Part shown: positions 1-64,000 of the stretch, one piece after another | Numbering within the stretch: position 1 is the first letter of the stretch | How the letters are laid out: the number at the start of each line of letters is the position of its first letter | From: Massilia frigida | GTDB lineage: Bacteria; Pseudomonadota; Gammaproteobacteria; Burkholderiales; Burkholderiaceae_D | Length of the DNA stretch: 64,000 bases | Assembly (NCBI RefSeq): GCF_011682175.1 | Contig: NZ_WHJG01000030.1 | Location: 1 to 64,000, forward strand | Reading direction: 5' to 3' | Notes under the pieces: generated by a model | What the model was told of the DNA's origin: nothing | The model's input: the letters and a program-made list of their open reading frames with translations, nothing else | Database searches by the model: none | Position numbers and translations under genes: made by a program

Positions 1-133
1 ATGCGCCCTGCATGCCGTCAAGGGTGCGCTACGCCGGCACGCGCGCAGCGCGCGCCGCCCTTGACCGCACTCCGGGACGGTAGAACCTCACAGCATAGCC
101 GATGTCAAGTTTCACCGGAAACGTCATTGGGCC
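1..133. repeat. Direct repeat copy A of the RHS cassette array
   Basis: GTCAAGGG at 17-24 pairs with CCCTTGAC at 58-65. Further on comes a block reading GTCAAGTTTCACCGGAAACG followed by TCATTGGGCCA. The same order of blocks, with point differences and a different middle, recurs at 883-1047. The copy begins at or before the window edge and overlaps the 3' end of the zinc-ribbon membrane gene. It is therefore the distal boundary of the second tip/small-membrane-protein cassette. Reading the two blocks as one repeat is my own comparison, not a database match. Confidence 0.6.
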
Positions 134-443
134 AAAATTTTGAAATTAATAAAAACCCTAGCAGCAAAAAGAAAGCGGCGCCAGTCCAGGAAATAACGTC
201 AATGCATGTAGAGTCGAAATTGCACATTGTCTTTAGCGGTTGGCTTCGTGGGGCTAAGCCCAACAGAATCGCTATGACCATTCCCCAAGTCACGCGGAGA
301 GTCCGGCCGACACCGTTTGCAGTCCATTTCAATTCGGTCGAACATTTTCGACAGACAAACGTTCTTTGAACTGAATAACGAGAAAAAAATATTTTCTTGG
401 GTACTGGAGTACCACAAACCGGACAATTTTCAGATTCCATCAT
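105..443 (-). CDS. Small zinc-ribbon membrane protein, candidate immunity protein of the displaced RHS tip
   Basis: The 112-residue product starts MMESENCPVCG. Two cysteine pairs (CPVC near residues 7-10 and CRKC about 25 residues later) look like a zinc ribbon. Two hydrophobic segments follow (around VTWGMVIAILLG and AAFFLLLGFLLIS). I chose the ATG at 443 because AAGG lies a few bases upstream and the protein then begins just before the zinc ribbon; ATG 440 is equally possible, and a longer upstream reading exists. It follows the displaced RHS tip (525-743) in the same orientation, where immunity genes of RHS/CDI systems sit. The base composition is AT-richer than the core genes. I do not recognise the family; the immunity role is inferred from position only. 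Confidence 0.55.
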   Translation of the reverse strand: MMESENCPVCGTPVPKKIFFSRYSVQRTFVCRKCSTELKWTANGVGRTLRVTWGMVIAILLGLAPRSQPLKTMCNFDSTCIDVISWTGAAFFLLLGFLLISKFWPNDVSGET

Positions 444-524
444 CTTAACCTTACTTAATCGTACATATCTCCGCTGCTTTGCATTGGTTGATACAAGCAG
501 CGTACCCAACACCGCACGCTGCGT

Positions 525-743
525 CTATGCGTTTCCCAGCAAAGTAACCCGCCCCCCACCAATCGCACCACCAATACCGGCGCCGATCGGGCCGCCAAAC
601 GATCCTATGCCTACTCCGGCAGCGGCTGTCCCGACCACCGCGCCGGTTCCGCCAACTTGCTCGCAGGTTTGCTTCGCGTCTTCACATGCCTGACAGTTTT
701 TCGGTGCCGGCTTTATGGGCTCAATGCCGTTTATAGTGGAACT
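525..743 (-). pseudogene. Displaced RHS C-terminal tip without a start codon
   Basis: Read on the minus strand, an open stretch between a TAA (744-746) and a TAG (525-527) encodes about 72 residues. It contains IEPIKPAPKNCQACEDAKQT and then a glycine-rich hydrophobic tail (GIGSFGGPIGAGIGGAIGGG). There is no ATG, GTG or TTG near its 5' end, so it cannot be expressed alone. It resembles in kind the intact tip of the RHS gene at 1396: paired cysteines, then a Gly/Ala-rich membrane-like segment, then an abrupt end. RHS loci are known to carry such orphan tips downstream of the main gene as recombination donors. That this stretch is one is an inference. Confidence 0.55.
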
Positions 744-882
744 TTACGCGGCGGCGGAAACGTGATGTTGCCAAACTGCGTGGATTCCCCACTCCTCGCC
801 CCGCCCCCAAGGGCGGGGAAGTCCTTGCCGCCGGACGGGCTCGCGGGCCGGATGCCAACCCCGCATCCAACCCTAAGCCCTT

Positions 883-1047
883 GAGCGTAAAGGATTTTTC
901 AGTGCCGTCAAGGGTTCGCTGCGCCGGGCTATGCCCGCCCTTGACTGCACCGAAAATGCCGTTGCGGTTGGGCCCCTCCAACCGACAACGCCCCCAGAAA
1001 GGGCAAAGTGCGGCTTGTCAACTTCCACTCGAAACGACATTGGGCCA
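883..1047. repeat. Direct repeat copy B of the RHS cassette array
   Basis: GTCAAGGG at 907-914 pairs with CCCTTGAC at 938-945 across an inner CGGGC/GCCCG stem. A block GTCAACTTCCACTCGAAACG with ACATTGGGCCA follows. This matches the order and spelling of the copy at 1-133. A shorter third fragment (TTGAATGTAAACGTATTTTCAG at about 1099-1120) echoes the lead-in of this copy (TTGAGCGTAAAGGATTTTTCAG at about 882-903). The rest of 744-1165 holds a GC-rich stretch with CCCCGCCC/GGGCGGGG pairs and no gene I can support. Confidence 0.6.
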
Positions 1048-1165
1048 CGTGCGGGTCGGTTGACGGGCACGGCGATTAAATCCACACCCTGTTAAGTCCT
1101 TGAATGTAAACGTATTTTCAGGGCGACCGGCACGGCACGCAGGACTTTTGTATAACGAGGTGAGT

Positions 1166-1390
1166 TTAAGGTGGAAACCGTCCCACTACCGCAATATATA
1201 TAAATAAGAAAAATCCAAGCGGCAACGTAAGAAGGATCGCTAGGGCCGTATCTAACGAAACCGTCCGAGATTCATTGAAAATGGAAATTATAAAATATAT
1301 CCATATCACTCCTCCAGCTATTCCAATGACCCCACAAACCAAGCGTTGAAAGACGCTAGCTTTATCTTTCTCCCTTTTCGTGCTGTTCAT
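1166..1390 (-). CDS. Two-TM small membrane protein directly after the RHS tip, candidate immunity protein
   Basis: The 74-residue product has a charged start (MNSTKREKDK) and two hydrophobic helices, around residues 17-37 (VCGVIGIAGGVIWIYFII) and 48-68 (ALAILLTLPLGFFLFIYIAV). The gene starts 5 nt after the RHS stop codon, and an AGGGA ribosome-binding site overlaps that stop, so the two are co-transcribed and probably coupled. Position and size are those of an RHS/CDI immunity gene. An integral-membrane immunity protein would suit a tip that acts on membranes. I recognise no family; the function is inferred from context. Confidence 0.65.
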   Translation of the reverse strand: MNSTKREKDKASVFQRLVCGVIGIAGGVIWIYFIISIFNESRTVSLDTALAILLTLPLGFFLFIYIAVVGRFPP

Positions 1391-1395
1391 ATTCC

Positions 1396-3630
1396 CTACT
1401 TATAAGCATCTGAACTGCGTTGACAGGCCATAGCGCAGCCGACTGCGGTACCAACTCCCCATGCACCCATTACTCCTCCTGCCCAAGTACACGCAGTAGT
1501 GGCTTTCTTGCTCGAGGCTGCTGCTACCCCAGCAATACTAACTGCTCCCCCTGTAGGGGTAGACCACCACGGGTTGAAGGCGCCAACGCACGCGTTCATG
1601 CATGATCCCCACGTCGGACTTCCAGGCGGCTTAGGTGCGTTCCAGCAGATTTCGCTATAACATTCCTCTCCGCATCGTTTTCCATCGCAGTACCAAGTAT
1701 CCTTGAGCCCAAATGGATCTTTTCTTGTAAGGGGTTTGTTCATAACGTAAGTGTACGTATTAATACCCCCTTTCAGTCCGATAGGATCTGACTGCACGTA
1801 ACGCCCCGTCTGCGGATCATAATCCCTATGGTAGTTGTAAAACAGGTTAGTAGTTCGATCATAATATTGACCTGGCATCCGCAAATTGAATGTAAAAGTG
1901 CCTAATCCGCTGAAATTTTCGGTCGGCGGTGTCAGTCCGAACGGATCGCCATTGTCCCAGCGCCAGACAATCTTGTTGTCGAGCGGGCGCGTGATCATCC
2001 GTGGCGTTCCCATATGATCCGGATGAATATGGAACACGTTAACCGCCGTGCTTTGGGCGGGTGCCGTTCCCGTCACTGTCTGGGTCAGCACTGCCACCGG
2101 CAGGTTGCCCAAATACACCGTCTCGCGCGACGCCTTGCCGTTGACATAGTTGTACTCACCTACCAACTGTCCTTGTTCATCATAGACGAATATGCCGCCA
2201 CCGTTAGTTTGGAAGACACGCTGATCCAAACCGTTGAACAGCTGGTGGGCGGTGACCGCACCATTCTGAAGGCGATACGGGCGGCCCCGTCCACTGTAAG
2301 TGACGACGAGCGTGCCATCAGTCGTCAGATCACCCGCGCCATTATAGGTATTCGTTTTGGCCGACCCAGGACCGGTGGTCGCGCTCAGCTTATTGCTGAG
2401 AGGGTCGACCGTGTTCGTGTAGCTGTTCGCCCCGAAGCCAGCCTTGATGCGGTTACCGGTAGCGTCATAAGCGTAGGTCTGAGTGGTGCCGTTGCCGCTG
2501 TAGCTGGTCAGGCGATCCAGTTCGTCGTAGCCGAAGGTCTGGTTCAGGCTGGCAGGGCTGGGCGCTGTACCGCTGCCGGTATGGGTGTACCCCTTGATGC
2601 GGCTGGCGGCATCGTAATTGACCGTGCGTACAACGCCGTTCGCCGAAGGGCTTCCCAAGGTATAGCTGCTGATCCGGCCATCGAGGTCGTAGGTGCGCAC
2701 ATGCGCGTACTGGTTTGCTGGAGCGCTATTGCCCCATGTCCAGCCGGTGGTGCCGCCAAACGGTGCGTAGGTGATATTGTTCAGCAAAACAATGTTTTCG
2801 GTGCTCGTGTCGGTACCGTTGGCTTTCACCGGGTTCAGCGTGATGCTGGCGACCTGGCCCACATCGTTGTAGCTATAGTTAACCCGGTTCCCGCTCGGGT
2901 AGGTCACGCTCGCTTGCCGGCCGGCCGCATCGTACGCATAGACAAGCGTATGCGTGTTGGTGTAGCTGCCCAAGCCGGTCGTGGTCTGGGCTTTGGTCGC
3001 GAGCCGCCCGAATGCGTCATAGGTATACGTCGTATAACCCGATTCATCCGTCATCCGCGTCATTTTCCCGGCCGCATTCGGGGTCGGGGTAGCACCGCCG
3101 TCATATTCGAACGTGGTGCCGACGGTGCCCGTATAGACGATCCGGGTCAGGCGGTTGAGCGCGTCGTAAGAATACGTATTGAGCATACCGCGACCGTCCG
3201 TGCTCGTCTTCAGGTTGCCGGCAGCGTCGTAGGTCGATTTTGTGAGGCCCGTGTCGGGGCTTCCCAGCTCGCTGCGGTTGCCCAGTCCATCAACAGAGTA
3301 ACGCGTCTCCAGGTTGCGCGGATCGGTGACCGTCGCCACTTGGCCGATGCCATCGTAACCGTACTTGATGGTCGGACGTGCGCCGTTAGTCTGCGGCTGC
3401 TCCACCTGCTTTACACGGCCGAGCGGGTCGTAGGTCTGGTTGGTCACACGGCCGAGCGGGTCGTTAACCTCCGTCAGGTTACCGCCCAGGTCGTACTTGT
3501 AGCCGGTGGCCGCTGCCGGCACCGACTGCGCTGAGGCGACGGTTCCGGTATAGGCACCCAGCAGTGGGGTATAAGTCATGACAACAATTAATGCGCCGGA
3601 CGTCAAACGGCTGAAGATACGGCGAGTCAT
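1396..3630 (-). CDS. RHS repeat-associated core protein with short variable tip (C-terminal half of a split RHS)
   Basis: The 744-residue product opens with a signal-peptide-like stretch (MTRRIFSRLTSGALIVVMTY, cleavage near ASAQ). Tandem YD repeats follow (YDPLGRV, YDAAGNL, YDALNRL, YDAFGRL). The RHS core has HPDHMGTPRM, then RDYDPQTGRYVQSDPIGL, and ends at DPFGL (residue 642), the usual autoproteolysis boundary. The remaining 102 residues are the variable tip: cysteine-rich (CDGKRCGEEC, CMNAC) and then Gly/Ala-rich and hydrophobic. I recognise no toxin fold in it. The start overlaps the stop of the upstream RHS gene by 4 nt (ATGA). With that gene the total is about 1,600 residues, the size of one ordinary RHS protein. 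Confidence 0.85.
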   Translation of the reverse strand: MTRRIFSRLTSGALIVVMTYTPLLGAYTGTVASAQSVPAAATGYKYDLGGNLTEVNDPLGRVTNQTYDPLGRVKQVEQPQTNGARPTIKYGYDGIGQVATVTDPRNLETRYSVDGLGNRSELGSPDTGLTKSTYDAAGNLKTSTDGRGMLNTYSYDALNRLTRIVYTGTVGTTFEYDGGATPTPNAAGKMTRMTDESGYTTYTYDAFGRLATKAQTTTGLGSYTNTHTLVYAYDAAGRQASVTYPSGNRVNYSYNDVGQVASITLNPVKANGTDTSTENIVLLNNITYAPFGGTTGWTWGNSAPANQYAHVRTYDLDGRISSYTLGSPSANGVVRTVNYDAASRIKGYTHTGSGTAPSPASLNQTFGYDELDRLTSYSGNGTTQTYAYDATGNRIKAGFGANSYTNTVDPLSNKLSATTGPGSAKTNTYNGAGDLTTDGTLVVTYSGRGRPYRLQNGAVTAHQLFNGLDQRVFQTNGGGIFVYDEQGQLVGEYNYVNGKASRETVYLGNLPVAVLTQTVTGTAPAQSTAVNVFHIHPDHMGTPRMITRPLDNKIVWRWDNGDPFGLTPPTENFSGLGTFTFNLRMPGQYYDRTTNLFYNYHRDYDPQTGRYVQSDPIGLKGGINTYTYVMNKPLTRKDPFGLKDTWYCDGKRCGEECYSEICWNAPKPPGSPTWGSCMNACVGAFNPWWSTPTGGAVSIAGVAAASSKKATTACTWAGGVMGAWGVGTAVGCAMACQRSSDAYK

Positions 3631-6251
3631 TGTGCAGCTCCGGTTTGGCTCGTCAGACGGCCGATAGTGTCATACGTACGGGTAATCTGGCGTGCAAGGT
3701 TACCCTTGGGGTCACGCACTTCTTCCTTGATCCTGTTGCCCGTGAGGTCGAGCGTGTACACGATGCTCTCGCCGCGGTTATTGGCGACGGAGGTGAGCCG
3801 GTGGGCCACGTCGTAGGTATAGGTCGTGACGCTGTTGTCGGGGAAGGTGACCGTCCTGACCTCGCCCGAAGGGGTGTAGTCGTACGTCGTGGTCTGCGTG
3901 GTCGTGCCGTTCGATACGGCTTGCGAAGCGACCCATCCGCGCGGGGTGTAGCTCAGCGTGGTCGTGACGCCGTTCGGCGCGCGAATCGTGCGAACATGGC
4001 CATGACCGTCGTAGTCCGAGAATGTCGTCTCCTGTTTGGCGGCGTTGGTTACCTTGACCAGATAGCCGGTGAGCGCATCATAGTCATACTTGGTGAGGTC
4101 GACGATATCGGTACGCGGGCCGGTCACGGTGTGCAATTGCCCCACATTGTTGTACGTGTATGCCCATTTCCGGGCGCTGCCGGTCAACGGCGCGTTCAAT
4201 CCTTGCGCACCCGTCAGGTCAGTCGTGGCCTGCTCGGTCTTGGTGAGAACATTGCCGGACGCGTCGTATTCGTATTTCGTAACACGCTTGGGTTCGGCGA
4301 TGGCTTCCGGCTGCGTGAATTGCGCGTGCCATTTGGTCGTGGTTTTACGCATTGGCAACGCGAGCGTTTGCGCGCTCAGCAGCGAGGTGCAAGTGGCCGT
4401 CGAAACGCCTTCAATCCGTGTCGTTTCAAGATTGCGTGCGGTATCGTATGCGAAGCAGCTGTAGTTGCTGTTGAAATCCTTCGTCATCGTGACGTTACCG
4501 GTGGTGTCATACACACGTTCGGCAATCGTGCCGCATTCGACGCACGGCGCGCTAATAGCCGTCAGTTGGGCAATACCTAGCATATATTTCTTACTGTAGG
4601 TACGCTCCGTCGTCCGCACATTCTCGGCCGGGCCGACATAATGGGTTACTGTTGCAGGTGTGTCTTTACCATCGACATAGGCAACCGTTACCTTTTCAAT
4701 GCCCTCGCCCAGTTGCGACGAAGTCGCCCGGCCCCCACAGTCATACGTCCAGTTGATGTGGCGCTGGTCGTTTTCATCAACCAAACCGGTCATCATATTG
4801 GAAAACACCTCGTGACCGAAACCATTTCCAATGACCGCCCAACGAAGATCGCACGCCTTGCCGTTATTAATTTTACTTGCTTCATTGTAAAAATAAGTTT
4901 GACTTTTACCATCGGGATAAATCACCTTGGTCAGATTGTTTGCCCTGCACGCTACGGTCTTTTCATTGCCGGGAACGCAGCCGCCCGATGGGCCATCATA
5001 TTCGTAAAGATAAGATTGCTTCGCCGGATCGATCATTTCGCCAACCCGCCCTCCCGCATCGTATCGGAACTGAAGCTGGAGGCCCCAATGGTTGGTAACA
5101 CACAGCAAGCGACGTGCTGGGAGAACGGCACCAGGATGGGCGTTCGCGCATTCAGGCGCGCTAGCGGGAAAACGACTGACTGCGGTGTCGTTGCTGACGC
5201 CGTCACTGTAGGTCAATTTTTTTGTCAACCCAGTGCGCTCGGTGATCGAAAGCAGCAGTCCAGATTTGTCAAACCGTTCGGTACTGTCGTTTTTGGCGTT
5301 GTAAAGAACCCATTCCTGGACAGCGAGATTGTCCGGCGACATGACTGCCGAGAGCTTGTCGCTTACGTCTGCAGTGCTTTTATAAGCGCCGGAGGTGTCA
5401 CGCGTGAAAACAAATCGCTTGCCATCTGAACTCTTGATTGCCATCTGCTGAGGAATTGGATTGACGTTATCCACATAGAAGCTGCAATCGACCAGACCAA
5501 AGGTAAATTTCCAGCATTTGTACATCGTTTGCTCGCTACGCGGCTCTTCTGCCTTGAGCGATTTATTGTAGGAGTGCGTCCACCTAACGCCGAATCCCCT
5601 GACAGAAAACGGGTCCGTCAAGGTTAGAGAACTATTATAAATACGCTCCAGCGTCAGATCACTTGACGATTTGGGCGCTTGATAGTCGGTGATCGCATGC
5701 CACATATTCCCGTTAACCGGAGTGATCGGTTGGCCGACACACCCCTTGCAATTTTGCCCTACATTACCGCCATTTGCGCCCTGATTCTCAAAAAACTCAC
5801 CGCTTTCACACTTGTCAGTCGGTGGATAATAACGCAAATTGTGTATCTCAAGACACACTAGCCGGCTACGCATCATTTCCTCGCCATAGCCAGCTTTCCT
5901 CACACACTTTCCCTCAACATTCATAAAACCTGGATCGAGTGATCTGGTCTTACCTTCCGAGCTAACGATTCCACCAATAGAGCTTCGATGTGCCCATGCG
6001 GAACCTGCGCCCCACGCATAAGGACAGGCAGCATTTTTATTTGCTTCCGCGAGGCGAAGATCCCATGCGGGTGCCTCATCTGAAAATATGTTTTTGGTTG
6101 AAATATAATATTTGTACGGCCCAACATAATTCTTTATTTGGGCGTGTGCACTGGCTGGAAAATAAAAAAACAGGACCCCGATGCATCCGTAAAAAAATCG
6201 ACGCATCAGAGTTCGCGCGTCATACGACACGCCATCAAGAGAGAAAAGCAT
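3627..6251 (-). CDS. RHS protein with DUF6531 domain (N-terminal half of a split RHS)
   Basis: The 874-residue product carries a signal peptide (MRRFFYGCIGVLFFYFPASA, cleaved near AHAQ). A cysteine-containing N-terminal region precedes a DUF6531-type segment (PVNGNMWHAITDYQ, then LTLERIYNS and GVRWTHSYN). YD repeats fill the rest to the end (YEYDASGNV, YTYNNVGQLH, YDYTPSGEVR, YDTIGRL). It has no RHS core and no tip; those are in the next gene, whose ATG overlaps this stop. The start at 6251 has GGGA upstream. An internal ATG at 6206 would begin exactly at the signal peptide and is a serious alternative. AT content is higher than in neighbouring core genes, which suggests acquisition by transfer. 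Confidence 0.85.
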   Translation of the reverse strand: MLFSLDGVSYDARTLMRRFFYGCIGVLFFYFPASAHAQIKNYVGPYKYYISTKNIFSDEAPAWDLRLAEANKNAACPYAWGAGSAWAHRSSIGGIVSSEGKTRSLDPGFMNVEGKCVRKAGYGEEMMRSRLVCLEIHNLRYYPPTDKCESGEFFENQGANGGNVGQNCKGCVGQPITPVNGNMWHAITDYQAPKSSSDLTLERIYNSSLTLTDPFSVRGFGVRWTHSYNKSLKAEEPRSEQTMYKCWKFTFGLVDCSFYVDNVNPIPQQMAIKSSDGKRFVFTRDTSGAYKSTADVSDKLSAVMSPDNLAVQEWVLYNAKNDSTERFDKSGLLLSITERTGLTKKLTYSDGVSNDTAVSRFPASAPECANAHPGAVLPARRLLCVTNHWGLQLQFRYDAGGRVGEMIDPAKQSYLYEYDGPSGGCVPGNEKTVACRANNLTKVIYPDGKSQTYFYNEASKINNGKACDLRWAVIGNGFGHEVFSNMMTGLVDENDQRHINWTYDCGGRATSSQLGEGIEKVTVAYVDGKDTPATVTHYVGPAENVRTTERTYSKKYMLGIAQLTAISAPCVECGTIAERVYDTTGNVTMTKDFNSNYSCFAYDTARNLETTRIEGVSTATCTSLLSAQTLALPMRKTTTKWHAQFTQPEAIAEPKRVTKYEYDASGNVLTKTEQATTDLTGAQGLNAPLTGSARKWAYTYNNVGQLHTVTGPRTDIVDLTKYDYDALTGYLVKVTNAAKQETTFSDYDGHGHVRTIRAPNGVTTTLSYTPRGWVASQAVSNGTTTQTTTYDYTPSGEVRTVTFPDNSVTTYTYDVAHRLTSVANNRGESIVYTLDLTGNRIKEEVRDPKGNLARQITRTYDTIGRLTSQTGAAQ

Positions 6252-6429
6252 TTCATTCCCACATCTATTAACAAGATAACATTATCCCATAGATAACAGA
6301 AGATGGTTCGTTTTGGAACTATTTTTTGCCTTAAATTATTACTGTTGTTGATTGGCTACACGGCAGGAGCAGAGCCGGCTGATCTCAGGGGCAGCGCAAC
6401 CAATGGGGAAGGGAAGGCAAACAGGGCGA
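6252..6429. other. AT-rich leader of the RHS operon
   Basis: The first 90 bases upstream of the RHS start are AT-rich, with a small palindrome GATAACATTATC at 6275-6286. On the minus strand GATAAT could serve as a -10 box, but I see no convincing -35. This is the only place a promoter for the minus-strand RHS operon could lie. No gene is visible between here and recX; 6508-6613 is likewise empty. Confidence 0.4.
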
Positions 6430-6507
6430 AAAAGCGTAGCGCCTTCCACCGTTGAGGAGTATGACGGGCGTACCACCCCGGCATACGGTGAAAGGCGCTC
6501 CGCTTTT
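6430..6507. repeat. Long palindromic element, 23-bp arms
   Basis: The arm at 6430-6452 (AAAAGCGTAGCGCCTTCCAC...) and the arm at 6485-6507 are reverse complements with 2 mismatches in 23, around a 32-nt loop. The element lies between the RHS island and recX. It has no ribosome-binding site or convincing coding content. It looks like a REP/BIME-like dispersed element or a strong transcript end; only one copy is in this window. Confidence 0.7.
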
Positions 6508-6613
6508 CCGCCCAAGGGCATGGCCCGCAGACGTGGCGCCAGCGTCGCGGCGCACTTGCTCACGCTCGGGCGCCGGGGAGGCGGCAAGCGGAACAGCAAT
6601 TCAAAGAAATTAC

Positions 6614-7069
6614 CTAGTCATCGTCCGGATCGCGCCCCTGCATCGCCGCCCTGACCGCGCGCTGGGAAAAACCCCGCTGCATCAGGAACCGCATCTGCTT
6701 GTTGCGCTCGGCGGGATCGCTCGCCACCGTGCCGAATTTGCGCTGCCACACTTCGCAGGCGCGCGCCGTTTCGCTGTCGGCCAGCCCGGCCTTCAACTCT
6801 TGCAAGGCTTCGCCCTTGACCCCGTGACTTTGCAGCTCGGCCATGATGCGGCTGTTGCCGAAGCGCGCGGAGCGGCGGTGAATCAGGGATTCGGAAAAAC
6901 GTTCCTGCGACAGCCAGTTGTTTTTTTCGAGGAAATCGAGCAGGGCGTCGACGTCGTCGCCCTCCTCCGCATGGCGCGCCAGCTTGCGCCCCAGTTCAAG
7001 CCGGCTGTGCTCGCGCATCGAGAGATAGCGCAGGGCACGGCCTTTCAGGCTCAATTGGGGTGCTGCCAT
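6614..7069 (-). CDS. recX: Recombination regulator RecX
   Basis: The 151-residue product has the RecX arrangement of three-helix repeats ([19 protein letters not shown], then a [20 protein letters not shown] stretch, [16 protein letters not shown], and a C-terminal [16 protein letters not shown]). RecX binds RecA filaments and limits their growth and activity. The gene lies 15 nt downstream of recA on the same strand, the classical arrangement, and so should share the SOS-controlled recA promoter. Length is normal for the family. The short Asp-rich tail (GRDPDDD) is unremarkable. Confidence 0.95.
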
Positions 7070-7084
7070 CGTTGCCGCCGCCGA

Positions 7085-8164
7085 TTACTCGGGGACTGCT
7101 TTCAGTTTGGCGACCTTGACTGGCTCCTCGCCAGGCACCGGCGGCAGCTCGCGCACGCCCAAGGCCACGCGCACCTTGTTTTCGATCTCGCGCGCCAGCG
7201 CCGGACGCTCCTTGAGGAAGATGCGCGCATTATCCTTACCCTGGCCGATACGTTCGCCGTTGTAGCTGTACCAGGAACCCGACTTCTCGACGATCTTGTT
7301 ATCCGCACCCAGATCCAAAATCTCGCCTTCGCGCGACGTGCCTTCGCCATAAAGGATGTCGAAATGCGCTTCCTTGAACGGCGGGGCGATCTTGTTCTTG
7401 ACGACCTTGACCTTGGTTTCGTTACCGATGACTTCGTCGCCGGACTTGATCGAGCCGGTGCGGCGGATATCCAGGCGCACGGAAGCGTAGAACTTGAGCG
7501 CGTTACCACCGGTGGTGGTTTCCGGGCTGCCGAACATGACGCCGATCTTCATGCGGATCTGGTTGATGAAAATAACCAGGGTATTGGTGCGGTTGATCGA
7601 ACCGGTCAGCTTGCGCAGTGCCTGGGACATCAGGCGTGCCTGCAAACCCGGCAGGGAATCGCCCATGTCGCCTTCGATCTCGGCGCGCGGGGTCAGGGCC
7701 GCCACCGAGTCGATCACGACCAGGTCGACGCTGCCCGAGCGCACCAGCGCATCGGTGATTTCCAGTGCCTGCTCACCCGTGTCCGGCTGCGAAATGAGCA
7801 GTTCGGACAGGTTGATGCCCAGTTTTTGGGCGTAACCGACGTCCAGCGCGTGCTCGGCATCGATAAAGGCGCAGGTGCCGCCCAGTTTTTGCATTTGTGC
7901 GATGGTCTGCAGGGTCAGGGTGGTTTTACCCGACGATTCAGGACCGTAGATCTCGACCACGCGGCCGCGCGGCAAGCCGCCGACGCCCAGCGCGATGTCG
8001 AGGCCGAGCGAACCGGTCGAGACGACCTGCACGTCTTCCACGGGCGCATTGGCGTCCATGCGCATGACGGAGCCCTTGCCGAACTGCTTTTCAATCTGCG
8101 CGAGAGCGGCGGCCAGCGCCTTGCCCTTCTCGCCAGCATTTAATACGGTTTTTTTATCATCCAT
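7085..8164 (-). CDS. recA: Recombinase RecA
   Basis: The 359-residue product is a full-length RecA. Walker A is GPESSGKT at residues 74-81. The Walker B region ([10 protein letters not shown]), the ssDNA-binding loop 2 stretch ([20 protein letters not shown]) and the RecA signature ([14 protein letters not shown]) are all present. It forms ATP-dependent filaments on single-stranded DNA, drives homologous recombination and activates LexA self-cleavage. The leader carries a sigma-70 promoter with a LexA box lying on it. recX follows in the same unit. Confidence 0.98.
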
Positions 8165-8222
8165 AATTTTCTTTCAGTCCAGAGAATGGTCCAGATCACG
8201 GGCAGAAGTCACGTCACAGACA

Positions 8223-8244
8223 CCACTGTACAAATAAACAGTGG
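8223..8244 (-). promoter_or_regulatory. LexA (SOS) box of recA
   Basis: CCACTGT-N8-ACAGTGG gives CTGT-N8-ACAG, the LexA consensus, with three more symmetric bases on each side. It lies about 60 nt upstream of the recA ATG and covers the -10 region and spacer of the promoter, so bound LexA would block RNA polymerase. Confidence 0.9.
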
Positions 8245-8253
8245 TTTATGCAA
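8225..8253 (-). promoter_or_regulatory. Sigma-70 promoter of recA
   Basis: On the minus strand TTGCAT (complement of 8248-8253) and TACAGT (complement of 8225-8230) are separated by exactly 17 nt. The -10 box shares bases with the LexA box. Confidence 0.75.
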
Positions 8254-8339
8254 GCGGCACGTGACCCCGATTCAAAAAAATTCCCGGCGTTGCGCCAAAT
8301 GAAACACAATAGCCCTTACTTAGACGTTCCGGTGCCCCC

Positions 8340-9050
8340 ATGCGTATTTTACTTGCCGAAGATGATAGCGTGCTTGCCGATGGATTGACGCGCTCCTTGC
8401 GCCAGTCCGGCTACGCCATCGATTGTGTGAAGAACGGACAAGAGGCCGATACCGCCCTGTCCACCCAGGAATTCGACCTGCTGATCCTCGACCTCGGCCT
8501 GCCCAAGCTGTCCGGGCTGGAAGTGCTGCGCCGCCTGCGCGCGCGCGCTTCCCTGCTGCCGGTGCTGATCCTCACCGCGGCCGATTCGATCGAGCAGCGC
8601 GTCAATGGCCTCGACCTCGGCGCCGACGATTACATGGCCAAGCCCTTCGCCCTGTCCGAACTCGAAGCCCGCGTACGCGCCCTGACCCGGCGCGGCGCCG
8701 GCGGCGGCGCGGCCGTGGTGCGCCATGGTCCGCTGGCCTACGACCAGGTCGGTCGCAGCGCCTATATCAATGACCAGATGCTCGACCTGTCGGCACGCGA
8801 ACTGGGCCTGCTGGAAATCTTGCTGGCGCGCGCGGGGCGCCTGGTATCCAAGGAACAATTGGTCGACCACCTGTGCGAATGGGGCGAGGAAGTATCCAAC
8901 AACGCCATCGAAGTGTATGTGCACCGCCTGCGCAAGAAGATCGAGGTCGGCGGCGTGCGCATCGCCACCGTGCGCGGCCTGGGCTATTGCCTGGAAAAAT
9001 ACGCCGACGCACCCCGCGCCAGCCTCGACGCGGGCGTGGAATCGAAGTGA
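8340..9050 (+). CDS. OmpR-family response regulator (TctD/QseB-like)
   Basis: The 236-residue product has a receiver domain with acidic pair Asp8/Asp9, phosphoacceptor Asp51 (LLILDLGLP) and Lys101 (DDYMAKPF). A C-terminal winged helix ends with VYVHRLRKKIEVGGVRIATV and RGLGYCLEK, typical of OmpR/PhoB. Its stop codon overlaps the GTG start of the sensor kinase (GTGA). The next genes encode a symporter pair, so the likely job is control of uptake of the symporter's substrate. The exact target cannot be read from the sequence. Confidence 0.92.
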   Translation: MRILLAEDDSVLADGLTRSLRQSGYAIDCVKNGQEADTALSTQEFDLLILDLGLPKLSGLEVLRRLRARASLLPVLILTAADSIEQRVNGLDLGADDYMAKPFALSELEARVRALTRRGAGGGAAVVRHGPLAYDQVGRSAYINDQMLDLSARELGLLEILLARAGRLVSKEQLVDHLCEWGEEVSNNAIEVYVHRLRKKIEVGGVRIATVRGLGYCLEKYADAPRASLDAGVESK

Positions 9051-10564
9051 GCGTGCGCGACGCCTCCCCGGCCGCGCTCGATCCACCCGACGCCCTCTAT
9101 GTACCACCCGGCGCCGAGCCGGACGAAAACATCCAGCATTCCCTGTTCGGCGAAATCCTCGACTGGATGCTGGCCCCGCTCCTGCTACTGTGGCCAATGA
9201 GCATCGCCATCACCTACCTGGTGGCCAAGTCGATCGCCAACGAACCCTTCGACCGCGCCCTGGAAGACAGCATCACCGTGCTGGCCCAGGAGGTGCGCGA
9301 AATTGACGGCAAGGTGTTTTCGCGCCTGCCCGGCAGCGCGCGCGACATCCTGCGCGCCGACGATGTCGACCAGGTGTATATCCAGATCATCGGCCCGCGC
9401 CGCGAACACATCGACGGCGACCGCGACCTGCCGCTGCCGCCCGACGAGGAACGCCTGCGCAACGGGCGCGTCCATTTCCGCAACGAGCTGATGCACGGCA
9501 CGCCGGTGCGCATCGCCTTTTCCTACGTCAACCTGCGCCCGCTGGCCAAGCGCGGCGACGAGCCCTACGCGGCGCTGGTGCAGGTGGCCGAAACGCTGGA
9601 CAAGCGCGCCCAGCTCGCCAATGAAATCATCAAGGGCGTGATCCTGCCCCAATTCATCATCCTGCCGATCGTGCTGGCCCTGGTCTGGCTGGCCCTGGCG
9701 CGCGGCCTCTCGCCGCTGGCCCAGTTGCAGGAACGCATACGTGCGCGCCGCCCGGACGACCTTTCGCCGATCGATTCGCGCCAGGTCCCGGAAGAAATTT
9801 CGCCCCTGGTCGGTTCGCTCAACGACATGCTCGAACGTCTGTCGCAAACCATCGAAATGCAAAAACGCTTCATCGCCGACGCCGCCCACCAGATGAAAAC
9901 CCCGCTGGCCGGCATGCGCATGCAGTCCGAACTGGCGCTGCGCCAGCTCGACCCGGAAGAAATCCGGCGCTCGCTCGAACAATTGGCCAAAAGTTCCGAG
10001 TCGGCCACGCGCCTGGTCAACCAGCTGCTGGCCCTGGCGCGCGCCGAAAACCAGCCCAACGCCGGCCTGGCCTACGAAGAACTCGACCTGTGCGAGAGCG
10101 CGCGCGAGACCGTGCAGGACTGGGTGCAAGCCTCGTTCGCCCATCGCATCGACCTGGGCTTCGAACAGCCGGAGCAGCCGGTGCTGATCGCGGCCAACCC
10201 GATGATGCTGCGCGAACTGCTCTCCAACCTGATCGACAACGCCCTGCGCTACACCCCGGCCGGCGGCAGCGTCACCGTACGCGTGCGGCGCGAGGCCGAG
10301 CTGGCCATCCTGGAAGTCGAAGATAGCGGCCCCGGCATCGCCCCGGACGAACGGGCCCACGTGTTCGAGCGTTTTTACCGCATCCTCGGCAACAGCGCCC
10401 CCGGCAGCGGCCTGGGACTGGCCATCGTGCGCGAAATCGCCCAGCAGCACGGCGCCACCATCGACATCTTCAACAATCCGCGCAGTGGGCAAAAAAAGGC
10501 GCCCGGCTGCCAGTTCCGCCTGAGCTTCCCGCCGCCGCGCGTCACCGACGAGGAGGGCGACTGA
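9047..10564 (+). CDS. Sensor histidine kinase (TctE/QseC-like)
   Basis: The 505-residue product has two membrane segments (LLLLWPMSIAITYLVAKSI near the N-terminus and LPQFIILPIVLALVWLAL) bracketing a periplasmic sensor of about 120 residues. A HAMP-like linker follows. The HisKA box has phospho-acceptor His281 (DAAHQMKTPLAG). The ATPase domain shows the N box (LLSNLIDNALRYTP), DSGPGIAPDE and GSGLGLAIV. I chose GTG 9047 because it overlaps the regulator stop by 3 nt and precedes the whole protein; no ATG comes before the first membrane segment. The stop overlaps the next start by 1 nt. Confidence 0.9.
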   Translation: MSVRDASPAALDPPDALYVPPGAEPDENIQHSLFGEILDWMLAPLLLLWPMSIAITYLVAKSIANEPFDRALEDSITVLAQEVREIDGKVFSRLPGSARDILRADDVDQVYIQIIGPRREHIDGDRDLPLPPDEERLRNGRVHFRNELMHGTPVRIAFSYVNLRPLAKRGDEPYAALVQVAETLDKRAQLANEIIKGVILPQFIILPIVLALVWLALARGLSPLAQLQERIRARRPDDLSPIDSRQVPEEISPLVGSLNDMLERLSQTIEMQKRFIADAAHQMKTPLAGMRMQSELALRQLDPEEIRRSLEQLAKSSESATRLVNQLLALARAENQPNAGLAYEELDLCESARETVQDWVQASFAHRIDLGFEQPEQPVLIAANPMMLRELLSNLIDNALRYTPAGGSVTVRVRREAELAILEVEDSGPGIAPDERAHVFERFYRILGNSAPGSGLGLAIVREIAQQHGATIDIFNNPRSGQKKAPGCQFRLSFPPPRVTDEEGD

Positions 10565-10860
10565 TGGAAACGAACGCCCTGGCCGAGCAGCGCCGCCGCC
10601 TCGTGGCCGCGCGCCGGGTGCACTGGCGCCGCACGCGCCGCATCACGGCCATCCTGCTGCTGCTGTGGCTGGCCAGCGGCTTTTGCACGGTTTTTTTCGC
10701 GCGCGAACTTGCCAACTGGTCGCTGTTCGGCTGGCCGCTGTCGTTCTACCTGGCGGCCCAGGGCGCTTCGCTGGTCTACCTGGCCATCCTCGGCATCTAT
10801 GTGCTGGCCATGCGGCGCGCCGACCGCCGTTTCGTCGCTGCCCTGAAGGATGCCGCATGA
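10564..10860 (+). CDS. DUF4212 small subunit of sodium:solute symporter
   Basis: The 98-residue product has a basic N-terminus (RRRLVAARRVHWRRTRR) and two membrane helices (ITAILLLLWLASGFCTVFF and PLSFYLAAQGASLVYLAILG). This is the layout of the small partner (DUF4212) found beside VC_2705-type symporters. It starts 1 nt inside the kinase stop, and its own stop overlaps the large-subunit ATG by 4 nt (ATGA), so the four genes are one translationally coupled operon. Confidence 0.88.
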   Translation: METNALAEQRRRLVAARRVHWRRTRRITAILLLLWLASGFCTVFFARELANWSLFGWPLSFYLAAQGASLVYLAILGIYVLAMRRADRRFVAALKDAA

Positions 10861-12905
10861 GCGCGCCCAATTCCCTGTTCCGGCGCCTGAGCCGCTATTA
10901 CCTGTGGTACACGGTGTGCTTCATCGCCTTCGTGCTCTCGCTGGCCCTGCTCGAACGCGAAGGCATGCCGCGCGTCTGGCTCGGCTACCTGTATATGTTC
11001 GCCACCATCGTGCTGTATGCGGCCATCGGCGTCATCAGCCGCACCTCGAACGTGACGGAATATTATGTGGCGGGGCGCCGGGTGCCGGCCCTGTTCAACG
11101 GCATGGCCACCGCGGCCGACTGGATTTCGGCGGCCAGCTTCATCAGCCTGGCGGGCGGCCTGTACCTGCACGGCTTCGACGGCCTGGCCTACATCATGGG
11201 CTGGACCGGCGGCTACTGCCTGGTGGCACTGCTGATCGCGCCCTACCTGCGCAAATTCGCCCAGTACACCATCCCCGACTTCCTGGCGGCGCGCTACGGC
11301 GGCGGCGCCGGCGGGCGCGGCGGGCCGGTTCGGGTGATGGCGGTGGCCGCCACCATCATTGTCTCGTTCACCTACGTGGTGGCACAGATTTACGCGGTCG
11401 GGCTGATCGCCGCGCGCTTTACCGGGGTCGATTTTTCGGTCGGTATTTTCCTGGGACTGGCCAGCATCCTGGTGTGCTCCTTCCTGGGCGGCATGCGCGC
11501 CATCACCTGGACCCAGGTGGCGCAGTACATCATCATTTTGGTGGCCTTCCTGCTGCCCACCATGTGGCTCTCGCTCAAGCATGCCGACAACCCGGTGCCG
11601 CAGGTGGCGTACGGCACCGTCTTGCCCAAGCTGGCCGCGCGCGAGGCCGAACTGGAACGCGACCCGCGCGAGCGCGAAGTGCGCGCCATCTTCGCCCAGC
11701 GCGCCGGCTACTACCAGGCGCTGGCGGCAAGCCTGCCCGCCTCATGGGAAAACGGACGCCAGGATGTGCAGCGCCGCCTCGACGCAGTGCGCCTGCGCAA
11801 TGCCGCGCTGGGCGAGATCCGCGCCGCCGAACGCGCCGTGCTGGCCTGGCCCAAAAGCGCGGACGACGCCGCGCGCAGCTGGAATGCGGCGCGCGCGGCC
11901 AACCTGGCACGCGCGCGGCCGCCCCAGCCGCACGCCACGCCCTTTCCCGGCGCCGACCGCGCCGCCTCCGACATCCGCCGCAATAACTTTTTGGCGCTGG
12001 TGTTTTGCCTGATGCTGGGCACGGCCGCGCTGCCGCACATCCTGATGCGCTCCTACACCACCGCCTCGGTGCACGACACCCGCGTGTCGGTATTCTGGAC
12101 CCTGTTCTTTATCCTGCTCATTTACTTGTCCATCCCGGCGCTGGCGGTGCTGATCAAGTACGACCTGTACAGCGCGCTGGTCGGCACCAAATTCACGCAG
12201 CTGCCCAACTGGATCAGCTACTGGGCCAATGTGGACAAACTTAATCCCCTCATCAGCATTGCCGACATCAATGGCGACGGCATCGTCCAGCTGGCCGAAA
12301 TCGCCATCGACGGCGACATGCTGGTGCTGGCCACGCCCGAAATCGGCGGCCTGCCCTACGTGATTTCAGGGCTGGTGGCGGCCGGCGGGCTGGCCGCGGC
12401 CCTGTCCACCGCCGACGGGCTGCTGCTGGCGATCTCGAACGCGCTCTCGCACGACTTCTACTACAAGGTGATCGATCCGGGCGCCTCGACCCAGAAACGG
12501 GTCACCATTTCCAAGCTGCTGCTGCTGGGGGTGGCCTTCATCGCCGCCTACGCCGCCTCGCAGAAGCCGGCCGACATCCTGTCGCTGGTGGGCGCGGCCT
12601 TTTCGCTGGCGGCCTCGACCCTGTTCCCGGCACTGGCGCTGGGCGTGTTCTGGAAGCGCGCCAACCATGCCGGCGCGCTGGGCGGCATGGCGGCCGGCTT
12701 TTGCGTCTGCCTGTACTACATGCTGCACACCAACCCCATCCTCGGCGGCAGCGCGGCCGGCCAGTGGTTTCATATCGCGCCCATGTCGGCCGGCGTGTTC
12801 GGGGTGCCGGCCGGGGTACTGGTACTGGTCGTGGTCAGCCTGCTGACCAAGGCGCCGGACGCCCGTTCGGACGGCCTGATCGACCACTTGCGCGCGCCCG
12901 AATGA
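10857..12905 (+). CDS. Sodium:solute symporter large subunit (VC_2705 family)
   Basis: The 682-residue SSS-family transporter has about 13 membrane helices, including the family stretch SRTSNVTEYYVAGRRVPALF followed by NGMATAADWISAASF. A soluble charged, alanine-rich insert of about 110 residues lies between helices (roughly residues 255-365). A canonical EF-hand-like loop occurs at residues 470-481 (DINGDGIVQLAE). Related proteins in Vibrio have been linked to acetate uptake, but the substrate here is not determined. The start at 10857 overlaps the small-subunit stop. The EF-hand-like loop could bind calcium or be structural. Confidence 0.9.
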   Translation: MSAPNSLFRRLSRYYLWYTVCFIAFVLSLALLEREGMPRVWLGYLYMFATIVLYAAIGVISRTSNVTEYYVAGRRVPALFNGMATAADWISAASFISLAGGLYLHGFDGLAYIMGWTGGYCLVALLIAPYLRKFAQYTIPDFLAARYGGGAGGRGGPVRVMAVAATIIVSFTYVVAQIYAVGLIAARFTGVDFSVGIFLGLASILVCSFLGGMRAITWTQVAQYIIILVAFLLPTMWLSLKHADNPVPQVAYGTVLPKLAAREAELERDPREREVRAIFAQRAGYYQALAASLPASWENGRQDVQRRLDAVRLRNAALGEIRAAERAVLAWPKSADDAARSWNAARAANLARARPPQPHATPFPGADRAASDIRRNNFLALVFCLMLGTAALPHILMRSYTTASVHDTRVSVFWTLFFILLIYLSIPALAVLIKYDLYSALVGTKFTQLPNWISYWANVDKLNPLISIADINGDGIVQLAEIAIDGDMLVLATPEIGGLPYVISGLVAAGGLAAALSTADGLLLAISNALSHDFYYKVIDPGASTQKRVTISKLLLLGVAFIAAYAASQKPADILSLVGAAFSLAASTLFPALALGVFWKRANHAGALGGMAAGFCVCLYYMLHTNPILGGSAAGQWFHIAPMSAGVFGVPAGVLVLVVVSLLTKAPDARSDGLIDHLRAPE

Positions 12906-12909
12906 CGAA

Positions 12910-12921
12910 TTGTCGCGACAA
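12910..12921. other. 12-bp perfect palindrome after the symporter operon
   Basis: TTGTCGCGACAA begins 5 nt after the symporter stop and precedes the first S9 gene. It may be a protein-binding site or a short transcript-end stem; there is no T-run. Confidence 0.35.
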
Positions 12922-13028
12922 CGCAGCGCCGTCGCGAAGCGCACTGGCACAGCCCCCGGCAAGCGGCTAGGATTGAGGGCGCGGATTCGTTTCGCCCTCC
13001 TTCACGCTTCCCAGTCTATCGAGGCACC

Positions 13029-15185
13029 ATGTCGAACACCCTCCTGCCCTTGCTGCGCGCCGCGCTGCTGTGCGTGTGCGCCCTGACCGGCCCCGCCTTC
13101 AGCGCCGATGCGCCGCCGGCGCCACCGCCGATCGCCGACTTCTTCGACAACCCGGCCTTCAGCGATGCCATTCTTTCGCCCAACGGCAAGTTCCTGGCGG
13201 TGCGCTATTCCAACGACAACAAGCGCGACCGCCTGATCGTGATCGAACTGGCCACCAACGCCGTCAAGGTCGTGGCCCAGTTCACCGATCGCGACGTCGA
13301 CCAGTTCGAGTGGATCAACAATGACCGGCTGGTGCTCGATTCGACCGACAAGACCGTCGGCCCGGGCGACGCGGTCTACTGGCCCGGCCTGTTCGCGGTC
13401 AACCGCGACGGCAGCAATTTCAGGCAACTGGTGCAGGTCAGCGGCAGCTTTGTCCAGGAGCACGGCGTGGCCCGCAACGTCTTGTCGGCCAACCATTTCC
13501 TGGTCAGGCAAAAAGGCGCGCAACACTCGGACGATGTGTACGTCATCAATTCCAAGCGCGACGGCATCGATGAAACCGGCGACCTCAAGTACGTCAACCT
13601 GATCCGCGTCAACACCGTCACCGGGCGCAGCGAAACGGTGCGCCGTCCGGGGCTGGCGCGCGGCTGGCTGCTCGATCACAAGGGCGAGCCGCGCATCTGC
13701 GTCACGCTCGACAAGAATACCGAAGCGGTCTGGTATCTGGAGCCGTCCAGCAAGGAATGGCGCCAGATCGCCGCCTTCGACGCCTACCTGGGCGGCAAGG
13801 ATGCCTTCTGGCCGCTCGCCTTCGCCCCCGACGGCACCTTGTACGTGCTCAGTGCAAAGGGCAAGGACAAGCAAGCGCTGCATACCTTCGATCTGACAAC
13901 CGGGCAGCTCAGCGCCGAGCCGCTGGTGGCGCTGGCCGATTACGACTTCAGCGGCAGCCTGGTCACCACGCGCGACAAGCTGCTCGGCGTGCGCTACCTG
14001 AGCGACGCGCGCGCCACGGTGTGGTTCGACCCCAAAATGAAAACCCTGCAAGCAGCCATCGATGCCGCCCTGCCCGCCACCGTCAACCTGATCGACGTGC
14101 CAGCACGCGCCGAGGCGCCCTGGGTCCTGGTGCGCTCGTATTCCGACCGGCAGCCCGACCGCTACATCCTGTACAACCTCGATAGCGGCAAGTTCAATCC
14201 CGTTGGCAGCACCCATGAACGCATCGTCCCGGCCCGGATGGCCGAGCAGGAACTAGTGCGCATCACGGCGCGCGACGGCTTGCCGCTGCCGGCCTGGCTG
14301 ACCGTGCCTACCGCTGTGGCTACCGCTGCGCCCACCGCCGTGCCTACCGCCGTGCCTACCGCCGTGCCCACCGCCGTGCCTACCGCCGTGCCTACCGCTG
14401 TGCCTACCGCTGTGCCTACCGCCGTGCCTACCGCCGTGCCTACCGCCGTGCCCAATGGAAAGCGCAAGAACCTGCCGATGGTGGTGCTGGTCCACGGCGG
14501 ACCTTACGTGCGCGGCAACGAATGGGCCTGGTCGCCCGACAGCCAGTTCCTGGCCTCGCGCGGCTACGCGGTGCTCGAACCCGAGTTTCGCGGCAGCACC
14601 GGCTTCGGCACGAAGCACTATCGGGCCGGCTGGAAGCAGTGGGGCTTGAAGATGCAGGACGATATCGCCGACGCCACCAAATGGGCGATTGCCCAAGGCA
14701 TCGCCGACCCCAAGCGCATCTGCATCGCCGGCGCCAGCTACGGCGGCTACGCCACCCTGATGGGGCTGGTGAGCGATCCGGCCCTGTACAAATGCGGCAT
14801 CAACTGGGTCGGCGTGACCGACATCAACCTGCTCTACACGGGCCACTGGAGCTTCACCTCCGACATGAACAGCGCTTACCTCAAGTACGGCGCACCGACC
14901 CTGATCGGCGACCCGGACAAAGACGCGGCCCAGCTGCGCGCCACCTCGCCCCTGCTGCAAGCGGCGCGCATCACCCAGCCGCTGCTGCTGGCCTACGGCG
15001 CCGCCGACCGGCGCGTGCCCCTGTACCACGGCAAGAAATTTGTTGAAGCGCTCAAGGAACACAACCCCAACGTCGAATGGGTGGTGTACCAGGAAGAAGG
15101 CCACGGCTGGTCCCTGCCAAAAAACCGTATCGACTTCTGGGGCCGGGTCGAAAAATTCTTGCAGCGCCAGATCGGCACGCCCTGA
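13029..15185 (+). CDS. S9 family prolyl oligopeptidase-like peptidase, copy 1
   Basis: The 718-residue exported protein has a signal peptide (ALLCVCALTGPAFSADA) and a proline-rich stretch. An N-terminal beta-propeller-like half (DNPAFSDAILSPNGKFLAVR and following) precedes a C-terminal alpha/beta-hydrolase. The catalytic triad is Ser570 (GASYGGY), Asp660 (GAADRRVP) and His692 (EEGHGW). Between the halves, residues about 426-474 are roughly twelve tandem PTAV repeats made by a 12-bp minisatellite. Paralog 2 has a plain linker there. GAGG upstream supports this start. It is the first of three tandem paralogs; likely a periplasmic dipeptidyl- or oligopeptidase. Confidence 0.93.
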   Translation: MSNTLLPLLRAALLCVCALTGPAFSADAPPAPPPIADFFDNPAFSDAILSPNGKFLAVRYSNDNKRDRLIVIELATNAVKVVAQFTDRDVDQFEWINNDRLVLDSTDKTVGPGDAVYWPGLFAVNRDGSNFRQLVQVSGSFVQEHGVARNVLSANHFLVRQKGAQHSDDVYVINSKRDGIDETGDLKYVNLIRVNTVTGRSETVRRPGLARGWLLDHKGEPRICVTLDKNTEAVWYLEPSSKEWRQIAAFDAYLGGKDAFWPLAFAPDGTLYVLSAKGKDKQALHTFDLTTGQLSAEPLVALADYDFSGSLVTTRDKLLGVRYLSDARATVWFDPKMKTLQAAIDAALPATVNLIDVPARAEAPWVLVRSYSDRQPDRYILYNLDSGKFNPVGSTHERIVPARMAEQELVRITARDGLPLPAWLTVPTAVATAAPTAVPTAVPTAVPTAVPTAVPTAVPTAVPTAVPTAVPTAVPNGKRKNLPMVVLVHGGPYVRGNEWAWSPDSQFLASRGYAVLEPEFRGSTGFGTKHYRAGWKQWGLKMQDDIADATKWAIAQGIADPKRICIAGASYGGYATLMGLVSDPALYKCGINWVGVTDINLLYTGHWSFTSDMNSAYLKYGAPTLIGDPDKDAAQLRATSPLLQAARITQPLLLAYGAADRRVPLYHGKKFVEALKEHNPNVEWVVYQEEGHGWSLPKNRIDFWGRVEKFLQRQIGTP
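14304..14450 (+). repeat. In-frame 12-bp minisatellite encoding PTAV repeats
   Basis: The unit GTGCCTACCGCC (with C/T wobble, and GTGGCTACC or GCGCCCACC in the first copies) is repeated about 12 times without frame change inside S9 copy 1. The copies nearest the 5' end are the most degenerate, and the 3' ones are nearly identical, as expected for slippage. The unit reappears reverse-complemented in S9 copy 3 at 18703-18777. Confidence 0.95.
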
Positions 15186-15292
15186 CACCGGCGCAGCGAT
15201 AAGGCTGGCGTCAACGTTGGCAAAACGATAGTATTGACAGACTGGACAGGAAGCAACTGTCCGCTTTGCTTCCATCCTATCGAGCCGCCCCC
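15186..15292 (+). repeat. Duplicated intergenic spacer 1 with hairpin
   Basis: The 107-bp spacer between S9 copies 1 and 2 is almost identical to that at 17309-17415, differing at about ten positions. It contains TTGGCAAAACGATAGTATTG and a hairpin GGACAG(15244-15249)-GAAGCAA-CTGTCC(15257-15262) about 30 nt before the start codon. TATTGACA just upstream of the hairpin could be a -35 element. It was evidently copied together with the genes. Confidence 0.85.
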
Positions 15293-17308
15293 ATGTCCAC
15301 CCGTTTTTCGTCCACCCTGCGCATTGCCGCCCTGCTCGCCTGCGCCCTGGCCATGCCCGTCTTCGGCGCCGAGGCCGCCCCGCCGGCAGCGCCGCCGATT
15401 GCCGACTTCTTCAACAACCCGGCCTTCAGCGATGCCAACCTTTCGCCCAGCGGAAAGTTCCTGGCCGTGCGCTTTTCCAACGACAACAAGCGCGACCGCC
15501 TGATCGTGATCGAGCTGGCCACCAACGCCATCAAGGTCGTGGCCCAGTTCGCCGATCGGGATGTCGACACCTTCCAATGGGTCAACGACGAGCGCCTGGT
15601 ACTGGACACAACCGACAAGAGCATCGGTCCGGGCGACGCCATCTACGGCCCCGGCCTGTTCGCGGTCAACCGCGACGGCAGCAGTTTCAAGCAGCTGGTC
15701 CAGGTCAGCGGCAACTTCGTGCAAGAGCACGGCGTGGCCCGCACCACCTTGCCGGCCGACCATTATCTGGTCGAGCAAAAAGGCGCGCAGGCATCCGACG
15801 ATGTCTACGTGATCAACCCGAAACGCGACGGCCTCGATGAAGCCGGCGAAATCAAGTACGTCAACCTGCTGCGCCTGAACACGCTGACCGGGCGCGCCGA
15901 AACGGTCAAGCGGCCCGGACCGGCCCAGGGCTGGCTGCTCGACCACAAGGGCGAACCGCGCCTGTGCATCGCACTGGAAAAGAATATCGAAACCATCTGG
16001 TATCTCGATCCGGCCAGCAAGGAATGGCGCAAGATCGCTTCTTTCGATGCTTTCCTGGGCGGCAAGGAAGCCTTCACGCCGCTGGCCTTCGGTCCGGACG
16101 GCACCCTGTACGTGCTGAGCGACGCCGGCAAGGACAAGATGGCGCTGCACACCTTCGACCTGGCCACCAACCAGATCACCGAAAAACCGCTGGTGGCGCT
16201 GGCCGATTACGACTTCAGCGGCAAGCTGATCACCTCGCGCGACAAGCTGCTCGGCGTGCGCTACCTGAGCGACGCGCGCGCCACCGTGTGGTTCGACGAC
16301 AAGATGAAAACGCTGCAGGCCACCATCGACGCCGCCCTGCCCGCCACCGCGAACATGATCAATCCGCCCGCACGCCCCGATAGCCCGTGGGTGCTGGTGC
16401 AATCGTATTCCGACAAGCAACCCGAGCACTACGCCCTGTACAACCTCGATACCGGCAAATTCACCAATGTCGGCAGCACCCAGGAACGCATCGTGCCGGC
16501 CCAGATGGCCGAACAGGAACTGGTGCGCACCACGGCGCGCGACGGCTTGACGGTGCCGGCCTGGCTGACCGTTCCGAATGGAAAGCGCAAGAACTTGCCG
16601 ATGGTGGTGCTGGTGCACGGCGGCCCTTATGTGCGCGGCAACGAGTGGCGCTGGTCGGCCGACAGCCAGTTCCTGGCCTCGCGCGGCTACGCGGTGCTCG
16701 AACCCGAATATCGCGGCAGCACCGGCTTCGGCAGCAAGCACTATCGGGCCGGCTGGAAGCAATGGGGCTTGAAGATGCAGGACGATATCGCCGACGCCAC
16801 CAAATGGGCGATCGCCCAGGGCATCGCCGACCCCAAGCGCATCTGCATCGCCGGCGCCAGCTACGGCGGCTACGCCACCCTGATGGGCCTGGTGAACGAT
16901 CCGGACCTGTACAAGTGCGGCATCGACTGGGTCGGCGTGACCGACATCAACCTGCTCTACACCGGCCACTGGAGCTTCACCTCCGACATGAGCAGCGCCT
17001 ACCTCAAGTACGGCGCGCCGACCCTGATCGGCGATCCCGAAAAAGACGCGGCCCAGCTGCGCGCCACCTCGCCCCTGCTGCAGGCGGCACGCATCACCCA
17101 GCCGCTGCTGCTGGCCTACGGCGCCGCCGACCGGCGCGTGCCCCTGTACCACGGCAAGAAATTTGTCGACGCGCTCAAGGAACACAATGCCAACGTCGAA
17201 TGGGTGGTGTACCAGGAAGAAGGCCACGGCTGGTCCCTGCCAAAAAACCGTATCGACTTCTGGGGCCGGGTCGAAAAATTCTTGCAGCGCCAGATCGGCA
17301 CGCCCTGA
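15293..17308 (+). CDS. S9 family prolyl oligopeptidase-like peptidase, copy 2
   Basis: The 671-residue paralog of the flanking genes has a signal peptide (MSTRFSSTLRIAALLACALA, cleaved near VFGAEA), a beta-propeller half and an alpha/beta-hydrolase half with catalytic Ser523 (GASYGGY), then GAADRRVP and EEGHGW. The linker is plain (LTVPNGKRKNLP) with no repeat, so it shows the ancestral junction. An in-frame ATG 27 nt upstream (15266) exists, but the signal peptide begins at 15293. The last 150 or so codons and the following spacer closely match copy 1, consistent with recent duplication or gene conversion. Confidence 0.93.
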   Translation: MSTRFSSTLRIAALLACALAMPVFGAEAAPPAAPPIADFFNNPAFSDANLSPSGKFLAVRFSNDNKRDRLIVIELATNAIKVVAQFADRDVDTFQWVNDERLVLDTTDKSIGPGDAIYGPGLFAVNRDGSSFKQLVQVSGNFVQEHGVARTTLPADHYLVEQKGAQASDDVYVINPKRDGLDEAGEIKYVNLLRLNTLTGRAETVKRPGPAQGWLLDHKGEPRLCIALEKNIETIWYLDPASKEWRKIASFDAFLGGKEAFTPLAFGPDGTLYVLSDAGKDKMALHTFDLATNQITEKPLVALADYDFSGKLITSRDKLLGVRYLSDARATVWFDDKMKTLQATIDAALPATANMINPPARPDSPWVLVQSYSDKQPEHYALYNLDTGKFTNVGSTQERIVPAQMAEQELVRTTARDGLTVPAWLTVPNGKRKNLPMVVLVHGGPYVRGNEWRWSADSQFLASRGYAVLEPEYRGSTGFGSKHYRAGWKQWGLKMQDDIADATKWAIAQGIADPKRICIAGASYGGYATLMGLVNDPDLYKCGIDWVGVTDINLLYTGHWSFTSDMSSAYLKYGAPTLIGDPEKDAAQLRATSPLLQAARITQPLLLAYGAADRRVPLYHGKKFVDALKEHNANVEWVVYQEEGHGWSLPKNRIDFWGRVEKFLQRQIGTP

Positions 17309-17415
17309 CACCGGCGCGGCGATAAGACTGGCGTCAACTTTGGCAAAACGATAGTATTGACAGACCGGACAGGAAGCAACTGTCCGCTTTGCTTCCACCC
17401 TATCGAGCCGCATCC
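17309..17415 (+). repeat. Duplicated intergenic spacer 2 with hairpin
   Basis: This is the second copy of the 107-bp spacer described at 15186. Here the hairpin has 7-bp arms: CGGACAG (17366-17372) and CTGTCCG (17380-17386). The extra pair arises because T is C in this copy, so the stem is kept and even extended. Confidence 0.85.
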
Positions 17416-19503
17416 ATGTCCACCCGTTTTTCGTCCACCCTGCGCATTGCGGCCCTGCTTGCCTGCGCCCTGGCCCTGCCCGCTTTCGGCGCCGAGGCCG
17501 CGCCGCCGGCGCCGCCGCCAATTGCCGATTTCTTCGACAACCCGGCCTTCAGCGATGCCGTCCTTTCCCCCAACGGCAAGTTCCTGGCCGTGCGTTATTC
17601 CAACGACAACAAGCGCGACCGTCTGATCGTGATCGAACTGGCCACCAACGCCATCAAGGTCGTGGCCCAGTTTGGCGATCGGGATGTCTACAGATTCCAA
17701 TGGGTCAACGATGAGCGTCTGGTACTGGACACAACCGACAAAAGCATCGGCCCGGGCGACGCCATCTACGGCCCCGGCCTGTTCGCGGTCAACCGCGACG
17801 GCAGCAGTTTCAGGCAGCTGGTCAAGATCAGCGGCAACTTCGTGCAAGAGCACGGCGTGGCCCGGGCCAGCTTGCCGGCCAATCACTACCTGGTAACGCA
17901 AAAAGGCGCGCAAGCGTCCGACGATGTCTATGTGACCAATCCGAAACGCGACGGCCTCAATGAACGCGGGGAGATCATGTATGTCAACCTGGTCCGGCTC
18001 AACACGGTGACCGGGCGCACCGAAACGGTCATGCGGCCCGGGCCAGCCCGGGGCTGGCTGCTCGACCACAAGGGCGAGCCGCGCCTGTGCATCACACTGG
18101 AAAAGAATATCGAAACCGTCTGGTATCTCGACCCAGCCACCAAGGAATGGCGCGAGATCGCCGCTTTCGACGGCTACCTTGGCGGCAAGGAAGCATTCAG
18201 GCCGCTGGCCTTCGGACCGGACGGTACCCTATACGTGCTCAGCGGCGCGGGCAAGGACAAGATGGCGCTGCACACCTTTGACCTGGCCGCCAACCAGGTC
18301 AGCGCAGAACCGCTGGTGGCACTGGCCGATTACGACTTCAGCGGCAGGCTGATCACCTCGCGCGACAAGCTGCTCGGCGTGCGCTACCTGAGCGACGCGC
18401 GCGCGACCGCATGGTTCGACCCCAAAATGAAAACGCTGCAGGCGACCATCGATGCCGCCCTGCCTGCCACCGTGAACATGATCAATCCGCCTGCGCGCCC
18501 CGACAGCCCTTGGGTGCTGGTGCAATCGTACTCCGACAAACAACCCGAGCGCTACACCCTGTACAACCTCGATACCGGCAAATTCAATTCCGTTGGCAGC
18601 ACGCACGAACGCATCGTACCGGCCCAGATGGCCGAACAGGAACTGGTGCGCATCACGGCGCGCGACGGCTTGACGGTGCCAGCCTGGCTGACCGTCCCGA
18701 ATGGCACAGCGGTAGGCACGACGGTAGGCACCGCGGTAGGCACAGCGGTAGGCACAGCGCCAGGCACGGCGGTAGCCAAGCGCAAGAATCTGCCGATGGT
18801 GGTGCTGGTGCATGGCGGCCCTTATGTGCGCGGCAACGAGTGGCGCTGGTCGGCCGACAGCCAGTTCCTGGCCTCGCGCGGCTACGCGGTGCTGGAACCC
18901 GAATATCGCGGCAGCACCGGCTTCGGCACCAAGCACTATCGGGCCGGCTGGAAGCAGTGGGGCTTGAAGATGCAGGACGATATCGCCGACGCCACCAAAT
19001 GGGCGATTGCCCAGGGCATCGCCGACCCCAAGCGCATCTGCATCGCCGGCGCCAGCTACGGCGGCTATGCCACCCTGATGGGCCTGGTGAACGATCCGGC
19101 CCTGTACAAGTGCGGCATCGACTGGGTCGGCGTGACCGACATCAACCTGCTCTACACGGGCCACTGGAGCTTCGCCTCGGACATGAGCAGCGCCTACCTC
19201 AAGTACGGCGCGCCGACCCTGATCGGCGACCCCGAAAAAGACGCGGCCCAGCTGCGCGCCACCTCGCCCCTGCTGCAGGCGGCACGCATCACCCAGCCGC
19301 TGCTGCTGGCCTACGGCGCGGCCGACCAGCGCGTGCCCCTGTACCACGGCAAGAAGTTCCACGAAGCGCTCAAGGAGCGCAATCCGGATGTCGAATGGGT
19401 GGTGTACCAGGAAGAAGGCCACGGCTGGTCGTTGCCAAAAAACCGCATCGACTTCTGGGGACGGGTTGAAAAATTTCTGGGGCGCCAAATTGGCAGCCCT
19501 TGA
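17416..19503 (+). CDS. S9 family prolyl oligopeptidase-like peptidase, copy 3
   Basis: The 695-residue paralog has the same signal peptide as copy 2 and the same two-domain architecture. Catalytic Ser547 lies in GASYGGY, followed by GAADQRVP and EEGHGW. At the interdomain linker, residues about 430-454 form six tandem TAVG-type repeats, where copy 1 has PTAV repeats and copy 2 has none. The last residues diverge (FLGRQIGSP), and the downstream spacer is not the shared 107-bp one, marking the end of the tandem array. The start is chosen by the signal peptide and by alignment to copy 2. Confidence 0.93.
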   Translation: MSTRFSSTLRIAALLACALALPAFGAEAAPPAPPPIADFFDNPAFSDAVLSPNGKFLAVRYSNDNKRDRLIVIELATNAIKVVAQFGDRDVYRFQWVNDERLVLDTTDKSIGPGDAIYGPGLFAVNRDGSSFRQLVKISGNFVQEHGVARASLPANHYLVTQKGAQASDDVYVTNPKRDGLNERGEIMYVNLVRLNTVTGRTETVMRPGPARGWLLDHKGEPRLCITLEKNIETVWYLDPATKEWREIAAFDGYLGGKEAFRPLAFGPDGTLYVLSGAGKDKMALHTFDLAANQVSAEPLVALADYDFSGRLITSRDKLLGVRYLSDARATAWFDPKMKTLQATIDAALPATVNMINPPARPDSPWVLVQSYSDKQPERYTLYNLDTGKFNSVGSTHERIVPAQMAEQELVRITARDGLTVPAWLTVPNGTAVGTTVGTAVGTAVGTAPGTAVAKRKNLPMVVLVHGGPYVRGNEWRWSADSQFLASRGYAVLEPEYRGSTGFGTKHYRAGWKQWGLKMQDDIADATKWAIAQGIADPKRICIAGASYGGYATLMGLVNDPALYKCGIDWVGVTDINLLYTGHWSFASDMSSAYLKYGAPTLIGDPEKDAAQLRATSPLLQAARITQPLLLAYGAADQRVPLYHGKKFHEALKERNPDVEWVVYQEEGHGWSLPKNRIDFWGRVEKFLGRQIGSP
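18703..18777 (+). repeat. In-frame 12-bp minisatellite encoding TAVG repeats
   Basis: About six copies of GGCACAGCGGTA-type units (GGCACGACGGTA, GGCACCGCGGTA, one GGCACAGCGCCA) sit in S9 copy 3. The unit is the reverse complement of the one in S9 copy 1 (TACCGCYGTGCC), inserted at the same linker. Confidence 0.95.
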
Positions 19504-19518
19504 AACGGTTCCACTGTC

Positions 19519-19884
19519 ATGAACACGCAACAGTTACAACAACGCTGCCGCGAATTTCCGCATGCAACGCAATCCTTGCATCCGAGTCCAAGCAATATCC
19601 TGGTGTATGAGGTGGGCGGGAAAAAGTTTGCCTACTTCAAGACCAGTGAACCGGAAATGGGGCGTTTCAGCATCCGCGTCGCGCCCGACCAGTTCCTCGG
19701 ACTGACCGGCATGCCTGGCGTGAAGCCGGCCCGCTACATGGGGCGCTTTCATTGGGTGACGATCGTCGACGTGCGCACTTTTCCGGCCGATTTCCTGGCC
19801 GAATTGCTGGCATGGTCGTACCAGAAAGCCCGCGCTGCGCTTAGCAAGGCACAGCTCGCTTCTCTGGAAAACGCGGCACGGTAA
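19519..19884 (+). CDS. MmcQ/YjbR family protein
   Basis: The 121-residue product has the compact YjbR-like fold signature (VYEVGGKKFAYFK, FSIRVAPDQF, YMGRFHWVTI and a C-terminal helix pair with LLAWSYQKARAALSK). Family members are predicted double-wing DNA-binding proteins of unknown biological role. The gene starts 15 nt after S9 copy 3 and may be cotranscribed with it. A GC-rich self-complementary stretch (GCCGGCGCCGGCCGGC at about 19891-19906) follows the stop and may end the transcript. Confidence 0.8.
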   Translation: MNTQQLQQRCREFPHATQSLHPSPSNILVYEVGGKKFAYFKTSEPEMGRFSIRVAPDQFLGLTGMPGVKPARYMGRFHWVTIVDVRTFPADFLAELLAWSYQKARAALSKAQLASLENAAR

Positions 19885-19927
19885 GGCGGGCGCCGGCGCC
19901 GGCCGGCTCCCCATTTCTACCACGCCC

Positions 19928-19997
19928 GCAGCAGTGGTGCAAAGTTATTATTTCTACAATTTTGATGTAATTTCGATATAAAATATCGCACTGCTGC
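19928..19997. promoter_or_regulatory. AT-rich acylase promoter region framed by inverted repeats
   Basis: GCAGCAGTG (19928-19936) and CACTGCTGC (19989-19997) are perfect 9-bp inverted arms around an AT-rich 52-bp core. Inside, CGATAT-AAA-ATATCG (19974-19988) is a second, 6-bp inverted repeat ending next to the right arm. The core lies 35-100 nt upstream of the acylase ATG and is the likely promoter/operator. I cannot assign exact -35/-10 boxes. Confidence 0.45.
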
Positions 19998-20032
19998 GCC
20001 ATCAATGTATCCAACACGAGACCGACATCTAC

Positions 20033-22480
20033 ATGACCATCCCATTCAAGACTCCCCACGCGCCGCGTTTGCTGGTGCTGGCTGCCGCTGTTGCCCTCGC
20101 CATGAGCGCCGGTTGCAACAACGAAGACAAAAAAGACGATCCCAAGAAGCCGAACGACCCGGCGCTGAAATACCAGGCCGAGATCAGCCGTACCTCGTTC
20201 GGCGTGCCGCACATCAAGGCCAACGATGAAGGCAGCCTCGCCTACGGCGTCGCGACCGCCTACGCGCAAGACAATGTCTGCCTGATGGCCGACGAATTCA
20301 CTACCGTCAGCGGCGAGCGCTCGAAATACTTCGGCCCGACCGCGACGCGCCAGACCTCGGATATTCCGAACCTGCAGACCGATTTCTTTTACCGCATCAT
20401 CAACGATGCCGACGCCGTCAAGGCGGCCTGGGACGCCCATGCGGCGCCCATGAAGGCGATGATCGAAGGCTACGTCGCCGGCTACAACGATTACCTCGAC
20501 AAGACCGGCATGAACAACCTGCCGGACGCCTGCAAGAACGGCGCCTGGGTGCGCAAGGTCACCGAGGCCGACATGGTCAAGCTGCTGCGCCGCTACGCCG
20601 CCGAAGCCAGTTCCGGCCAGTTCATTCCCGCCATCGTGGGCGCCGCGCCGCCGGGCCAGAATACCTTGACCCCGGCCATCCCACCCAAGGCCGGCATGCA
20701 TCCGATGGACCCCGACTACTGGACCGCGATGCGCGAACGCACCGGCAGCAATGCCGTGGCGCTGGGCAAGGATGCCACCGACAATGGCCAGGGCATGCTG
20801 CTCGGCACGCCGCACTTCCCGTGGCGCGGCGCGCTGCGCTTTTACCAGCTGCACCTGACCATTCCCGGCAAGCTCGACGCGATGGGCGCCGCCCTCGGTG
20901 GCATGCCGATGGTCAATATCGGCTTCAACCAAAACCTGGCCTGGACCCACACGGTCAACAATTCGGCCCACTTCACCGTGCACGCGCTGCCGCTGGACCC
21001 GTCCGACCCGACCAAGTACCTGTTCGACGGCAAGCCGCAGAGCATGGAGCGCAAGACCATCAGCATCGACGTCAAGGGTCCCGACGGCGTGGTGCGCCAG
21101 CAGTCGCGCACCTTTTACAGCAGCCAGTTCGGCCCGATGGTCGTCATTCCCGGCCAGCTCGACTGGACCGGCGGCATGGCCTACGCCATCAACGACGCCA
21201 ACCTGGGCAATCACCGCATGCTGGAACAGTGGTACGGCATGAACAGCGCGCGCAGCCTGGATGAATTCAAGGCCTCGATCGACCGCACCGTCGGCCTGCC
21301 ATGGGTCAACACCCTGGCCGTCGACAAGGAAGGCAGCGCCCTGTTCATGGATGTCACGGTGGTGCCGCACGTGAGCACCGCCAAGCAGAACGCCTGCGTG
21401 CCCGAGCCGTTCAAGCCGCTGGCCGCGCGCGGCTTGTTCGTGCTGCTCGGCGCCTCCAGCGCCTGCGCCCCCGGCACCGACAGCACCGCGCCCCAGCCCG
21501 GCATCTTCGCCGGCGCCAGCCTGCCGCGCCTGACCCGCAGCGACTACGTGCAAAACTCCAACGACAGCGCCTGGCTGTCCAACCCGCAAGCGCCGCTGGC
21601 GGGCTTCCCGGCCATCGTCAGCGTCGACAATGTCGAACAGTTCGGCCGTACCCGCCTGGGCATTTCGCAGGTGGAAAAACGCCTGGCCGGCACCGATGGC
21701 CTGGCCGGGCGCCGCATGACGGTCGCGCAGCTGCAGGGCCTGGCCCTGAGCAACCGCGTCTACTACGCCGAGCAGATCATGGACGACGTGCTGACCCTGT
21801 GCCGCGGCGACAAGGACGCCCAGGCCGCCGACGGCACCAGCGTCGACCTCACCAGCGCCTGCGCGCGCCTGAACCAGTGGGACCGCACCGTCAACCTCGA
21901 CAGCAACATCGGCTACCTGTACTTCACCGGCCTGTGGGAGCGCATCGTGCGCGTGCCGGGTGTCTGGGCCGTGCCGTTCAACCCGGCCGATCCGGTCAAC
22001 ACCCCGCGCGGCCTGAACCTCGATAACATGGCCACCGCCAACACGGTGCGCCGCGCGCTGGCCTCGTCGGCGCTGGACGTGGCGCGCATGGGCGTGTCGC
22101 AAGACGCGCGCTGGGGCGACGTGCAGGTGGCCACGCGCGGCACCCGCCAGATCCCTATCCACGGCGGCAAGGGTACCGATGGCGTGTACAACGCGATCGG
22201 CACCGTCCCGGGCACCGACGGCAAGCTGGAAGTGATCTACGGCACCAGCTACATCCAGACCGTGTCCTTCGACAAGAATGGCCCGCAAGTGCAAGCCATG
22301 CTGGCCTACTCGCAATCGACCGATCCGGCCTCCAAGCATTACGCCGACCAGACCGAGCGCTTCTCGAAAAAGGAATGGATCACCCAGCCGTACACGGAAG
22401 CGCAGATCAAGGCCGATCCCGCGTTCTCGAGCATGACGGTGTCGCGCAAGGTGGTCGCCACCCCGAACGGCAAGCCATAA
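20033..22480 (+). CDS. Penicillin acylase family lipoprotein, copy 1
   Basis: The 815-residue Ntn-hydrolase precursor has a lipobox signal peptide (AAAVALAMSAGC) and a linker rich in Asp/Lys (NNEDKKDDPKK). The alpha-chain segment begins with ISRTSFGVPHIKANDEGSLA. The autocatalytic nucleophile is Ser239 (RTGSNAVALG), at which the beta chain should start. Later come PMVNIGFNQNLAWTHTVN and QNSNDSAWLSN. The family cleaves amide bonds of penicillins, acyl-homoserine lactones, aculeacin-type lipopeptides and similar acylated substrates. The substrate here is unknown; quorum-signal degradation is one possibility. A paralog lies one gene downstream. Confidence 0.9.
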   Translation: MTIPFKTPHAPRLLVLAAAVALAMSAGCNNEDKKDDPKKPNDPALKYQAEISRTSFGVPHIKANDEGSLAYGVATAYAQDNVCLMADEFTTVSGERSKYFGPTATRQTSDIPNLQTDFFYRIINDADAVKAAWDAHAAPMKAMIEGYVAGYNDYLDKTGMNNLPDACKNGAWVRKVTEADMVKLLRRYAAEASSGQFIPAIVGAAPPGQNTLTPAIPPKAGMHPMDPDYWTAMRERTGSNAVALGKDATDNGQGMLLGTPHFPWRGALRFYQLHLTIPGKLDAMGAALGGMPMVNIGFNQNLAWTHTVNNSAHFTVHALPLDPSDPTKYLFDGKPQSMERKTISIDVKGPDGVVRQQSRTFYSSQFGPMVVIPGQLDWTGGMAYAINDANLGNHRMLEQWYGMNSARSLDEFKASIDRTVGLPWVNTLAVDKEGSALFMDVTVVPHVSTAKQNACVPEPFKPLAARGLFVLLGASSACAPGTDSTAPQPGIFAGASLPRLTRSDYVQNSNDSAWLSNPQAPLAGFPAIVSVDNVEQFGRTRLGISQVEKRLAGTDGLAGRRMTVAQLQGLALSNRVYYAEQIMDDVLTLCRGDKDAQAADGTSVDLTSACARLNQWDRTVNLDSNIGYLYFTGLWERIVRVPGVWAVPFNPADPVNTPRGLNLDNMATANTVRRALASSALDVARMGVSQDARWGDVQVATRGTRQIPIHGGKGTDGVYNAIGTVPGTDGKLEVIYGTSYIQTVSFDKNGPQVQAMLAYSQSTDPASKHYADQTERFSKKEWITQPYTEAQIKADPAFSSMTVSRKVVATPNGKP

Positions 22481-22567
22481 GCGGTCCGGCGTAAGGAAAC
22501 CGGCAGTCTGCCGCCATGGCGGTAGACTGCCTGCAAGCTGCTTGTTTCACACATCAAGGAGATGCAC

Positions 22568-23785
22568 ATGTCGTCAGGCAAAATTCTGGTCGCACAGGGA
22601 GGCGGACCTACCGCCGTGATCAACCAGTCGCTGGTCGGCGTGGTGCTCGAAGCACGCCGCTTTCGCAACGTCACCCGCGTCTACGGCGCCATGCACGGGG
22701 TGCGCGGGATCGTCGACGAAGACTTCGTCGACCTGACCCAGGAAACCAGCCACAACCTGGAACTGGTGGGCAAGACACCATCGTCCGCGCTCGGTTCGAC
22801 CCGCGACAAGCCCGACCTGGCTTACTGCCACAAGATTTTCGAGGTGCTGCGCGCGCACGAGATCGAGCATTTCTTTTACATCGGCGGCAACGATTCCTCC
22901 GACACGGTGCGCATCGTCAGCCTCGAAGCGCAAAAAGCCGGCTATCCGCTGCGCTGCATCCACATTCCCAAAACTATCGACAACGATTTGGTCGGCAACG
23001 ACCACACCCCCGGCTTTCCCTCGGCCGCGCGCTTTGTCGCGCAAGCCTTCGCCGGCGCCAACCTCGATAACGCGGCCCTGCCCGGCGTGTACGTGGGCGT
23101 GGTGATGGGGCGCCACGCCGGCTTCCTGACCGCCGCCGCCGCGCTCGGCAAAAAATTCCCGGACGATGGCCCGCACCTGATTTACCTGCCCGAGCGCACC
23201 TTTGTCATCGAGCAATTCCTGGCCGACGTCAAGGCGACCTACGAGCGCTACGGGCGCTGCGTGATCGCCGTCTCCGAAGGCATCCACGATGCCTCCGGCG
23301 CAGCGATCGCCAGCCTGCTGTCGAGCGAAGTCGAACGCGATGCGCACGGCAATGTGCAGCTCTCCGGCACCGGCGCCCTGGCCGACCTGCTGTGCGACGA
23401 AATCAAGGCCAAGCTCGGCATCAAGCGCGTGCGCGGCGACACCTTCGGCTACCTGCAGCGCTCCTTCATCGGCTGCGTCTCGGACGTGGACCAGCGCGAG
23501 GCACGCGAAGTGGGCGAAAAAGCCGTGCAGTTCGCCATGTGGGGCGAGCGCGACGGGTCGGTGGCGATCAAGCGCACCGGCTACTATTCGGTCGACTATG
23601 AACTGGTGCCGCTCGACAGCGTGGCCGGCAAGACGCGCGTGATGGACGACGCCTTCATCAGCGAATGCGGCACCGATGTCACCGATGCCTTCCGCCTGTA
23701 CCTGCGCCCGCTGCTCGGGTCGGGCATGCCGGACGCGTTCCGCCTGCGTCCGGCGCCGGTGGCCAAGATCCTCAACAAGCAATAA
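22568..23785 (+). CDS. pfp: 6-phosphofructokinase, pyrophosphate-dependent type
   Basis: The 405-residue product has GGGPTAVINQS (from residue 11), GGND (106-109), PKTIDND (134-140) and MGRHAGFLTAA. PKTIDND together with GGxD rather than the ATP-type GGDGS points to PPi as phosphoryl donor. It interconverts fructose 6-phosphate and fructose 1,6-bisphosphate reversibly in the cytosol. AAGGAG lies 6 nt before ATG 22568. The ATG two codons upstream would sit directly against that Shine-Dalgarno, so I reject it. It sits between two acylase genes with no obvious functional tie. Confidence 0.9.
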   Translation: MSSGKILVAQGGGPTAVINQSLVGVVLEARRFRNVTRVYGAMHGVRGIVDEDFVDLTQETSHNLELVGKTPSSALGSTRDKPDLAYCHKIFEVLRAHEIEHFFYIGGNDSSDTVRIVSLEAQKAGYPLRCIHIPKTIDNDLVGNDHTPGFPSAARFVAQAFAGANLDNAALPGVYVGVVMGRHAGFLTAAAALGKKFPDDGPHLIYLPERTFVIEQFLADVKATYERYGRCVIAVSEGIHDASGAAIASLLSSEVERDAHGNVQLSGTGALADLLCDEIKAKLGIKRVRGDTFGYLQRSFIGCVSDVDQREAREVGEKAVQFAMWGERDGSVAIKRTGYYSVDYELVPLDSVAGKTRVMDDAFISECGTDVTDAFRLYLRPLLGSGMPDAFRLRPAPVAKILNKQ

Positions 23786-23923
23786 GCCGCTCGCGGCTAG
23801 CGGCCAGGTACCGTGAGATGCGCCGCCCGGGGGCGTGCGCTTATCCTTTTGGCATTTTGATTGTTTTGGCAACGTTAATTCGCAACACTGCGGTCCCGTC
23901 AACCTTACGACACCCGGACCGCC

Positions 23924-26335
23924 ATGACCCCACGCTTGCCTGTTTCACCCGCTCCACTGCTGCGCGCCAGCAGCGCCGTCCTCCTGCTTGCGCTGTCCGC
24001 CTGCAGCAACGACAATCACCCGTCCGAACCGGCCGCGCCGCGCTACGCCGCCGAGATCCGGCGTACCGCCTACGGCGTCCCGCACATCAAGGCCGATGAC
24101 GACGCCGGCCTTGGTTACGGCATCGGCTACGCCTACGCCCAGGACAATATCTGCCTGATGGCCGCGCGCATCGTCACCGCCAATGGCGAACGCTCCAAGT
24201 ACTTCGGCGCCGAGGCGCGCGGCGTGACCGAAGACGCGGTCCCCAACCTGGCCTCGGACTACTACTATCGCCTGATCAACGAACCGGAAGCGGTGGCCAC
24301 CGCCTGGCAGCAACAGCCAGCGCCCATGCGCGCCCTGGTCGAAGGCTATGTGGCCGGCTACAACCAGTACCTGGAGGAGCGCGGCAAGGCCGGCTTGCCG
24401 GAAGCCTGCAAGAACGCCGCCTGGGTGCGCAGCATGAGCACCGCCGACATGATGAAAATCGTGCGCCGCTATGCCGCCGAAGGCGGGAGCGGTCATTTCA
24501 TCGACCTGCTGGTGGCCGCCGCCCCGCCGGGCACGGCCGCGGCAGCGGCGCCGGCGCCACGCCGCGCCGGCCCCAGCCCGATCGACCCGGAATACTGGAA
24601 GCGGCAGCACGCCCGCATCGGCAGCAACGGCGTGGCGCTGGGCAAGGATGCTACCGAGAATGGGCAAGGCATGGTACTGGCCAATCCGCACAACTTCTGG
24701 AAGGGCGACCTGCGCTTCTACCAGCTGCACCTGACCATCCCCGGCAAGCTCGATGTGATGGGCGCCTCGCTCGGCGGCATGCCGATGGTCAGCATCGGCT
24801 TCAACAAGGACCTGGCCTGGACCCACACCAACAATACCTCCGCCCACTTCACCTTGCACCAGTTGCAGCTCGACCCGCAAGATCCAACCCGCTATGTGGT
24901 CGACGGCCAAGTGCGCAGCATGACGCGCAAGCGCATCGATGTCGAGGTACGCCAGGCCGACGGCAGCCTGGTCACCCGCAGCCACGATTTTTACCAGACA
25001 CCGCTGGGCGTGGTGATGCGGGCGCCGGACGAGCTGGAGTGGAACCGCAAGGTCGCTTACACCATGCTCGACGCCAACCTGGGCAATCACCGCATGCTGG
25101 AACAATGGCGCGCCATGAACAGCGCGCGCAGCCTGGACGAACTGCGCGCAGGCATCGACCGCATCGTTGGCCTGCCTTGGGTAAACACCGTGGCGGCGGA
25201 CAAGGATGGCAAGACCCTGCTGATGGATGTGACCGTGGTGCCGAACGTGCCGCTGGCCAAGGAAAAAGCGTGCGTGCCGGACAGGTTCAAGGACGCTGCC
25301 GCCAGTGCCATCCTGGTGCTGGACGGCTCGACCAGCGCCTGCAGCCCCGACAACGATCCGGCCGCTCCCCAGCCCGGCATCTTCGCCGGTGCCAGCCTGC
25401 CGCGCCTGGAACGCAACGATTTCGTGCAAAACTCGAACGATAGCGCCTGGCTCACCAATCCGGCGGCGCCGCTGACCGGCTTCCCCTCGATCGTCAGTAT
25501 CGATGCGATCGAACAAGGCGGACGCACGCGGATTGGCATTGCCCAGTTGCAAGCGCGCCTGGCGGGCACGGATGGCATGGCGGGCCGGCGCATGTCGGCT
25601 TCCCAGTTGCAGGGACTGCTGTTCAGCAACCGCGTCTACTACGCCAGCCAGAACATGGACGAGGTGCTGCGCGCCTGCGACGGCGCGCGCCAGGTGCAGG
25701 CCACCGACGGCACCACGGTCGACCTGACGCAACCGTGCGCCAGCCTGCGCGCCTGGGACCGCAGCGCCAACCTCGACGCCAATATCGGCTTCGGCTATTT
25801 TAGCGGCGTGTGGGACCAGTTGTATGAAGCCGACCTGCTCTGGGCCGTGCCCTTCAACCCGGCCGATCCGGTCAACACGCCGCGCGGCTTGCGCCTGGAC
25901 GATGCGGCCCGCGTGAACAGCCTGCGCACGGTGCTGGCCAACGCGGTGCTGGCGACGCACGCGAGCGGCTGGCAACCCGATGCCACCTGGGGCCAGGTGC
26001 AGCAGAGCGAGCGCGGCGGCAAACGCATTCCGATCCACGGCGGACGCTACGAGTACGGGATCTACAACGTGATTGCCAGCGAAGCGCGCGCTAGCGGAGG
26101 CCGCGAACCGACCGAGGGCAGCAGCTACGTGCAGACCGTGATGTTCGACCGCAACGGTCCGCAAGCGCAAGCGGTGCTGGCGTATGGCCAGTCGGTCGAC
26201 CCGGCCTCGCCCCACTATGCCGACCAGACCGAGCTGTATTCGCGTAAAACCTGGCCGACCCTGCCCTTTACCGAAACCCAGATCACCTCCGATCCGGCGT
26301 ACAAGCGCATCGCCATCAGCCGCAAGGTCCAGTGA
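23924..26335 (+). CDS. Penicillin acylase family lipoprotein, copy 2
   Basis: The 803-residue paralog of the gene at 20033 has a lipobox signal peptide (SAVLLLALSAC). The chain starts IRRTAYGVPHIKADDDAGLG, with nucleophile Ser234 (RIGSNGVALGKD), SIGFNKDLAWTHTNN and QNSNDSAWLTN. The order of blocks and the C-terminal YADQTELYSRKTWP match copy 1 closely, so the pair arose by duplication. The PPi-phosphofructokinase gene lies between them. Likely periplasmic, anchored in a membrane by its lipid. Confidence 0.9.
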   Translation: MTPRLPVSPAPLLRASSAVLLLALSACSNDNHPSEPAAPRYAAEIRRTAYGVPHIKADDDAGLGYGIGYAYAQDNICLMAARIVTANGERSKYFGAEARGVTEDAVPNLASDYYYRLINEPEAVATAWQQQPAPMRALVEGYVAGYNQYLEERGKAGLPEACKNAAWVRSMSTADMMKIVRRYAAEGGSGHFIDLLVAAAPPGTAAAAAPAPRRAGPSPIDPEYWKRQHARIGSNGVALGKDATENGQGMVLANPHNFWKGDLRFYQLHLTIPGKLDVMGASLGGMPMVSIGFNKDLAWTHTNNTSAHFTLHQLQLDPQDPTRYVVDGQVRSMTRKRIDVEVRQADGSLVTRSHDFYQTPLGVVMRAPDELEWNRKVAYTMLDANLGNHRMLEQWRAMNSARSLDELRAGIDRIVGLPWVNTVAADKDGKTLLMDVTVVPNVPLAKEKACVPDRFKDAAASAILVLDGSTSACSPDNDPAAPQPGIFAGASLPRLERNDFVQNSNDSAWLTNPAAPLTGFPSIVSIDAIEQGGRTRIGIAQLQARLAGTDGMAGRRMSASQLQGLLFSNRVYYASQNMDEVLRACDGARQVQATDGTTVDLTQPCASLRAWDRSANLDANIGFGYFSGVWDQLYEADLLWAVPFNPADPVNTPRGLRLDDAARVNSLRTVLANAVLATHASGWQPDATWGQVQQSERGGKRIPIHGGRYEYGIYNVIASEARASGGREPTEGSSYVQTVMFDRNGPQAQAVLAYGQSVDPASPHYADQTELYSRKTWPTLPFTETQITSDPAYKRIAISRKVQ

Positions 26336-26447
26336 CCGCAGTAACGGGCAAACAACACTCACGCCGCTTGGCAAACATTAAATGTTTTTAAAAAGGCATT
26401 TTTGCTCGGGCTGTGCTAAGTTATGCTTACTTTCATTGACTGGAACG

Positions 26448-26708
26448 ATGATGAAAAAGCGACGCATGGCGTGTGTGTGTTTTCCCCTGCTGCTGGCCGC
26501 CTGCTACGGGCCGCTCGACGTCACCCTGTCCGACAGCGGCGACCCGGTCAAGGGCAAGGCAGTCAAGGAAGCCTTGTCGCCGGACGAGGCCGAACTGCTC
26601 GTTTCCTACGTGGCGCAGCACACGATGGCGCAGGACATCGATTACAAGATGACCGTCAAACAAGCCATCGCGGCGCGCCGCAAGGAACTCGCCGGCAAGC
26701 AAAAGTAA
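26448..26708 (+). CDS. Small lipoprotein of unknown function
   Basis: The 86-residue product starts MMKKRRMACVCFPLLLAAC, a short basic n-region and lipobox (LLAAC). After cleavage, a mature part of about 67 residues is mostly helical and charged (SPDEAELLVSYVAQHTMAQD, then YKMTVKQAIAARRKELAGKQ). GGAA lies just upstream of ATG 26448; ATG 26451 is equally possible. Longer upstream reading in frame lacks a ribosome-binding site and would bury the signal peptide. I recognise no family. Confidence 0.7.
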   Translation: MMKKRRMACVCFPLLLAACYGPLDVTLSDSGDPVKGKAVKEALSPDEAELLVSYVAQHTMAQDIDYKMTVKQAIAARRKELAGKQK

Positions 26709-26828
26709 GCTCGCCGGCCGGACCGGGGCCGTCCCTGGCGGCCCCGGCGGGAATCGCCGATCATGCCCGGGCGCGCCTTGTGCGCGCCCGCGGCGCTCCC
26801 CTGTGCACCTCCCTCACCGGGAAACCCC

Positions 26829-27659
26829 ATGCGTTTTCTTGCTTTATTGTTCGCCATCAGCCTGGCCGGATGCGGCACCATGCAGATCGAAGAGAAAAGT
26901 TTCATCCATCCCGACGCCAAGGATGCCCCCGCGCTGCCACGTGTCGACGTCACAGCGCTGCCGTCCGCCTACACGGTGACCGACGAGACGGTGGTCACGC
27001 CCGACGGCGCCACCCTGCGCGGCGTTTATCTGGCGCGTGCCGGCGCACCCACCACCCTGCTTTACTTCGGCGGCAACGCCTTCCATATCGACCAGCATGC
27101 GCGCGAAGTACTGCCGCTGCTGGCGGCCTGCGGCGGCAATGTGGCCGTGTTCGACTACCGCGGCTATGGCCGCAGCAGCGGTGTGCCGACCGTGGCAACC
27201 ATGCAGGCCGACGCGCTGCGCATGTTCGACCATGTCAACGCCATCCATCCGGGCAAGGTGGCCGTGCATGGCCAGTCGCTGGGCAGCTTCATGGCCGCCT
27301 GGGTGGCGAGCCAGCGGCCGGCTGCGCGCGGCATGGTGCTCGAAGCGACCGCCACCACCGTGCAAGAATGGAGCGACGCCAATGTGCCCTGGTATCTGAA
27401 GCTGTTCTTGAAGGTGGAGGTGGCCGACACCCTGCGCGGCGTCGACAACCCGGCGGTGGTCAAAGCCTGGCACGGTCCCAGCCTGGTGCTGGCGGGCGAG
27501 CACGACAAGCTGATTCCGCTGGCGATGTCGCGCAAGGTGTACGACGCGATCCCGGGCGACAACAAGCAATGGCATGTGGCCAAAGGCGCCAGCCACAATG
27601 GCATCCTGTCCGATCCGGATGTGGGCCCCGTGCTGTGCGGCTTTGTGCGCAAGCTGTAG
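26829..27659 (+). CDS. Alpha/beta hydrolase lipoprotein
   Basis: The 276-residue product has a lipobox signal peptide (MRFLALLFAISLAGC) and a serine-hydrolase fold resembling BEM46/YfhR-like proteins: FGGNAFHID oxyanion region, FDYRGYGRSSG, nucleophile Ser150 (HGQSLGS), acid in LAGEHDKLIP, and His in AKGASHNGIL. It may be a membrane-attached esterase or lipase-like enzyme; the substrate is unknown. The start is set by the signal peptide. A perfect hairpin follows the stop and separates it from the convergent HTH gene. Confidence 0.85.
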   Translation: MRFLALLFAISLAGCGTMQIEEKSFIHPDAKDAPALPRVDVTALPSAYTVTDETVVTPDGATLRGVYLARAGAPTTLLYFGGNAFHIDQHAREVLPLLAACGGNVAVFDYRGYGRSSGVPTVATMQADALRMFDHVNAIHPGKVAVHGQSLGSFMAAWVASQRPAARGMVLEATATTVQEWSDANVPWYLKLFLKVEVADTLRGVDNPAVVKAWHGPSLVLAGEHDKLIPLAMSRKVYDAIPGDNKQWHVAKGASHNGILSDPDVGPVLCGFVRKL

Positions 27660-27661
27660 GC

Positions 27662-27693
27662 GGACGCAGGCGGCAATGACGCCGCCTGCGTCC
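27662..27693. terminator. Convergent hairpin between hydrolase and HTH genes
   Basis: GGACGCAGGCGGC and GCCGCCTGCGTCC form a perfect 13-bp stem with a 6-nt loop (AATGAC), 2 nt past one stop and 15 nt before the other. There is no T-run, so its efficiency as an intrinsic terminator is uncertain. Confidence 0.65.
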
Positions 27694-27707
27694 CGGTCAG
27701 TCCGGTA

Positions 27708-28232
27708 TCAGGCCAGCAATGCCTGTACTTGACGGAATAACGCAGGCTCGATCTGCCGGGCCTGTATGGCGAAATTAAGCTGCTTGGCGATCGACGCCAC
27801 CTCCAGCGTGCCCGGCTCGATCGGGTATGTCCCGCGTGGCATCATCCAGCGAAGTACATCGTCGAGGTGCCACAAGGTCGTACTTCCTGCATGCACCGGT
27901 ACGGGAAAGGTGTCGGCGTTGTTGTATGCCAGCTTGCGCATGTTTTGGCGACTTACTTCGGCAAACTCCGCAATGTCAGTGAGTCCCACGATATCGGGGC
28001 GTACTTCAATAAGCTCTGCTGTGGGAATGGCACGCTTGACGTCGGCAAGCGCACTGGTCATGGCGGCAAACGCGCTGTCGGCTTCACGACTAAAATCGAG
28101 GGCGATACGTCCGGGGTGGCCGATACCGACCAAGGCATCGGTACATCCCTCTTCGCCCAGACGACCAACAATCTCATCATGATTGTCATCGTCGCTGGAC
28201 AATTGATAAGTCAGCTCAAAGATGAAATACAT
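27708..28232 (-). CDS. HTH protein paired with HicA-like gene (candidate antitoxin)
   Basis: The 174-residue product has an N-terminal domain (MYFIFELTYQLSSDDDNHDE and on to about residue 80) that may be ferredoxin-like. A helix-turn-helix region near residues 84-130 follows (VGLTDIAEFAEVSRQNMRKL, then TLWHLDDVLRWM), similar in style to excisionase/MerR-like domains. It starts 2 nt after the upstream HicA-like gene, so the pair is one operon. In HicAB the second gene is an antitoxin with a DNA-binding domain that represses its own promoter; the layout here is analogous, but the N-terminal half does not look like HicB. The antitoxin role is inferred. Confidence 0.65.
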   Translation of the reverse strand: MYFIFELTYQLSSDDDNHDEIVGRLGEEGCTDALVGIGHPGRIALDFSREADSAFAAMTSALADVKRAIPTAELIEVRPDIVGLTDIAEFAEVSRQNMRKLAYNNADTFPVPVHAGSTTLWHLDDVLRWMMPRGTYPIEPGTLEVASIAKQLNFAIQARQIEPALFRQVQALLA

Positions 28233-28234
28233 AG

Positions 28235-28504
28235 CTACTCCTTCGAAGAACCATCATCGTTGTGATGCTTGTTGGCGGTGCAATTATCGACAGCCCGCTT
28301 CAACGTCCCTGCATGTTGGCCAGCATTCTTCGGGGTGCTCCACACCGAAGTGATGCAATATTTGCCGCCTCGGCATCCTGCGTCGTCGGGACAGTACATC
28401 TTTCCCCAGGCATGGCTGGCACCGACTTTAATGCGCCAGCCGTTTGCTTCAGCGTGTTTCAGGGCCTGCTCAATCTCCTTTTTGGGGTGGGATGTGCGCG
28501 CCAT
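28235..28504 (-). CDS. HicA-like small protein (candidate toxin)
   Basis: The 89-residue product carries EIEQALKHAEANGWRIKVGA followed by SHAWGKMYCP. This is the alpha-beta-beta pattern of HicA with the active-site-like His after Gly-x-Ser (GASH, compare GSHH in HicA mRNA interferases). Cysteines at CPDDAGCRGGKYC set it apart from ordinary HicA and suggest a metal-binding insertion. A good AGGAG Shine-Dalgarno precedes the ATG. First gene of a two-gene operon with a palindromic operator on its promoter. mRNA interferase activity is inferred, not shown. Confidence 0.6.
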   Translation of the reverse strand: MARTSHPKKEIEQALKHAEANGWRIKVGASHAWGKMYCPDDAGCRGGKYCITSVWSTPKNAGQHAGTLKRAVDNCTANKHHNDDGSSKE

Positions 28505-28515
28505 CTGTCTCTCCT

Positions 28516-28553
28516 ATTGTCGTCACCAAAAATCCGGTTGTCAAGCGACAACC
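28516..28553 (-). promoter_or_regulatory. Promoter and palindromic operator of the HicA-like operon
   Basis: On the minus strand TTGACA (complement of 28539-28544) and GACAAT (complement of 28516-28521) are 17 nt apart. GGTTGTC(28536-28542)-AAGC-GACAACC(28547-28553) is a perfect 7-bp inverted repeat covering the -35 box, where an autoregulating HTH antitoxin would bind. Confidence 0.65.
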
Positions 28554-28650
28554 AGCTTTTGATTCGCTGCGAACGCCCTGCATGTGGCGCACGTCAGGAT
28601 CAAGCCTGCGATGGTGGCATCGGGCATGCGCGATTCGGCATGAGACAGAT

Positions 28651-28691
28651 CAAAAAAAACGGACGGGACCCGAAGGCGCCGTCCGTTTTTT
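28651..28691 (-). terminator. Intrinsic terminator of purM
   Basis: ACGGACGG (28659-28666) pairs with CCGTCCGT (28679-28686), flanked by an A-run on the left and a T-run on the right. It therefore works on either strand; on the minus strand it ends purM 18 nt after its stop. Confidence 0.85.
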
Positions 28692-28708
28692 GATTGACCG
28701 CAAGCAGG

Positions 28709-29752
28709 TCAGCTGACGATCGTCTGGTGCTCGTCACCTTCGCGCGCGCGGATGACGCCGATGCGCGAGACCTTCTCGCCGGCTGCCTGCAATTGGGCAA
28801 ACGCCGCATCGGCATTTTCTTTCGACACGATCACGATCATGCCGATGCCGCAGTTGAACACGCGGTGCATTTCAGCGTCGGCCACGCCGCCGTGCTGTTG
28901 CAGCCACTGGAACAGCGGCGGCATGGTCCATGCCGTCGAATCGAGCACCGCCGTCAACCCTGGCTGCAGCACGCGCGGCACGTTTTCGACCAGGCCGCCG
29001 CCGGTGATGTGCACCATGCCTTTGACTTCCATCGATTCCATCAGCGCCAGCAGCGGCTTGACGTAAATACGGGTCGGTTCCATCAGCACGTCGGCCAGCG
29101 GACGGCCGTGGAAGTCGGCGTTCAGGTCCGGCTTGGCCACTTCGATGATCTTGCGCACCAGCGAATAACCGTTCGAGTGCACGCCCGACGAGGCCAGCCC
29201 CAGCACCACGTCGCCCGGGGTGATCTTGGTGCCATCGATGATTTTGGATTTTTCCACCGCGCCGACCGCGAAACCGGCCAGGTCGTACTCGCCGGCCGGA
29301 TACATGCTCGGCATTTCCGCCGTTTCGCCGCCGATCAGGGCGCAACCGGCCTGCTCGCAGCCCTGGGCGATGCCCTTGACGACGGCGGTGGCGGTCGGCA
29401 CGTCGAGCTTGCCGCAAGCGAAGTAATCGAGGAAGAACAGCGGCTCGGCGCCCTGCACCAGGATATCGTTGACGCTCATGGCGACCAGGTCGATGCCGAC
29501 CGTGTCATGGCGGTTCAGTTCGAACGCGAGCCTGAGCTTGGTGCCCACGCCGTCGGTGCCGGACACCAGCACCGGCTCCTTGAACTTCTTGCTGATCTCG
29601 AACAGCGCGCCGAAACCGCCGATGCCGCCCATGACGCCTTCGCGCATGGTTTTCTTGGCAAACGGCTTGATCGCTTCGACCAGGGCGTCTCCGGCATCGA
29701 TATCGACACCGGCGTCGCGGTAGGAGAGGGAAACATTAGAAAGTTGGCTCAT
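28709..29752 (-). CDS. purM: Phosphoribosylformylglycinamidine cyclo-ligase
   Basis: The 347-residue AIR synthetase starts [20 protein letters not shown] and carries the substrate/ATP-binding stretch [18 protein letters not shown], the [20 protein letters not shown] region and [11 protein letters not shown]. It performs the fifth step of de novo purine synthesis, ATP-dependent ring closure of FGAM to AIR. Start 29752 matches the usual N-terminus; the 22 upstream in-frame residues are not family-like. Divergent from hda with a 262-nt gap in which I see no gene. Confidence 0.96.
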
Positions 29753-30014
29753 GGTGTATTTGGCAGCGGAGGCGGTAAAATAGAAGGCGGCGAACCGATT
29801 CGAGCCGCGGACGGCCAAAACTGGTCAATCCGCTATTTTATCAAAATGCCCCGTCCTAAGCCGATTTAACCCACATTACAACAATAAGATGCTTTTTTCA
29901 CAGCCACGGCACCCCGGCACAGCGTCGGCACCCTGCCAGCACCATCACCACCACCACGATCTGCGTGGCAGCTTCTATAATGCCTGATGTACACGACGGC
30001 GCAAGAATGAACTC

Positions 30015-30698
30015 ATGAAACAGCTGGTACTCGATTTGGGCGCAGAGCAGGCGCACAGCCTCGATACCTTCGAGGTAGGGCAAAATGCCGAACTGGCGCA
30101 TCTGATGCACCAGTTCGCGGAGCGTCGTTCGCGCGAACATTTCGCTTACCTGTGGGGCGAAACCGGCGCCGGCAAGACCCACCTGCTGCAAGCGCTGGCC
30201 GCCACGCCGTGCTCGCGCTACATCGCCTGCGACGCGTCCGAGTGCGAATTCACCTACGCGCCCGAGACCACCCTGTACCTGCTCGACGACTGCGACAAGC
30301 TCTCGCCGCAAGCCCAGATCGACGCGTTTGCCCTGTTCAACCAGATCCGCGAACATGGCGCCTACATGGTCAGCACCGGGCCGGTGCCGCCGGTGGTGCT
30401 GCCGGTGCGCGAAGACCTGCGCACGCGCATGGGATGGGGCCTGATCTACCAGATCCACGGCCTGGCCGACGAACAGAAGATCGCCGCCCTCACGCACGCC
30501 GCCGAAGCGCGCGGTTTGACCTTGTCGGCCAGCGTGTTACCCTATCTGCTGTCCCATTTCAAGCGCGACATGCGCTCCCTGTCGACGATGCTAGACGCAC
30601 TCGATCAGTATTCCCTCGAAACCCAGCGGCCGGTCACCCTGCCGTTGCTGCGCGATTTACTATTACAAGCCAACCCGCAAGCGGACACCAAAGAATGA
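30015..30698 (+). CDS. hda: DnaA regulatory inactivator Hda
   Basis: The 227-residue DnaA-like AAA+ protein has an N-terminal clamp-binding motif (QLVLDL, residues 3-8), Walker A GETGAGKT (48-55), a DDCDKLSP Walker B region and a DnaA-like lid (ALTHAAEARGLTLSASVLPY). With the sliding clamp it stimulates ATP hydrolysis by DnaA after initiation, preventing re-initiation. Its stop overlaps the start of the next gene by 4 nt (ATGA). The domain IV DNA-binding helices of DnaA are absent, as expected for Hda. Confidence 0.93.
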   Translation: MKQLVLDLGAEQAHSLDTFEVGQNAELAHLMHQFAERRSREHFAYLWGETGAGKTHLLQALAATPCSRYIACDASECEFTYAPETTLYLLDDCDKLSPQAQIDAFALFNQIREHGAYMVSTGPVPPVVLPVREDLRTRMGWGLIYQIHGLADEQKIAALTHAAEARGLTLSASVLPYLLSHFKRDMRSLSTMLDALDQYSLETQRPVTLPLLRDLLLQANPQADTKE

Positions 30699-31369
30699 AG
30701 AACCTGGCGCTGTTTGACCTGGACCACACCCTGCTGCCGATTGATTCGGACCACGAATGGGGCGAATTTTTAGTCCGTACCGGCGCCGTCGATCCCGTCG
30801 AATTCAAGCGCCGCAACGACCAATTCTATGCCCAGTACCAGGCCGGCACGCTCGACCCGGTCGACTACCTCGACTTTGCGCTCGGCACCCTGGCGCGCTT
30901 TCCGCGCAAGGAACTCGACGCCATGCACGCGCAGTTCATGGCCGAGGTGATCGAGCCGGCCATCCGGCCGCGCGCGCGCGCGCTGCTCCAGCAGCACATT
31001 GATGCCGGCGACCTGGTGGCCATCATCACCGCCACCAACCGCTTCGTCACCGCGCCGATCGCCAAAGCGCTGGGCGTGGAACACCTGATTGCCGCAGTGC
31101 CCGAAGAAGACGCCGACGGCAACCTGACCGGCAAACTGGTGGGCGTGCCCACATCGGGCGCCGGCAAGGTCAGCCACACCCATGCGTGGCTGGCGCAGCT
31201 TGGCACGCCCCTGGATGGCTTCGGGCGCAGCCACTTCTACAGCGATTCGCACAACGATATTCCCCTACTGTCCGTCGTCACCCATCCTGTCGCGACCAAC
31301 CCCAACGCCGTGCTGGCGACCCACGCCACACGCCTTGGCTGGCCTTTACTCCATCTATTCAATGATTAA
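30695..31369 (+). CDS. HAD family hydrolase (SerB/IB subfamily)
   Basis: The 224-residue product has motif I LALFDLDHTLLPIDSDHEW, a helical cap, motif II IITATNRFVTAPIAK and motif IV FYSDSHNDIPLL. This is the HAD-IB arrangement seen in phosphoserine phosphatase-like enzymes that often sit beside hda and pcnB in betaproteobacteria. The substrate is not defined. It is coupled to hda by a 4-nt overlap, and its 3' end overlaps pcnB by 8 nt. Confidence 0.88.
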   Translation: MKNLALFDLDHTLLPIDSDHEWGEFLVRTGAVDPVEFKRRNDQFYAQYQAGTLDPVDYLDFALGTLARFPRKELDAMHAQFMAEVIEPAIRPRARALLQQHIDAGDLVAIITATNRFVTAPIAKALGVEHLIAAVPEEDADGNLTGKLVGVPTSGAGKVSHTHAWLAQLGTPLDGFGRSHFYSDSHNDIPLLSVVTHPVATNPNAVLATHATRLGWPLLHLFND

Positions 31370-32759
31370 AAAATTCATCCGCAAAATGCTCGGCGTCAAA
31401 GAGAAGCAGCCAGTGCGCGACCTGACCGAACCCATCATCCTGGGACCGGCGGAGCACGGGATCGATCCCAAGCTGCTGTCGTCGAACGCGATCCGCGTGA
31501 CCCAGACATTGCAGGAGGCGGGCTTCAAGGCGTTCGTGGTGGGCGGCGCCGTGCGCGACCTGCTGCTGTCGGTCAAGCCGAAGGACTTCGACATCGCCAC
31601 CGATGCCACGCCCGAACAGGTCAAACGCCTGTTCCGGCGCGCCTTCATCATCGGCAAGCGCTTCCAGATCGTGCACGTGATGTTCGGCTCCGACCTGCTG
31701 GAGGTCACCACCTTCCGCGGCGCCGGCGAATCCAACGCACCCAAGGATGAACACGGACGGGTGCTGCGCGACAATAACTTCGGCCCCCAGCACGAAGACG
31801 CCATGCGGCGCGACTTCACCATCAACGCCATGTACTACGACCCGGCCACGCAAGTGGTGCTGGACTACCACGGCGGCATCGCCGACATCCGCGACAAGAC
31901 CCTGCGCATCATCGGCCAGCCCGAAGCGCGCTACCGCGAAGACCCGGTGCGCCTGTTGCGCGTGGTGCGCTTCGCCGCGCGCCTGGGCTTTACCATCGAG
32001 CCGCACACGCGCGAACCGATTCCGGTCATGGCGCCCTTGATCAACAACGTGCCAGCAGCGCGCGTGTTCGACGAAATGCTCAAGCTGCTCATGAGCGGCC
32101 ACGCGCTGGCCTGCCTCCAGCAACTGCGCAAGGAAGGCCTGCACCATGGCCTGCTGCCGCTGCTCGACGTGGTGCTGGAGCAGCCGATCGGGATGAAGTT
32201 CGTCACCCTGGCGCTCGAATCGACCGACAACCGCATCAAGGCCGGCAAGGGTGTCTCGCCGGGCTTCCTGTTCGCGTCCCTGCTGTGGCACCAGGTGGTG
32301 GAAAAATGGACCGCCTACCGCGCGGCGGGCGAGTCGCCGATTCCGGCGCTGCACCTGGCGGCCGACGACGTGCTCGATTCGCAGACCGAAAAACTGGCCC
32401 TGCAACGCAAGATCGGCTCGGACATGCGCGACATCTGGTCGATGCAGCCGCGCTTCGAGCGGCGCAACGGCAAGGCCCCGTACAAGCTGCTGGAACACCC
32501 GCGCTTCCGCGCCGGCTACGACTTCCTGCTGCTGCGCTGCGAGTCGGGCGAGATCGAGATGGAAATCGGTGAATGGTGGACCGCCTTTTATGAAGGCGAC
32601 GCCATCGAACGCGAAACCCTGCTCACCACCGCCGTGGCGGCGCCGGCCGGCGCCAAGCGCAAGCGCCCGCCGCGCCGCGCACCGCGCAATCGCGGCACCG
32701 GCGAGGGCGGCGACAGCGCCACCACCAGCACCACCGGCAGCACCAGCGGCGACGAATGA
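31362..32759 (+). CDS. pcnB: Poly(A) polymerase I
   Basis: The 465-residue class II nucleotidyltransferase has FVVGGAVRDLLLSVKPKDFD with the catalytic DFDIATDA, RRDFTINAMYYD and RYREDPVRLLRVVRFAARLG. The C-terminus is a basic, then Gly/Ser/Thr-rich tail (KRKRPPRRAPRNRGTGEGGD). It adds 3' poly(A) tails that promote RNA decay. PcnB rather than CCA-adding enzyme is favoured by the long N-terminal leader (FIRKMLGVKEKQPV) and by its folK neighbour. The stop overlaps the folK start by 4 nt. Confidence 0.93.
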   Translation: MIKKFIRKMLGVKEKQPVRDLTEPIILGPAEHGIDPKLLSSNAIRVTQTLQEAGFKAFVVGGAVRDLLLSVKPKDFDIATDATPEQVKRLFRRAFIIGKRFQIVHVMFGSDLLEVTTFRGAGESNAPKDEHGRVLRDNNFGPQHEDAMRRDFTINAMYYDPATQVVLDYHGGIADIRDKTLRIIGQPEARYREDPVRLLRVVRFAARLGFTIEPHTREPIPVMAPLINNVPAARVFDEMLKLLMSGHALACLQQLRKEGLHHGLLPLLDVVLEQPIGMKFVTLALESTDNRIKAGKGVSPGFLFASLLWHQVVEKWTAYRAAGESPIPALHLAADDVLDSQTEKLALQRKIGSDMRDIWSMQPRFERRNGKAPYKLLEHPRFRAGYDFLLLRCESGEIEMEIGEWWTAFYEGDAIERETLLTTAVAAPAGAKRKRPPRRAPRNRGTGEGGDSATTSTTGSTSGDE

Positions 32760-33229
32760 TCGCGTACATCGGCATCGGCGCCAACCTGGGCGACGCGCGC
32801 GCCAACGTGGCCGACGCCCTGGCGCGCCTGGCCGCGCTGGACGGCAGCCGCCTGCTGGCGCAATCGTCGGCCTGGCGCACCGCGCCGATTGACTCCTCGG
32901 GCGACGACTACATCAACGCGGTGGCCTGCATCGACACCGCCATGAGCGCAGCGGACTTGCTGGCCACGCTACAGGCGATCGAACTGGCGCACGGGCGCGA
33001 ACGGCCCTACCGCAACGCCCCGCGCACCCTCGACCTCGACATCCTGCTGTACAACGATGAACGAATCGACACGGCCAGCCTGCAAGTGCCGCATCCGCGC
33101 ATGCGCGAACGCGCGTTCGTACTGGCGCCGCTGCTGGAGATCGCCCCGCACATCGAGCTGCCCGGACATGGTCCGGCGCAGCGCTTCCTGCCCGCCGTCG
33201 CCGGCCAGGCCATCGCACGACTGGACTGA
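32756..33229 (+). CDS. folK: 2-amino-4-hydroxy-6-hydroxymethyldihydropteridine pyrophosphokinase
   Basis: The 157-residue HPPK has GIGANLGDARANV at the N-terminus, the signature RPYRNAPRTLDLDILLYNDE and PHPRMRERAFVLAPLLEIAP. It transfers pyrophosphate from ATP to the pterin in folate synthesis. It overlaps pcnB by 4 nt, a common betaproteobacterial order (pcnB-folK-panB). Confidence 0.96.
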   Translation: MIAYIGIGANLGDARANVADALARLAALDGSRLLAQSSAWRTAPIDSSGDDYINAVACIDTAMSAADLLATLQAIELAHGRERPYRNAPRTLDLDILLYNDERIDTASLQVPHPRMRERAFVLAPLLEIAPHIELPGHGPAQRFLPAVAGQAIARLD

Positions 33230-33230
33230 C

Positions 33231-33578
33231 ATGCAGATTCCCGTTTTCCTCCAGACCACCGGCCTGCTGATCCTGTCGAACGTATTCATGACAATCGCCT
33301 GGTACGGCCACCTGAAGAACATGTCGAGCAAGGCCTGGTGGTACGCGGCGCTGGTCAGCTGGGCCATCGCCCTGTTCGAATACCTGCTGCAAGTGCCGGC
33401 CAACCGCATCGGCCACACGCAATACAGCCTGGCGCAACTCAAGATCCTGCAGGAAGCCATCACCCTCACGGTGTTCGTGCCGTTCGCGATGTTCTACATG
33501 GGCGAGCCCTTCAAACTCGACTATGTCTGGGCCGGGCTGTGCCTGGTGGGCGCGGTCTACTTCATCTTCCGCAGCTGA
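33231..33578 (+). CDS. DUF486 (DMT-like) membrane protein
   Basis: The 115-residue protein has four membrane helices (FLQTTGLLILSNVFMTIAWY, WWYAALVSWAIALFEYLL, a central AITLTVFVPFAMFYMG and WAGLCLVGAVYFIF). It contains the DUF486 stretch EYLLQVPANRIGHTQYSLAQ. It resembles half of a drug/metabolite transporter. Function is unknown. The ATG follows the folK stop by 1 nt, so they are cotranscribed. Confidence 0.88.
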   Translation: MQIPVFLQTTGLLILSNVFMTIAWYGHLKNMSSKAWWYAALVSWAIALFEYLLQVPANRIGHTQYSLAQLKILQEAITLTVFVPFAMFYMGEPFKLDYVWAGLCLVGAVYFIFRS

Positions 33579-33647
33579 CCGGGCACGTTCCGGCGGTTCG
33601 CATTACACTATGCGCCGTTGCGACCATTTTGATATCAAAGGACTATT

Positions 33648-34508
33648 ATGAGCGGTTATCTGCAGGGTAAGGACATGGCGGGCGGCGATACTCCGGCGCC
33701 TGTCAAACCGGTGGTGACGAAGGCGGTAACGATTCCTTCGCTGAACGCGATGCGTGCTTCGGGCGCCAAGATCACGATGCTGACCTGCTACGACGCCAGC
33801 TTTGCGACCTTGATGGACCGCTGCGGCGTGGAAGTGCTGCTGATCGGCGATTCGCTGGGCATGGTCTGCAATGGACATCAATCGACCTTGCCGGTCACGG
33901 TGGCCGAGATTGCGTACCACACCGCCGCTGTCGCGCGCGGCAACAAGAGCGCGATGGTGCTGGCCGATATGCCGTTCGGCAGCTACGGCACGCCGGAAGC
34001 GGCGTTCAACAACGCGGTGCAGCTGATGCAGGCTGGCGCGCACATGGTCAAGATCGAGGGCGGCGCGTGGCTGGCCGAGACGATCCGCTTCCTGACCGAC
34101 CGCGCGGTGCCGGTGTGCGCGCACCTGGGGCTCACGCCGCAATCGGTGCACCAGCTGGGTGGTTACAAGGTACAGGGCAAGACCATCGAAAGCGCGGCGC
34201 GGCTCAAGGCCGATGCGCTGGCGCTGGAAGCGGCCGGCGCGTCCATCGTACTGTTCGAGGCAATTCCAAGCGCGGTGGGCAAGGAATTGACCGAGGCGCT
34301 GAAGGTGCCGACCATCGGCATCGGCGCGGGGCCGGATTGTTCGGGCCAGGTGCTGGTAATGCACGATATCCTGGGCGTTTTCCCGGGGCGCAAAGCGCGC
34401 TTCGTGAAGAACTTCATGGAAGGGCAGACCAGCATCGATGCCGCCGTGAGCGCGTACGTGAACGCGGTCAAGGATGGCAGTTTTCCGGCGCTGGAACACT
34501 GCTTCTAA
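33648..34508 (+). CDS. panB: 3-methyl-2-oxobutanoate hydroxymethyltransferase
   Basis: The 286-residue ketopantoate hydroxymethyltransferase has [28 protein letters not shown] (metal-binding Asp), [22 protein letters not shown] and [18 protein letters not shown]. It uses methylenetetrahydrofolate and ketoisovalerate, the first committed pantothenate step. AAAGGA precedes the ATG. A short proline/alanine-rich N-terminal extension (residues 1-24) precedes the core. No panC follows. Confidence 0.96.
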
Positions 34509-34514
34509 GCCCTC

Positions 34515-34541
34515 GTCGTTCCTGCCATTGGCAGGAACGAC
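34515..34541. terminator. 12-bp perfect hairpin between panB and the convergent regulator
   Basis: GTCGTTCCTGCC and GGCAGGAACGAC pair perfectly around ATT, 6 nt after the panB stop. There is no T-run. A closely similar hairpin lies in the repeat element at 61560-61586, so this may be a fragment of that dispersed element serving as transcript end. Confidence 0.65.
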
Positions 34542-34566
34542 TTCCCGCCTGCGCGCGAACGGCGGG

Positions 34567-35906
<1,340 letters not shown>

Positions 35907-35910
<4 letters not shown>

Positions 35911-37772
35911 GGCGAGCCTGGTAAAAGAAGTTCAAAGCAGCAGTTCCAGCCGGCCCGTTCGCCCAGCCTGACGCTGCCGCCGTGGGCCTCGACCAGGCGC
36001 CTGACGATCGCCAGGCCAAGGCCGGTACCGCCGGGACGGCGCGTGGTGAAGGGCTGGAACAGGTCTGCGGCCAGATCGGCGGGCACGCCCGGGCCGTTGT
36101 CGCACACGCGCAGCAGCACCTGGCCGTCAGCCTGCGCTTCGGCGGCGACCAGGATGCGCGGGTCGCTGCGGCCGCGTAGCATGGCCATGGCGTTGCCAAT
36201 CAGGTTGCCGAGGATTTGCTCGCCGCGCATCGGGTCGATGTGCAGGCACAGGGCCTGGTCGACATCGACATCGATGGCTTGCGATGGATGGCCAGCGGCG
36301 ACCCGCTGCACCAGTTCGGCCACGGGCATGCGCTGGCGGTTCAGGCGCACTTCGCCGGAGTAACTGAGCAAATCCTGGATCAGATGGTCGGCGCGCTCGA
36401 TCTGGGCGCGGATCTCGGCGCGCACCTCCGGCGGCGCCATCACCGCAGCCATGCTGATGATGTTGAGCGGGTTGCGCAGCTCGTGCGCCACCGTCGCCGC
36501 CAGGCCGCCCAGTTCCAGCAGGTGCGCTTGTTGCAGGCGCTCCTTTTCGTGCTCCGCATAGCGCAGCAACTGGTCCAGGCGCGCCGCCGCAGCCGCCAGC
36601 AGGGCGCCGAATACCTCGCCGACGCGGGTCACGCTGGGGGTCGCGCCTTCCCATTCCATCAGGTCACTGCGCCAGTGCGGCGCCTCGCCGTCCTTGCCGG
36701 CGGCGAGATAGCAATGCACGCCCGGCTTGCCCGCGCCGTCGCCGGCCGGCCTGGCGTCGCCCAGCACCACCCGCATCGGCTGGCGCAGGTGCGCACCCAG
36801 CGTGGACGCGGCGATGCGTTCCAGCTCGGGCCAGCTGCTGGCGGCGTCGAGCCGCAGGCGCCAGTCAGCCAGCACGCCCGCTTCCAGATGCGCGCCGGGG
36901 AATACCAGCCGCTCCATGGCACGGCGCGATGGGCCTTCCAGCACCAGCATCACGCCCAGCATGGCGGTGCCGAGCAGCCATAGCTGCCACAGTGGCATGG
37001 CGGCCAGCGGCGCGAAGCCGGTGCGCGCGGCCACGCTGAGCAGCAGGCTGGCCAGGGCTACCGCGATAGCCATCAGGACCAGCCACGCCAGCAGGCGATT
37101 GGCCCACAGGTTCACCACCATCAGGTCGTAGCGCAGGATGCCGAACACCAGCAGCAGCGCGTAGCCCGGCAGCAGGATCACGCTGTACGGGAAGATGTCG
37201 ATCCCGAGCGAGGCGTTGAGGAACATGAGCGAGGCGCCCGATCCCCACACGCCGGCAAACCAGATCGCCAGGATCTTGCCGCGCTGTCTGGGTGCGGCGG
37301 CCGGCCATGCGGCCAGCAGCAGCAGGTAGGCCCAGACGCTGATCGAGCTGACGATAATGCCGGGTATCGAGCCCCATACCGGGAAAAAGTAGTAGCGCCG
37401 GAAGCCGAGCCAGGGCGCCAGCGTGCCCATGTCGAGTAGTTGTATCAGCACGAGGGTCACGATGCCGAGCAGGTAGACCGCCAGCAGCTGGCGCGGGCGC
37501 TCGCGCCGCAGGAAGCGGAACACGAAGTGCAGGAAGAACACCGCGTTGATCGGGCCGCAGTTGACCAGCCGTTTGCCCAGCGCGGCTACCGCATCGCCGC
37601 CCAGGTGCATGCCCAGCTGCCCCAGCGCCCAGCAGCCGATGCCGACGCAAAACAGCGCCAGCGGCTTGATGCCGCTCTGGTGCGGCGCCTTGGCCCACAG
37701 CCAGGCCGCCAGTCCCAGGCTGATGCAGCCCTGGATCACCAGGGAGAAATAGTAAACGCGGTAGATGTCCAT
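35907..37772 (-). CDS. Sensor histidine kinase with N-terminal 7TM-type domain
   Basis: The 621-residue product has seven to eight N-terminal membrane helices (for example YYFSLVIQGCISLGLAAWLW, LFCVGIGCWALGQLGMHLG and WLVLMAIAVALASLLLSVA). A GAF-like linker follows, then HisKA (ATVAHELRNPLNIISMAAV) and HATPase (ILGNLIGNAMAML, CDNGPGVPADL, GGTGLGLAIVRRLVEAHGG). ATG 37772 begins right before the first helix; a TTG 21 nt upstream is less likely. It is the partner of the NtrC-type regulator. The input signal is unknown. Confidence 0.88.
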
Positions 37773-37967
37773 GCGGGCGCGGGTGTAAGCCAACTTGATA
37801 GTTGCAACAGGCTAACTATATAGCAAGTTGACACCCAGCGCGTATTCGCTGGTAATTTTCTCTTTAAAAACAGCAGCTTAGAATCGCGGCGCGGGTGGCA
37901 CACGGCTTGCGTATTGATGAGTAGGACGGCGCAGGCCGGGACGGCTCAGCAAAGGCATCGACGCATC

Positions 37968-38567
37968 ATGAATACACTGCATTTCCCCGACATCAACGCA
38001 CTGATGCCACCCAAAATCATCTGGATGCGGGTCAACCGCGTGCTGGCGTGGGCCTTGATCGTCTCGCCGCTGGCGCAATGGGCGCTCGGAATGGCGTTCA
38101 TGCGCGGGCTGGCGCTCGACTTCGTGATTCTGCTGGCACATGCGGCCATGTCGCTGGCCTTGTTCGGCATTCCCAAAACGCCGGGGCGCCGTTTCAGCGT
38201 GGCGATGCATGTCATCGGCTGGCGACCGGCGGACCTGAGCCCGCGCAACCGGTTTTTGTTGAGCGGGTACCGGGTCGGACTGACACTGCTGGTGTTGGCG
38301 CTGGTGCCGGAGGTGATAGCGGCGCTGAGCCCCAGCCCCGTTCCCACCAATGTCGCTTACGTGCGATTGCTCTGGTTTCCGGCCACGGCGCTGCTCGTGA
38401 TCGCCTTTTGGGCGCTCCTGCGCCTGCCGATCACACTGTTCCAGCACCTCCATCCGTCCATCTTCCAGGCGTTGCGGCGCTGGGGCATGCGCGAGAACGC
38501 GGGCAGCGTGGCTACCACGATGGCCGCCGTCTTTTTCGTCCTGTCCTTCATCAACCTGATCAGGTAG
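37968..38567 (+). CDS. Multi-spanning membrane protein of unknown function
   Basis: The 199-residue product has four to five predicted helices (VLAWALIVSPLAQWALGMAF, ALDFVILLAHAAMSLALFGI, VGLTLLVLALVPEVIAAL, LWFPATALLVIAFWALLRLP and a C-terminal TMAAVFFVLSFINLI). ATG 37968 is preferred to an ATG 54 nt upstream because the earlier residues are Arg/Gln-rich and out of character. The desaturase gene starts 8 nt after its stop, so the two are probably one transcript. I recognise no family. Confidence 0.7.
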   Translation: MNTLHFPDINALMPPKIIWMRVNRVLAWALIVSPLAQWALGMAFMRGLALDFVILLAHAAMSLALFGIPKTPGRRFSVAMHVIGWRPADLSPRNRFLLSGYRVGLTLLVLALVPEVIAALSPSPVPTNVAYVRLLWFPATALLVIAFWALLRLPITLFQHLHPSIFQALRRWGMRENAGSVATTMAAVFFVLSFINLIR

Positions 38568-38575
38568 TCGCCATC

Positions 38576-39430
38576 ATGTTTGCCTTCACAGCAGCACCAA
38601 GCCACTTCGTTTTCCCGTCACTGACGCGGCGTAATGCCGGCATGCCGCAACTGGGCACGCTCGATGGCGACCTGCTGGCGGTCGCCACGTGGCAGCGCAT
38701 TGCCCTCGCCGCCCTGCCCGCGCTGACGCTAGCTTCCTTTGCCGCGCTGTACGCGCACGGGTCTTATCTGGCGCTGCCGGTGGTGATGCTGATGCACTTC
38801 GTGGTCACGGTGGCCTACATGCACGACGTGGCGCACGGCTCGGCGGGCCTCGATGCCCGCGCCACGCACTGGGTGCTGTTCATCGTCAGCGTGCTGGTGC
38901 TGCAAAGCGGGCATGCGTTCCGCTACTCGCACCTGCACCACCACGCCCACTGCCTGGAAGATGACGATCTGGAAGGCGCCCCGGCGCGCGGCGGCCTGCT
39001 TGCTGCGCTGCTGTGCGGTCCACTGTATCTGCCACGCCTGTGGCGCGAAGCGTTCCGCAAAATCCGCCCGGCGCGCGACCGGCGCTGGATGATCGCCGAA
39101 CTGGCCACCGCGCTGGCGCTGGCGCTGCTGGCCTTGTGGCTGACACACTGGAGCAGCGGCCCGCTGGTCTACGCCGCCATGGCCTGGATCGGCGGCTGGT
39201 TGTATCCGCTGGCGACGGCTTACCTGCCGCACTACAAACCGGGCAGCAAGCCGCTCGAACAGGCCCGCACCATGCGCGGCGCCATCGTGCCGGCGCTGTT
39301 CTTGAACCTGACCTACCACCTTGAGCATCACCTGTATCCACAAGTGCCGACCATGAACCTGCGGCGCCTGTCGCGCCGGCTCGACCCGCACTTCAAGGCG
39401 CGCGGACTGCGGCCTACCCAGGTGTATTGA
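38576..39430 (+). CDS. Membrane fatty acid desaturase family protein
   Basis: The 284-residue product carries the three histidine boxes of the desaturase/hydroxylase superfamily: MHDVAHG, HLHHHAH and YHLEHHLYP. Four or so membrane helices lie around them. It should be a di-iron enzyme that desaturates or hydroxylates a lipid chain or a carotenoid-like substrate. Which substrate cannot be told. The ATG at 38576 follows a membrane-protein gene by 8 nt. Confidence 0.87.
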   Translation: MFAFTAAPSHFVFPSLTRRNAGMPQLGTLDGDLLAVATWQRIALAALPALTLASFAALYAHGSYLALPVVMLMHFVVTVAYMHDVAHGSAGLDARATHWVLFIVSVLVLQSGHAFRYSHLHHHAHCLEDDDLEGAPARGGLLAALLCGPLYLPRLWREAFRKIRPARDRRWMIAELATALALALLALWLTHWSSGPLVYAAMAWIGGWLYPLATAYLPHYKPGSKPLEQARTMRGAIVPALFLNLTYHLEHHLYPQVPTMNLRRLSRRLDPHFKARGLRPTQVY

Positions 39431-39498
39431 GCCACACAAGGCAGGTATAGTGTGTTTTCCATGCAGGTGGCGCATGGACTTTAGTGAAAGATAAAACA

Positions 39499-39831
39499 AT
39501 GAGTCATGCGGACGAACGTTGGTTGGATATTTCGGTCAAAGCCAAGGTGGCCCTGCTAGCCCCGCCCATGGGCCGATCCTCGCCCATCCAAACCGGCTAT
39601 CGCCCGAACCATCAACTCCCGAGCGGGGATTTTTGCATGGGGATTTTCACGTCAATGGAAGGCGGGCAGATTGCTCCCGGCGAGTCGGCACCCGTCGAGA
39701 TCCTGTTCATGGTGGTTGAACCGTTGCGCGGCTTTTTTGAAGCCGGCTACGTGTGGAATATTTACGAGGGGTCGCGCAAGGTGGGATCAGGCGAGATCCT
39801 GGCGGTCACTGAAGTAAGGCAAAGCCGTTAA
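39499..39831 (+). CDS. Stand-alone EF-Tu domain III-like protein
   Basis: The 110-residue product reads like the C-terminal beta-barrel of elongation factor Tu. GRSSPIQTGYRPNHQLPSGD parallels the GGRHTPFFSGYRPQF stretch of EF-Tu, and GGQIAPGESAPVEILFM parallels its PGDNVKLTVELI. No GTPase domain is present, so it cannot act as an elongation factor. ATG 39499 is chosen; a GTG 15 nt upstream is possible. The gene is convergent with the HAD gene and overlaps its 3' end by 4 nt. Function is unknown. Confidence 0.65.
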   Translation: MSHADERWLDISVKAKVALLAPPMGRSSPIQTGYRPNHQLPSGDFCMGIFTSMEGGQIAPGESAPVEILFMVVEPLRGFFEAGYVWNIYEGSRKVGSGEILAVTEVRQSR

Positions 39832-40514
39832 TCAGGCGCTGAGCCGGCCGTTGCCGGCGCGATCAACAATGCCGCCAGCATCGCCGATACCGATTCAAAC
39901 TCGTCGACCGGGCCATGCGCGCGCAATACCTCGACCGGCGCATATCCCCACGCCACGGCGCCGAACGCCACGCCCGCCTTGGCCGATGCCTCGGCATCGG
40001 TGCCCTGGTCGCCCACGTACAGCGCTTCGCCTGCGCCAACCCGGCTTTGCTTGACCACCTTGCGGATGCGCGAAGCCTTGCCGAACACCGACATGCCGCA
40101 CTCGAAGTGGCTGAACAGGCTACTCAGCCCAGGCCCCAGCACGCGCCGCACGTTCTGCTCCGAGTTGGACGATACCACCGCCAGCACCACGCCGGCGTCA
40201 AACAGCGCCAGCAAGGCGTCGGCCACGCCGTCGAACAGGGCGATGCTGGCCGCGTTCTCGCTCATCATGCCGATGAAGCTTTTCGACACCACCGGCATCT
40301 TCCAGGCCGGCATGCCGATGTAGCGCATGATCTCGCGCGTGCCCATGGAGCGCAACTGCGCGGCCTGGTCACCTTCGACGCGCCTGAGGCCGTGCTTGTC
40401 CGCCAGCCCGTTGTACACGCTCTGGAAGAAGGGGAACGAGTCGGCCAGGGTACCGTCGAAGTCGAAAATGACCAGCTGGTACTTCAGGCGCGGCGCTACT
40501 GTGCGGTCATCCAA
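39828..40514 (-). CDS. HAD family hydrolase (PGP-like) at the end of the polyamine cluster
   Basis: The 228-residue product has motif I LVIFDFDGTLADSFPFF, cap helices, motif II LAVVSSNSEQNV, a conserved Lys (FGKASRIRKVVK) and motif IV YVGDQGTDAEASAKAG. This is the phosphoglycolate-phosphatase-like subgroup. No ATG lies between the aldehyde dehydrogenase 3' end and motif I. TTG 40514, overlapping the dehydrogenase stop by 8 nt, is the most economical start; a longer start at 40628 would read deep into the dehydrogenase. Substrate unknown; a housecleaning role is possible. Confidence 0.75.
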   Translation of the reverse strand: MDDRTVAPRLKYQLVIFDFDGTLADSFPFFQSVYNGLADKHGLRRVEGDQAAQLRSMGTREIMRYIGMPAWKMPVVSKSFIGMMSENAASIALFDGVADALLALFDAGVVLAVVSSNSEQNVRRVLGPGLSSLFSHFECGMSVFGKASRIRKVVKQSRVGAGEALYVGDQGTDAEASAKAGVAFGAVAWGYAPVEVLRAHGPVDEFESVSAMLAALLIAPATAGSAPD

Positions 40515-41994
40515 TCTGGATCCATGTGGTTTTGAGTTCCGTGTACTTGTCGAAGGCGTGCAGCGATTTATCGCGCCCGTTGCCCGACTGCTTGACGCCG
40601 CCGAACGGCACCGTGATGTCGTCGCCATCGTACTGGTTCACGTGCACGGTGCCGGCGCGCAGGGCACGCGCAGTCTTGATAGCGCGGCTCAAATTGGCCG
40701 TCCACACCGCCGCCTGCAAGCCGTACTGGGTCGAATTGGCCTGGCGCACGGCATCGTCGATGTCGGTAAAACTGAGCACCGACAGCACCGGCCCGAATAT
40801 CTCTTCGCGCGCGATGCTCATGCTGCCGTCCACCTGGTCGAACAGGGTCGGCGCCACATAAAAGCCGCCGCTGTCGGTGCGCGCGGCATCCCCGCCCGCC
40901 AGCAGCCTGGCGCCGGCCTGCTTGCCCTGCTCGATGTAGCCCATCACGGTTTTCATCTGGGCCGCATCGACGATGGCGCCCATGATGGTGGCCTCGTCGA
41001 GCGGGTCGCCCGGCGCGAAATCGGGCACCAGCGCCAGCGCTTTTTCGAGAAACGCATCCTTGATCGAGGCTTCCACGAACAGGCGCGAAGGCGCATTGCA
41101 GCTTTCGCCCTGGTTGAAGTAGATCGACCCGATGGCCGCGCTCACCGCCGCATCGAGATCCGGACAGTCGGCACAGACGATGTTGGCCGACTTTCCGCCC
41201 AATTCGGTCCAGGCGCGCTTGAGGTTCGATTGCCCGGCCATCTGCAATATCTGCTTGCCGACCTTGGTGGAACCGGTAAAGCCGATGCAATCGACATCCA
41301 TGTGCAGCGCCAGCGCCGCCCCGGCTTCATGGCCGTAGCCGGGAACGACGTTGAACACGCCCGCCGGCAGCCCGGCTTCGAGCGCGATCTCGGCCAGTCG
41401 CAGCGCCGTCAGGGGCGATTTTTCCGACGGTTTCAGGATCACGCTGTTGCCGGCGGCGAGCGCCGGGGCGATCTTCCAGGCCGCCATGATCATCGGGTAG
41501 TTCCACGGCACGATGGCGGCCACCACGCCGACCGGCTCGCGCGTGATCAGGGCCAGGCTGTTCTCGCCCGTGGGCGCGATCTGGTCGTAGATCTTGTCGA
41601 TCGCCTCGCCATACCAGCGGATGCAGTTGGCCGCCGCCGGCACGTCCACGCTCTGGCTGTACTTGATCGGCTTGCCCATGTCGAGCGTCTCCAGCAAGGC
41701 CAGCTCCCCGGCATGCGCCTGGATCAGGTCCGCGAACTTGATCAGGACGCGCTTCCTCGCCGCCGGCGCCTGGCCGGCCCAGCGCCGGTCGTCGAAGGCC
41801 GCGCGTGCCGCCACCACGGCCGCGTCGACGTCAAGCCCGTCGCAGCGCGCGACAAGGCCCAGCTGGCGGCCATCGATCGGCGAGAGGTTGTCGAACCGCT
41901 GTTCCGAGCGCGCCCAGACGCGCTCGCCGCCGATGAATGCGCGTCCGTCGATGCTCAAGGCTACCGCCCGTTCGTGCCATTGCGTGTTTCCCAT
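40507..41994 (-). CDS. puuC: Gamma-glutamyl-gamma-aminobutyraldehyde dehydrogenase
   Basis: The 495-residue NAD(P)-dependent aldehyde dehydrogenase has IVPWNYPMIMAAWKIAPALA, GFTGSTKVGKQIL, the general base region ELGGKSANIV, the nucleophile Cys in NQGESCNAPSRL and EEIFGPVLSV. Similarity in motif spelling to PuuC and its place in a cluster with puuA, puuD and spuC indicate oxidation of gamma-Glu-aminobutyraldehyde or of 4-aminobutanal made by SpuC. Confidence 0.88.
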   Translation of the reverse strand: MGNTQWHERAVALSIDGRAFIGGERVWARSEQRFDNLSPIDGRQLGLVARCDGLDVDAAVVAARAAFDDRRWAGQAPAARKRVLIKFADLIQAHAGELALLETLDMGKPIKYSQSVDVPAAANCIRWYGEAIDKIYDQIAPTGENSLALITREPVGVVAAIVPWNYPMIMAAWKIAPALAAGNSVILKPSEKSPLTALRLAEIALEAGLPAGVFNVVPGYGHEAGAALALHMDVDCIGFTGSTKVGKQILQMAGQSNLKRAWTELGGKSANIVCADCPDLDAAVSAAIGSIYFNQGESCNAPSRLFVEASIKDAFLEKALALVPDFAPGDPLDEATIMGAIVDAAQMKTVMGYIEQGKQAGARLLAGGDAARTDSGGFYVAPTLFDQVDGSMSIAREEIFGPVLSVLSFTDIDDAVRQANSTQYGLQAAVWTANLSRAIKTARALRAGTVHVNQYDGDDITVPFGGVKQSGNGRDKSLHAFDKYTELKTTWIQIG

Positions 41995-42004
41995 GCCGTG
42001 CTCC

Positions 42005-43375
42005 CTAAAAACTGACTACTGTCGATACGCCGATAACATGATTGTCGCGGCGGTACTGTCCGTCAAATGTCTTGAACACCCTGGCCGTGGCGTAGTCGTA
42101 GCGGTATTCGCCCTTCACGCTCACGCCCGGCACAAGCAGGTACTGCGTGCCCACCGAAAGCGTGCCGCGATTGGCGCCGCGGGTAGGGTCGATGACCAGC
42201 CATTGCCCGCCGCGCAAGACCATGCCGGAACCGAAGCCGTTGCGCCCGTCCGGACAATTCGCCGCGAATCCGGCCAGGTCCTTGCAGCCGGGCGCCAGGG
42301 TCGCTCCGAACACACCGCCACCGCCGGTGCCGTTGAAGATGTAGTCGAGGCGGGCGATGGCTTCGAGGCGCGGCATGATCTTGTACGACACCAGCGACGA
42401 CAGGCCGTACCAGCGCTGGCGCGCCGCGCCATAGAGGTTGGCGGCCGTGGCTTGCTGGCCCCCGTAGCTTAACTGACCCTGGATATTCCAGTCGCCACGC
42501 GTGTAAAAGCCGTCCACTTCCATCAGGTCGACCCGCCCGACAGCACTGTCATCGTCGAAACCGGCATGGGTGCCCGACAGGCCGAAGCCTGAAAATTCTC
42601 CCCTGGCGTAGTCGACGCGGTAAAACACACCCGGGGTTCGTTCGCCGCCGTCATCGACACGGGCGCGGTTCATATTGCCGATCATGATTTTACTGTCCCA
42701 CTTGCCGCGCACCAGCTGCAGGCCCGCGCCGGTGTAGAAATTGGCCGCTGAAAAATCGAACAGCAGGTTGTGGGTGAGGAGCTTGTTCTGGGTCGACGGG
42801 ATGTACTCGTAGCCGCTCCAGTCGGGTATCTGGCCGAGTAACAGGCGCGTCGACTGGTCGCCCAGCGGAATCGAGGCCGACGCCTCGTGTACCAGGTTGC
42901 CGAAGTTGTAGCCGGAGGCTATACCCTTGCTGGGCATGAGCGAGATTCTCAGCCTGGTGCCGCCTTCGAGCTCCTTGTCGAGGTTGAACATGCCGCTGCC
43001 GAAGGTGGTATTGTCGTAGCCGAAGCTCTCGCCGGAACCGTTGATCGAACTGTTATTGTTCAGGAAGACAAAGCTGGAGGTGCCGGCGTTGCGGTTGCGG
43101 ATATAGCTCGGGTCGATGTAGCCGGAGATCTTCAGGCCCTTCAAGCCGCTGGCTTCGGCGGCATCGTCGGCAGCGTCAGTCTTGACGCGCAGGCGCGCCA
43201 GCTCGGCCGAGTCGTCCGGCTTCGACTGGCCGGCCTTGTCGATCAGCGCTTCGAGCTTGCGCACATGCGCCTTGAGGGCGTCCAGTTCAGCCTTGAGTTC
43301 CTGGGTGGTCTGGGCTTGCGCGATGACGGGACAAGCTGCGGCAAAGGCGATGACGGCGTTGCGGTACTCGTTCAT
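42005..43375 (-). CDS. DUF3138 family outer-membrane porin
   Basis: The 456-residue product has a signal peptide ending VIAQAQ, a periplasmic coiled coil (TTQELKAELDALKAHVRKLE) and then a beta-barrel with alternating strands. It ends in a terminal Phe (VIGVSTVVSF), the outer-membrane insertion signature. It resembles DUF3138 porins. Placed between puuC and the pot transporter genes, it may be the outer-membrane entry route for polyamines; that assignment is by context only. Confidence 0.8.
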   Translation of the reverse strand: MNEYRNAVIAFAAACPVIAQAQTTQELKAELDALKAHVRKLEALIDKAGQSKPDDSAELARLRVKTDAADDAAEASGLKGLKISGYIDPSYIRNRNAGTSSFVFLNNNSSINGSGESFGYDNTTFGSGMFNLDKELEGGTRLRISLMPSKGIASGYNFGNLVHEASASIPLGDQSTRLLLGQIPDWSGYEYIPSTQNKLLTHNLLFDFSAANFYTGAGLQLVRGKWDSKIMIGNMNRARVDDGGERTPGVFYRVDYARGEFSGFGLSGTHAGFDDDSAVGRVDLMEVDGFYTRGDWNIQGQLSYGGQQATAANLYGAARQRWYGLSSLVSYKIMPRLEAIARLDYIFNGTGGGGVFGATLAPGCKDLAGFAANCPDGRNGFGSGMVLRGGQWLVIDPTRGANRGTLSVGTQYLLVPGVSVKGEYRYDYATARVFKTFDGQYRRDNHVIGVSTVVSF

Positions 43376-43451
43376 GGTTCACTCCTCGGGCCAACGGTGA
43401 GGGCGGCGGGCACGCCGTGCCCACCACCGTAAACAGCGGCCGAAGAGCGTG

Positions 43452-44327
43452 CTATGACTTGACTGCGGCCGCCACCTGCTTCTGGCGCTGCCGCTCGGCG
43501 CGCGCCATCATGATGGCGGCGACGATCACGCCGGCCGACACCACCAGTATCGTCAATGCCGCCACCGCGTTCACGCGCGGGTCCAGGCCCAGGCGCGCGC
43601 GCGACATGATCACCAGCGGCATGGTCGTCGCGCCCGGACCGGACAGGAAGTTCGACAGCACCACATCGTCGAGCGAGAGCGTAAACGTAAGCAGCCAGGC
43701 CGAGGCCAGCGACTGCGTGATGTTCGGCAGCGTCACCAGGAAGAACACCTGGTGCGGGCGGCAGCCAAGGTCCATGGCCGCTTCTTCGAGCGAGCGGTTC
43801 ATCTCGCGCAGGCGCGCCTGCACCACCACGGCCGCATACGCCACGCCGAGCAGCGTGTGGCCCATCCAGATGGTGAAGGCGCCGCGCTCGGGAAAGCCGA
43901 AGATCTTCTGCATGGAGACCATCATCAGCAGCAGCGACAGGCCGATGATCACATCGGGCATGACCAGCGGCGCGCTGACCATCCCGGAGAACAGCAGGCG
44001 GCCGGGAAAGCGCTTGTAGCGGTTCAGGGCAAAGGCGGCAAAGGTCCCCAGTACCACGGAAGCCGTGGCGCACATCAGGGCGATTTTCAGCGACAGCACG
44101 AAGCCGCTGACCAGCTCCGCATCCTTGAACAGCTCCGGATACCACTGGGTCGAAAAGCCGCTCCACACCATGTCCTGGCGCGAGCTGTTAAACGAAAACA
44201 CGACCAGTACCACGAGCGGCAGGTACAGGAACAGGTAGCCCAGCGAGAGCCATCCGCGGCCGAACCAGCGGGCCAGCGCGGTCTTGTCCATTCGCTTGTT
44301 CATTTGCTTGCTCATTTGCTTGCTCAT
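43452..44327 (-). CDS. potI: Putrescine ABC transporter permease PotI
   Basis: The 291-residue permease has six membrane helices and the EAA loop (MNRSLEEAAMDLGCRPHQVF). It pairs with PotH to form the inner-membrane channel of a polyamine importer. The N-terminus is a tandem repeat (MSKQMSKQMNKRMDK) with Met at residues 1, 5, 9 and 13. AGGAGG lies 7 nt upstream of the first ATG, which overlaps the potH stop by 4 nt, so the first ATG is the likely start. Confidence 0.92.
   Translation of the reverse strand: MSKQMSKQMNKRMDKTALARWFGRGWLSLGYLFLYLPLVVLVVFSFNSSRQDMVWSGFSTQWYPELFKDAELVSGFVLSLKIALMCATASVVLGTFAAFALNRYKRFPGRLLFSGMVSAPLVMPDVIIGLSLLLMMVSMQKIFGFPERGAFTIWMGHTLLGVAYAAVVVQARLREMNRSLEEAAMDLGCRPHQVFFLVTLPNITQSLASAWLLTFTLSLDDVVLSNFLSGPGATTMPLVIMSRARLGLDPRVNAVAALTILVVSAGVIVAAIMMARAERQRQKQVAAAVKS
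44289..44327 (-). repeat. 12-bp tandem repeat of start codons in potI
   Basis: ATGAGCAAGCAA is present twice and followed by ATGAACAAGCGA and ATGGACAAG. This gives four in-frame ATGs at 12-nt steps (44327, 44315, 44303, 44291). Confidence 0.85.
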
Positions 44328-45229
44328 GCGCGGCCCTCCTCTTCCTGTTCGGCCTTGTACTTATTGAAGACAGCCATCGGCACCAGGATCAGCAGGATCG
44401 CCACCACCGCCAGCGCCGAGGCGCGCGGCCAGTCGGTGTTGATAAAAAATTCGTCCCACATCAGGCGCCCGATCAGCAGTGTCTCGGGGCCGCCGAGCAG
44501 TTCGGGAATGACGAACTCCCCCACGCCCGGAATGAACACCAGCATGGCGCCGGCGATGATGCCGGACTTCGAGAGCGGCACGGTGACGCGCCAGAAGGCT
44601 TGCCACGGTGTGGCGCCCAGGTCGGCCGCTGCTTCCAGGAAGCGCACATCCATCTTCACCAGGTTGGAGTACAGCGGCAGGATCATGAACGGCAGGTAGG
44701 CGTAGTACATCCCCAGCACCAGCGCGAACGGGGTGTTCATCATTTTCAGCGGTTCGGTGATCACGCCGAGCCACATCAGCAGGTTGTTGAGCAAGCCCTG
44801 GTTGGCCAGGATGCCCTTCCAGGCGTAGATACGCAGCAGGAAGGAAGTCCAGAACGGCAGCATCACCATCATCAGCAGCACCGGACGGTGCGCCGGTTTG
44901 GCGCGCGCCATGAACCAGGCGAAGGGGTAGCCGGTCACCAGGCACAGGACCATGGTCACGCCCGCATAGGCGAGCGAGCGCAGGAAGGTCCACAGGTAGT
45001 TGTCGTCCTCGGTCAGGGCGACGTAATTGACGATCTTGGCCTTGATGCTGATGACCCCATCGCTGAAGGTGAGCAAGGGGCCGAACGGGCTGCCGCTGTC
45101 GTCGAGTTCCGCAAAACTCATGCGCAGCACGATCAGGAACGGGATCAGGAAGGCGATCGTCAGCCAGACGAAGGGCAGGCCGATGACGAAGCGGCGGCCG
45201 GCCGCGGGGGGGCGCAGGATTGTGCTCAT
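44324..45229 (-). CDS. potH: Putrescine ABC transporter permease PotH
   Basis: The 301-residue permease has six membrane helices and an EAA loop (FLEAAADLGATPWQAFWRVT). The N-terminal helix is VIGLPFVWLTIAFLIPFLIV. It is the partner of PotI. Its start lies 7 nt downstream of the potG stop, and its stop overlaps the potI start by 4 nt. Confidence 0.92.
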   Translation of the reverse strand: MSTILRPPAAGRRFVIGLPFVWLTIAFLIPFLIVLRMSFAELDDSGSPFGPLLTFSDGVISIKAKIVNYVALTEDDNYLWTFLRSLAYAGVTMVLCLVTGYPFAWFMARAKPAHRPVLLMMVMLPFWTSFLLRIYAWKGILANQGLLNNLLMWLGVITEPLKMMNTPFALVLGMYYAYLPFMILPLYSNLVKMDVRFLEAAADLGATPWQAFWRVTVPLSKSGIIAGAMLVFIPGVGEFVIPELLGGPETLLIGRLMWDEFFINTDWPRASALAVVAILLILVPMAVFNKYKAEQEEEGRA

Positions 45230-45236
45230 GGCCGCC

Positions 45237-46370
45237 TCAATTGGTCAGGACCACGATGTCGCTGCCGTCCCACCATGCGACGACGCGCTGGCCGCGCTCC
45301 ATGCGGGCCTCTTCATGGCGCGCGGCGTTGGTGCGCGCAACCTTGAGGATGCCGCCCTGCGCCATGCGCACCTGGTAGTGGGTCTCGTTGCCGAAGTAGG
45401 AGACGTTGACGATCTCGCCGGCCACGCAGTTGTAGCCGTCTTCGGCGGCCGAGGCGCGCTGCTCCACGCCAGGCATGTCGCGCTGCAGGGCGATTTTTTC
45501 GGGCCGCACCGCCACGCTGACCGGCATGTTGTTGGTGCCGCTGATGCCGTGGCTGACGTAATGCCGGCATTCGGGCGTCTCGACGATGACGTGGTCGGGC
45601 TGGTCGACCCGCACATGGCCGTCGAACATGTTGACGCTGCCGATGAAGTCCGCCACGAAGCGGCAATTGGGCGTTTCGTAGATGTCGCCTGGCGCGCCCA
45701 CCTGCAAAATGCGCCCTTCGCTCATGACGGCGATGCGGGTGGCCATGCTCATGGCCTCGTCCTGGTCGTGGGTGACCATCACGCAGGTCACGCCGACCTG
45801 CTCGATGATGTTCACCAGTTCCATCTGGGTTTGCTCGCGCAGCTTTTTGTCGAGCGCGCCGAGCGGCTCGTCGAGCAGCAGCAACTGGGGACGCTTGGCC
45901 AGGCTGCGCGCCAGCGCCACACGCTGCTGCTGCCCGCCCGAGAGCTGGTGCGGCTTGCGCTTGGCGTAGGCGCCCAGCTGCACCAGCGCCAGCATCTGGT
46001 CGACCCGTTCGGCGACGGCCGCCTTGGCCAGGCCGTCGCGGCGCAGGCCGAAGGCGACGTTGTCCCACACCGTCAGGTGCGGGAACAGCGCATACGACTG
46101 GAACATCATGTTGACCGGGCGCTCGTAGGGCGGCACGCCGACCAGGTCCTGCCCGGCCAGTTCGATGGCGCCCGAGGTCGGCGTCTCGAAGCCGGCCAGC
46201 ATGCGCAGCAAGGTCGACTTGCCGCAGCCGGAGCTGCCCAGCAGCGCGAAGATCTCGCCCTTGTTGATGGCGAGCGAAATGTCGTTCACGGCGCGCACGC
46301 CGTCAAAGGCCTTGACGAGGTTGCGGATCAGGAGAAATGGCTGCGGGCTTGCGGGTTGTGCAATCGTCAT
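45237..46370 (-). CDS. potG: Polyamine ABC transporter ATP-binding protein PotG
   Basis: The 377-residue product has Walker A LLGSSGCGKSTLLRMLAGFE, Q-loop MMFQSYALFPHLTVWDN, signature LSGGQQQRVALARSLAKRP, Walker B LLLLDEPLGALDKKLRE and switch MVTHDQDEAMSMA. A C-terminal TOBE-like domain follows. It is the energising subunit of the putrescine importer. A 67-nt gap separates it from potF. Confidence 0.94.
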   Translation of the reverse strand: MTIAQPASPQPFLLIRNLVKAFDGVRAVNDISLAINKGEIFALLGSSGCGKSTLLRMLAGFETPTSGAIELAGQDLVGVPPYERPVNMMFQSYALFPHLTVWDNVAFGLRRDGLAKAAVAERVDQMLALVQLGAYAKRKPHQLSGGQQQRVALARSLAKRPQLLLLDEPLGALDKKLREQTQMELVNIIEQVGVTCVMVTHDQDEAMSMATRIAVMSEGRILQVGAPGDIYETPNCRFVADFIGSVNMFDGHVRVDQPDHVIVETPECRHYVSHGISGTNNMPVSVAVRPEKIALQRDMPGVEQRASAAEDGYNCVAGEIVNVSYFGNETHYQVRMAQGGILKVARTNAARHEEARMERGQRVVAWWDGSDIVVLTN

Positions 46371-46437
46371 ATGAATGATGAAAGAATAGGCAAAGCCGCA
46401 ATTTTATCGGACATACGCCGGTATGCAGGCAAAATGA

Positions 46438-47559
46438 TTACATCCCGGTCTTAAAACGCGTAAATACGCGCGTCATGGTGCGGCGCGCGTCGGCGTTCAG
46501 GGGCTCGGGCACCACCATGCGCTGCTTGTCGGCGTCGGGCAGGTAGACCGTGTGGTTGCCGGCGATGTCCGGCCGCACCAGGCGCGTGGCGGCCGCATTC
46601 GGGTTGGCGTAAAAGACCTTGTTGGTCAGGCTCGCGTGCACCTCGGGGCGCAGGATGTAGTTGATCCACAGGTGGGCGTTGCCCGGATGCGGGGCGTCGG
46701 CCGGAATGGCCATGGTGTCGAACATCAGGGTGGCGCTCTTGGGCACCAGCGCCACGATGTTCTGGCCGTTCTTGCTGTCGATGGCGCGCTGGCGCGCGAT
46801 GTTGATGTCGCCCGACCAGCCGAGCGACACGCACAGGGCGCCGTTGGCCAGGTCGTTGATGTAGCCGGCGGAACTGAACAGGGTCACCGATGGACGGATC
46901 GCCTGCAGCATGCGGGCCGCGTCCTGGTAGTCGGCGCTGTTTTTCGAGTAGGCCGGCTTGCCGATGTAGAGCAGCGCGGCGGGCAGCACCTCGGACGGGG
47001 AATCGAGAAAGGAGATGCCGCACGATTTGAGCTTGCTGGCGTAGCGCGCATCGAACACCAGATCCCACACATTGTCGGGCATCGGCAGGCTGCCCAGGGC
47101 CGCCTTGACCTTGTCGACGTTGATGCCGAGCGTGGTGTAGCCCCACAGCCAGACCACCAGGTGCTTGTTGTCCGGGTCGAGCCGTTTGACCAGCGTTTGC
47201 AGCGCGGGGTCGAGATTGGCCAGGTTGGGCAGGCTGGCCTTGTCGAGGGGGCGCAGCAGGCCGCCATCGATCTGCAGGCGCGCCCAGTGGGCCGTGGGGA
47301 CCACGATGTCGTAGCCGGTTTTGCCGGCGCTCAGCTTGGCGTGCAGGACCTCGTTGCTGTCGAACAGATCGTAGCGGACCTTGATGCCGGTTTCTTTTTC
47401 GAAGTTGCGGACCGTGTCCTCGGCGATGTAGTCGGACCAGTTGTAGATGTTGAGGATTTTTTCTTCGGGCGGGGCGGAACCGGCGGGAAGGTGGAAGCTG
47501 GCGGCGACGGCCGCGAGGCCGAGGATGAAGCACTGTGCGATGCGGCGTATCGTCTTCAT
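46438..47559 (-). CDS. potF: Putrescine-binding periplasmic protein PotF
   Basis: The 373-residue solute-binding protein has a signal peptide (MKTIRRIAQCFILGLAAVAA). The polyamine-binding signature follows (ILNIYNWSDYIAEDTVRNFE), with the TGYDIVVPTAHWARLQ and LWGYTTLGIN stretches of the PotF/SpuD family. It delivers putrescine (or a related polyamine) to PotGHI. The gene lies 23 nt downstream of spuC. Confidence 0.93.
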   Translation of the reverse strand: MKTIRRIAQCFILGLAAVAASFHLPAGSAPPEEKILNIYNWSDYIAEDTVRNFEKETGIKVRYDLFDSNEVLHAKLSAGKTGYDIVVPTAHWARLQIDGGLLRPLDKASLPNLANLDPALQTLVKRLDPDNKHLVVWLWGYTTLGINVDKVKAALGSLPMPDNVWDLVFDARYASKLKSCGISFLDSPSEVLPAALLYIGKPAYSKNSADYQDAARMLQAIRPSVTLFSSAGYINDLANGALCVSLGWSGDINIARQRAIDSKNGQNIVALVPKSATLMFDTMAIPADAPHPGNAHLWINYILRPEVHASLTNKVFYANPNAAATRLVRPDIAGNHTVYLPDADKQRMVVPEPLNADARRTMTRVFTRFKTGM

Positions 47560-47582
47560 CCTGCCTCCCGTTTAACGTGAAT

Positions 47583-49031
47583 TCAAGTGACCCATCCCCG
47601 CTGCTGCAAGTCGATCAGGGTGGCCTCGAGGCAGTACCTGATCTTGAAAATCATTTCGTCGATCTGCGCGCGCGTCATCACCAGCGGCGGCGCGATGATC
47701 ATGCGCTCGCCCACGGCGCGCATGATGATCCCGTTGGCGAACATGTAGCCGCGGCAGATCATGCCCACGCCCTGCTCCGGATCGAAGAACTCGCAGTCGT
47801 GCACCGTTTCAGCCTTGGTGCGCACCAGGTTCAGCCCCGCCACGAAACCGCAGCTGTCGGCGTAGCCCACCAGCGGATGGTCCATCAGGGCCGCGAACTT
47901 CTCCTTGAGGTAAGGCCCCGTATCTTGCGCCACCTGCTGCACCAGGCGCTCGTCGATCAGGATGCGGATATTTTCCAGCGCCGCCGCACAGGCCACCGGA
48001 TGGCCCGAATACGTGAATCCATGATTGAAGTCGCCGCCCTCGTGGATCAGCACGTCCGCCACCCGGTCACCGACCAGCACGCCACCTAAGGGAACATATC
48101 CCGAGGTCACACCCTTCGCGAATGTAATCAGATCAGGTTTGATCTGCATCAACTCGGAGCCAAACCATGTACCAAGACGGCCAAAACCGCAAATGACTTC
48201 GTCGGCGATCAGGAGCACGCCGTACTTGTCGCAGATGCGCTGTATTTCTGGCCAGTAGGTCGCCGGCGGGATGATCACGCCGCCCGCGCCCTGCACCGGT
48301 TCGCCGATGAAGGCGGCCACCTTGTCGGGGCCGACCTCGAGGATTTTGGTTTCCAGCCAGCCGGCGGCCACGATGCCGAATTCGTCGGCGCTCATGCCGC
48401 TGCCGTTTTCCAGGTAGTTGGGCTGGCCGATATGCTCGATCCCGGGGATCATGCCGCCCTGCTCGTGCATGCCCGCCATGCCGCCCAGCGCCGCGCCGGC
48501 CACCGTGCTGCCGTGGTAGGCGTTGTAGCGGCTGATGATGGTGTGGCGCTGCGGGCAGCCTTTCAGGTCCCAGTAGCGGCGCACCATGCGCAGGTTGGTG
48601 TCGTTCGCTTCCGAGCCGGAGCCGGTGAAGAACACGTGGTTGAACTGGGGCGGCGAAATCTCCACCAGCAGCGCGGCCAGGCGCGTGGCCGGCACGTTGG
48701 TGGTGTTGAAGAAGCTGTTATAGAAGGGCAGCGTCTGCATCTGGCGGTACACCGCGTCGGAGATGCTGGTGCGGCCGTAGCCGACATTCACGCACCACAG
48801 GCCCGACATGCCGTCGAGGATCTTGTTACCTTCAGAATCCCACAGGTAGATGCCGTCGCCGCGCACCATCACGCGCGCGCCGCGCTCGCCCAGCGCCTTG
48901 TGGTCGGTGAAGGGATGCATGTAGTGCGCCGCGTCCTGGCGCTGGATTTCGGCGGTGTCGTAGACGTCGTGGGTGGCGGCCTTGATCGACGCGACCAGCG
49001 CGGCGCTCGGGACCATGGGGTTGGCTGTCAT
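47583..49031 (-). CDS. spuC: Putrescine-pyruvate aminotransferase SpuC
   Basis: The 482-residue class III PLP aminotransferase has HVFFTGSGSEANDTNLRMVR, the YNAYHGSTVAGAALGGM region, IADEVICGFGRLGTWFGSE and the PLP-lysine in LITFAKGVTSGYVPLGGV. It converts putrescine plus pyruvate to 4-aminobutanal plus alanine. The start at 49031 has GAGG upstream. It offers a transaminase route beside the gamma-glutamylation route of PuuA. Confidence 0.92.
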   Translation of the reverse strand: MTANPMVPSAALVASIKAATHDVYDTAEIQRQDAAHYMHPFTDHKALGERGARVMVRGDGIYLWDSEGNKILDGMSGLWCVNVGYGRTSISDAVYRQMQTLPFYNSFFNTTNVPATRLAALLVEISPPQFNHVFFTGSGSEANDTNLRMVRRYWDLKGCPQRHTIISRYNAYHGSTVAGAALGGMAGMHEQGGMIPGIEHIGQPNYLENGSGMSADEFGIVAAGWLETKILEVGPDKVAAFIGEPVQGAGGVIIPPATYWPEIQRICDKYGVLLIADEVICGFGRLGTWFGSELMQIKPDLITFAKGVTSGYVPLGGVLVGDRVADVLIHEGGDFNHGFTYSGHPVACAAALENIRILIDERLVQQVAQDTGPYLKEKFAALMDHPLVGYADSCGFVAGLNLVRTKAETVHDCEFFDPEQGVGMICRGYMFANGIIMRAVGERMIIAPPLVMTRAQIDEMIFKIRYCLEATLIDLQQRGWVT

Positions 49032-49069
49032 GATGAACCTCGTTCTGGTTATTATTGGTGGCGTGATGC

Positions 49070-50440
49070 TTACACGTGCAGCAGCAGGTGCTCGCGTTCC
49101 CACGGGCTGATGACGGTCATGAATTCCTGGTGTTCGAGGTCCTTGATGGCCGCGTAGACGTCGATGAAGCGCTCGCCCAGCACCGTGCGCAGCTTGTCCT
49201 CGGCGCGCAGCAGGTGCAGCGCTTCGGGCAGGCCCTGGGGCAGCTCGAACGGCATTTCGTAGGCGCTGCCGTTCATCATCGGGGTCGGTTCCAGCTGCTC
49301 GGTCATGCCAAGGTAGCCGCAGGCCAGGGTCACGGCCAGCGCCAGGTAGGGATTGGCGTCGGCGCCGATGATGCGGTTTTCCACGCGCCGGTCCTGCACG
49401 CCCGATTCGGGCACGCGGAAGCCCACCGTGCGGTTGTCCAGGCCCCACTGGATATTGATCGGCGCAGCCGTGTGGCGCACGATGCGGCGGTACGAATTGA
49501 CGTACGGCGCGACGATCGCCATGGCCGACGGCATGTAGCGCTGCAAGCCGCCGATGTACTGCTTGAACAGGGGCGAGGCGGAACCGTCTTCGCTGCTGAA
49601 GATATTCAGGCCGGTCTTGGTGTCGACGACGCTCTGGTGCACGTGCATGGCCGAACCGGGTTCGCCCGCCATCGGCTTGGCCATGAAGGTGGCGTACATG
49701 TCGTGCTTGAGGGCCGCTTCGCGCAAGGTGCGCTTGAAGAAGAACACCTTGTCGGCCAGGCCGAGCGGATCGCCATGCAGGAAGTTGATTTCCATCTGGC
49801 CGGCGCCGATCTCGTGGATCAGGGTGTCGACGTCGAGGTTCATCAGTTCGCAGTAATCGTAAATGTCCTCGAACAGCGGATCGAATTCGTTGACGGCGTC
49901 GATGCTGTAGACCTGGCGGCTGGTTTCGGCGCGGCCGCTGCGGCCGATCGGCGGTTTCAGGGGCAGGTCGGGATCGATGTTCTTGGCGGTCAGGTAAAAC
50001 TCGAGTTCGGGCGCCACCACCGGCTTCCAGCCTTTGTCGGCGTATAGTTTCAGGACCCGGCGCAGCACCGTGCGCGGGGCGAAGTCGACCAGTTTGCCGT
50101 CGGCGAAATAGCAGTCGTGGATCACCTGCGCGGTCGGGTCGACCGCCCACGGCACCATGGTGATGGTGGTCGGATCGGCCTTGAGGATCATGTCGCGGTC
50201 GGTGGCCGAGATGGCGCGGTCGTAGGCTTCGTCATCCAGCGGGTAGTTGCCGGTCACGGTCATGCCCAGCACAGCCTCGGGGATGCGCATGCCGCGCTCC
50301 TGGGTGAATTTGCCGCGCGGGAGGATCTTGCCGCGCGCGACCCCGGTCAAGTCGGGGATCAGGCATTCGATTTCGGTGACCCGTTTCTCGTTGAGCCACA
50401 GGTCCATGTCGGTATAGGTGAAGTTTTCGCGAATTGCCAT
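49070..50440 (-). CDS. puuA: Gamma-glutamylputrescine synthetase
   Basis: The 456-residue glutamine-synthetase-fold enzyme has an EIGAGQMEINFLHGDPLGLA metal site, EPGSAMHVHQSV, the RIIGADANPYLALA region and GLDNRTVGFRVP. The N-terminal beta-grasp part is short (LNEKRVTEIECLIPDLTGVA). It lacks the adenylylation segment of nitrogen-assimilation GlnA. It makes gamma-glutamylputrescine from glutamate, putrescine and ATP. The start is at the conserved MAIRENFTYTDMD. The gene lies between puuD and spuC. Confidence 0.92.
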   Translation of the reverse strand: MAIRENFTYTDMDLWLNEKRVTEIECLIPDLTGVARGKILPRGKFTQERGMRIPEAVLGMTVTGNYPLDDEAYDRAISATDRDMILKADPTTITMVPWAVDPTAQVIHDCYFADGKLVDFAPRTVLRRVLKLYADKGWKPVVAPELEFYLTAKNIDPDLPLKPPIGRSGRAETSRQVYSIDAVNEFDPLFEDIYDYCELMNLDVDTLIHEIGAGQMEINFLHGDPLGLADKVFFFKRTLREAALKHDMYATFMAKPMAGEPGSAMHVHQSVVDTKTGLNIFSSEDGSASPLFKQYIGGLQRYMPSAMAIVAPYVNSYRRIVRHTAAPINIQWGLDNRTVGFRVPESGVQDRRVENRIIGADANPYLALAVTLACGYLGMTEQLEPTPMMNGSAYEMPFELPQGLPEALHLLRAEDKLRTVLGERFIDVYAAIKDLEHQEFMTVISPWEREHLLLHV

Positions 50441-50585
50441 GATGTTCTCTCTGTAGTTTGCGCTCTGTGTTGCTCGCACGCGCGCGGGCAGATGCCGCCG
50501 GCGTGCTGTGGAAGCGGGGATGGAAAGCGGCGCTACGGCACGCAGCGCAAGGCCCACTTTTCGTAGTGACTGGTGGCGTGCGTCT

Positions 50586-51350
50586 TCATGCACTCCCCTC
50601 GCGCCTGGCCTGGAAGGCGCGGCAAGCCTGGCCGAAGGCGCCGAACATCGTCATCGAATCGGGGTTGTCGAGGATCTGCCATTCGGGGTGCCACTGCACC
50701 GCCAGCGTAAAGCCGGGCGCGGACGGCACCGAAAACGCTTCCACCAGGCCGTCGCGCGAGACCGCTTCGATGGCGATGCCGGGCGCGAGCCGGTCCACGC
50801 CCTGCCCGTGCAGCGAATTGACGGCGATGCGGTCAAGTCCGCCGAGCATGCGCTGGAAGGCGCCGCCGGGCGTGAGCATGACGTCATGGGCCGGGCCGTA
50901 CTGGTCTTCGATGGCGGCGTCGGGGTCTTCGCGGTGGTCCATCTTGCCTTCGACTTCCTGCACCGCCTGATACAGGCTGCCGCCCAAGGCCACGTTCATC
51001 TCCTGGAAACCGCGGCATACCGCGATGATGGGGATGCCGCGTTCGAGGGCGGCGCGGATCAGCGGCAAGGTGGTGGCGTCGCGCGCGCGGTCCTGCGGCA
51101 GGCCCGGGTCGAGCACATCCTGGTCGTAGTAGCTCGGATGCACGTTCGAGGCCGAGCCGGTGAGCATGATGCCGTCGCACACGGCCAGGGACGCCTCCAG
51201 GTCGAGCGCGGCGCCGAGCGCGGGCAGGATCATGGGAGCGCAGTCGGCGCCGAGGACGACGGCGTCGACATATTTGAGCTGCGCGGCGTGATACGGATGA
51301 GGTCCGATCTGGCGCGTGCAGGCGGGAACGAGAACGATAGGGCGGCGCAT
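50586..51350 (-). CDS. puuD: Gamma-glutamyl-GABA hydrolase PuuD
   Basis: The 254-residue class I glutamine-amidotransferase-fold enzyme has nucleophile Cys in IIAVCRGFQEMNVALGGSLY and the His-Glu pair in LAVQWHPEWQILDN. It releases GABA from gamma-glutamyl-GABA. It is the first gene of the polyamine cluster as read on the minus strand; the upstream 240 nt must carry the operon promoter. No PuuR-type repressor gene is adjacent. Confidence 0.92.
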   Translation of the reverse strand: MRRPIVLVPACTRQIGPHPYHAAQLKYVDAVVLGADCAPMILPALGAALDLEASLAVCDGIMLTGSASNVHPSYYDQDVLDPGLPQDRARDATTLPLIRAALERGIPIIAVCRGFQEMNVALGGSLYQAVQEVEGKMDHREDPDAAIEDQYGPAHDVMLTPGGAFQRMLGGLDRIAVNSLHGQGVDRLAPGIAIEAVSRDGLVEAFSVPSAPGFTLAVQWHPEWQILDNPDSMTMFGAFGQACRAFQARREGSA

Positions 51351-51561
51351 GATTGTCGGTATAGGAACGAATAACGCACTCGTTTCATCATAATGGCTAA
51401 TCGGCCTGATGGCGAGTGCTGCTTGATCCATCTCAAATGGACGACCTAGGCTGGACGCAGGTCAATGCATCGCGCCACCGTTAGAGCTTACCGGCAAGTT
51501 GTCAAACATGCCAACACGAACTACCTGTACGAAAATATTGCACAATGGAAACTAATTGCTT
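51351..51561. other. Leader of the polyamine operon
   Basis: No gene is visible here. A short inverted repeat AACGA-N9-TCGTT lies about 20-40 nt before the puuD ATG and could be a regulator site. I see no convincing sigma-54 or sigma-70 boxes. Confidence 0.35.
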
Positions 51562-51582
51562 AACCGAGGTCAGACCCCGGTT
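51562..51582. terminator. Palindrome after the PEP-CTERM remnant
   Basis: AACCGAGGTC and GACCCCGGTT are reverse complements with one mismatch around a single A. It lies 9 nt beyond the stop of the PEP-CTERM remnant. No T-run is present. Confidence 0.5.
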
Positions 51583-51591
51583 GAGCAAGCG

Positions 51592-52077
51592 TTAGCGGCG
51601 CGAGCGCACGCCCGCCAGCGCCAGCCCGGCCAGCAGCATGGCCCAGGTAGCCGGTTCCGGTACCGGCAACATGTTGGCCGGGTCCAGCCGCAGCATGCCG
51701 CATACCCCCAGCCCATCGTGGCAACCACTCGCGGCAATCTGCCCCAGGTCGTTGATCGCGCCGGCATCGTTCAGGTGCCAGCCCGAAGCCGGGTCAATCA
51801 GCGAATCGAGATTGCGTACCGCCCCGCCCTCCCATAGCACCGCTTCATTCACGTCCCAGCCCTGATAGGACTGCCCCACCACCTGCCCCCGGTTGTTCAT
51901 CCCGCGCGCGGCGCTGCCCATGCCGGAGAGCGCGCCCAGGTCGCTCATCACGCCATTCACGTACAAAAAGGCGTGCTCGCCCCCTCCCTCCAGCGACGAG
52001 GAGCCGGCGATGTGTCCGGCGTCGTTGATTGCGGCGGCGTCCGACCATTCCCCGCCCAGGGTGCCGAGGTCGCGCAT
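51592..52077 (-). pseudogene. 5'-truncated HAF-repeat protein with PEP-CTERM signal
   Basis: The 161 residues have HAF-type repeats (RDLGTLGGEWSDAAAINDAG, SDLGALSGMGSAARGMNNRG). They end in the sorting signal VPEPATWAMLLAGLALAGVR with an Arg-rich tail, the target of exosortase in EPS-producing Gram-negatives. There is no signal peptide. The frame continues upstream of the first ATG with repeat-like residues (SAFLYENGT) and then degrades into Arg-rich out-of-character sequence, so the 5' half seems lost. PEP-CTERM proteins need export, so this is probably a remnant. No exosortase gene is in the window. Confidence 0.65.
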
Positions 52078-52285
52078 CGTGCCGTTCTCGTACAGGAAGG
52101 CGCTTGTGCAGCCACAAACGCTTCCGCGCGCAGGACGTGCGGCCTGCGCCGGGTCAAGACGACAGTGGCCGGATGCTGCCGGTTGGCATCATCCGGCGGG
52201 TGCGCGCGCTACCGGGCAATCGATGGCAAAAAACGCTAAGATGGTTGCCCGGCCTTCGCGCCAAGCCTTTGACGAAAGCACCCCT

Positions 52286-53740
52286 ATGTTGAATCTGAAA
52301 GACCCTGCTCTGCTGCGGCAGCAATGTTTTATCGATGGCGAATGGTGCGATGCGGACAATGGGGCCACCATCACGGTCACCAATCCGGCCACCGGCGACA
52401 CGCTGGGCACGGTGCCGCGCATGGGCGCCGCCGAAACGGCGCGCGCGATCGCGGCAGCCAACGCGGCCTGGCCGGCCTGGCGCAAGAAGAGCGCGCGCGA
52501 ACGCAGCGTCATCCTGCGCGATTGGAACGACCTGATGATCGACAACGCCGACGACCTGGCCCTGATCATGACCGCCGAACAGGGCAAGCCCTTGCTCGAA
52601 TCGAAGGGCGAAATCGCTTACGCGGCCTCCTTCATCGAGTGGTTCGCCGAGGAAGGCAAGCGCATCGAGGGCGACACCTTGCAGTCGCCCTGGGCCGACC
52701 GGCGCCTGGTGGTGACCAAGGAGCCGATCGGCGTGTGCGCGGCGATTACGCCGTGGAATTTTCCAGCGGCGATGATCACGCGCAAGGCCGGCCCCGCACT
52801 GGCGGCCGGCTGCCCGATGGTGGTCAAGCCGGCCGAGCTGACCCCGTTCTCGGCCCTGGCCCTGGCCGCGCTGGCCGAGCGCGCCGGCATGCCGAAGGGC
52901 GTGTTCAGCGTCGTCACGGGCGACTCCAAGGCCATCGGCACCGAAATGACCGGCAATCCGCTGGTGCGCAAACTGAGTTTCACGGGCTCGACCCAGGTCG
53001 GCCGGGTATTGATGGAACAATGCGCGCCGACCATCAAGAAGCTGTCGCTGGAACTGGGCGGCAACGCGCCCTTCATCGTGTTCGACGATGCCGATCTCGA
53101 TGCGGCGGTCGAGGGCGCCATCGCGTCGAAGTACCGCAACGCCGGCCAGACCTGCGTATGCGCCAACCGCCTGTATGTGCAGGATGGGGTGTACGAGCAA
53201 TTCGCCGAGAAGCTGGTGGCGGCGGTGGGCAAGCTCAAGGTCGGCAATGGCCAGGATATGGGCGTGACGCAGGGCCCGCTGATCGAGGAAAAGGCCGTGC
53301 AGAAGGTCGAGCAGCATATCGCCGACGCACTCTCCAAAGGCGCACGCCTGCTGACCGGCGGCAAGCGCCACGCGCTGGGGCACAGCTTTTTCGAGCCGAC
53401 CGTGATCGCCGACCTGACATCCAGAATGCAGGTGGCGACCGAGGAAACCTTCGGCCCGCTGGCGCCGCTGTTCCGCTTCGATACCGAGGATGATGTGATC
53501 GCCATGGCCAACGATACCGAGTTCGGGCTGGCGGCGTACTTCTATTCGCGCGACATCGGGCGCGTGTGGCGCGTGGCCGACGCGCTCGAGTCCGGCATGG
53601 TCGGGGTCAACACGGGCCTGATTTCAACCGAAGTGGCCCCGTTCGGCGGCGTCAAGCAGTCGGGACTGGGGCGCGAAGGCTCGCGCTACGGCATCGACGA
53701 CTACCTGGTGGTCAAGTACATCTGCATGGCCGGATTGTAA
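52286..53740 (+). CDS. gabD: NAD(P)-dependent succinate-semialdehyde dehydrogenase
   Basis: The 484-residue aldehyde dehydrogenase has CAAITPWNFPAAMITRKAGP, SFTGSTQVGRVLMEQ, base region LELGGNAPFIVFDDAD, the nucleophile Cys in RNAGQTCVCANRLYVQDGVY and a GabD-like end (GVKQSGLGREGSRYGIDDYL). It oxidises succinic semialdehyde to succinate, finishing the putrescine-GABA route encoded by the adjacent cluster on the opposite strand. ATG 52286 is preferred; an ATG 63 nt upstream reads an unrelated leader. Confidence 0.92.
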   Translation: MLNLKDPALLRQQCFIDGEWCDADNGATITVTNPATGDTLGTVPRMGAAETARAIAAANAAWPAWRKKSARERSVILRDWNDLMIDNADDLALIMTAEQGKPLLESKGEIAYAASFIEWFAEEGKRIEGDTLQSPWADRRLVVTKEPIGVCAAITPWNFPAAMITRKAGPALAAGCPMVVKPAELTPFSALALAALAERAGMPKGVFSVVTGDSKAIGTEMTGNPLVRKLSFTGSTQVGRVLMEQCAPTIKKLSLELGGNAPFIVFDDADLDAAVEGAIASKYRNAGQTCVCANRLYVQDGVYEQFAEKLVAAVGKLKVGNGQDMGVTQGPLIEEKAVQKVEQHIADALSKGARLLTGGKRHALGHSFFEPTVIADLTSRMQVATEETFGPLAPLFRFDTEDDVIAMANDTEFGLAAYFYSRDIGRVWRVADALESGMVGVNTGLISTEVAPFGGVKQSGLGREGSRYGIDDYLVVKYICMAGL

Positions 53741-53764
53741 GCGTCGCGGCCGTCCCCCGCCGGC

Positions 53765-54133
53765 TCAGTCCGGCGGGTATTCGTGGTATTTGCGCGCATC
53801 GCCGCGCACCTTGTCGGCCGGGTACTTGGCGCGGTTGAGCGCCATCTTTTCTTCCACCGCCGCGCCCAGGTCGACATCGAGCTGGTCCGCCAGCAGCACC
53901 AGGTAGACCAGCACATCGGCCATTTCGTGACGCACTTGCGTCAGCTTGTCCGCGCCCAGCTCTTCCTGCGTGCCCGTCTTGAGCCACTGGAAATGTTCGA
54001 GCAGTTCGGCCGCTTCCACCGACAGCGCCGACGACAGGTTCTTGGGCGTGTGGAACTGGCCCCAGTCGCGCTCGGCGACAAAGGTGCGCGCCACGGCGCG
54101 GATCTCATGCAGGTGATTGTTTCCGTAATTCAA
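53765..54133 (-). CDS. MazG-like nucleotide pyrophosphohydrolase
   Basis: The 122-residue all-alpha NTP-PPase has the EEAAELLE-type metal motif (SVEAAELLEHFQWL) and HEMADVLVYLVLLAD, as in MazG/iMazG and dCTPase-like proteins that hydrolyse noncanonical or deoxy NTPs. Length is typical of single-domain forms. It is convergent with gabD (24-nt gap) and divergent from the alpha-carbonic anhydrase. Confidence 0.88.
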   Translation of the reverse strand: MNYGNNHLHEIRAVARTFVAERDWGQFHTPKNLSSALSVEAAELLEHFQWLKTGTQEELGADKLTQVRHEMADVLVYLVLLADQLDVDLGAAVEEKMALNRAKYPADKVRGDARKYHEYPPD

Positions 54134-54321
54134 ATTTCTGCTCCCTTAAGTATTTTCCACACTTGGCCGGCGCGGCCCCGAATAGCATCTTGTTGCATCT
54201 TTGCAGCAGGGGCTGGCTTTGTTGTATTTACCCGCCCCAGGAAAAGATATGATGACGGCGCAGAGCGGGCGCGACGGCGCCACTCCGTTACGGTACCCCA
54301 TTCGACCACAAGGAAAAAAAC

Positions 54322-55080
54322 ATGATTACACGCATGACCGTCGTTTCGCTGGCGCTGGCTGCGCTGCTGCCACTGTCCGCCCAGGCACAGCATACCAGGC
54401 ATGAATGGACTTACACGGGTGCCACCGGACCGGCGAAATGGGGCGGCATCAAGTCCGATTATGTGACTTGCAAGACGGGCCACCAGCAGTCGCCGATCGA
54501 TATCCGCACCAGGGCGACCACCAAGGCCGACCTCGATCCGATCACCTTCGAGTACCAGCCTTCGCCGCTGAAAATCATCGATAACGGGCACACGGTCCAG
54601 GTCAATCATGCGCCGGGCAGCGGGATGTCGATTGGTGGCGTGCGTCATGAATTGCTTCAGTTCCACTTCCATACGCCAAGCGAAGAGCTTATCAACGGCA
54701 AGTCGTATCCGCTGGGATTGCACTTGGTGCACAAGAATGCGGACAACAAACTGGCCGTGGTCGCGCTGCTGTTCAAGCTGGGCAAGGAAAACCCGGCGCT
54801 GACCAATATCTTCAACAATCTGCCCAAGAAAGCCGAAGTCGAGCAGGCCGTCGAGGGCGTGACGATCGACATGATGGGCATCCTGCCGCCGACCCAGGGC
54901 TATTACAATTTCCCGGGTTCGCTGACCACGCCGCCGTGCAGCGAGGAAGCGAACTGGTTCGTGCTCAAGACGCCGGTGGACATATCGAAGGCGCAGCTGG
55001 CGCAGTTTCACAAGCTGTACAAGCACAATGCGCGTCCGGTGCAGCATCTGAACGGGCGTGTGGTAAAAGAAAGTAAGTAA
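54322..55080 (+). CDS. Periplasmic alpha-class carbonic anhydrase
   Basis: The 252-residue product has a signal peptide (VVSLALAALLPLSAQAQ). The alpha-CA hallmarks are present: QQSPIDIRT, the zinc ligands in LLQFHFHTPSEE and LHLVHKN, and the C-terminal GSLTTPPCSEEANWFVLKTP. It hydrates CO2 in the periplasm. Its convergent neighbour encodes an unrelated beta-class enzyme. Confidence 0.95.
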   Translation: MITRMTVVSLALAALLPLSAQAQHTRHEWTYTGATGPAKWGGIKSDYVTCKTGHQQSPIDIRTRATTKADLDPITFEYQPSPLKIIDNGHTVQVNHAPGSGMSIGGVRHELLQFHFHTPSEELINGKSYPLGLHLVHKNADNKLAVVALLFKLGKENPALTNIFNNLPKKAEVEQAVEGVTIDMMGILPPTQGYYNFPGSLTTPPCSEEANWFVLKTPVDISKAQLAQFHKLYKHNARPVQHLNGRVVKESK

Positions 55081-55094
55081 GGCGGCAATCCTAA

Positions 55095-55216
55095 AAACCG
55101 TCGCCCCCGCGCAGGCGGGAACGCATGCGTTCCCCCCAAGTTGGCTCCGCAGCCAGCAACTGAGCTGAGAACTTGGGCCCCCGCCGAGTGCCGCCTTGGC
55201 GCGGGGCCGACGGTTT
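55095..55216. repeat. Large palindromic dispersed element between the two carbonic anhydrase genes
   Basis: AAACCGTCG (55095-55103) pairs with CGACGGTTT (55208-55216). The arms continue with CCCCGCGC/GCGCGGGG and AGGCGG/CCGCCT, and an inner CCCAAGTT/AACTTGGG pair folds the centre. About 45 nt of the right half, reverse-complemented, match 61447-61491 at roughly nine bases in ten, so this is a dispersed element. It fills the gap between convergent genes and probably ends both transcripts. Confidence 0.8.
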
Positions 55217-55221
55217 AACAG

Positions 55222-55881
55222 TTATTCCTGATACTCCAGCAAGCGCGACGCCAGCTTCGGCGCCAGCTCATCGGCCCCGCTCACGCTCATGCCCAGGTCG
55301 CGCAGCAAGCCGTCGTGCAAGCCATACACCCAGCCGTGCACGGTCAGCGGCTGTCCGCGTTCCCACGCATCCTGCACCACCGTCGTCTGCGCGGTGTTGA
55401 CCACCTGCTCGATCACATTCAATTCGCACAAGCGGTCCGCGCGCGCACGCGACGGCAAGGCATCGCCCAGGTATTTGTCATGCTTTTGCTGCACATCCTG
55501 CACATGGCGCAGCCAGTTGTCGGCCAGGCCCACGCGCTTGTTGATCATGGCCGCATGCACGCCCGAGCAGCCATAATGCCCGCAAATAATCACATGCTTG
55601 ACCTTCAACACGTCGATGGCGAACTGCAGCACCGTCAGGCAGTTCAGGTCGGAATGCACGACCACATTGGCGATGTTGCGATGGACGAACAGTTCGCCCG
55701 GCGCCAACCCCAGCAATTCATTGGCCGGCACGCGGCTGTCGGAACAGCCGATCCACAAATACTCCGGCGACTGCTGGGCAGTCAGGGCCTTGAAGAAGTT
55801 TTCATCCTTGGCCACCATGGCCGCAGCCCAGTCGCGGTTGCGTTTGAATAGCGCGTCGATATCTTGTTGTACTGGAGTCAT
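55222..55881 (-). CDS. can: Beta-class carbonic anhydrase
   Basis: The 219-residue cytosolic enzyme has the beta-CA zinc site: Cys and Asp in WIGCSDSRVPANELLGL, and His/Cys in IICGHYGCSGVHAAM. Length and sequence style match E. coli Can/YadF. It supplies bicarbonate for carboxylases. The start at 55881 gives the usual MTPVQQDIDALFKRNRDWA start. A terminator at 55900 separates it from dnaJ upstream. Confidence 0.93.
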   Translation of the reverse strand: MTPVQQDIDALFKRNRDWAAAMVAKDENFFKALTAQQSPEYLWIGCSDSRVPANELLGLAPGELFVHRNIANVVVHSDLNCLTVLQFAIDVLKVKHVIICGHYGCSGVHAAMINKRVGLADNWLRHVQDVQQKHDKYLGDALPSRARADRLCELNVIEQVVNTAQTTVVQDAWERGQPLTVHGWVYGLHDGLLRDLGMSVSGADELAPKLASRLLEYQE

Positions 55882-55899
55882 GTTAGTCCTGTCTGCTCG

Positions 55900-55941
55900 A
55901 AAAAAAACCGCTGAGAGGCCCATGGGCCCAATTCAGCGGTT
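55900..55941 (-). terminator. Intrinsic terminator of dnaJ
   Basis: On the minus strand AACCGCTGA and TCAGCGGTT form a 9-bp stem (with an inner GGGCCCATGGGCC palindrome) followed by eight Ts, about 30 nt after the dnaJ stop. Confidence 0.88.
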
Positions 55942-55969
55942 CGGATGAAAAGGCATGGCTACGCCCGCC

Positions 55970-57103
55970 TTATTCGAAAAAATCTTTCACCTTGTCCATC
56001 CAGCCCTTGCTCTGCGGGCTATGCTTGCCGCCGCCTTCGACCGTCAGGCGCTCGAATTCGCGCAGCAGGTCTTTTTGCTTGTCGGTCAGCTTGACCGGCG
56101 TTTCGACCGCCACGTGGCAGAACAGGTCGCCCGCGTAACCGGAGCGCATGCCCTTGATGCCCTTCGCTTTCAGGCGGAAGGTCTTGCCCGATTGCGTGCC
56201 TTCAGGAATCGTGAACGAGACCTTGCCGGACAGGGTAGGCACTTCGATGTCGCCGCCCAGGGTCGCCTTGACGAAGGAGATCGGCATTTCGCAATGCAGA
56301 TCGTCGCCTTCGCGCTGGAACACCGCGTGCGGCTTGATGTGCACTTCCACATACAGGTCGCCCGGCGGCCCGCCGTTGGTGCCCGGCTCGCCGCTGCCCG
56401 TGAAACGGATGCGCATGCCATTGTCGATACCGGCCGGAATATTCACTTCCAGCGTCTTGCTGCGCTTGATCCGGCCTTCGCCGCCGCAGGGCGCGCATGG
56501 ATCGGCAATGACCTTGCCGTTGCCATGGCACTTGGGACAGGTCTGCTGGATGCTGAAAAAGCCTTGCTGCATGCGTACCTGGCCGTTACCGCCGCAGGTG
56601 GTGCAGGTCACCGGCGAGGTGCCCGGCTTGGCGCCGCTGCCGTGGCAGGTGTCGCACTTTTCCCAGCTCGGTACGCGGATGTCCTGGGTATGGCCGTGCG
56701 CAGCCTGCTCGAGCGTGATCTCAAGGTTGAAGCGCAAATCGGTGCCACGGTACACTTGCGGGCCGGAACTGCGTCCGCGCGCGCCACCGCCGAAAATATC
56801 GCCGAAGATATCGCCGAAACTGTCCGCGAAGCCACCGGCACCGGCGCCGCCGAAGCCAGCGCCGCCACCCATGTTCGGATCGACGCCCGCGTGACCGTAA
56901 CGGTCGTACGCTTCGCGCTTTTCCGGATTGGTCAGCATTTCGTACGCTTCTTTGACTTCCTTGAACTTTTCTTCCGATTCCTTACTGTCCGGATTGCGGT
57001 CCGGATGGTATTTCATCGCAAGCTTGCGATACGACTTCTTGATCTCTTCCTCAGAAGCATTCTTGGCGACCCCGAGGATCTGGTAAAAATCACGCTTTGC
57101 CAT
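55970..57103 (-). CDS. dnaJ: Chaperone DnaJ
   Basis: The 377-residue type I J-protein has a J-domain with HPD at residues 33-35, a Gly-rich linker ([20 protein letters not shown]), four zinc repeats ([32 protein letters not shown]) and the C-terminal substrate-binding domains. It stimulates DnaK ATPase and presents unfolded protein. Separated from dnaK by 137 nt holding a terminator, so it may depend on read-through or its own promoter. Confidence 0.97.
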
Positions 57104-57146
57104 TTGTCGGCACCTTGCTGTCTAGCTACTACGCTACTGTTTATGC

Positions 57147-57172
57147 AAAAAAACCGAGCCGCTGGGGCTCGG
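57147..57172 (-). terminator. Intrinsic terminator between dnaK and dnaJ
   Basis: On the minus strand CCGAGCC-CCAGC-GGCTCGG is followed by seven Ts. It lies about 70 nt after the dnaK stop and upstream of dnaJ, so it should lower dnaJ expression relative to dnaK. Confidence 0.85.
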
Positions 57173-57240
57173 CTTGTCGTGGCCTTTGCTCGATCCGGTG
57201 CCGGCCGCTTACCTGCAGCGGCCCGCACCCAGCTCCGGCA

Positions 57241-59181
<1,941 letters not shown>

Positions 59182-59220
59182 GATGTTTTCCTTTTAATTA
59201 CTTAGTTTCAGATGACTTGA

Positions 59221-59248
59221 ATATGTGGAAAAACTGCGCGCTTTCAAG
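59221..59248 (-). promoter_or_regulatory. Sigma-32-type promoter of dnaK
   Basis: On the minus strand CTTGAAA-N13-CCACATAT matches the heat-shock consensus CTTGAAA-N11-16-CCCCATNT with one difference. It lies about 40 nt before the dnaK ATG. Confidence 0.7.
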
Positions 59249-59272
59249 ACCTTGCAAGAGAGCACGCTGTAT

Positions 59273-59809
59273 TTATTTTGCTTGCGCCGCAGTAACGATG
59301 GCAGGACGCAACAAGCGGTCGGCGATCATATAGCCTTTTTGCAGCACGGTGACCACGGTATTGGCTTCCTGGTCGGCCGGCACCACGGCGACGGCCTGGT
59401 GCTTCATCGGATCGAGCTTGTCGCCCTGGGCCGGCAGCACTTCGACCAGCTTGTTCTTCTCGAACGCGGAGGTCAGTTGCTTGAGGGTCATTTCGACGCC
59501 TTCTTTCAGCGACTCGATCGATGGGGTTTCGACCTTGAGCGCCATTTCGAGGCTGTCGCGCACCGGCACCATGGCCTCGGCGAAACTTTCGATGGCGAAT
59601 TTGTGCGCCTTGTTGACATCTTCCTGGGCACGGCGGCGGATGTTCTCGCCTTCAGCCTTGGCGCGCATGAAGGCGTCGTGCATTTCGGCCAGTTTGGCTT
59701 CGGTGGCACTCAACTGCTCTTCGAGGCTCGGCTCGCCGTTGACCGGAGCTGCCGCCTGCACGGCGTCGTCGGATGGTTGTTGCACTTCCTGATTTTCTTG
59801 GTCTTGCAT
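59273..59809 (-). CDS. grpE: Nucleotide exchange factor GrpE
   Basis: The 178-residue product has an acidic/Gln-rich N-terminus ([14 protein letters not shown]), a long coiled coil ([20 protein letters not shown]), then [19 protein letters not shown] and the beta-domain ending [19 protein letters not shown]. It releases ADP from DnaK and acts as a thermosensor. ATG 59809 has GGAG about 9 nt upstream. A longer reading to 59932 runs through the promoter and is rejected. Confidence 0.96.
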
Positions 59810-59877
59810 CGGAAAAACTCCTGGAATCAATGACTTAGCGATTTGTTTGACGTGTCTTGCTAACCACACAGCCACCC

Positions 59878-59905
59878 AGATGGGGCTATAAGCACCATTT
59901 TCAAG
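59878..59905 (-). promoter_or_regulatory. Sigma-32 promoter of grpE
   Basis: On the minus strand CTTGAAA-N13-CCCCATCT is a perfect match to the sigma-32 consensus, about 70 nt before the grpE ATG. Confidence 0.88.
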
Positions 59906-59988
59906 GGGAATCCTGAAGCGTTGCTTTTTCATGCAATGTTACAAATCTTACCAATAAGGAGATTCATTTCAGGACGGCCAGGACTACC

Positions 59989-60153
59989 ATGAAGTCATTC
60001 AGCCTGCATGCGCGAACACCGCTCGCGCGAAGCTGTTTCAGGGAGTTCGACATGAAGTTGCCGTTGATTGCCGCCAGCGTCGTTGCCTACACCGTGCTTG
60101 CGCTGGTCATGATCTGCTACGCCGGTCTGAGTGGGCACGGCTCGCTATTTTAA
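59989..60153 (+). CDS. Small single-TM protein (54 or 33 residues)
   Basis: An in-frame pair of starts is possible. ATG 59989 gives 54 residues. ATG 60052, preceded by GGGAG at a 6-nt distance, gives the 33-residue MKLPLIAASVVAYTVLALVM-ICYAGLSGHGSLF. The product is one hydrophobic helix with a short polar end. The internal start is better supported. The gene lies alone between grpE and hemH. Too short for family assignment; an open frame with a good Shine-Dalgarno is the only support. Confidence 0.45.
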   Translation: MKSFSLHARTPLARSCFREFDMKLPLIAASVVAYTVLALVMICYAGLSGHGSLF

Positions 60154-60203
60154 CAGGCGGCAAATAGCGCCTGTCAATTTCGCGCCCGCGCGGCGCGCCG
60201 GGC

Positions 60204-61310
60204 TCAGCTTGCGCCGAGCGCGGCGGCGCTGCGCCGTCCCGCTTCCTTGTCCTGCTTGTCGGCCGCGCGCTGTGCCGGCGTGGCCTTGGTGTCCCAGCCC
60301 CCCAGGTGTTGCTCGGTGATGTCGGCCAGGCCGGCAATCCACGTCGGCGACTCGTTCAGGCAAGCGATGTAGTGGAACTCGCGTCCGCCCGCCGCCTCGA
60401 AATCGTGCTTCGCTTCCATCGCGATTTCTTCCAGCGTTTCCAGGCAATCGCTGGTAAAGCCGGGGCAAATCAGGTCCACGCGCTTGAGGCCGTCCTTGGC
60501 CATCTGCACCAGGGTCGGCGCCGTGTAGGGCTGCAGCCACTCGGCCTTGCCGAAGCGCGACTGGAAGGTCACCAGGTATTGTTCGCTTGAAAGGCCCAGC
60601 TTGGCCGCCAGCAGGCGCGCCGTCTTGTGGCACTCGCAGTGGTAGGGGTCGCCCAGCATCAGGGTGCGTTTCGGCACGCCGTGAAAACTCATCACCAGCT
60701 TGTCGCCGCGGCCATTGATTTTCCAGTGCGCCAGCACGCTCTCGCGCAGGGCGTCGATGTAGCCGTCCTGGTCGTGGTAATGCTTGATCATGCGCAGTTC
60801 CGGCACGTTGCGCACCCCGCGGTAGTGAGCGAACACGGCGTCGCTGATGGAGCCGGTGGTGGTGCCCGAATATTGCGGGTAGGCCGGCAAGATCGCGATG
60901 CGCTCGCAGTTCTCGGCCTTGAGCTGGTCCAGCACTTCAGGCAGCGAGGGCGAGCCGTAGCGCATCGCCATCACCACCTTCACCGAATCATGGCCGCGCT
61001 CGCCCAGCAGGCCGCGCAGCAGGATCGCCTGTTTCTGGGTGTGCACCTTGAGGGGAGAGCCTTCCTTGGTCCAGATCGAGGCGTACTTGGCGGCTGACTT
61101 GCTGGAGCGGAATGGCAGGATGAGCAGGTGCAGGATCATCCACCAGATAGCGCGCGGAATCTCCACCACGCGCGGGTCGGACAGGAATTCCTTCAGGTAG
61201 CGCCGCACCGCCGGCGTGGTCGGCGCGTCGGGCGTGCCCAGGTTGACCAGCACCACGGCGTTGCGGGTTGGCGTGCCGTGGGTGAAGGGGGGTTCTTTGC
61301 GGAAGGACAT
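60204..61310 (-). CDS. hemH: Ferrochelatase
   Basis: The 368-residue product has VVLVNLGTPDAPTTPAVRRY, the active-site His in LVMSFHGVPKRTL, YHCECHKTA, FQSRFGKAEWLQPYT, the catalytic Glu region CPGFTSDCLETLEEIAMEAK and a basic/Ala-rich C-terminal extension (KQDKEAGRRSAAALGA). It inserts Fe(II) into protoporphyrin IX at the inner membrane. Overall length is typical of betaproteobacteria. Confidence 0.95.
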   Translation of the reverse strand: MSFRKEPPFTHGTPTRNAVVLVNLGTPDAPTTPAVRRYLKEFLSDPRVVEIPRAIWWMILHLLILPFRSSKSAAKYASIWTKEGSPLKVHTQKQAILLRGLLGERGHDSVKVVMAMRYGSPSLPEVLDQLKAENCERIAILPAYPQYSGTTTGSISDAVFAHYRGVRNVPELRMIKHYHDQDGYIDALRESVLAHWKINGRGDKLVMSFHGVPKRTLMLGDPYHCECHKTARLLAAKLGLSSEQYLVTFQSRFGKAEWLQPYTAPTLVQMAKDGLKRVDLICPGFTSDCLETLEEIAMEAKHDFEAAGGREFHYIACLNESPTWIAGLADITEQHLGGWDTKATPAQRAADKQDKEAGRRSAAALGAS

Positions 61311-61424
61311 GGGAGCGGCGATCGTGAGCGGGAGAGCCGATATTATAGGGTTCTGGGTTAAATCCCAGTACTATTTAGCGTGTGTTGAACCGGTTTTAGG
61401 AGGTGTGACCCGGTGGCACGACAA

Positions 61425-61634
61425 CCACCGACCGCCGAACTAAGCCCCGTCGTTCCCGCGCCACGGCGGCACTCGGCGGGAACCCAAGTTTTTCGCGCAC
61501 AGATAACGGCTCCGGCACGAACTTGGGTTGCCGTGGGGGCGCCTAGCCCTTCGCGGGAAGTCGTTTCTGGCAGTGCCAGGAACGACGGCTATACGGTCGG
61601 CGGTCGGCGGTCGGCGGTCGGCGGTCGGCGGTCG
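61425..61634. repeat. Dispersed palindromic element, second copy, with tandem 7-mers
   Basis: Between hemH and recN, CCGTCGTTCC (61447-61456) pairs with GGAACGACGG (about 61579-61588), and AACCCAAGTT pairs with AACTTGGGTT inside. GTCGTTTCTGGCA/TGCCAGGAACGAC (61560-61586) is a hairpin like that at 34515. Position 61447-61491 matches the reverse complement of the element at 55095-55216. The left edge has ACCGACCGCC, the inverse of the CGGTCGG array on the right. No gene is visible in 61311-61649. Confidence 0.75.
61594..61634. repeat. Tandem CGGTCGG array, 5.9 copies
   Basis: CGGTCGG is repeated head to tail from 61594 to 61634 without a mismatch, ending 16 nt before the recN stop. It is pure enough to vary in copy number by slippage. 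Confidence 0.9.
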
Positions 61635-61649
61635 ATCGTATTGTGGAAC

Positions 61650-63320
61650 TTACAGCGCCAGCAACTCGCGCGCATGCTTGCGCGTGGTCGCGGTAATCTC
61701 CACCCCACCCAGCATGCGCGCCACCTCTTCCACCCGTGCCTTGTTGTCGAGCACATCGATATGCGAGACGGTCTTGCCCTCCCCCGTGGTCCCCTTGGCC
61801 ACCTGGAAATGCTGGTTGGCCTGGCTGGCCACCTGCGGCAAGTGCGTCACGCACAGCACCTGGCGTTCCTGCCCCAGGCGCTTGAGCAGGCGTCCCACCA
61901 CTTCGGCCACGGCGCCGCCGATGCCGCTGTCGACCTCATCGAAAATCAGGGTCGGGGTGGTGGTCGCATTCGAGGTAATCACCGAAATGGCCAGCGCAAT
62001 ACGCGCCAGCTCACCGCCCGAAGCCACCTTGGCCAGCGGACGCGGCGCCACGCCCGCATGCCCCGCCACCTGAAACTCCACCTGCTCGACGCCATTGCTG
62101 GTCGGCTCGCAGGGATTCAGCCCGACCACAAAACTGCCGCCGGTCATGTTCAGCTCCTGCATGGCCGCCGTCACCTGCGTGCCCAGCAGCTTGGCCGCCA
62201 GCGCGCGCGTGGCCGACAGGCGCGCCGCCGCCGCCATGTAGCTGGCCTTGATTTTCTCTTCCTGCTCGCGCAAGCCGTCCAGGTCGCTGGCATCGGCCAG
62301 TTGCTGGAGGCGCTCCGACAGGCTGGCGAATTCATCCGGCAACTCGTCGGGCGTGACGCGGAACTTGCGCGCCGTCGTGTGGATCGCTTCCATGCGCGCG
62401 TCGACCTGGCGCAGGCGCTCGGGATCGAGCTCGACCCGGTCCAGGTAGTTATTCAGTGCATACACCGCTTCCTGCAACTGGATGCGGGCCGGTTCCATGC
62501 AGTCGAGCACGCTCTGCAATTGCGCATCCACGGCCACCAGCTTGCCCAGCTTCTGGTTGAGCGAGGACAGCTGCGACAGGATCGGATGGTCCGATTCGGA
62601 GATCGCGGCCAGCGCTTCCTGCGCGCCTTCGAGCAGGCTGGCGGCGTGCGACAGGCGGCTGTGCTCGTTGGTGATCTCGCTCCATTCGCCCGGTTTCACG
62701 GCCAGCTTGTGCAGCTCGGCCACCTGCCATTCGAGGCGTTCGCGCTCGATCAGCACGTTCTTGGCATTGGTTTCGAATTCCTCGCGCTGGCGGGCCAGGG
62801 CACGCCAGGCCTTGTAGGCGGCGGCCACGGTGCGGGCGTCGGCGTCCGCCCCGGCATCCTTGAAGCCCGCCTGGTTATCCAGCAGCGTGCGCTGGGCCTC
62901 GCTTTTGAGCAGCGACTGGTGCGCGTGCTGGCCGTGGATATCGACCAGCATGTCGCCCAGGTCGCGCAGCTGGGCGGCGGTGGCGGCGATGCCATTGATG
63001 AAGGCCTTGGAGCGGCCGGCATTGTCGATCACGCGGCGCAGCAGGGCCCCGCCCTCCTCGACCGCGAATTCGTTCTGTTCCAGCCATTCACGAGCTGGGC
63101 CCACCTCGCTGACCGAAAAATCGGCCGTGATGTCGGCCTTGGCCGCGCCCTCGCGCACCACGCTGGCGTCGCCGCGGCCGCCCAGCGCCAGTTGCAGCGC
63201 ATCGATCAGGATCGACTTGCCGGCCCCGGTCTCGCCGGTAAACACGGAAAAACCGCTGGAAAACTCAAGCTCAATGGTATCGACAATGACGAAATCACGA
63301 ATGGTAAGGGTACGCAGCAT
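61650..63320 (-). CDS. recN: DNA repair protein RecN
   Basis: The 556-residue SMC-like ATPase has Walker A GETGAGKS (29-36), coiled-coil arms, the signature VASGGELARIALAISVIT and Walker B PTLIFDEVDSGIGG. It works in double-strand break repair with RecA, bridging DNA. I looked for a LexA box in the 53 nt upstream and did not find a good one. Confidence 0.96.
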   Translation of the reverse strand: MLRTLTIRDFVIVDTIELEFSSGFSVFTGETGAGKSILIDALQLALGGRGDASVVREGAAKADITADFSVSEVGPAREWLEQNEFAVEEGGALLRRVIDNAGRSKAFINGIAATAAQLRDLGDMLVDIHGQHAHQSLLKSEAQRTLLDNQAGFKDAGADADARTVAAAYKAWRALARQREEFETNAKNVLIERERLEWQVAELHKLAVKPGEWSEITNEHSRLSHAASLLEGAQEALAAISESDHPILSQLSSLNQKLGKLVAVDAQLQSVLDCMEPARIQLQEAVYALNNYLDRVELDPERLRQVDARMEAIHTTARKFRVTPDELPDEFASLSERLQQLADASDLDGLREQEEKIKASYMAAAARLSATRALAAKLLGTQVTAAMQELNMTGGSFVVGLNPCEPTSNGVEQVEFQVAGHAGVAPRPLAKVASGGELARIALAISVITSNATTTPTLIFDEVDSGIGGAVAEVVGRLLKRLGQERQVLCVTHLPQVASQANQHFQVAKGTTGEGKTVSHIDVLDNKARVEEVARMLGGVEITATTRKHARELLAL

Positions 63321-63373
63321 GAAGGTGTGTCAGTCCAGTATTCAAACGGGGAATGGCGTGCGGGACAGCGCTG

Positions 63374-64000
63374 TTAGCGCAGCTTGCCCTCGCCCGACGG
63401 ATATTCGTTCCAGTGCAATTTTTCGCGCAGGGTGTCGTAATAGCTCCAGCCTTCCGGATGCAGGAAGGTGATGTGGTTGGGCGAGCGCGAGATGACGATC
63501 TGGTCGCCATGCGCGAGGCTGGCGAAGGTTTGCATGTCGAAATTGACGCTGGTGTCGCGCCCGCCGACGATCTCGATCACGATTTCGCTGCTGTCGGGCA
63601 CCACGATCGGCCGGTTCGACAGCGCGTGCGGGGCGATCGGCACCAGCACGATGCCGCCCAGGCTGGGATGGAGCAGCGGGCCGCCGGCCGACAGCGCGTA
63701 GGCGGTCGAGCCGGTCGGGGTCGAGATGATCAGGCCGTCGGAGCGCTGGTTGTACATGAAATTGCCGTCCACGGCCACTTTCAGTTCGACCATGCCGGCG
63801 CCGGCGCCGCGCGCCACCACCACATCGTTGACCGCCAGCCCGCAGGCGATCATGGCACCGCCGCGCAGCACCCGTCCTTCGAGCAGGGTGCGCTTTTCGG
63901 CGCGCGCCTTGCCGCCCAGGATGTCGCCCAGCACCGGGAGCATGCGCTCGACCGGGATGTCGGTCATGAAGCCCAGGCGCCCCAGGTTGACGCCGATCAG
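63374..64000 (-). CDS. nadK: NAD kinase, partial (5' end beyond the window)
   Basis: The 208 visible residues begin [20 protein letters not shown] and carry the NAD-kinase core: [40 protein letters not shown], and [16 protein letters not shown]. It phosphorylates NAD to NADP. The GGDGT motif and N-terminus lie outside the window. The frame stays open to the edge. The 5' neighbour of recN in this orientation is typical for betaproteobacteria (nadK-recN). Confidence 0.95.

Follow-up and report, generated by a model that had tools for sequence, protein, structure and literature searches.

Does the DNA behind a chromosomal rhs gene store toxin tips in repeat-bounded cassettes that can be loaded onto the expressed gene, or do its repeats have another origin? 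The question arises from the first 64,000 nt of a Massilia frigida contig (GCF_011682175.1, NZ_WHJG01000030.1, positions 1 to 64,000; labelled C179 and hereafter the window), in which a sequence-only reading had found two toxin tips, two small membrane proteins and two similar repeats, A and B. We consider it very probable that we are dealing with a chromosomal rhs polymorphic-toxin locus whose hypervariable tip block has been littered by ISL3-type and other mobile DNA, and that the repeats are the ends of these elements. This reading removes a tempting but wrong model, that of repeat-bounded tip cassettes.

The rhs gene and the frames behind its tip

The rhs region at 1396–6251 has the YD/RHS repeats, Rhs-associated core and variable C terminus of an Rhs polymorphic toxin (Table 1). 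As the sequence-only reading had proposed, the second ORF ends in a tip, with the core extending to residue 642 of its 744 residues; three rhs paralogues have residues 1–645 in common and diverge afterwards. For the next ORF, read earlier as a 2-TM protein, a hydrophobicity scan (Kyte–Doolittle, 19-residue window, threshold 1.6) likewise gave two hydrophobic stretches. The ORF at 105–443, described earlier as a zinc-ribbon 2-TM protein, does contain CxxC pairs, but only residues 79–102 exceed 1.6 in the same scan, so the 2-TM part of that description is not confirmed. Neither small ORF had a match in Pfam or NCBIfam above curated cut-offs or in PADLOC, and the zinc-ribbon ORF had none in 16 other genomes of the genus. 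Both are candidates for immunity proteins.

Table 1. Features of the rhs locus in the window
Feature	Position	Strand	Remarks
Right (transposase-distal) end of 1571-bp ISL3-family insertion sequence; repeat A	1..133	-	Remainder beyond contig start
8-bp target-site duplication AAAATTTT	134..141	.	Exact match to left end on C238
Small CxxC-containing (Zn-ribbon) ORF, one clear hydrophobic stretch; candidate relic-tip partner	105..443	-	
Gly-rich frame without a start, retaining no Rhs core overlap; candidate relic of an Rhs tip	528..716	-	
ISL3-type miniature inverted-repeat element, 329 bp; repeat B is its right part	718..1046	.	
GTCAAGGG...CCCTTGAC hairpin within miniature element	907..945	.	
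Terminal relic of another mobile element, outer end CCCTGTTA	1051..1094	.	5 other copies compared
Terminal relic of further mobile element with hairpin, outer end TATAACGAGGTG	1090..1162	.	
Small protein, two hydrophobic stretches; candidate immunity protein of rhs tip	1166..1390	-	
Variable tip of rhs	1396..1704	-	Starts past core residue 642
rhs, second ORF	1396..3630	-	744 aa; YD repeats, Rhs-associated core, tip
rhs, first ORF	3627..6251	-	874 aa; DUF6531 and YD repeats

A second tip had been placed in the frame at 525–743 on the minus strand. We found this frame open and without a start, as claimed, with its first codons inside mobile DNA because the miniature element spans 718–1046. A search of 294 genomes of the family with frame 528–716 returned only the frame itself and no homologous tip fused to a full rhs gene. 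An Rhs core-end overlap with a DPxGL motif is absent before it, where the miniature element begins at 718, and the Rhs core end matches the 64-kb window in the rhs gene itself only. As no homologue was found, it is place and composition that make this frame a plausible candidate for the relic of an Rhs tip, and because the frame and the zinc-ribbon ORF match only themselves, both roles are given as candidates.

We doubt, while taking the possibility seriously, that 528–716 is instead a chance frame in intergenic DNA. In favour of chance, the frame matches only itself among the 294 genomes and lacks core overlap, and its G+C at the three codon positions (0.68/0.62/0.56) differs from that of the rhs core (0.54/0.50/0.70), though the intact tip (0.50/0.70/0.48) differs from the core too. 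Against chance, the frame occupies a site matching that at which a relative keeps a displaced tip, it is followed by the small CxxC ORF, and by eye it has the Cys-rich start and Gly-rich tail common to the tips at C179 and C215.

Repeats A and B as ends of ISL3-type elements

Repeat A is the end of an ISL3-family insertion sequence. Right ends of this type occur nine times in the genome, dispersed and with a sharp outer edge, and eight of them, including that of the window with its partner on contig C238, pair with a left end through an exact 8-bp duplication. Left-end repeats number 12, and the six that were compared have common inner DNA. The transposase of the window's copy lies beyond the contig end; the PF01610 (DDE_Tnp_ISL3) evidence comes from C176 (228–983) and C200 (228–977), where the domain scored above cut-off and the transposase gene extends up to the adjacent left terminal repeat. 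Five complete copies (1570–1571 bp) in genome G012 have imperfect terminal inverted repeats at both ends, with exact target duplications at three but not at the other two. The transposase family, the terminal inverted repeats starting GGCTC/GGCCC, the 8-bp duplications and the length of 1571 bp all agree with the ISL3 family, from which nothing notable sets these copies apart; the transposase-distal end here bears a strong GTCAAGGG hairpin. The last codons of the zinc-ribbon ORF (105–133) belong to the insertion sequence, which thus interrupts the original 3' end of the ORF.

Two other readings of repeat A, a REP-like element and an rhs-specific terminator, were rejected, since the exact hairpin pattern lies mostly at insertion-sequence ends: of its 10 places in the genome, eight are such ends, and the others are the window's miniature element and C215. 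By plain count, 4 of up to 13 ISL3 sites in the genome are near an rhs gene. A literature search on ISL3-family and miniature inverted-repeat elements in Massilia found nothing on these elements.

Repeat B is part of a short element that has both terminal repeats and no transposase. Near-full-length relatives at 81% occur in genomes G010 and G019, and the G010 copy has a perfect duplication, CGTTTTCG on either side. The 329-bp length, the paired terminal repeats, the missing transposase and the perfect duplication in a relative are those of bacterial miniature inverted-repeat transposable elements, from which the window copy differs in having no duplication: its flanks, GCTTTATG and ACGTGCGG, do not match. 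Some rearrangement therefore happened there. One such event would be recombination of the element with another copy, bringing the relic tip beside the 2-TM gene. The contrast between the unduplicated flanks here and the perfect ones in G010 speaks for this, and if true, mobile-element homology had a part in that one junction; we think it somewhat unlikely, since it is a single case and the flank may have gone otherwise, the right side bordering a further relic (1051–1094).

The five other copies of that relic come from the same genome (C231) and from relatives, and copies of the relic at 1090–1162 occur in G002, G007, G012 and on C217 of the same genome. An attC/integron reading of the 1090–1162 hairpin was rejected: by eye, its outer GTT/AAC order is the reverse of that in attC, and the sequence is also present in other genomes at sites apart from the window's Rhs.

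The claimed likeness of repeats A and B does exceed chance, with a local alignment score of 46 against a maximum of 28 among 1,000 dinucleotide shuffles. They resemble each other in the hairpin arms (25 nt at 92%, 16 nt at 94%) and in one 32-nt block (84%), a likeness explained by the fact that A and B are both ISL3-type ends. The further claim, that the same repeat closes each cassette, failed: A is a dispersed element end and B, being part of the 718–1046 element, is not a unit, so no tip/immunity cassette is closed by these repeats. When repeats turn up at contig ends, an origin as insertion-sequence ends is the first thing to test.

A variable block between fixed borders

Because C238 is the mate of the window's ISL3 end, matched by AAAATTTT, the DNA beyond position 1 could be read. 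The 8-bp match and synteny suggest that the window and C238 are joined through one ISL3 copy. It counts against this that the duplication at C174/C178 differs from theirs by only one base. On C238, about 290 bp of unshared DNA precede a DUF2889-like ORF, sucC, sucD, an FHA-type protein and pilins (names assigned by reading translations). No further tip unit of the kind to be looked for left of position 1 was recognised in this DNA.

Three relatives carry rhs at the same locus, each with a different tip and with the DUF2889-like gene next (93–96% protein identity over most of its length). In all three, DNA homology restarts at one common point, C238rc 421–432. The variable block thus runs from the Rhs core end to a fixed point about 40–50 bp before the listed start of the DUF2889-like ORF, and each relative examined has its own tip and its own following ORF in it. 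This four-genome comparison fixes borders that any swap mechanism must explain. None of the three has the ISL3 end, the hairpin or the miniature element at this locus; therefore tips change here without the repeats. Among 10 regions downstream of rhs genes in relatives, picked from 28 relative matches, one had an ISL3 copy, and none of 20 relative regions fetched for repeats A and B matched the window's Rhs. In one of the three relatives, G014 (L184), a displaced tip with 49 matched Rhs core residues in front lies at the same locus, which makes the proposed displaced tip and partner downstream of rhs plausible, while the identity of the relic and of the zinc-ribbon ORF stays at candidate level.

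These observations bear on the model in which recombination between A and B, as repeats at the module ends, would supply the expressed rhs gene with a stored tip. Their alignment beyond chance is in its favour, as are the B-like hairpins that also stand before displaced tips at C202 and C215. Against it, both repeats are transposon ends, neither lies at the core/tip border or at the other border of the variable block, and orthologous loci with other tips have neither. Short, diverged stretches (32 nt at 84%, 25 nt at 92%) are poor material for homologous exchange. We regard this model as very improbable.

In the mobile-DNA reading that we prefer, tips would be exchanged by recombination in the common core end and the downstream flank. 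The block here comprises the intact tip, the small membrane protein and, probably, a truncated relic of a second tip/partner pair. In this reading mobile DNA came in afterwards: two element-end relics, the miniature element and one ISL3-family insertion sequence, apparently complete, which cut into the 3' end of the zinc-ribbon ORF.

Recombinase modules and known systems

By following the hairpin common to the repeats, we came upon modules at other rhs genes of this genome. Each consists of a tyrosine recombinase, a primase and an HTH gene. Behind these come displaced tip/partner pairs, apparently in tandem, which start within the end of the Rhs core. These modules may do the tip-swapping job. 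A cassette made up of a tyrosine recombinase, a CHC2/toprim primase and an HTH regulator, with a tip and partner at one end, would integrate at one set position within the conserved end of the Rhs core; the resident gene would gain the new tip, and the old pair would be pushed behind the module. Repeated integration would build tandem arrays such as that of C215/C202, in which there would be three tips, read across a contig break. That such self-integrating cassettes, rather than repeats, changed Rhs tips here and in relatives, with the window locus as a module-free site of the same kind, is a tentative proposal to which we give slightly less than even weight. How polymorphic toxins come by new tips is an old question, to which these modules give a concrete answer that can be tested.

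It is improbable that the window's relic tip is the remnant of an array like that of C215/C202: such an array does exist in the genome, but the 64-kb window has no integrase, primase or HTH homologue, and segment E matches the window by its hairpin only.

Site-specific recombination is also tied to polymorphic toxin loci in the dif-flanked vgrG clusters of Neisseria subflava and where XerC/D genes lie beside polyimmunity loci (PMC10210955, PMC3482391). This likeness concerns the C215/C202 modules, not the window; the portions of those two papers bearing on these loci describe no recombinase module that is joined at its end to a displaced tip within the end of the Rhs core. The window itself is closer to orphan rhs-CT/rhsI and cdiA-CT/cdiI pairs, in which a startless tip fragment and a small partner ORF likewise lie downstream of the full gene; orphan tips disrupted by IS elements are reported at CDI loci, and a Salmonella orphan has a 522-bp core overlap at 95%, relied on for recombination (PMC3150448, PMC3967940). 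The window's relic differs from these pairs in having neither core overlap nor a homologue that we found. Insertion sequences adjoin a polymorphic-toxin locus in Burkholderia thailandensis as well, where, in the part of the account that concerns them, CDI genes lie on an IS2-flanked megacircle transposon (PMC6350997). There the IS pair moves the whole locus, whereas here a single ISL3 copy has inserted into it.

Mobile-element ends at the window repeats

The window corresponds to the opening 64 kb of contig C179. A search with positions 1-1710 found the first ~133 bases of the window (repeat A) at seven other places in the same genome with 98-100% identity, each no more than about 40 bases from a contig end, besides shorter matches. 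In the alignment the copies break off sharply at a common outer edge, GGGCC, past which the DNA is unique. A matching terminal repeat was present in a second set of ends, and at contigs C176 and C200 a DDE_Tnp_ISL3 transposase gene reaches up to it. We counted 9 right ends and 12 left ends in the genome; flank comparison showed that an identical 8-bp duplication pairs eight of the nine right ends with one left end each, leaving right end C155 and left ends C200, C239, C251 and C244 without a mate. The relative G012 holds five complete copies of 1570-1571 bp, three with identical duplications. Repeat A is thus one end, the one remote from the transposase gene, of an insertion sequence of the ISL3 family, and not the cassette end proposed in the sequence-only reading.

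Repeat B had been given the same role. Positions 717-1047 were matched as a single block in relatives G010 and G019 (81%), with terminal repeats at both limits (from 718, to 1046), and CGTTTTCG lies on either side of the G010 copy. Repeat B is thus part of a 329-bp ISL3-type miniature element. Unlike the G010 copy, the window copy has no target duplication around it, and its junction is therefore either rearranged or decayed. Across the 20 regions of relatives retrieved with these repeats, no match to the window Rhs was found at E<=1e-6. In the neighbouring mobile-element end at 1090-1162 (copies L084, L085, L089, L077 and L049), the hairpin stem varies on both sides between copies (AAGTCCT/AGGACTT versus AACTCC/GGAGTT).

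The duplication comparison also matched the window flank AAAATTTT to contig C238, where about 290 bp of unshared DNA past the element precede a DUF2889-like ORF, sucC and sucD. In Massilia rubra (L096), rhs is followed directly by these three genes (93% identity over 3.6 kb), a gene order that supports the putative window/C238 junction. The sequence-only reading had proposed to look for further tip units left of position 1; none was recognisable on C238.

Features of the rhs locus and of a module at C215
Feature	Position	Strand	Remark
rhs ORF, first	3627-6251	-	own genome, contig C179
rhs ORF, second	1396-3630	-	Rhs core end at residue 642
74-residue protein, two hydrophobic stretches	1166-1390		follows rhs tip
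Ends of two further mobile elements	1051-1162		recur in G002, G007, G012, G015 and elsewhere in own genome
Startless Gly-rich frame, candidate relic tip	528-716	-	
CxxC ORF, candidate partner	105-443	-	
Second module	C215:118-4801		

Tip blocks in paralogues and relatives

Residues 1-645 of the second rhs ORF are common to paralogues at C251, C239 and C215 (85-87% identity), and the tips that follow are unlike the window tip, so that these genes form a polymorphic-toxin family. The rhs search also picked out a single open frame of 10,955 codons on contig C66 of the own genome (about 23000-48000), which the YD-repeat part of the query matched many times.

A further rhs search yielded 28 matches in relatives (34 less 6 from the own genome), from which we took 10 downstream regions. 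A DUF2889-like gene follows rhs in three (G007, G002 and G014). In these, homology to the reverse strand of C238 restarts at its base 421-432, about 40-50 bp ahead of the listed DUF2889-like ORF start, and the stretch between the core end and this restart differs. By eye, G014 has a displaced tip (L184, 1648-2154) preceded by the Rhs core end YNYYRDYDPQTGRYVQSDPIGL. An ORF that looks hydrophobic (2042-2518) follows it, and another stretch (2530-2916), which lacks a core, may be one more tip piece. No ISL3 end, hairpin or miniature element was found at the three loci, so that tip blocks differ there without the repeats that had been proposed to bound such swaps.

In one of the 10 regions (G012, L185), rhs is followed by a complete ISL3 copy. 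In the own genome, four (C179, C251, C239 and C217) of up to 13 ISL3 sites (8 pairs plus 5 unpaired ends) are no more than ~1.3 kb away from an rhs gene; by simple count, such proximity seems commoner than we would expect. At C251 the element lies about 36 bp past the tip stop codon.

Recombinase modules behind other rhs genes

No recombinase, primase or HTH gene of the kind described here was found within the 64-kb window. C202 and C215 also have the hairpin of repeat B, inside a 300-bp segment (E) that stops where displaced Rhs tips set in, at the codons GRYIQSDPI(G/S)L. At C215, segment E comes after genes for a tyrosine recombinase (PF00589) and for a CHC2/toprim primase. The array there (L046, C215:8000-27252; L147, C215:1-8100) comprises rhs with its tip and TPR-like partner, a recombinase/primase/HTH module, a displaced tip and partner, and a second module; a third tip probably lies across a contig break at C202 (L022). 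Each displaced tip of the array begins at GRYIQSDPI(G/S)L, immediately behind a copy of segment E. Close to each end of the C215 stretch that contains one module is a GATACG-rich array (L046, 21-96 and 10094-10169), the two being 79% alike.

At E<=1e-60 the recombinase had 25 matches, spread over 13 of the 294 family genomes with the own genome counted in; 23 of the matches lay within fetched regions. Ten recombinase loci were chosen for nearby Rhs sequence and oriented. In five (L046, L135, L137, L140 and L142), an Rhs core-end fragment shares the strand of the recombinase gene and lies 874-1197 bases past it; the last four belong to other genera and have a displaced core end and tip 0.9-1.2 kb past that gene. 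The search found no such fragment in L136, L138 and L143, and at L141 and L147 the contig end is too near to judge. The joining point varies by lineage (YNYYRDYDP, GRYIQSDP or GGINTY), and in L140 two joins follow one another, the sequence upstream of them being nearly the same. A tip/partner pair that G031 (L142) carries fused to rhs sits displaced behind a module in G306 (L137); the tips are 71% identical over 38 residues and the partners 52% over 187. Together, these arrangements suggest that the modules may be integrating tip cassettes.

The remaining fetched loci (L128-L134, L139 and L144-L146) showed no Rhs core end; several have, by eye, other Gly-rich C-terminal pieces beside the module, mostly without a Pfam match. 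Homologous modules at L128-L130 (G203), L131-L132 (G311), L133 (G092), L139, L144 and L146, several in tandem 8-19 kb apart, adjoin non-Rhs C-terminal pieces (motifs such as GPNAFGNALGNS) followed by small ORFs, possibly the same device at other polymorphic toxins. Literature searches on rhs or polymorphic toxins with integrase, recombinase or primase listed no description of such modules; nearest come two reports, one of XerC/D genes next to polyimmunity loci (PMC3482391) and one of vgrG clusters flanked by dif sites (PMC10210955).

Probable replacement of the tip block and the candidate relic pair

The observations are consistent with a locus at which the tip block is replaced between the conserved core end and the conserved downstream flank. 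The second window cassette looks like a damaged remnant, because a miniature element occupies the site where the core overlap would lie, the ISL3 element has removed the end of the partner ORF, and the relic frame and partner each matched only themselves in searches of relative genomes. The frame may not be a tip at all. If it is a remnant, it differs from Salmonella, where, according to PMC3967940, main and orphan rhs have 522 bp in common at 95% and recombine there; the window has the miniature element at that place. CDI loci offer a parallel: insertion sequences are reported to disrupt orphan tips there (PMC3150448), much as the ISL3 element cuts the candidate partner ORF here.
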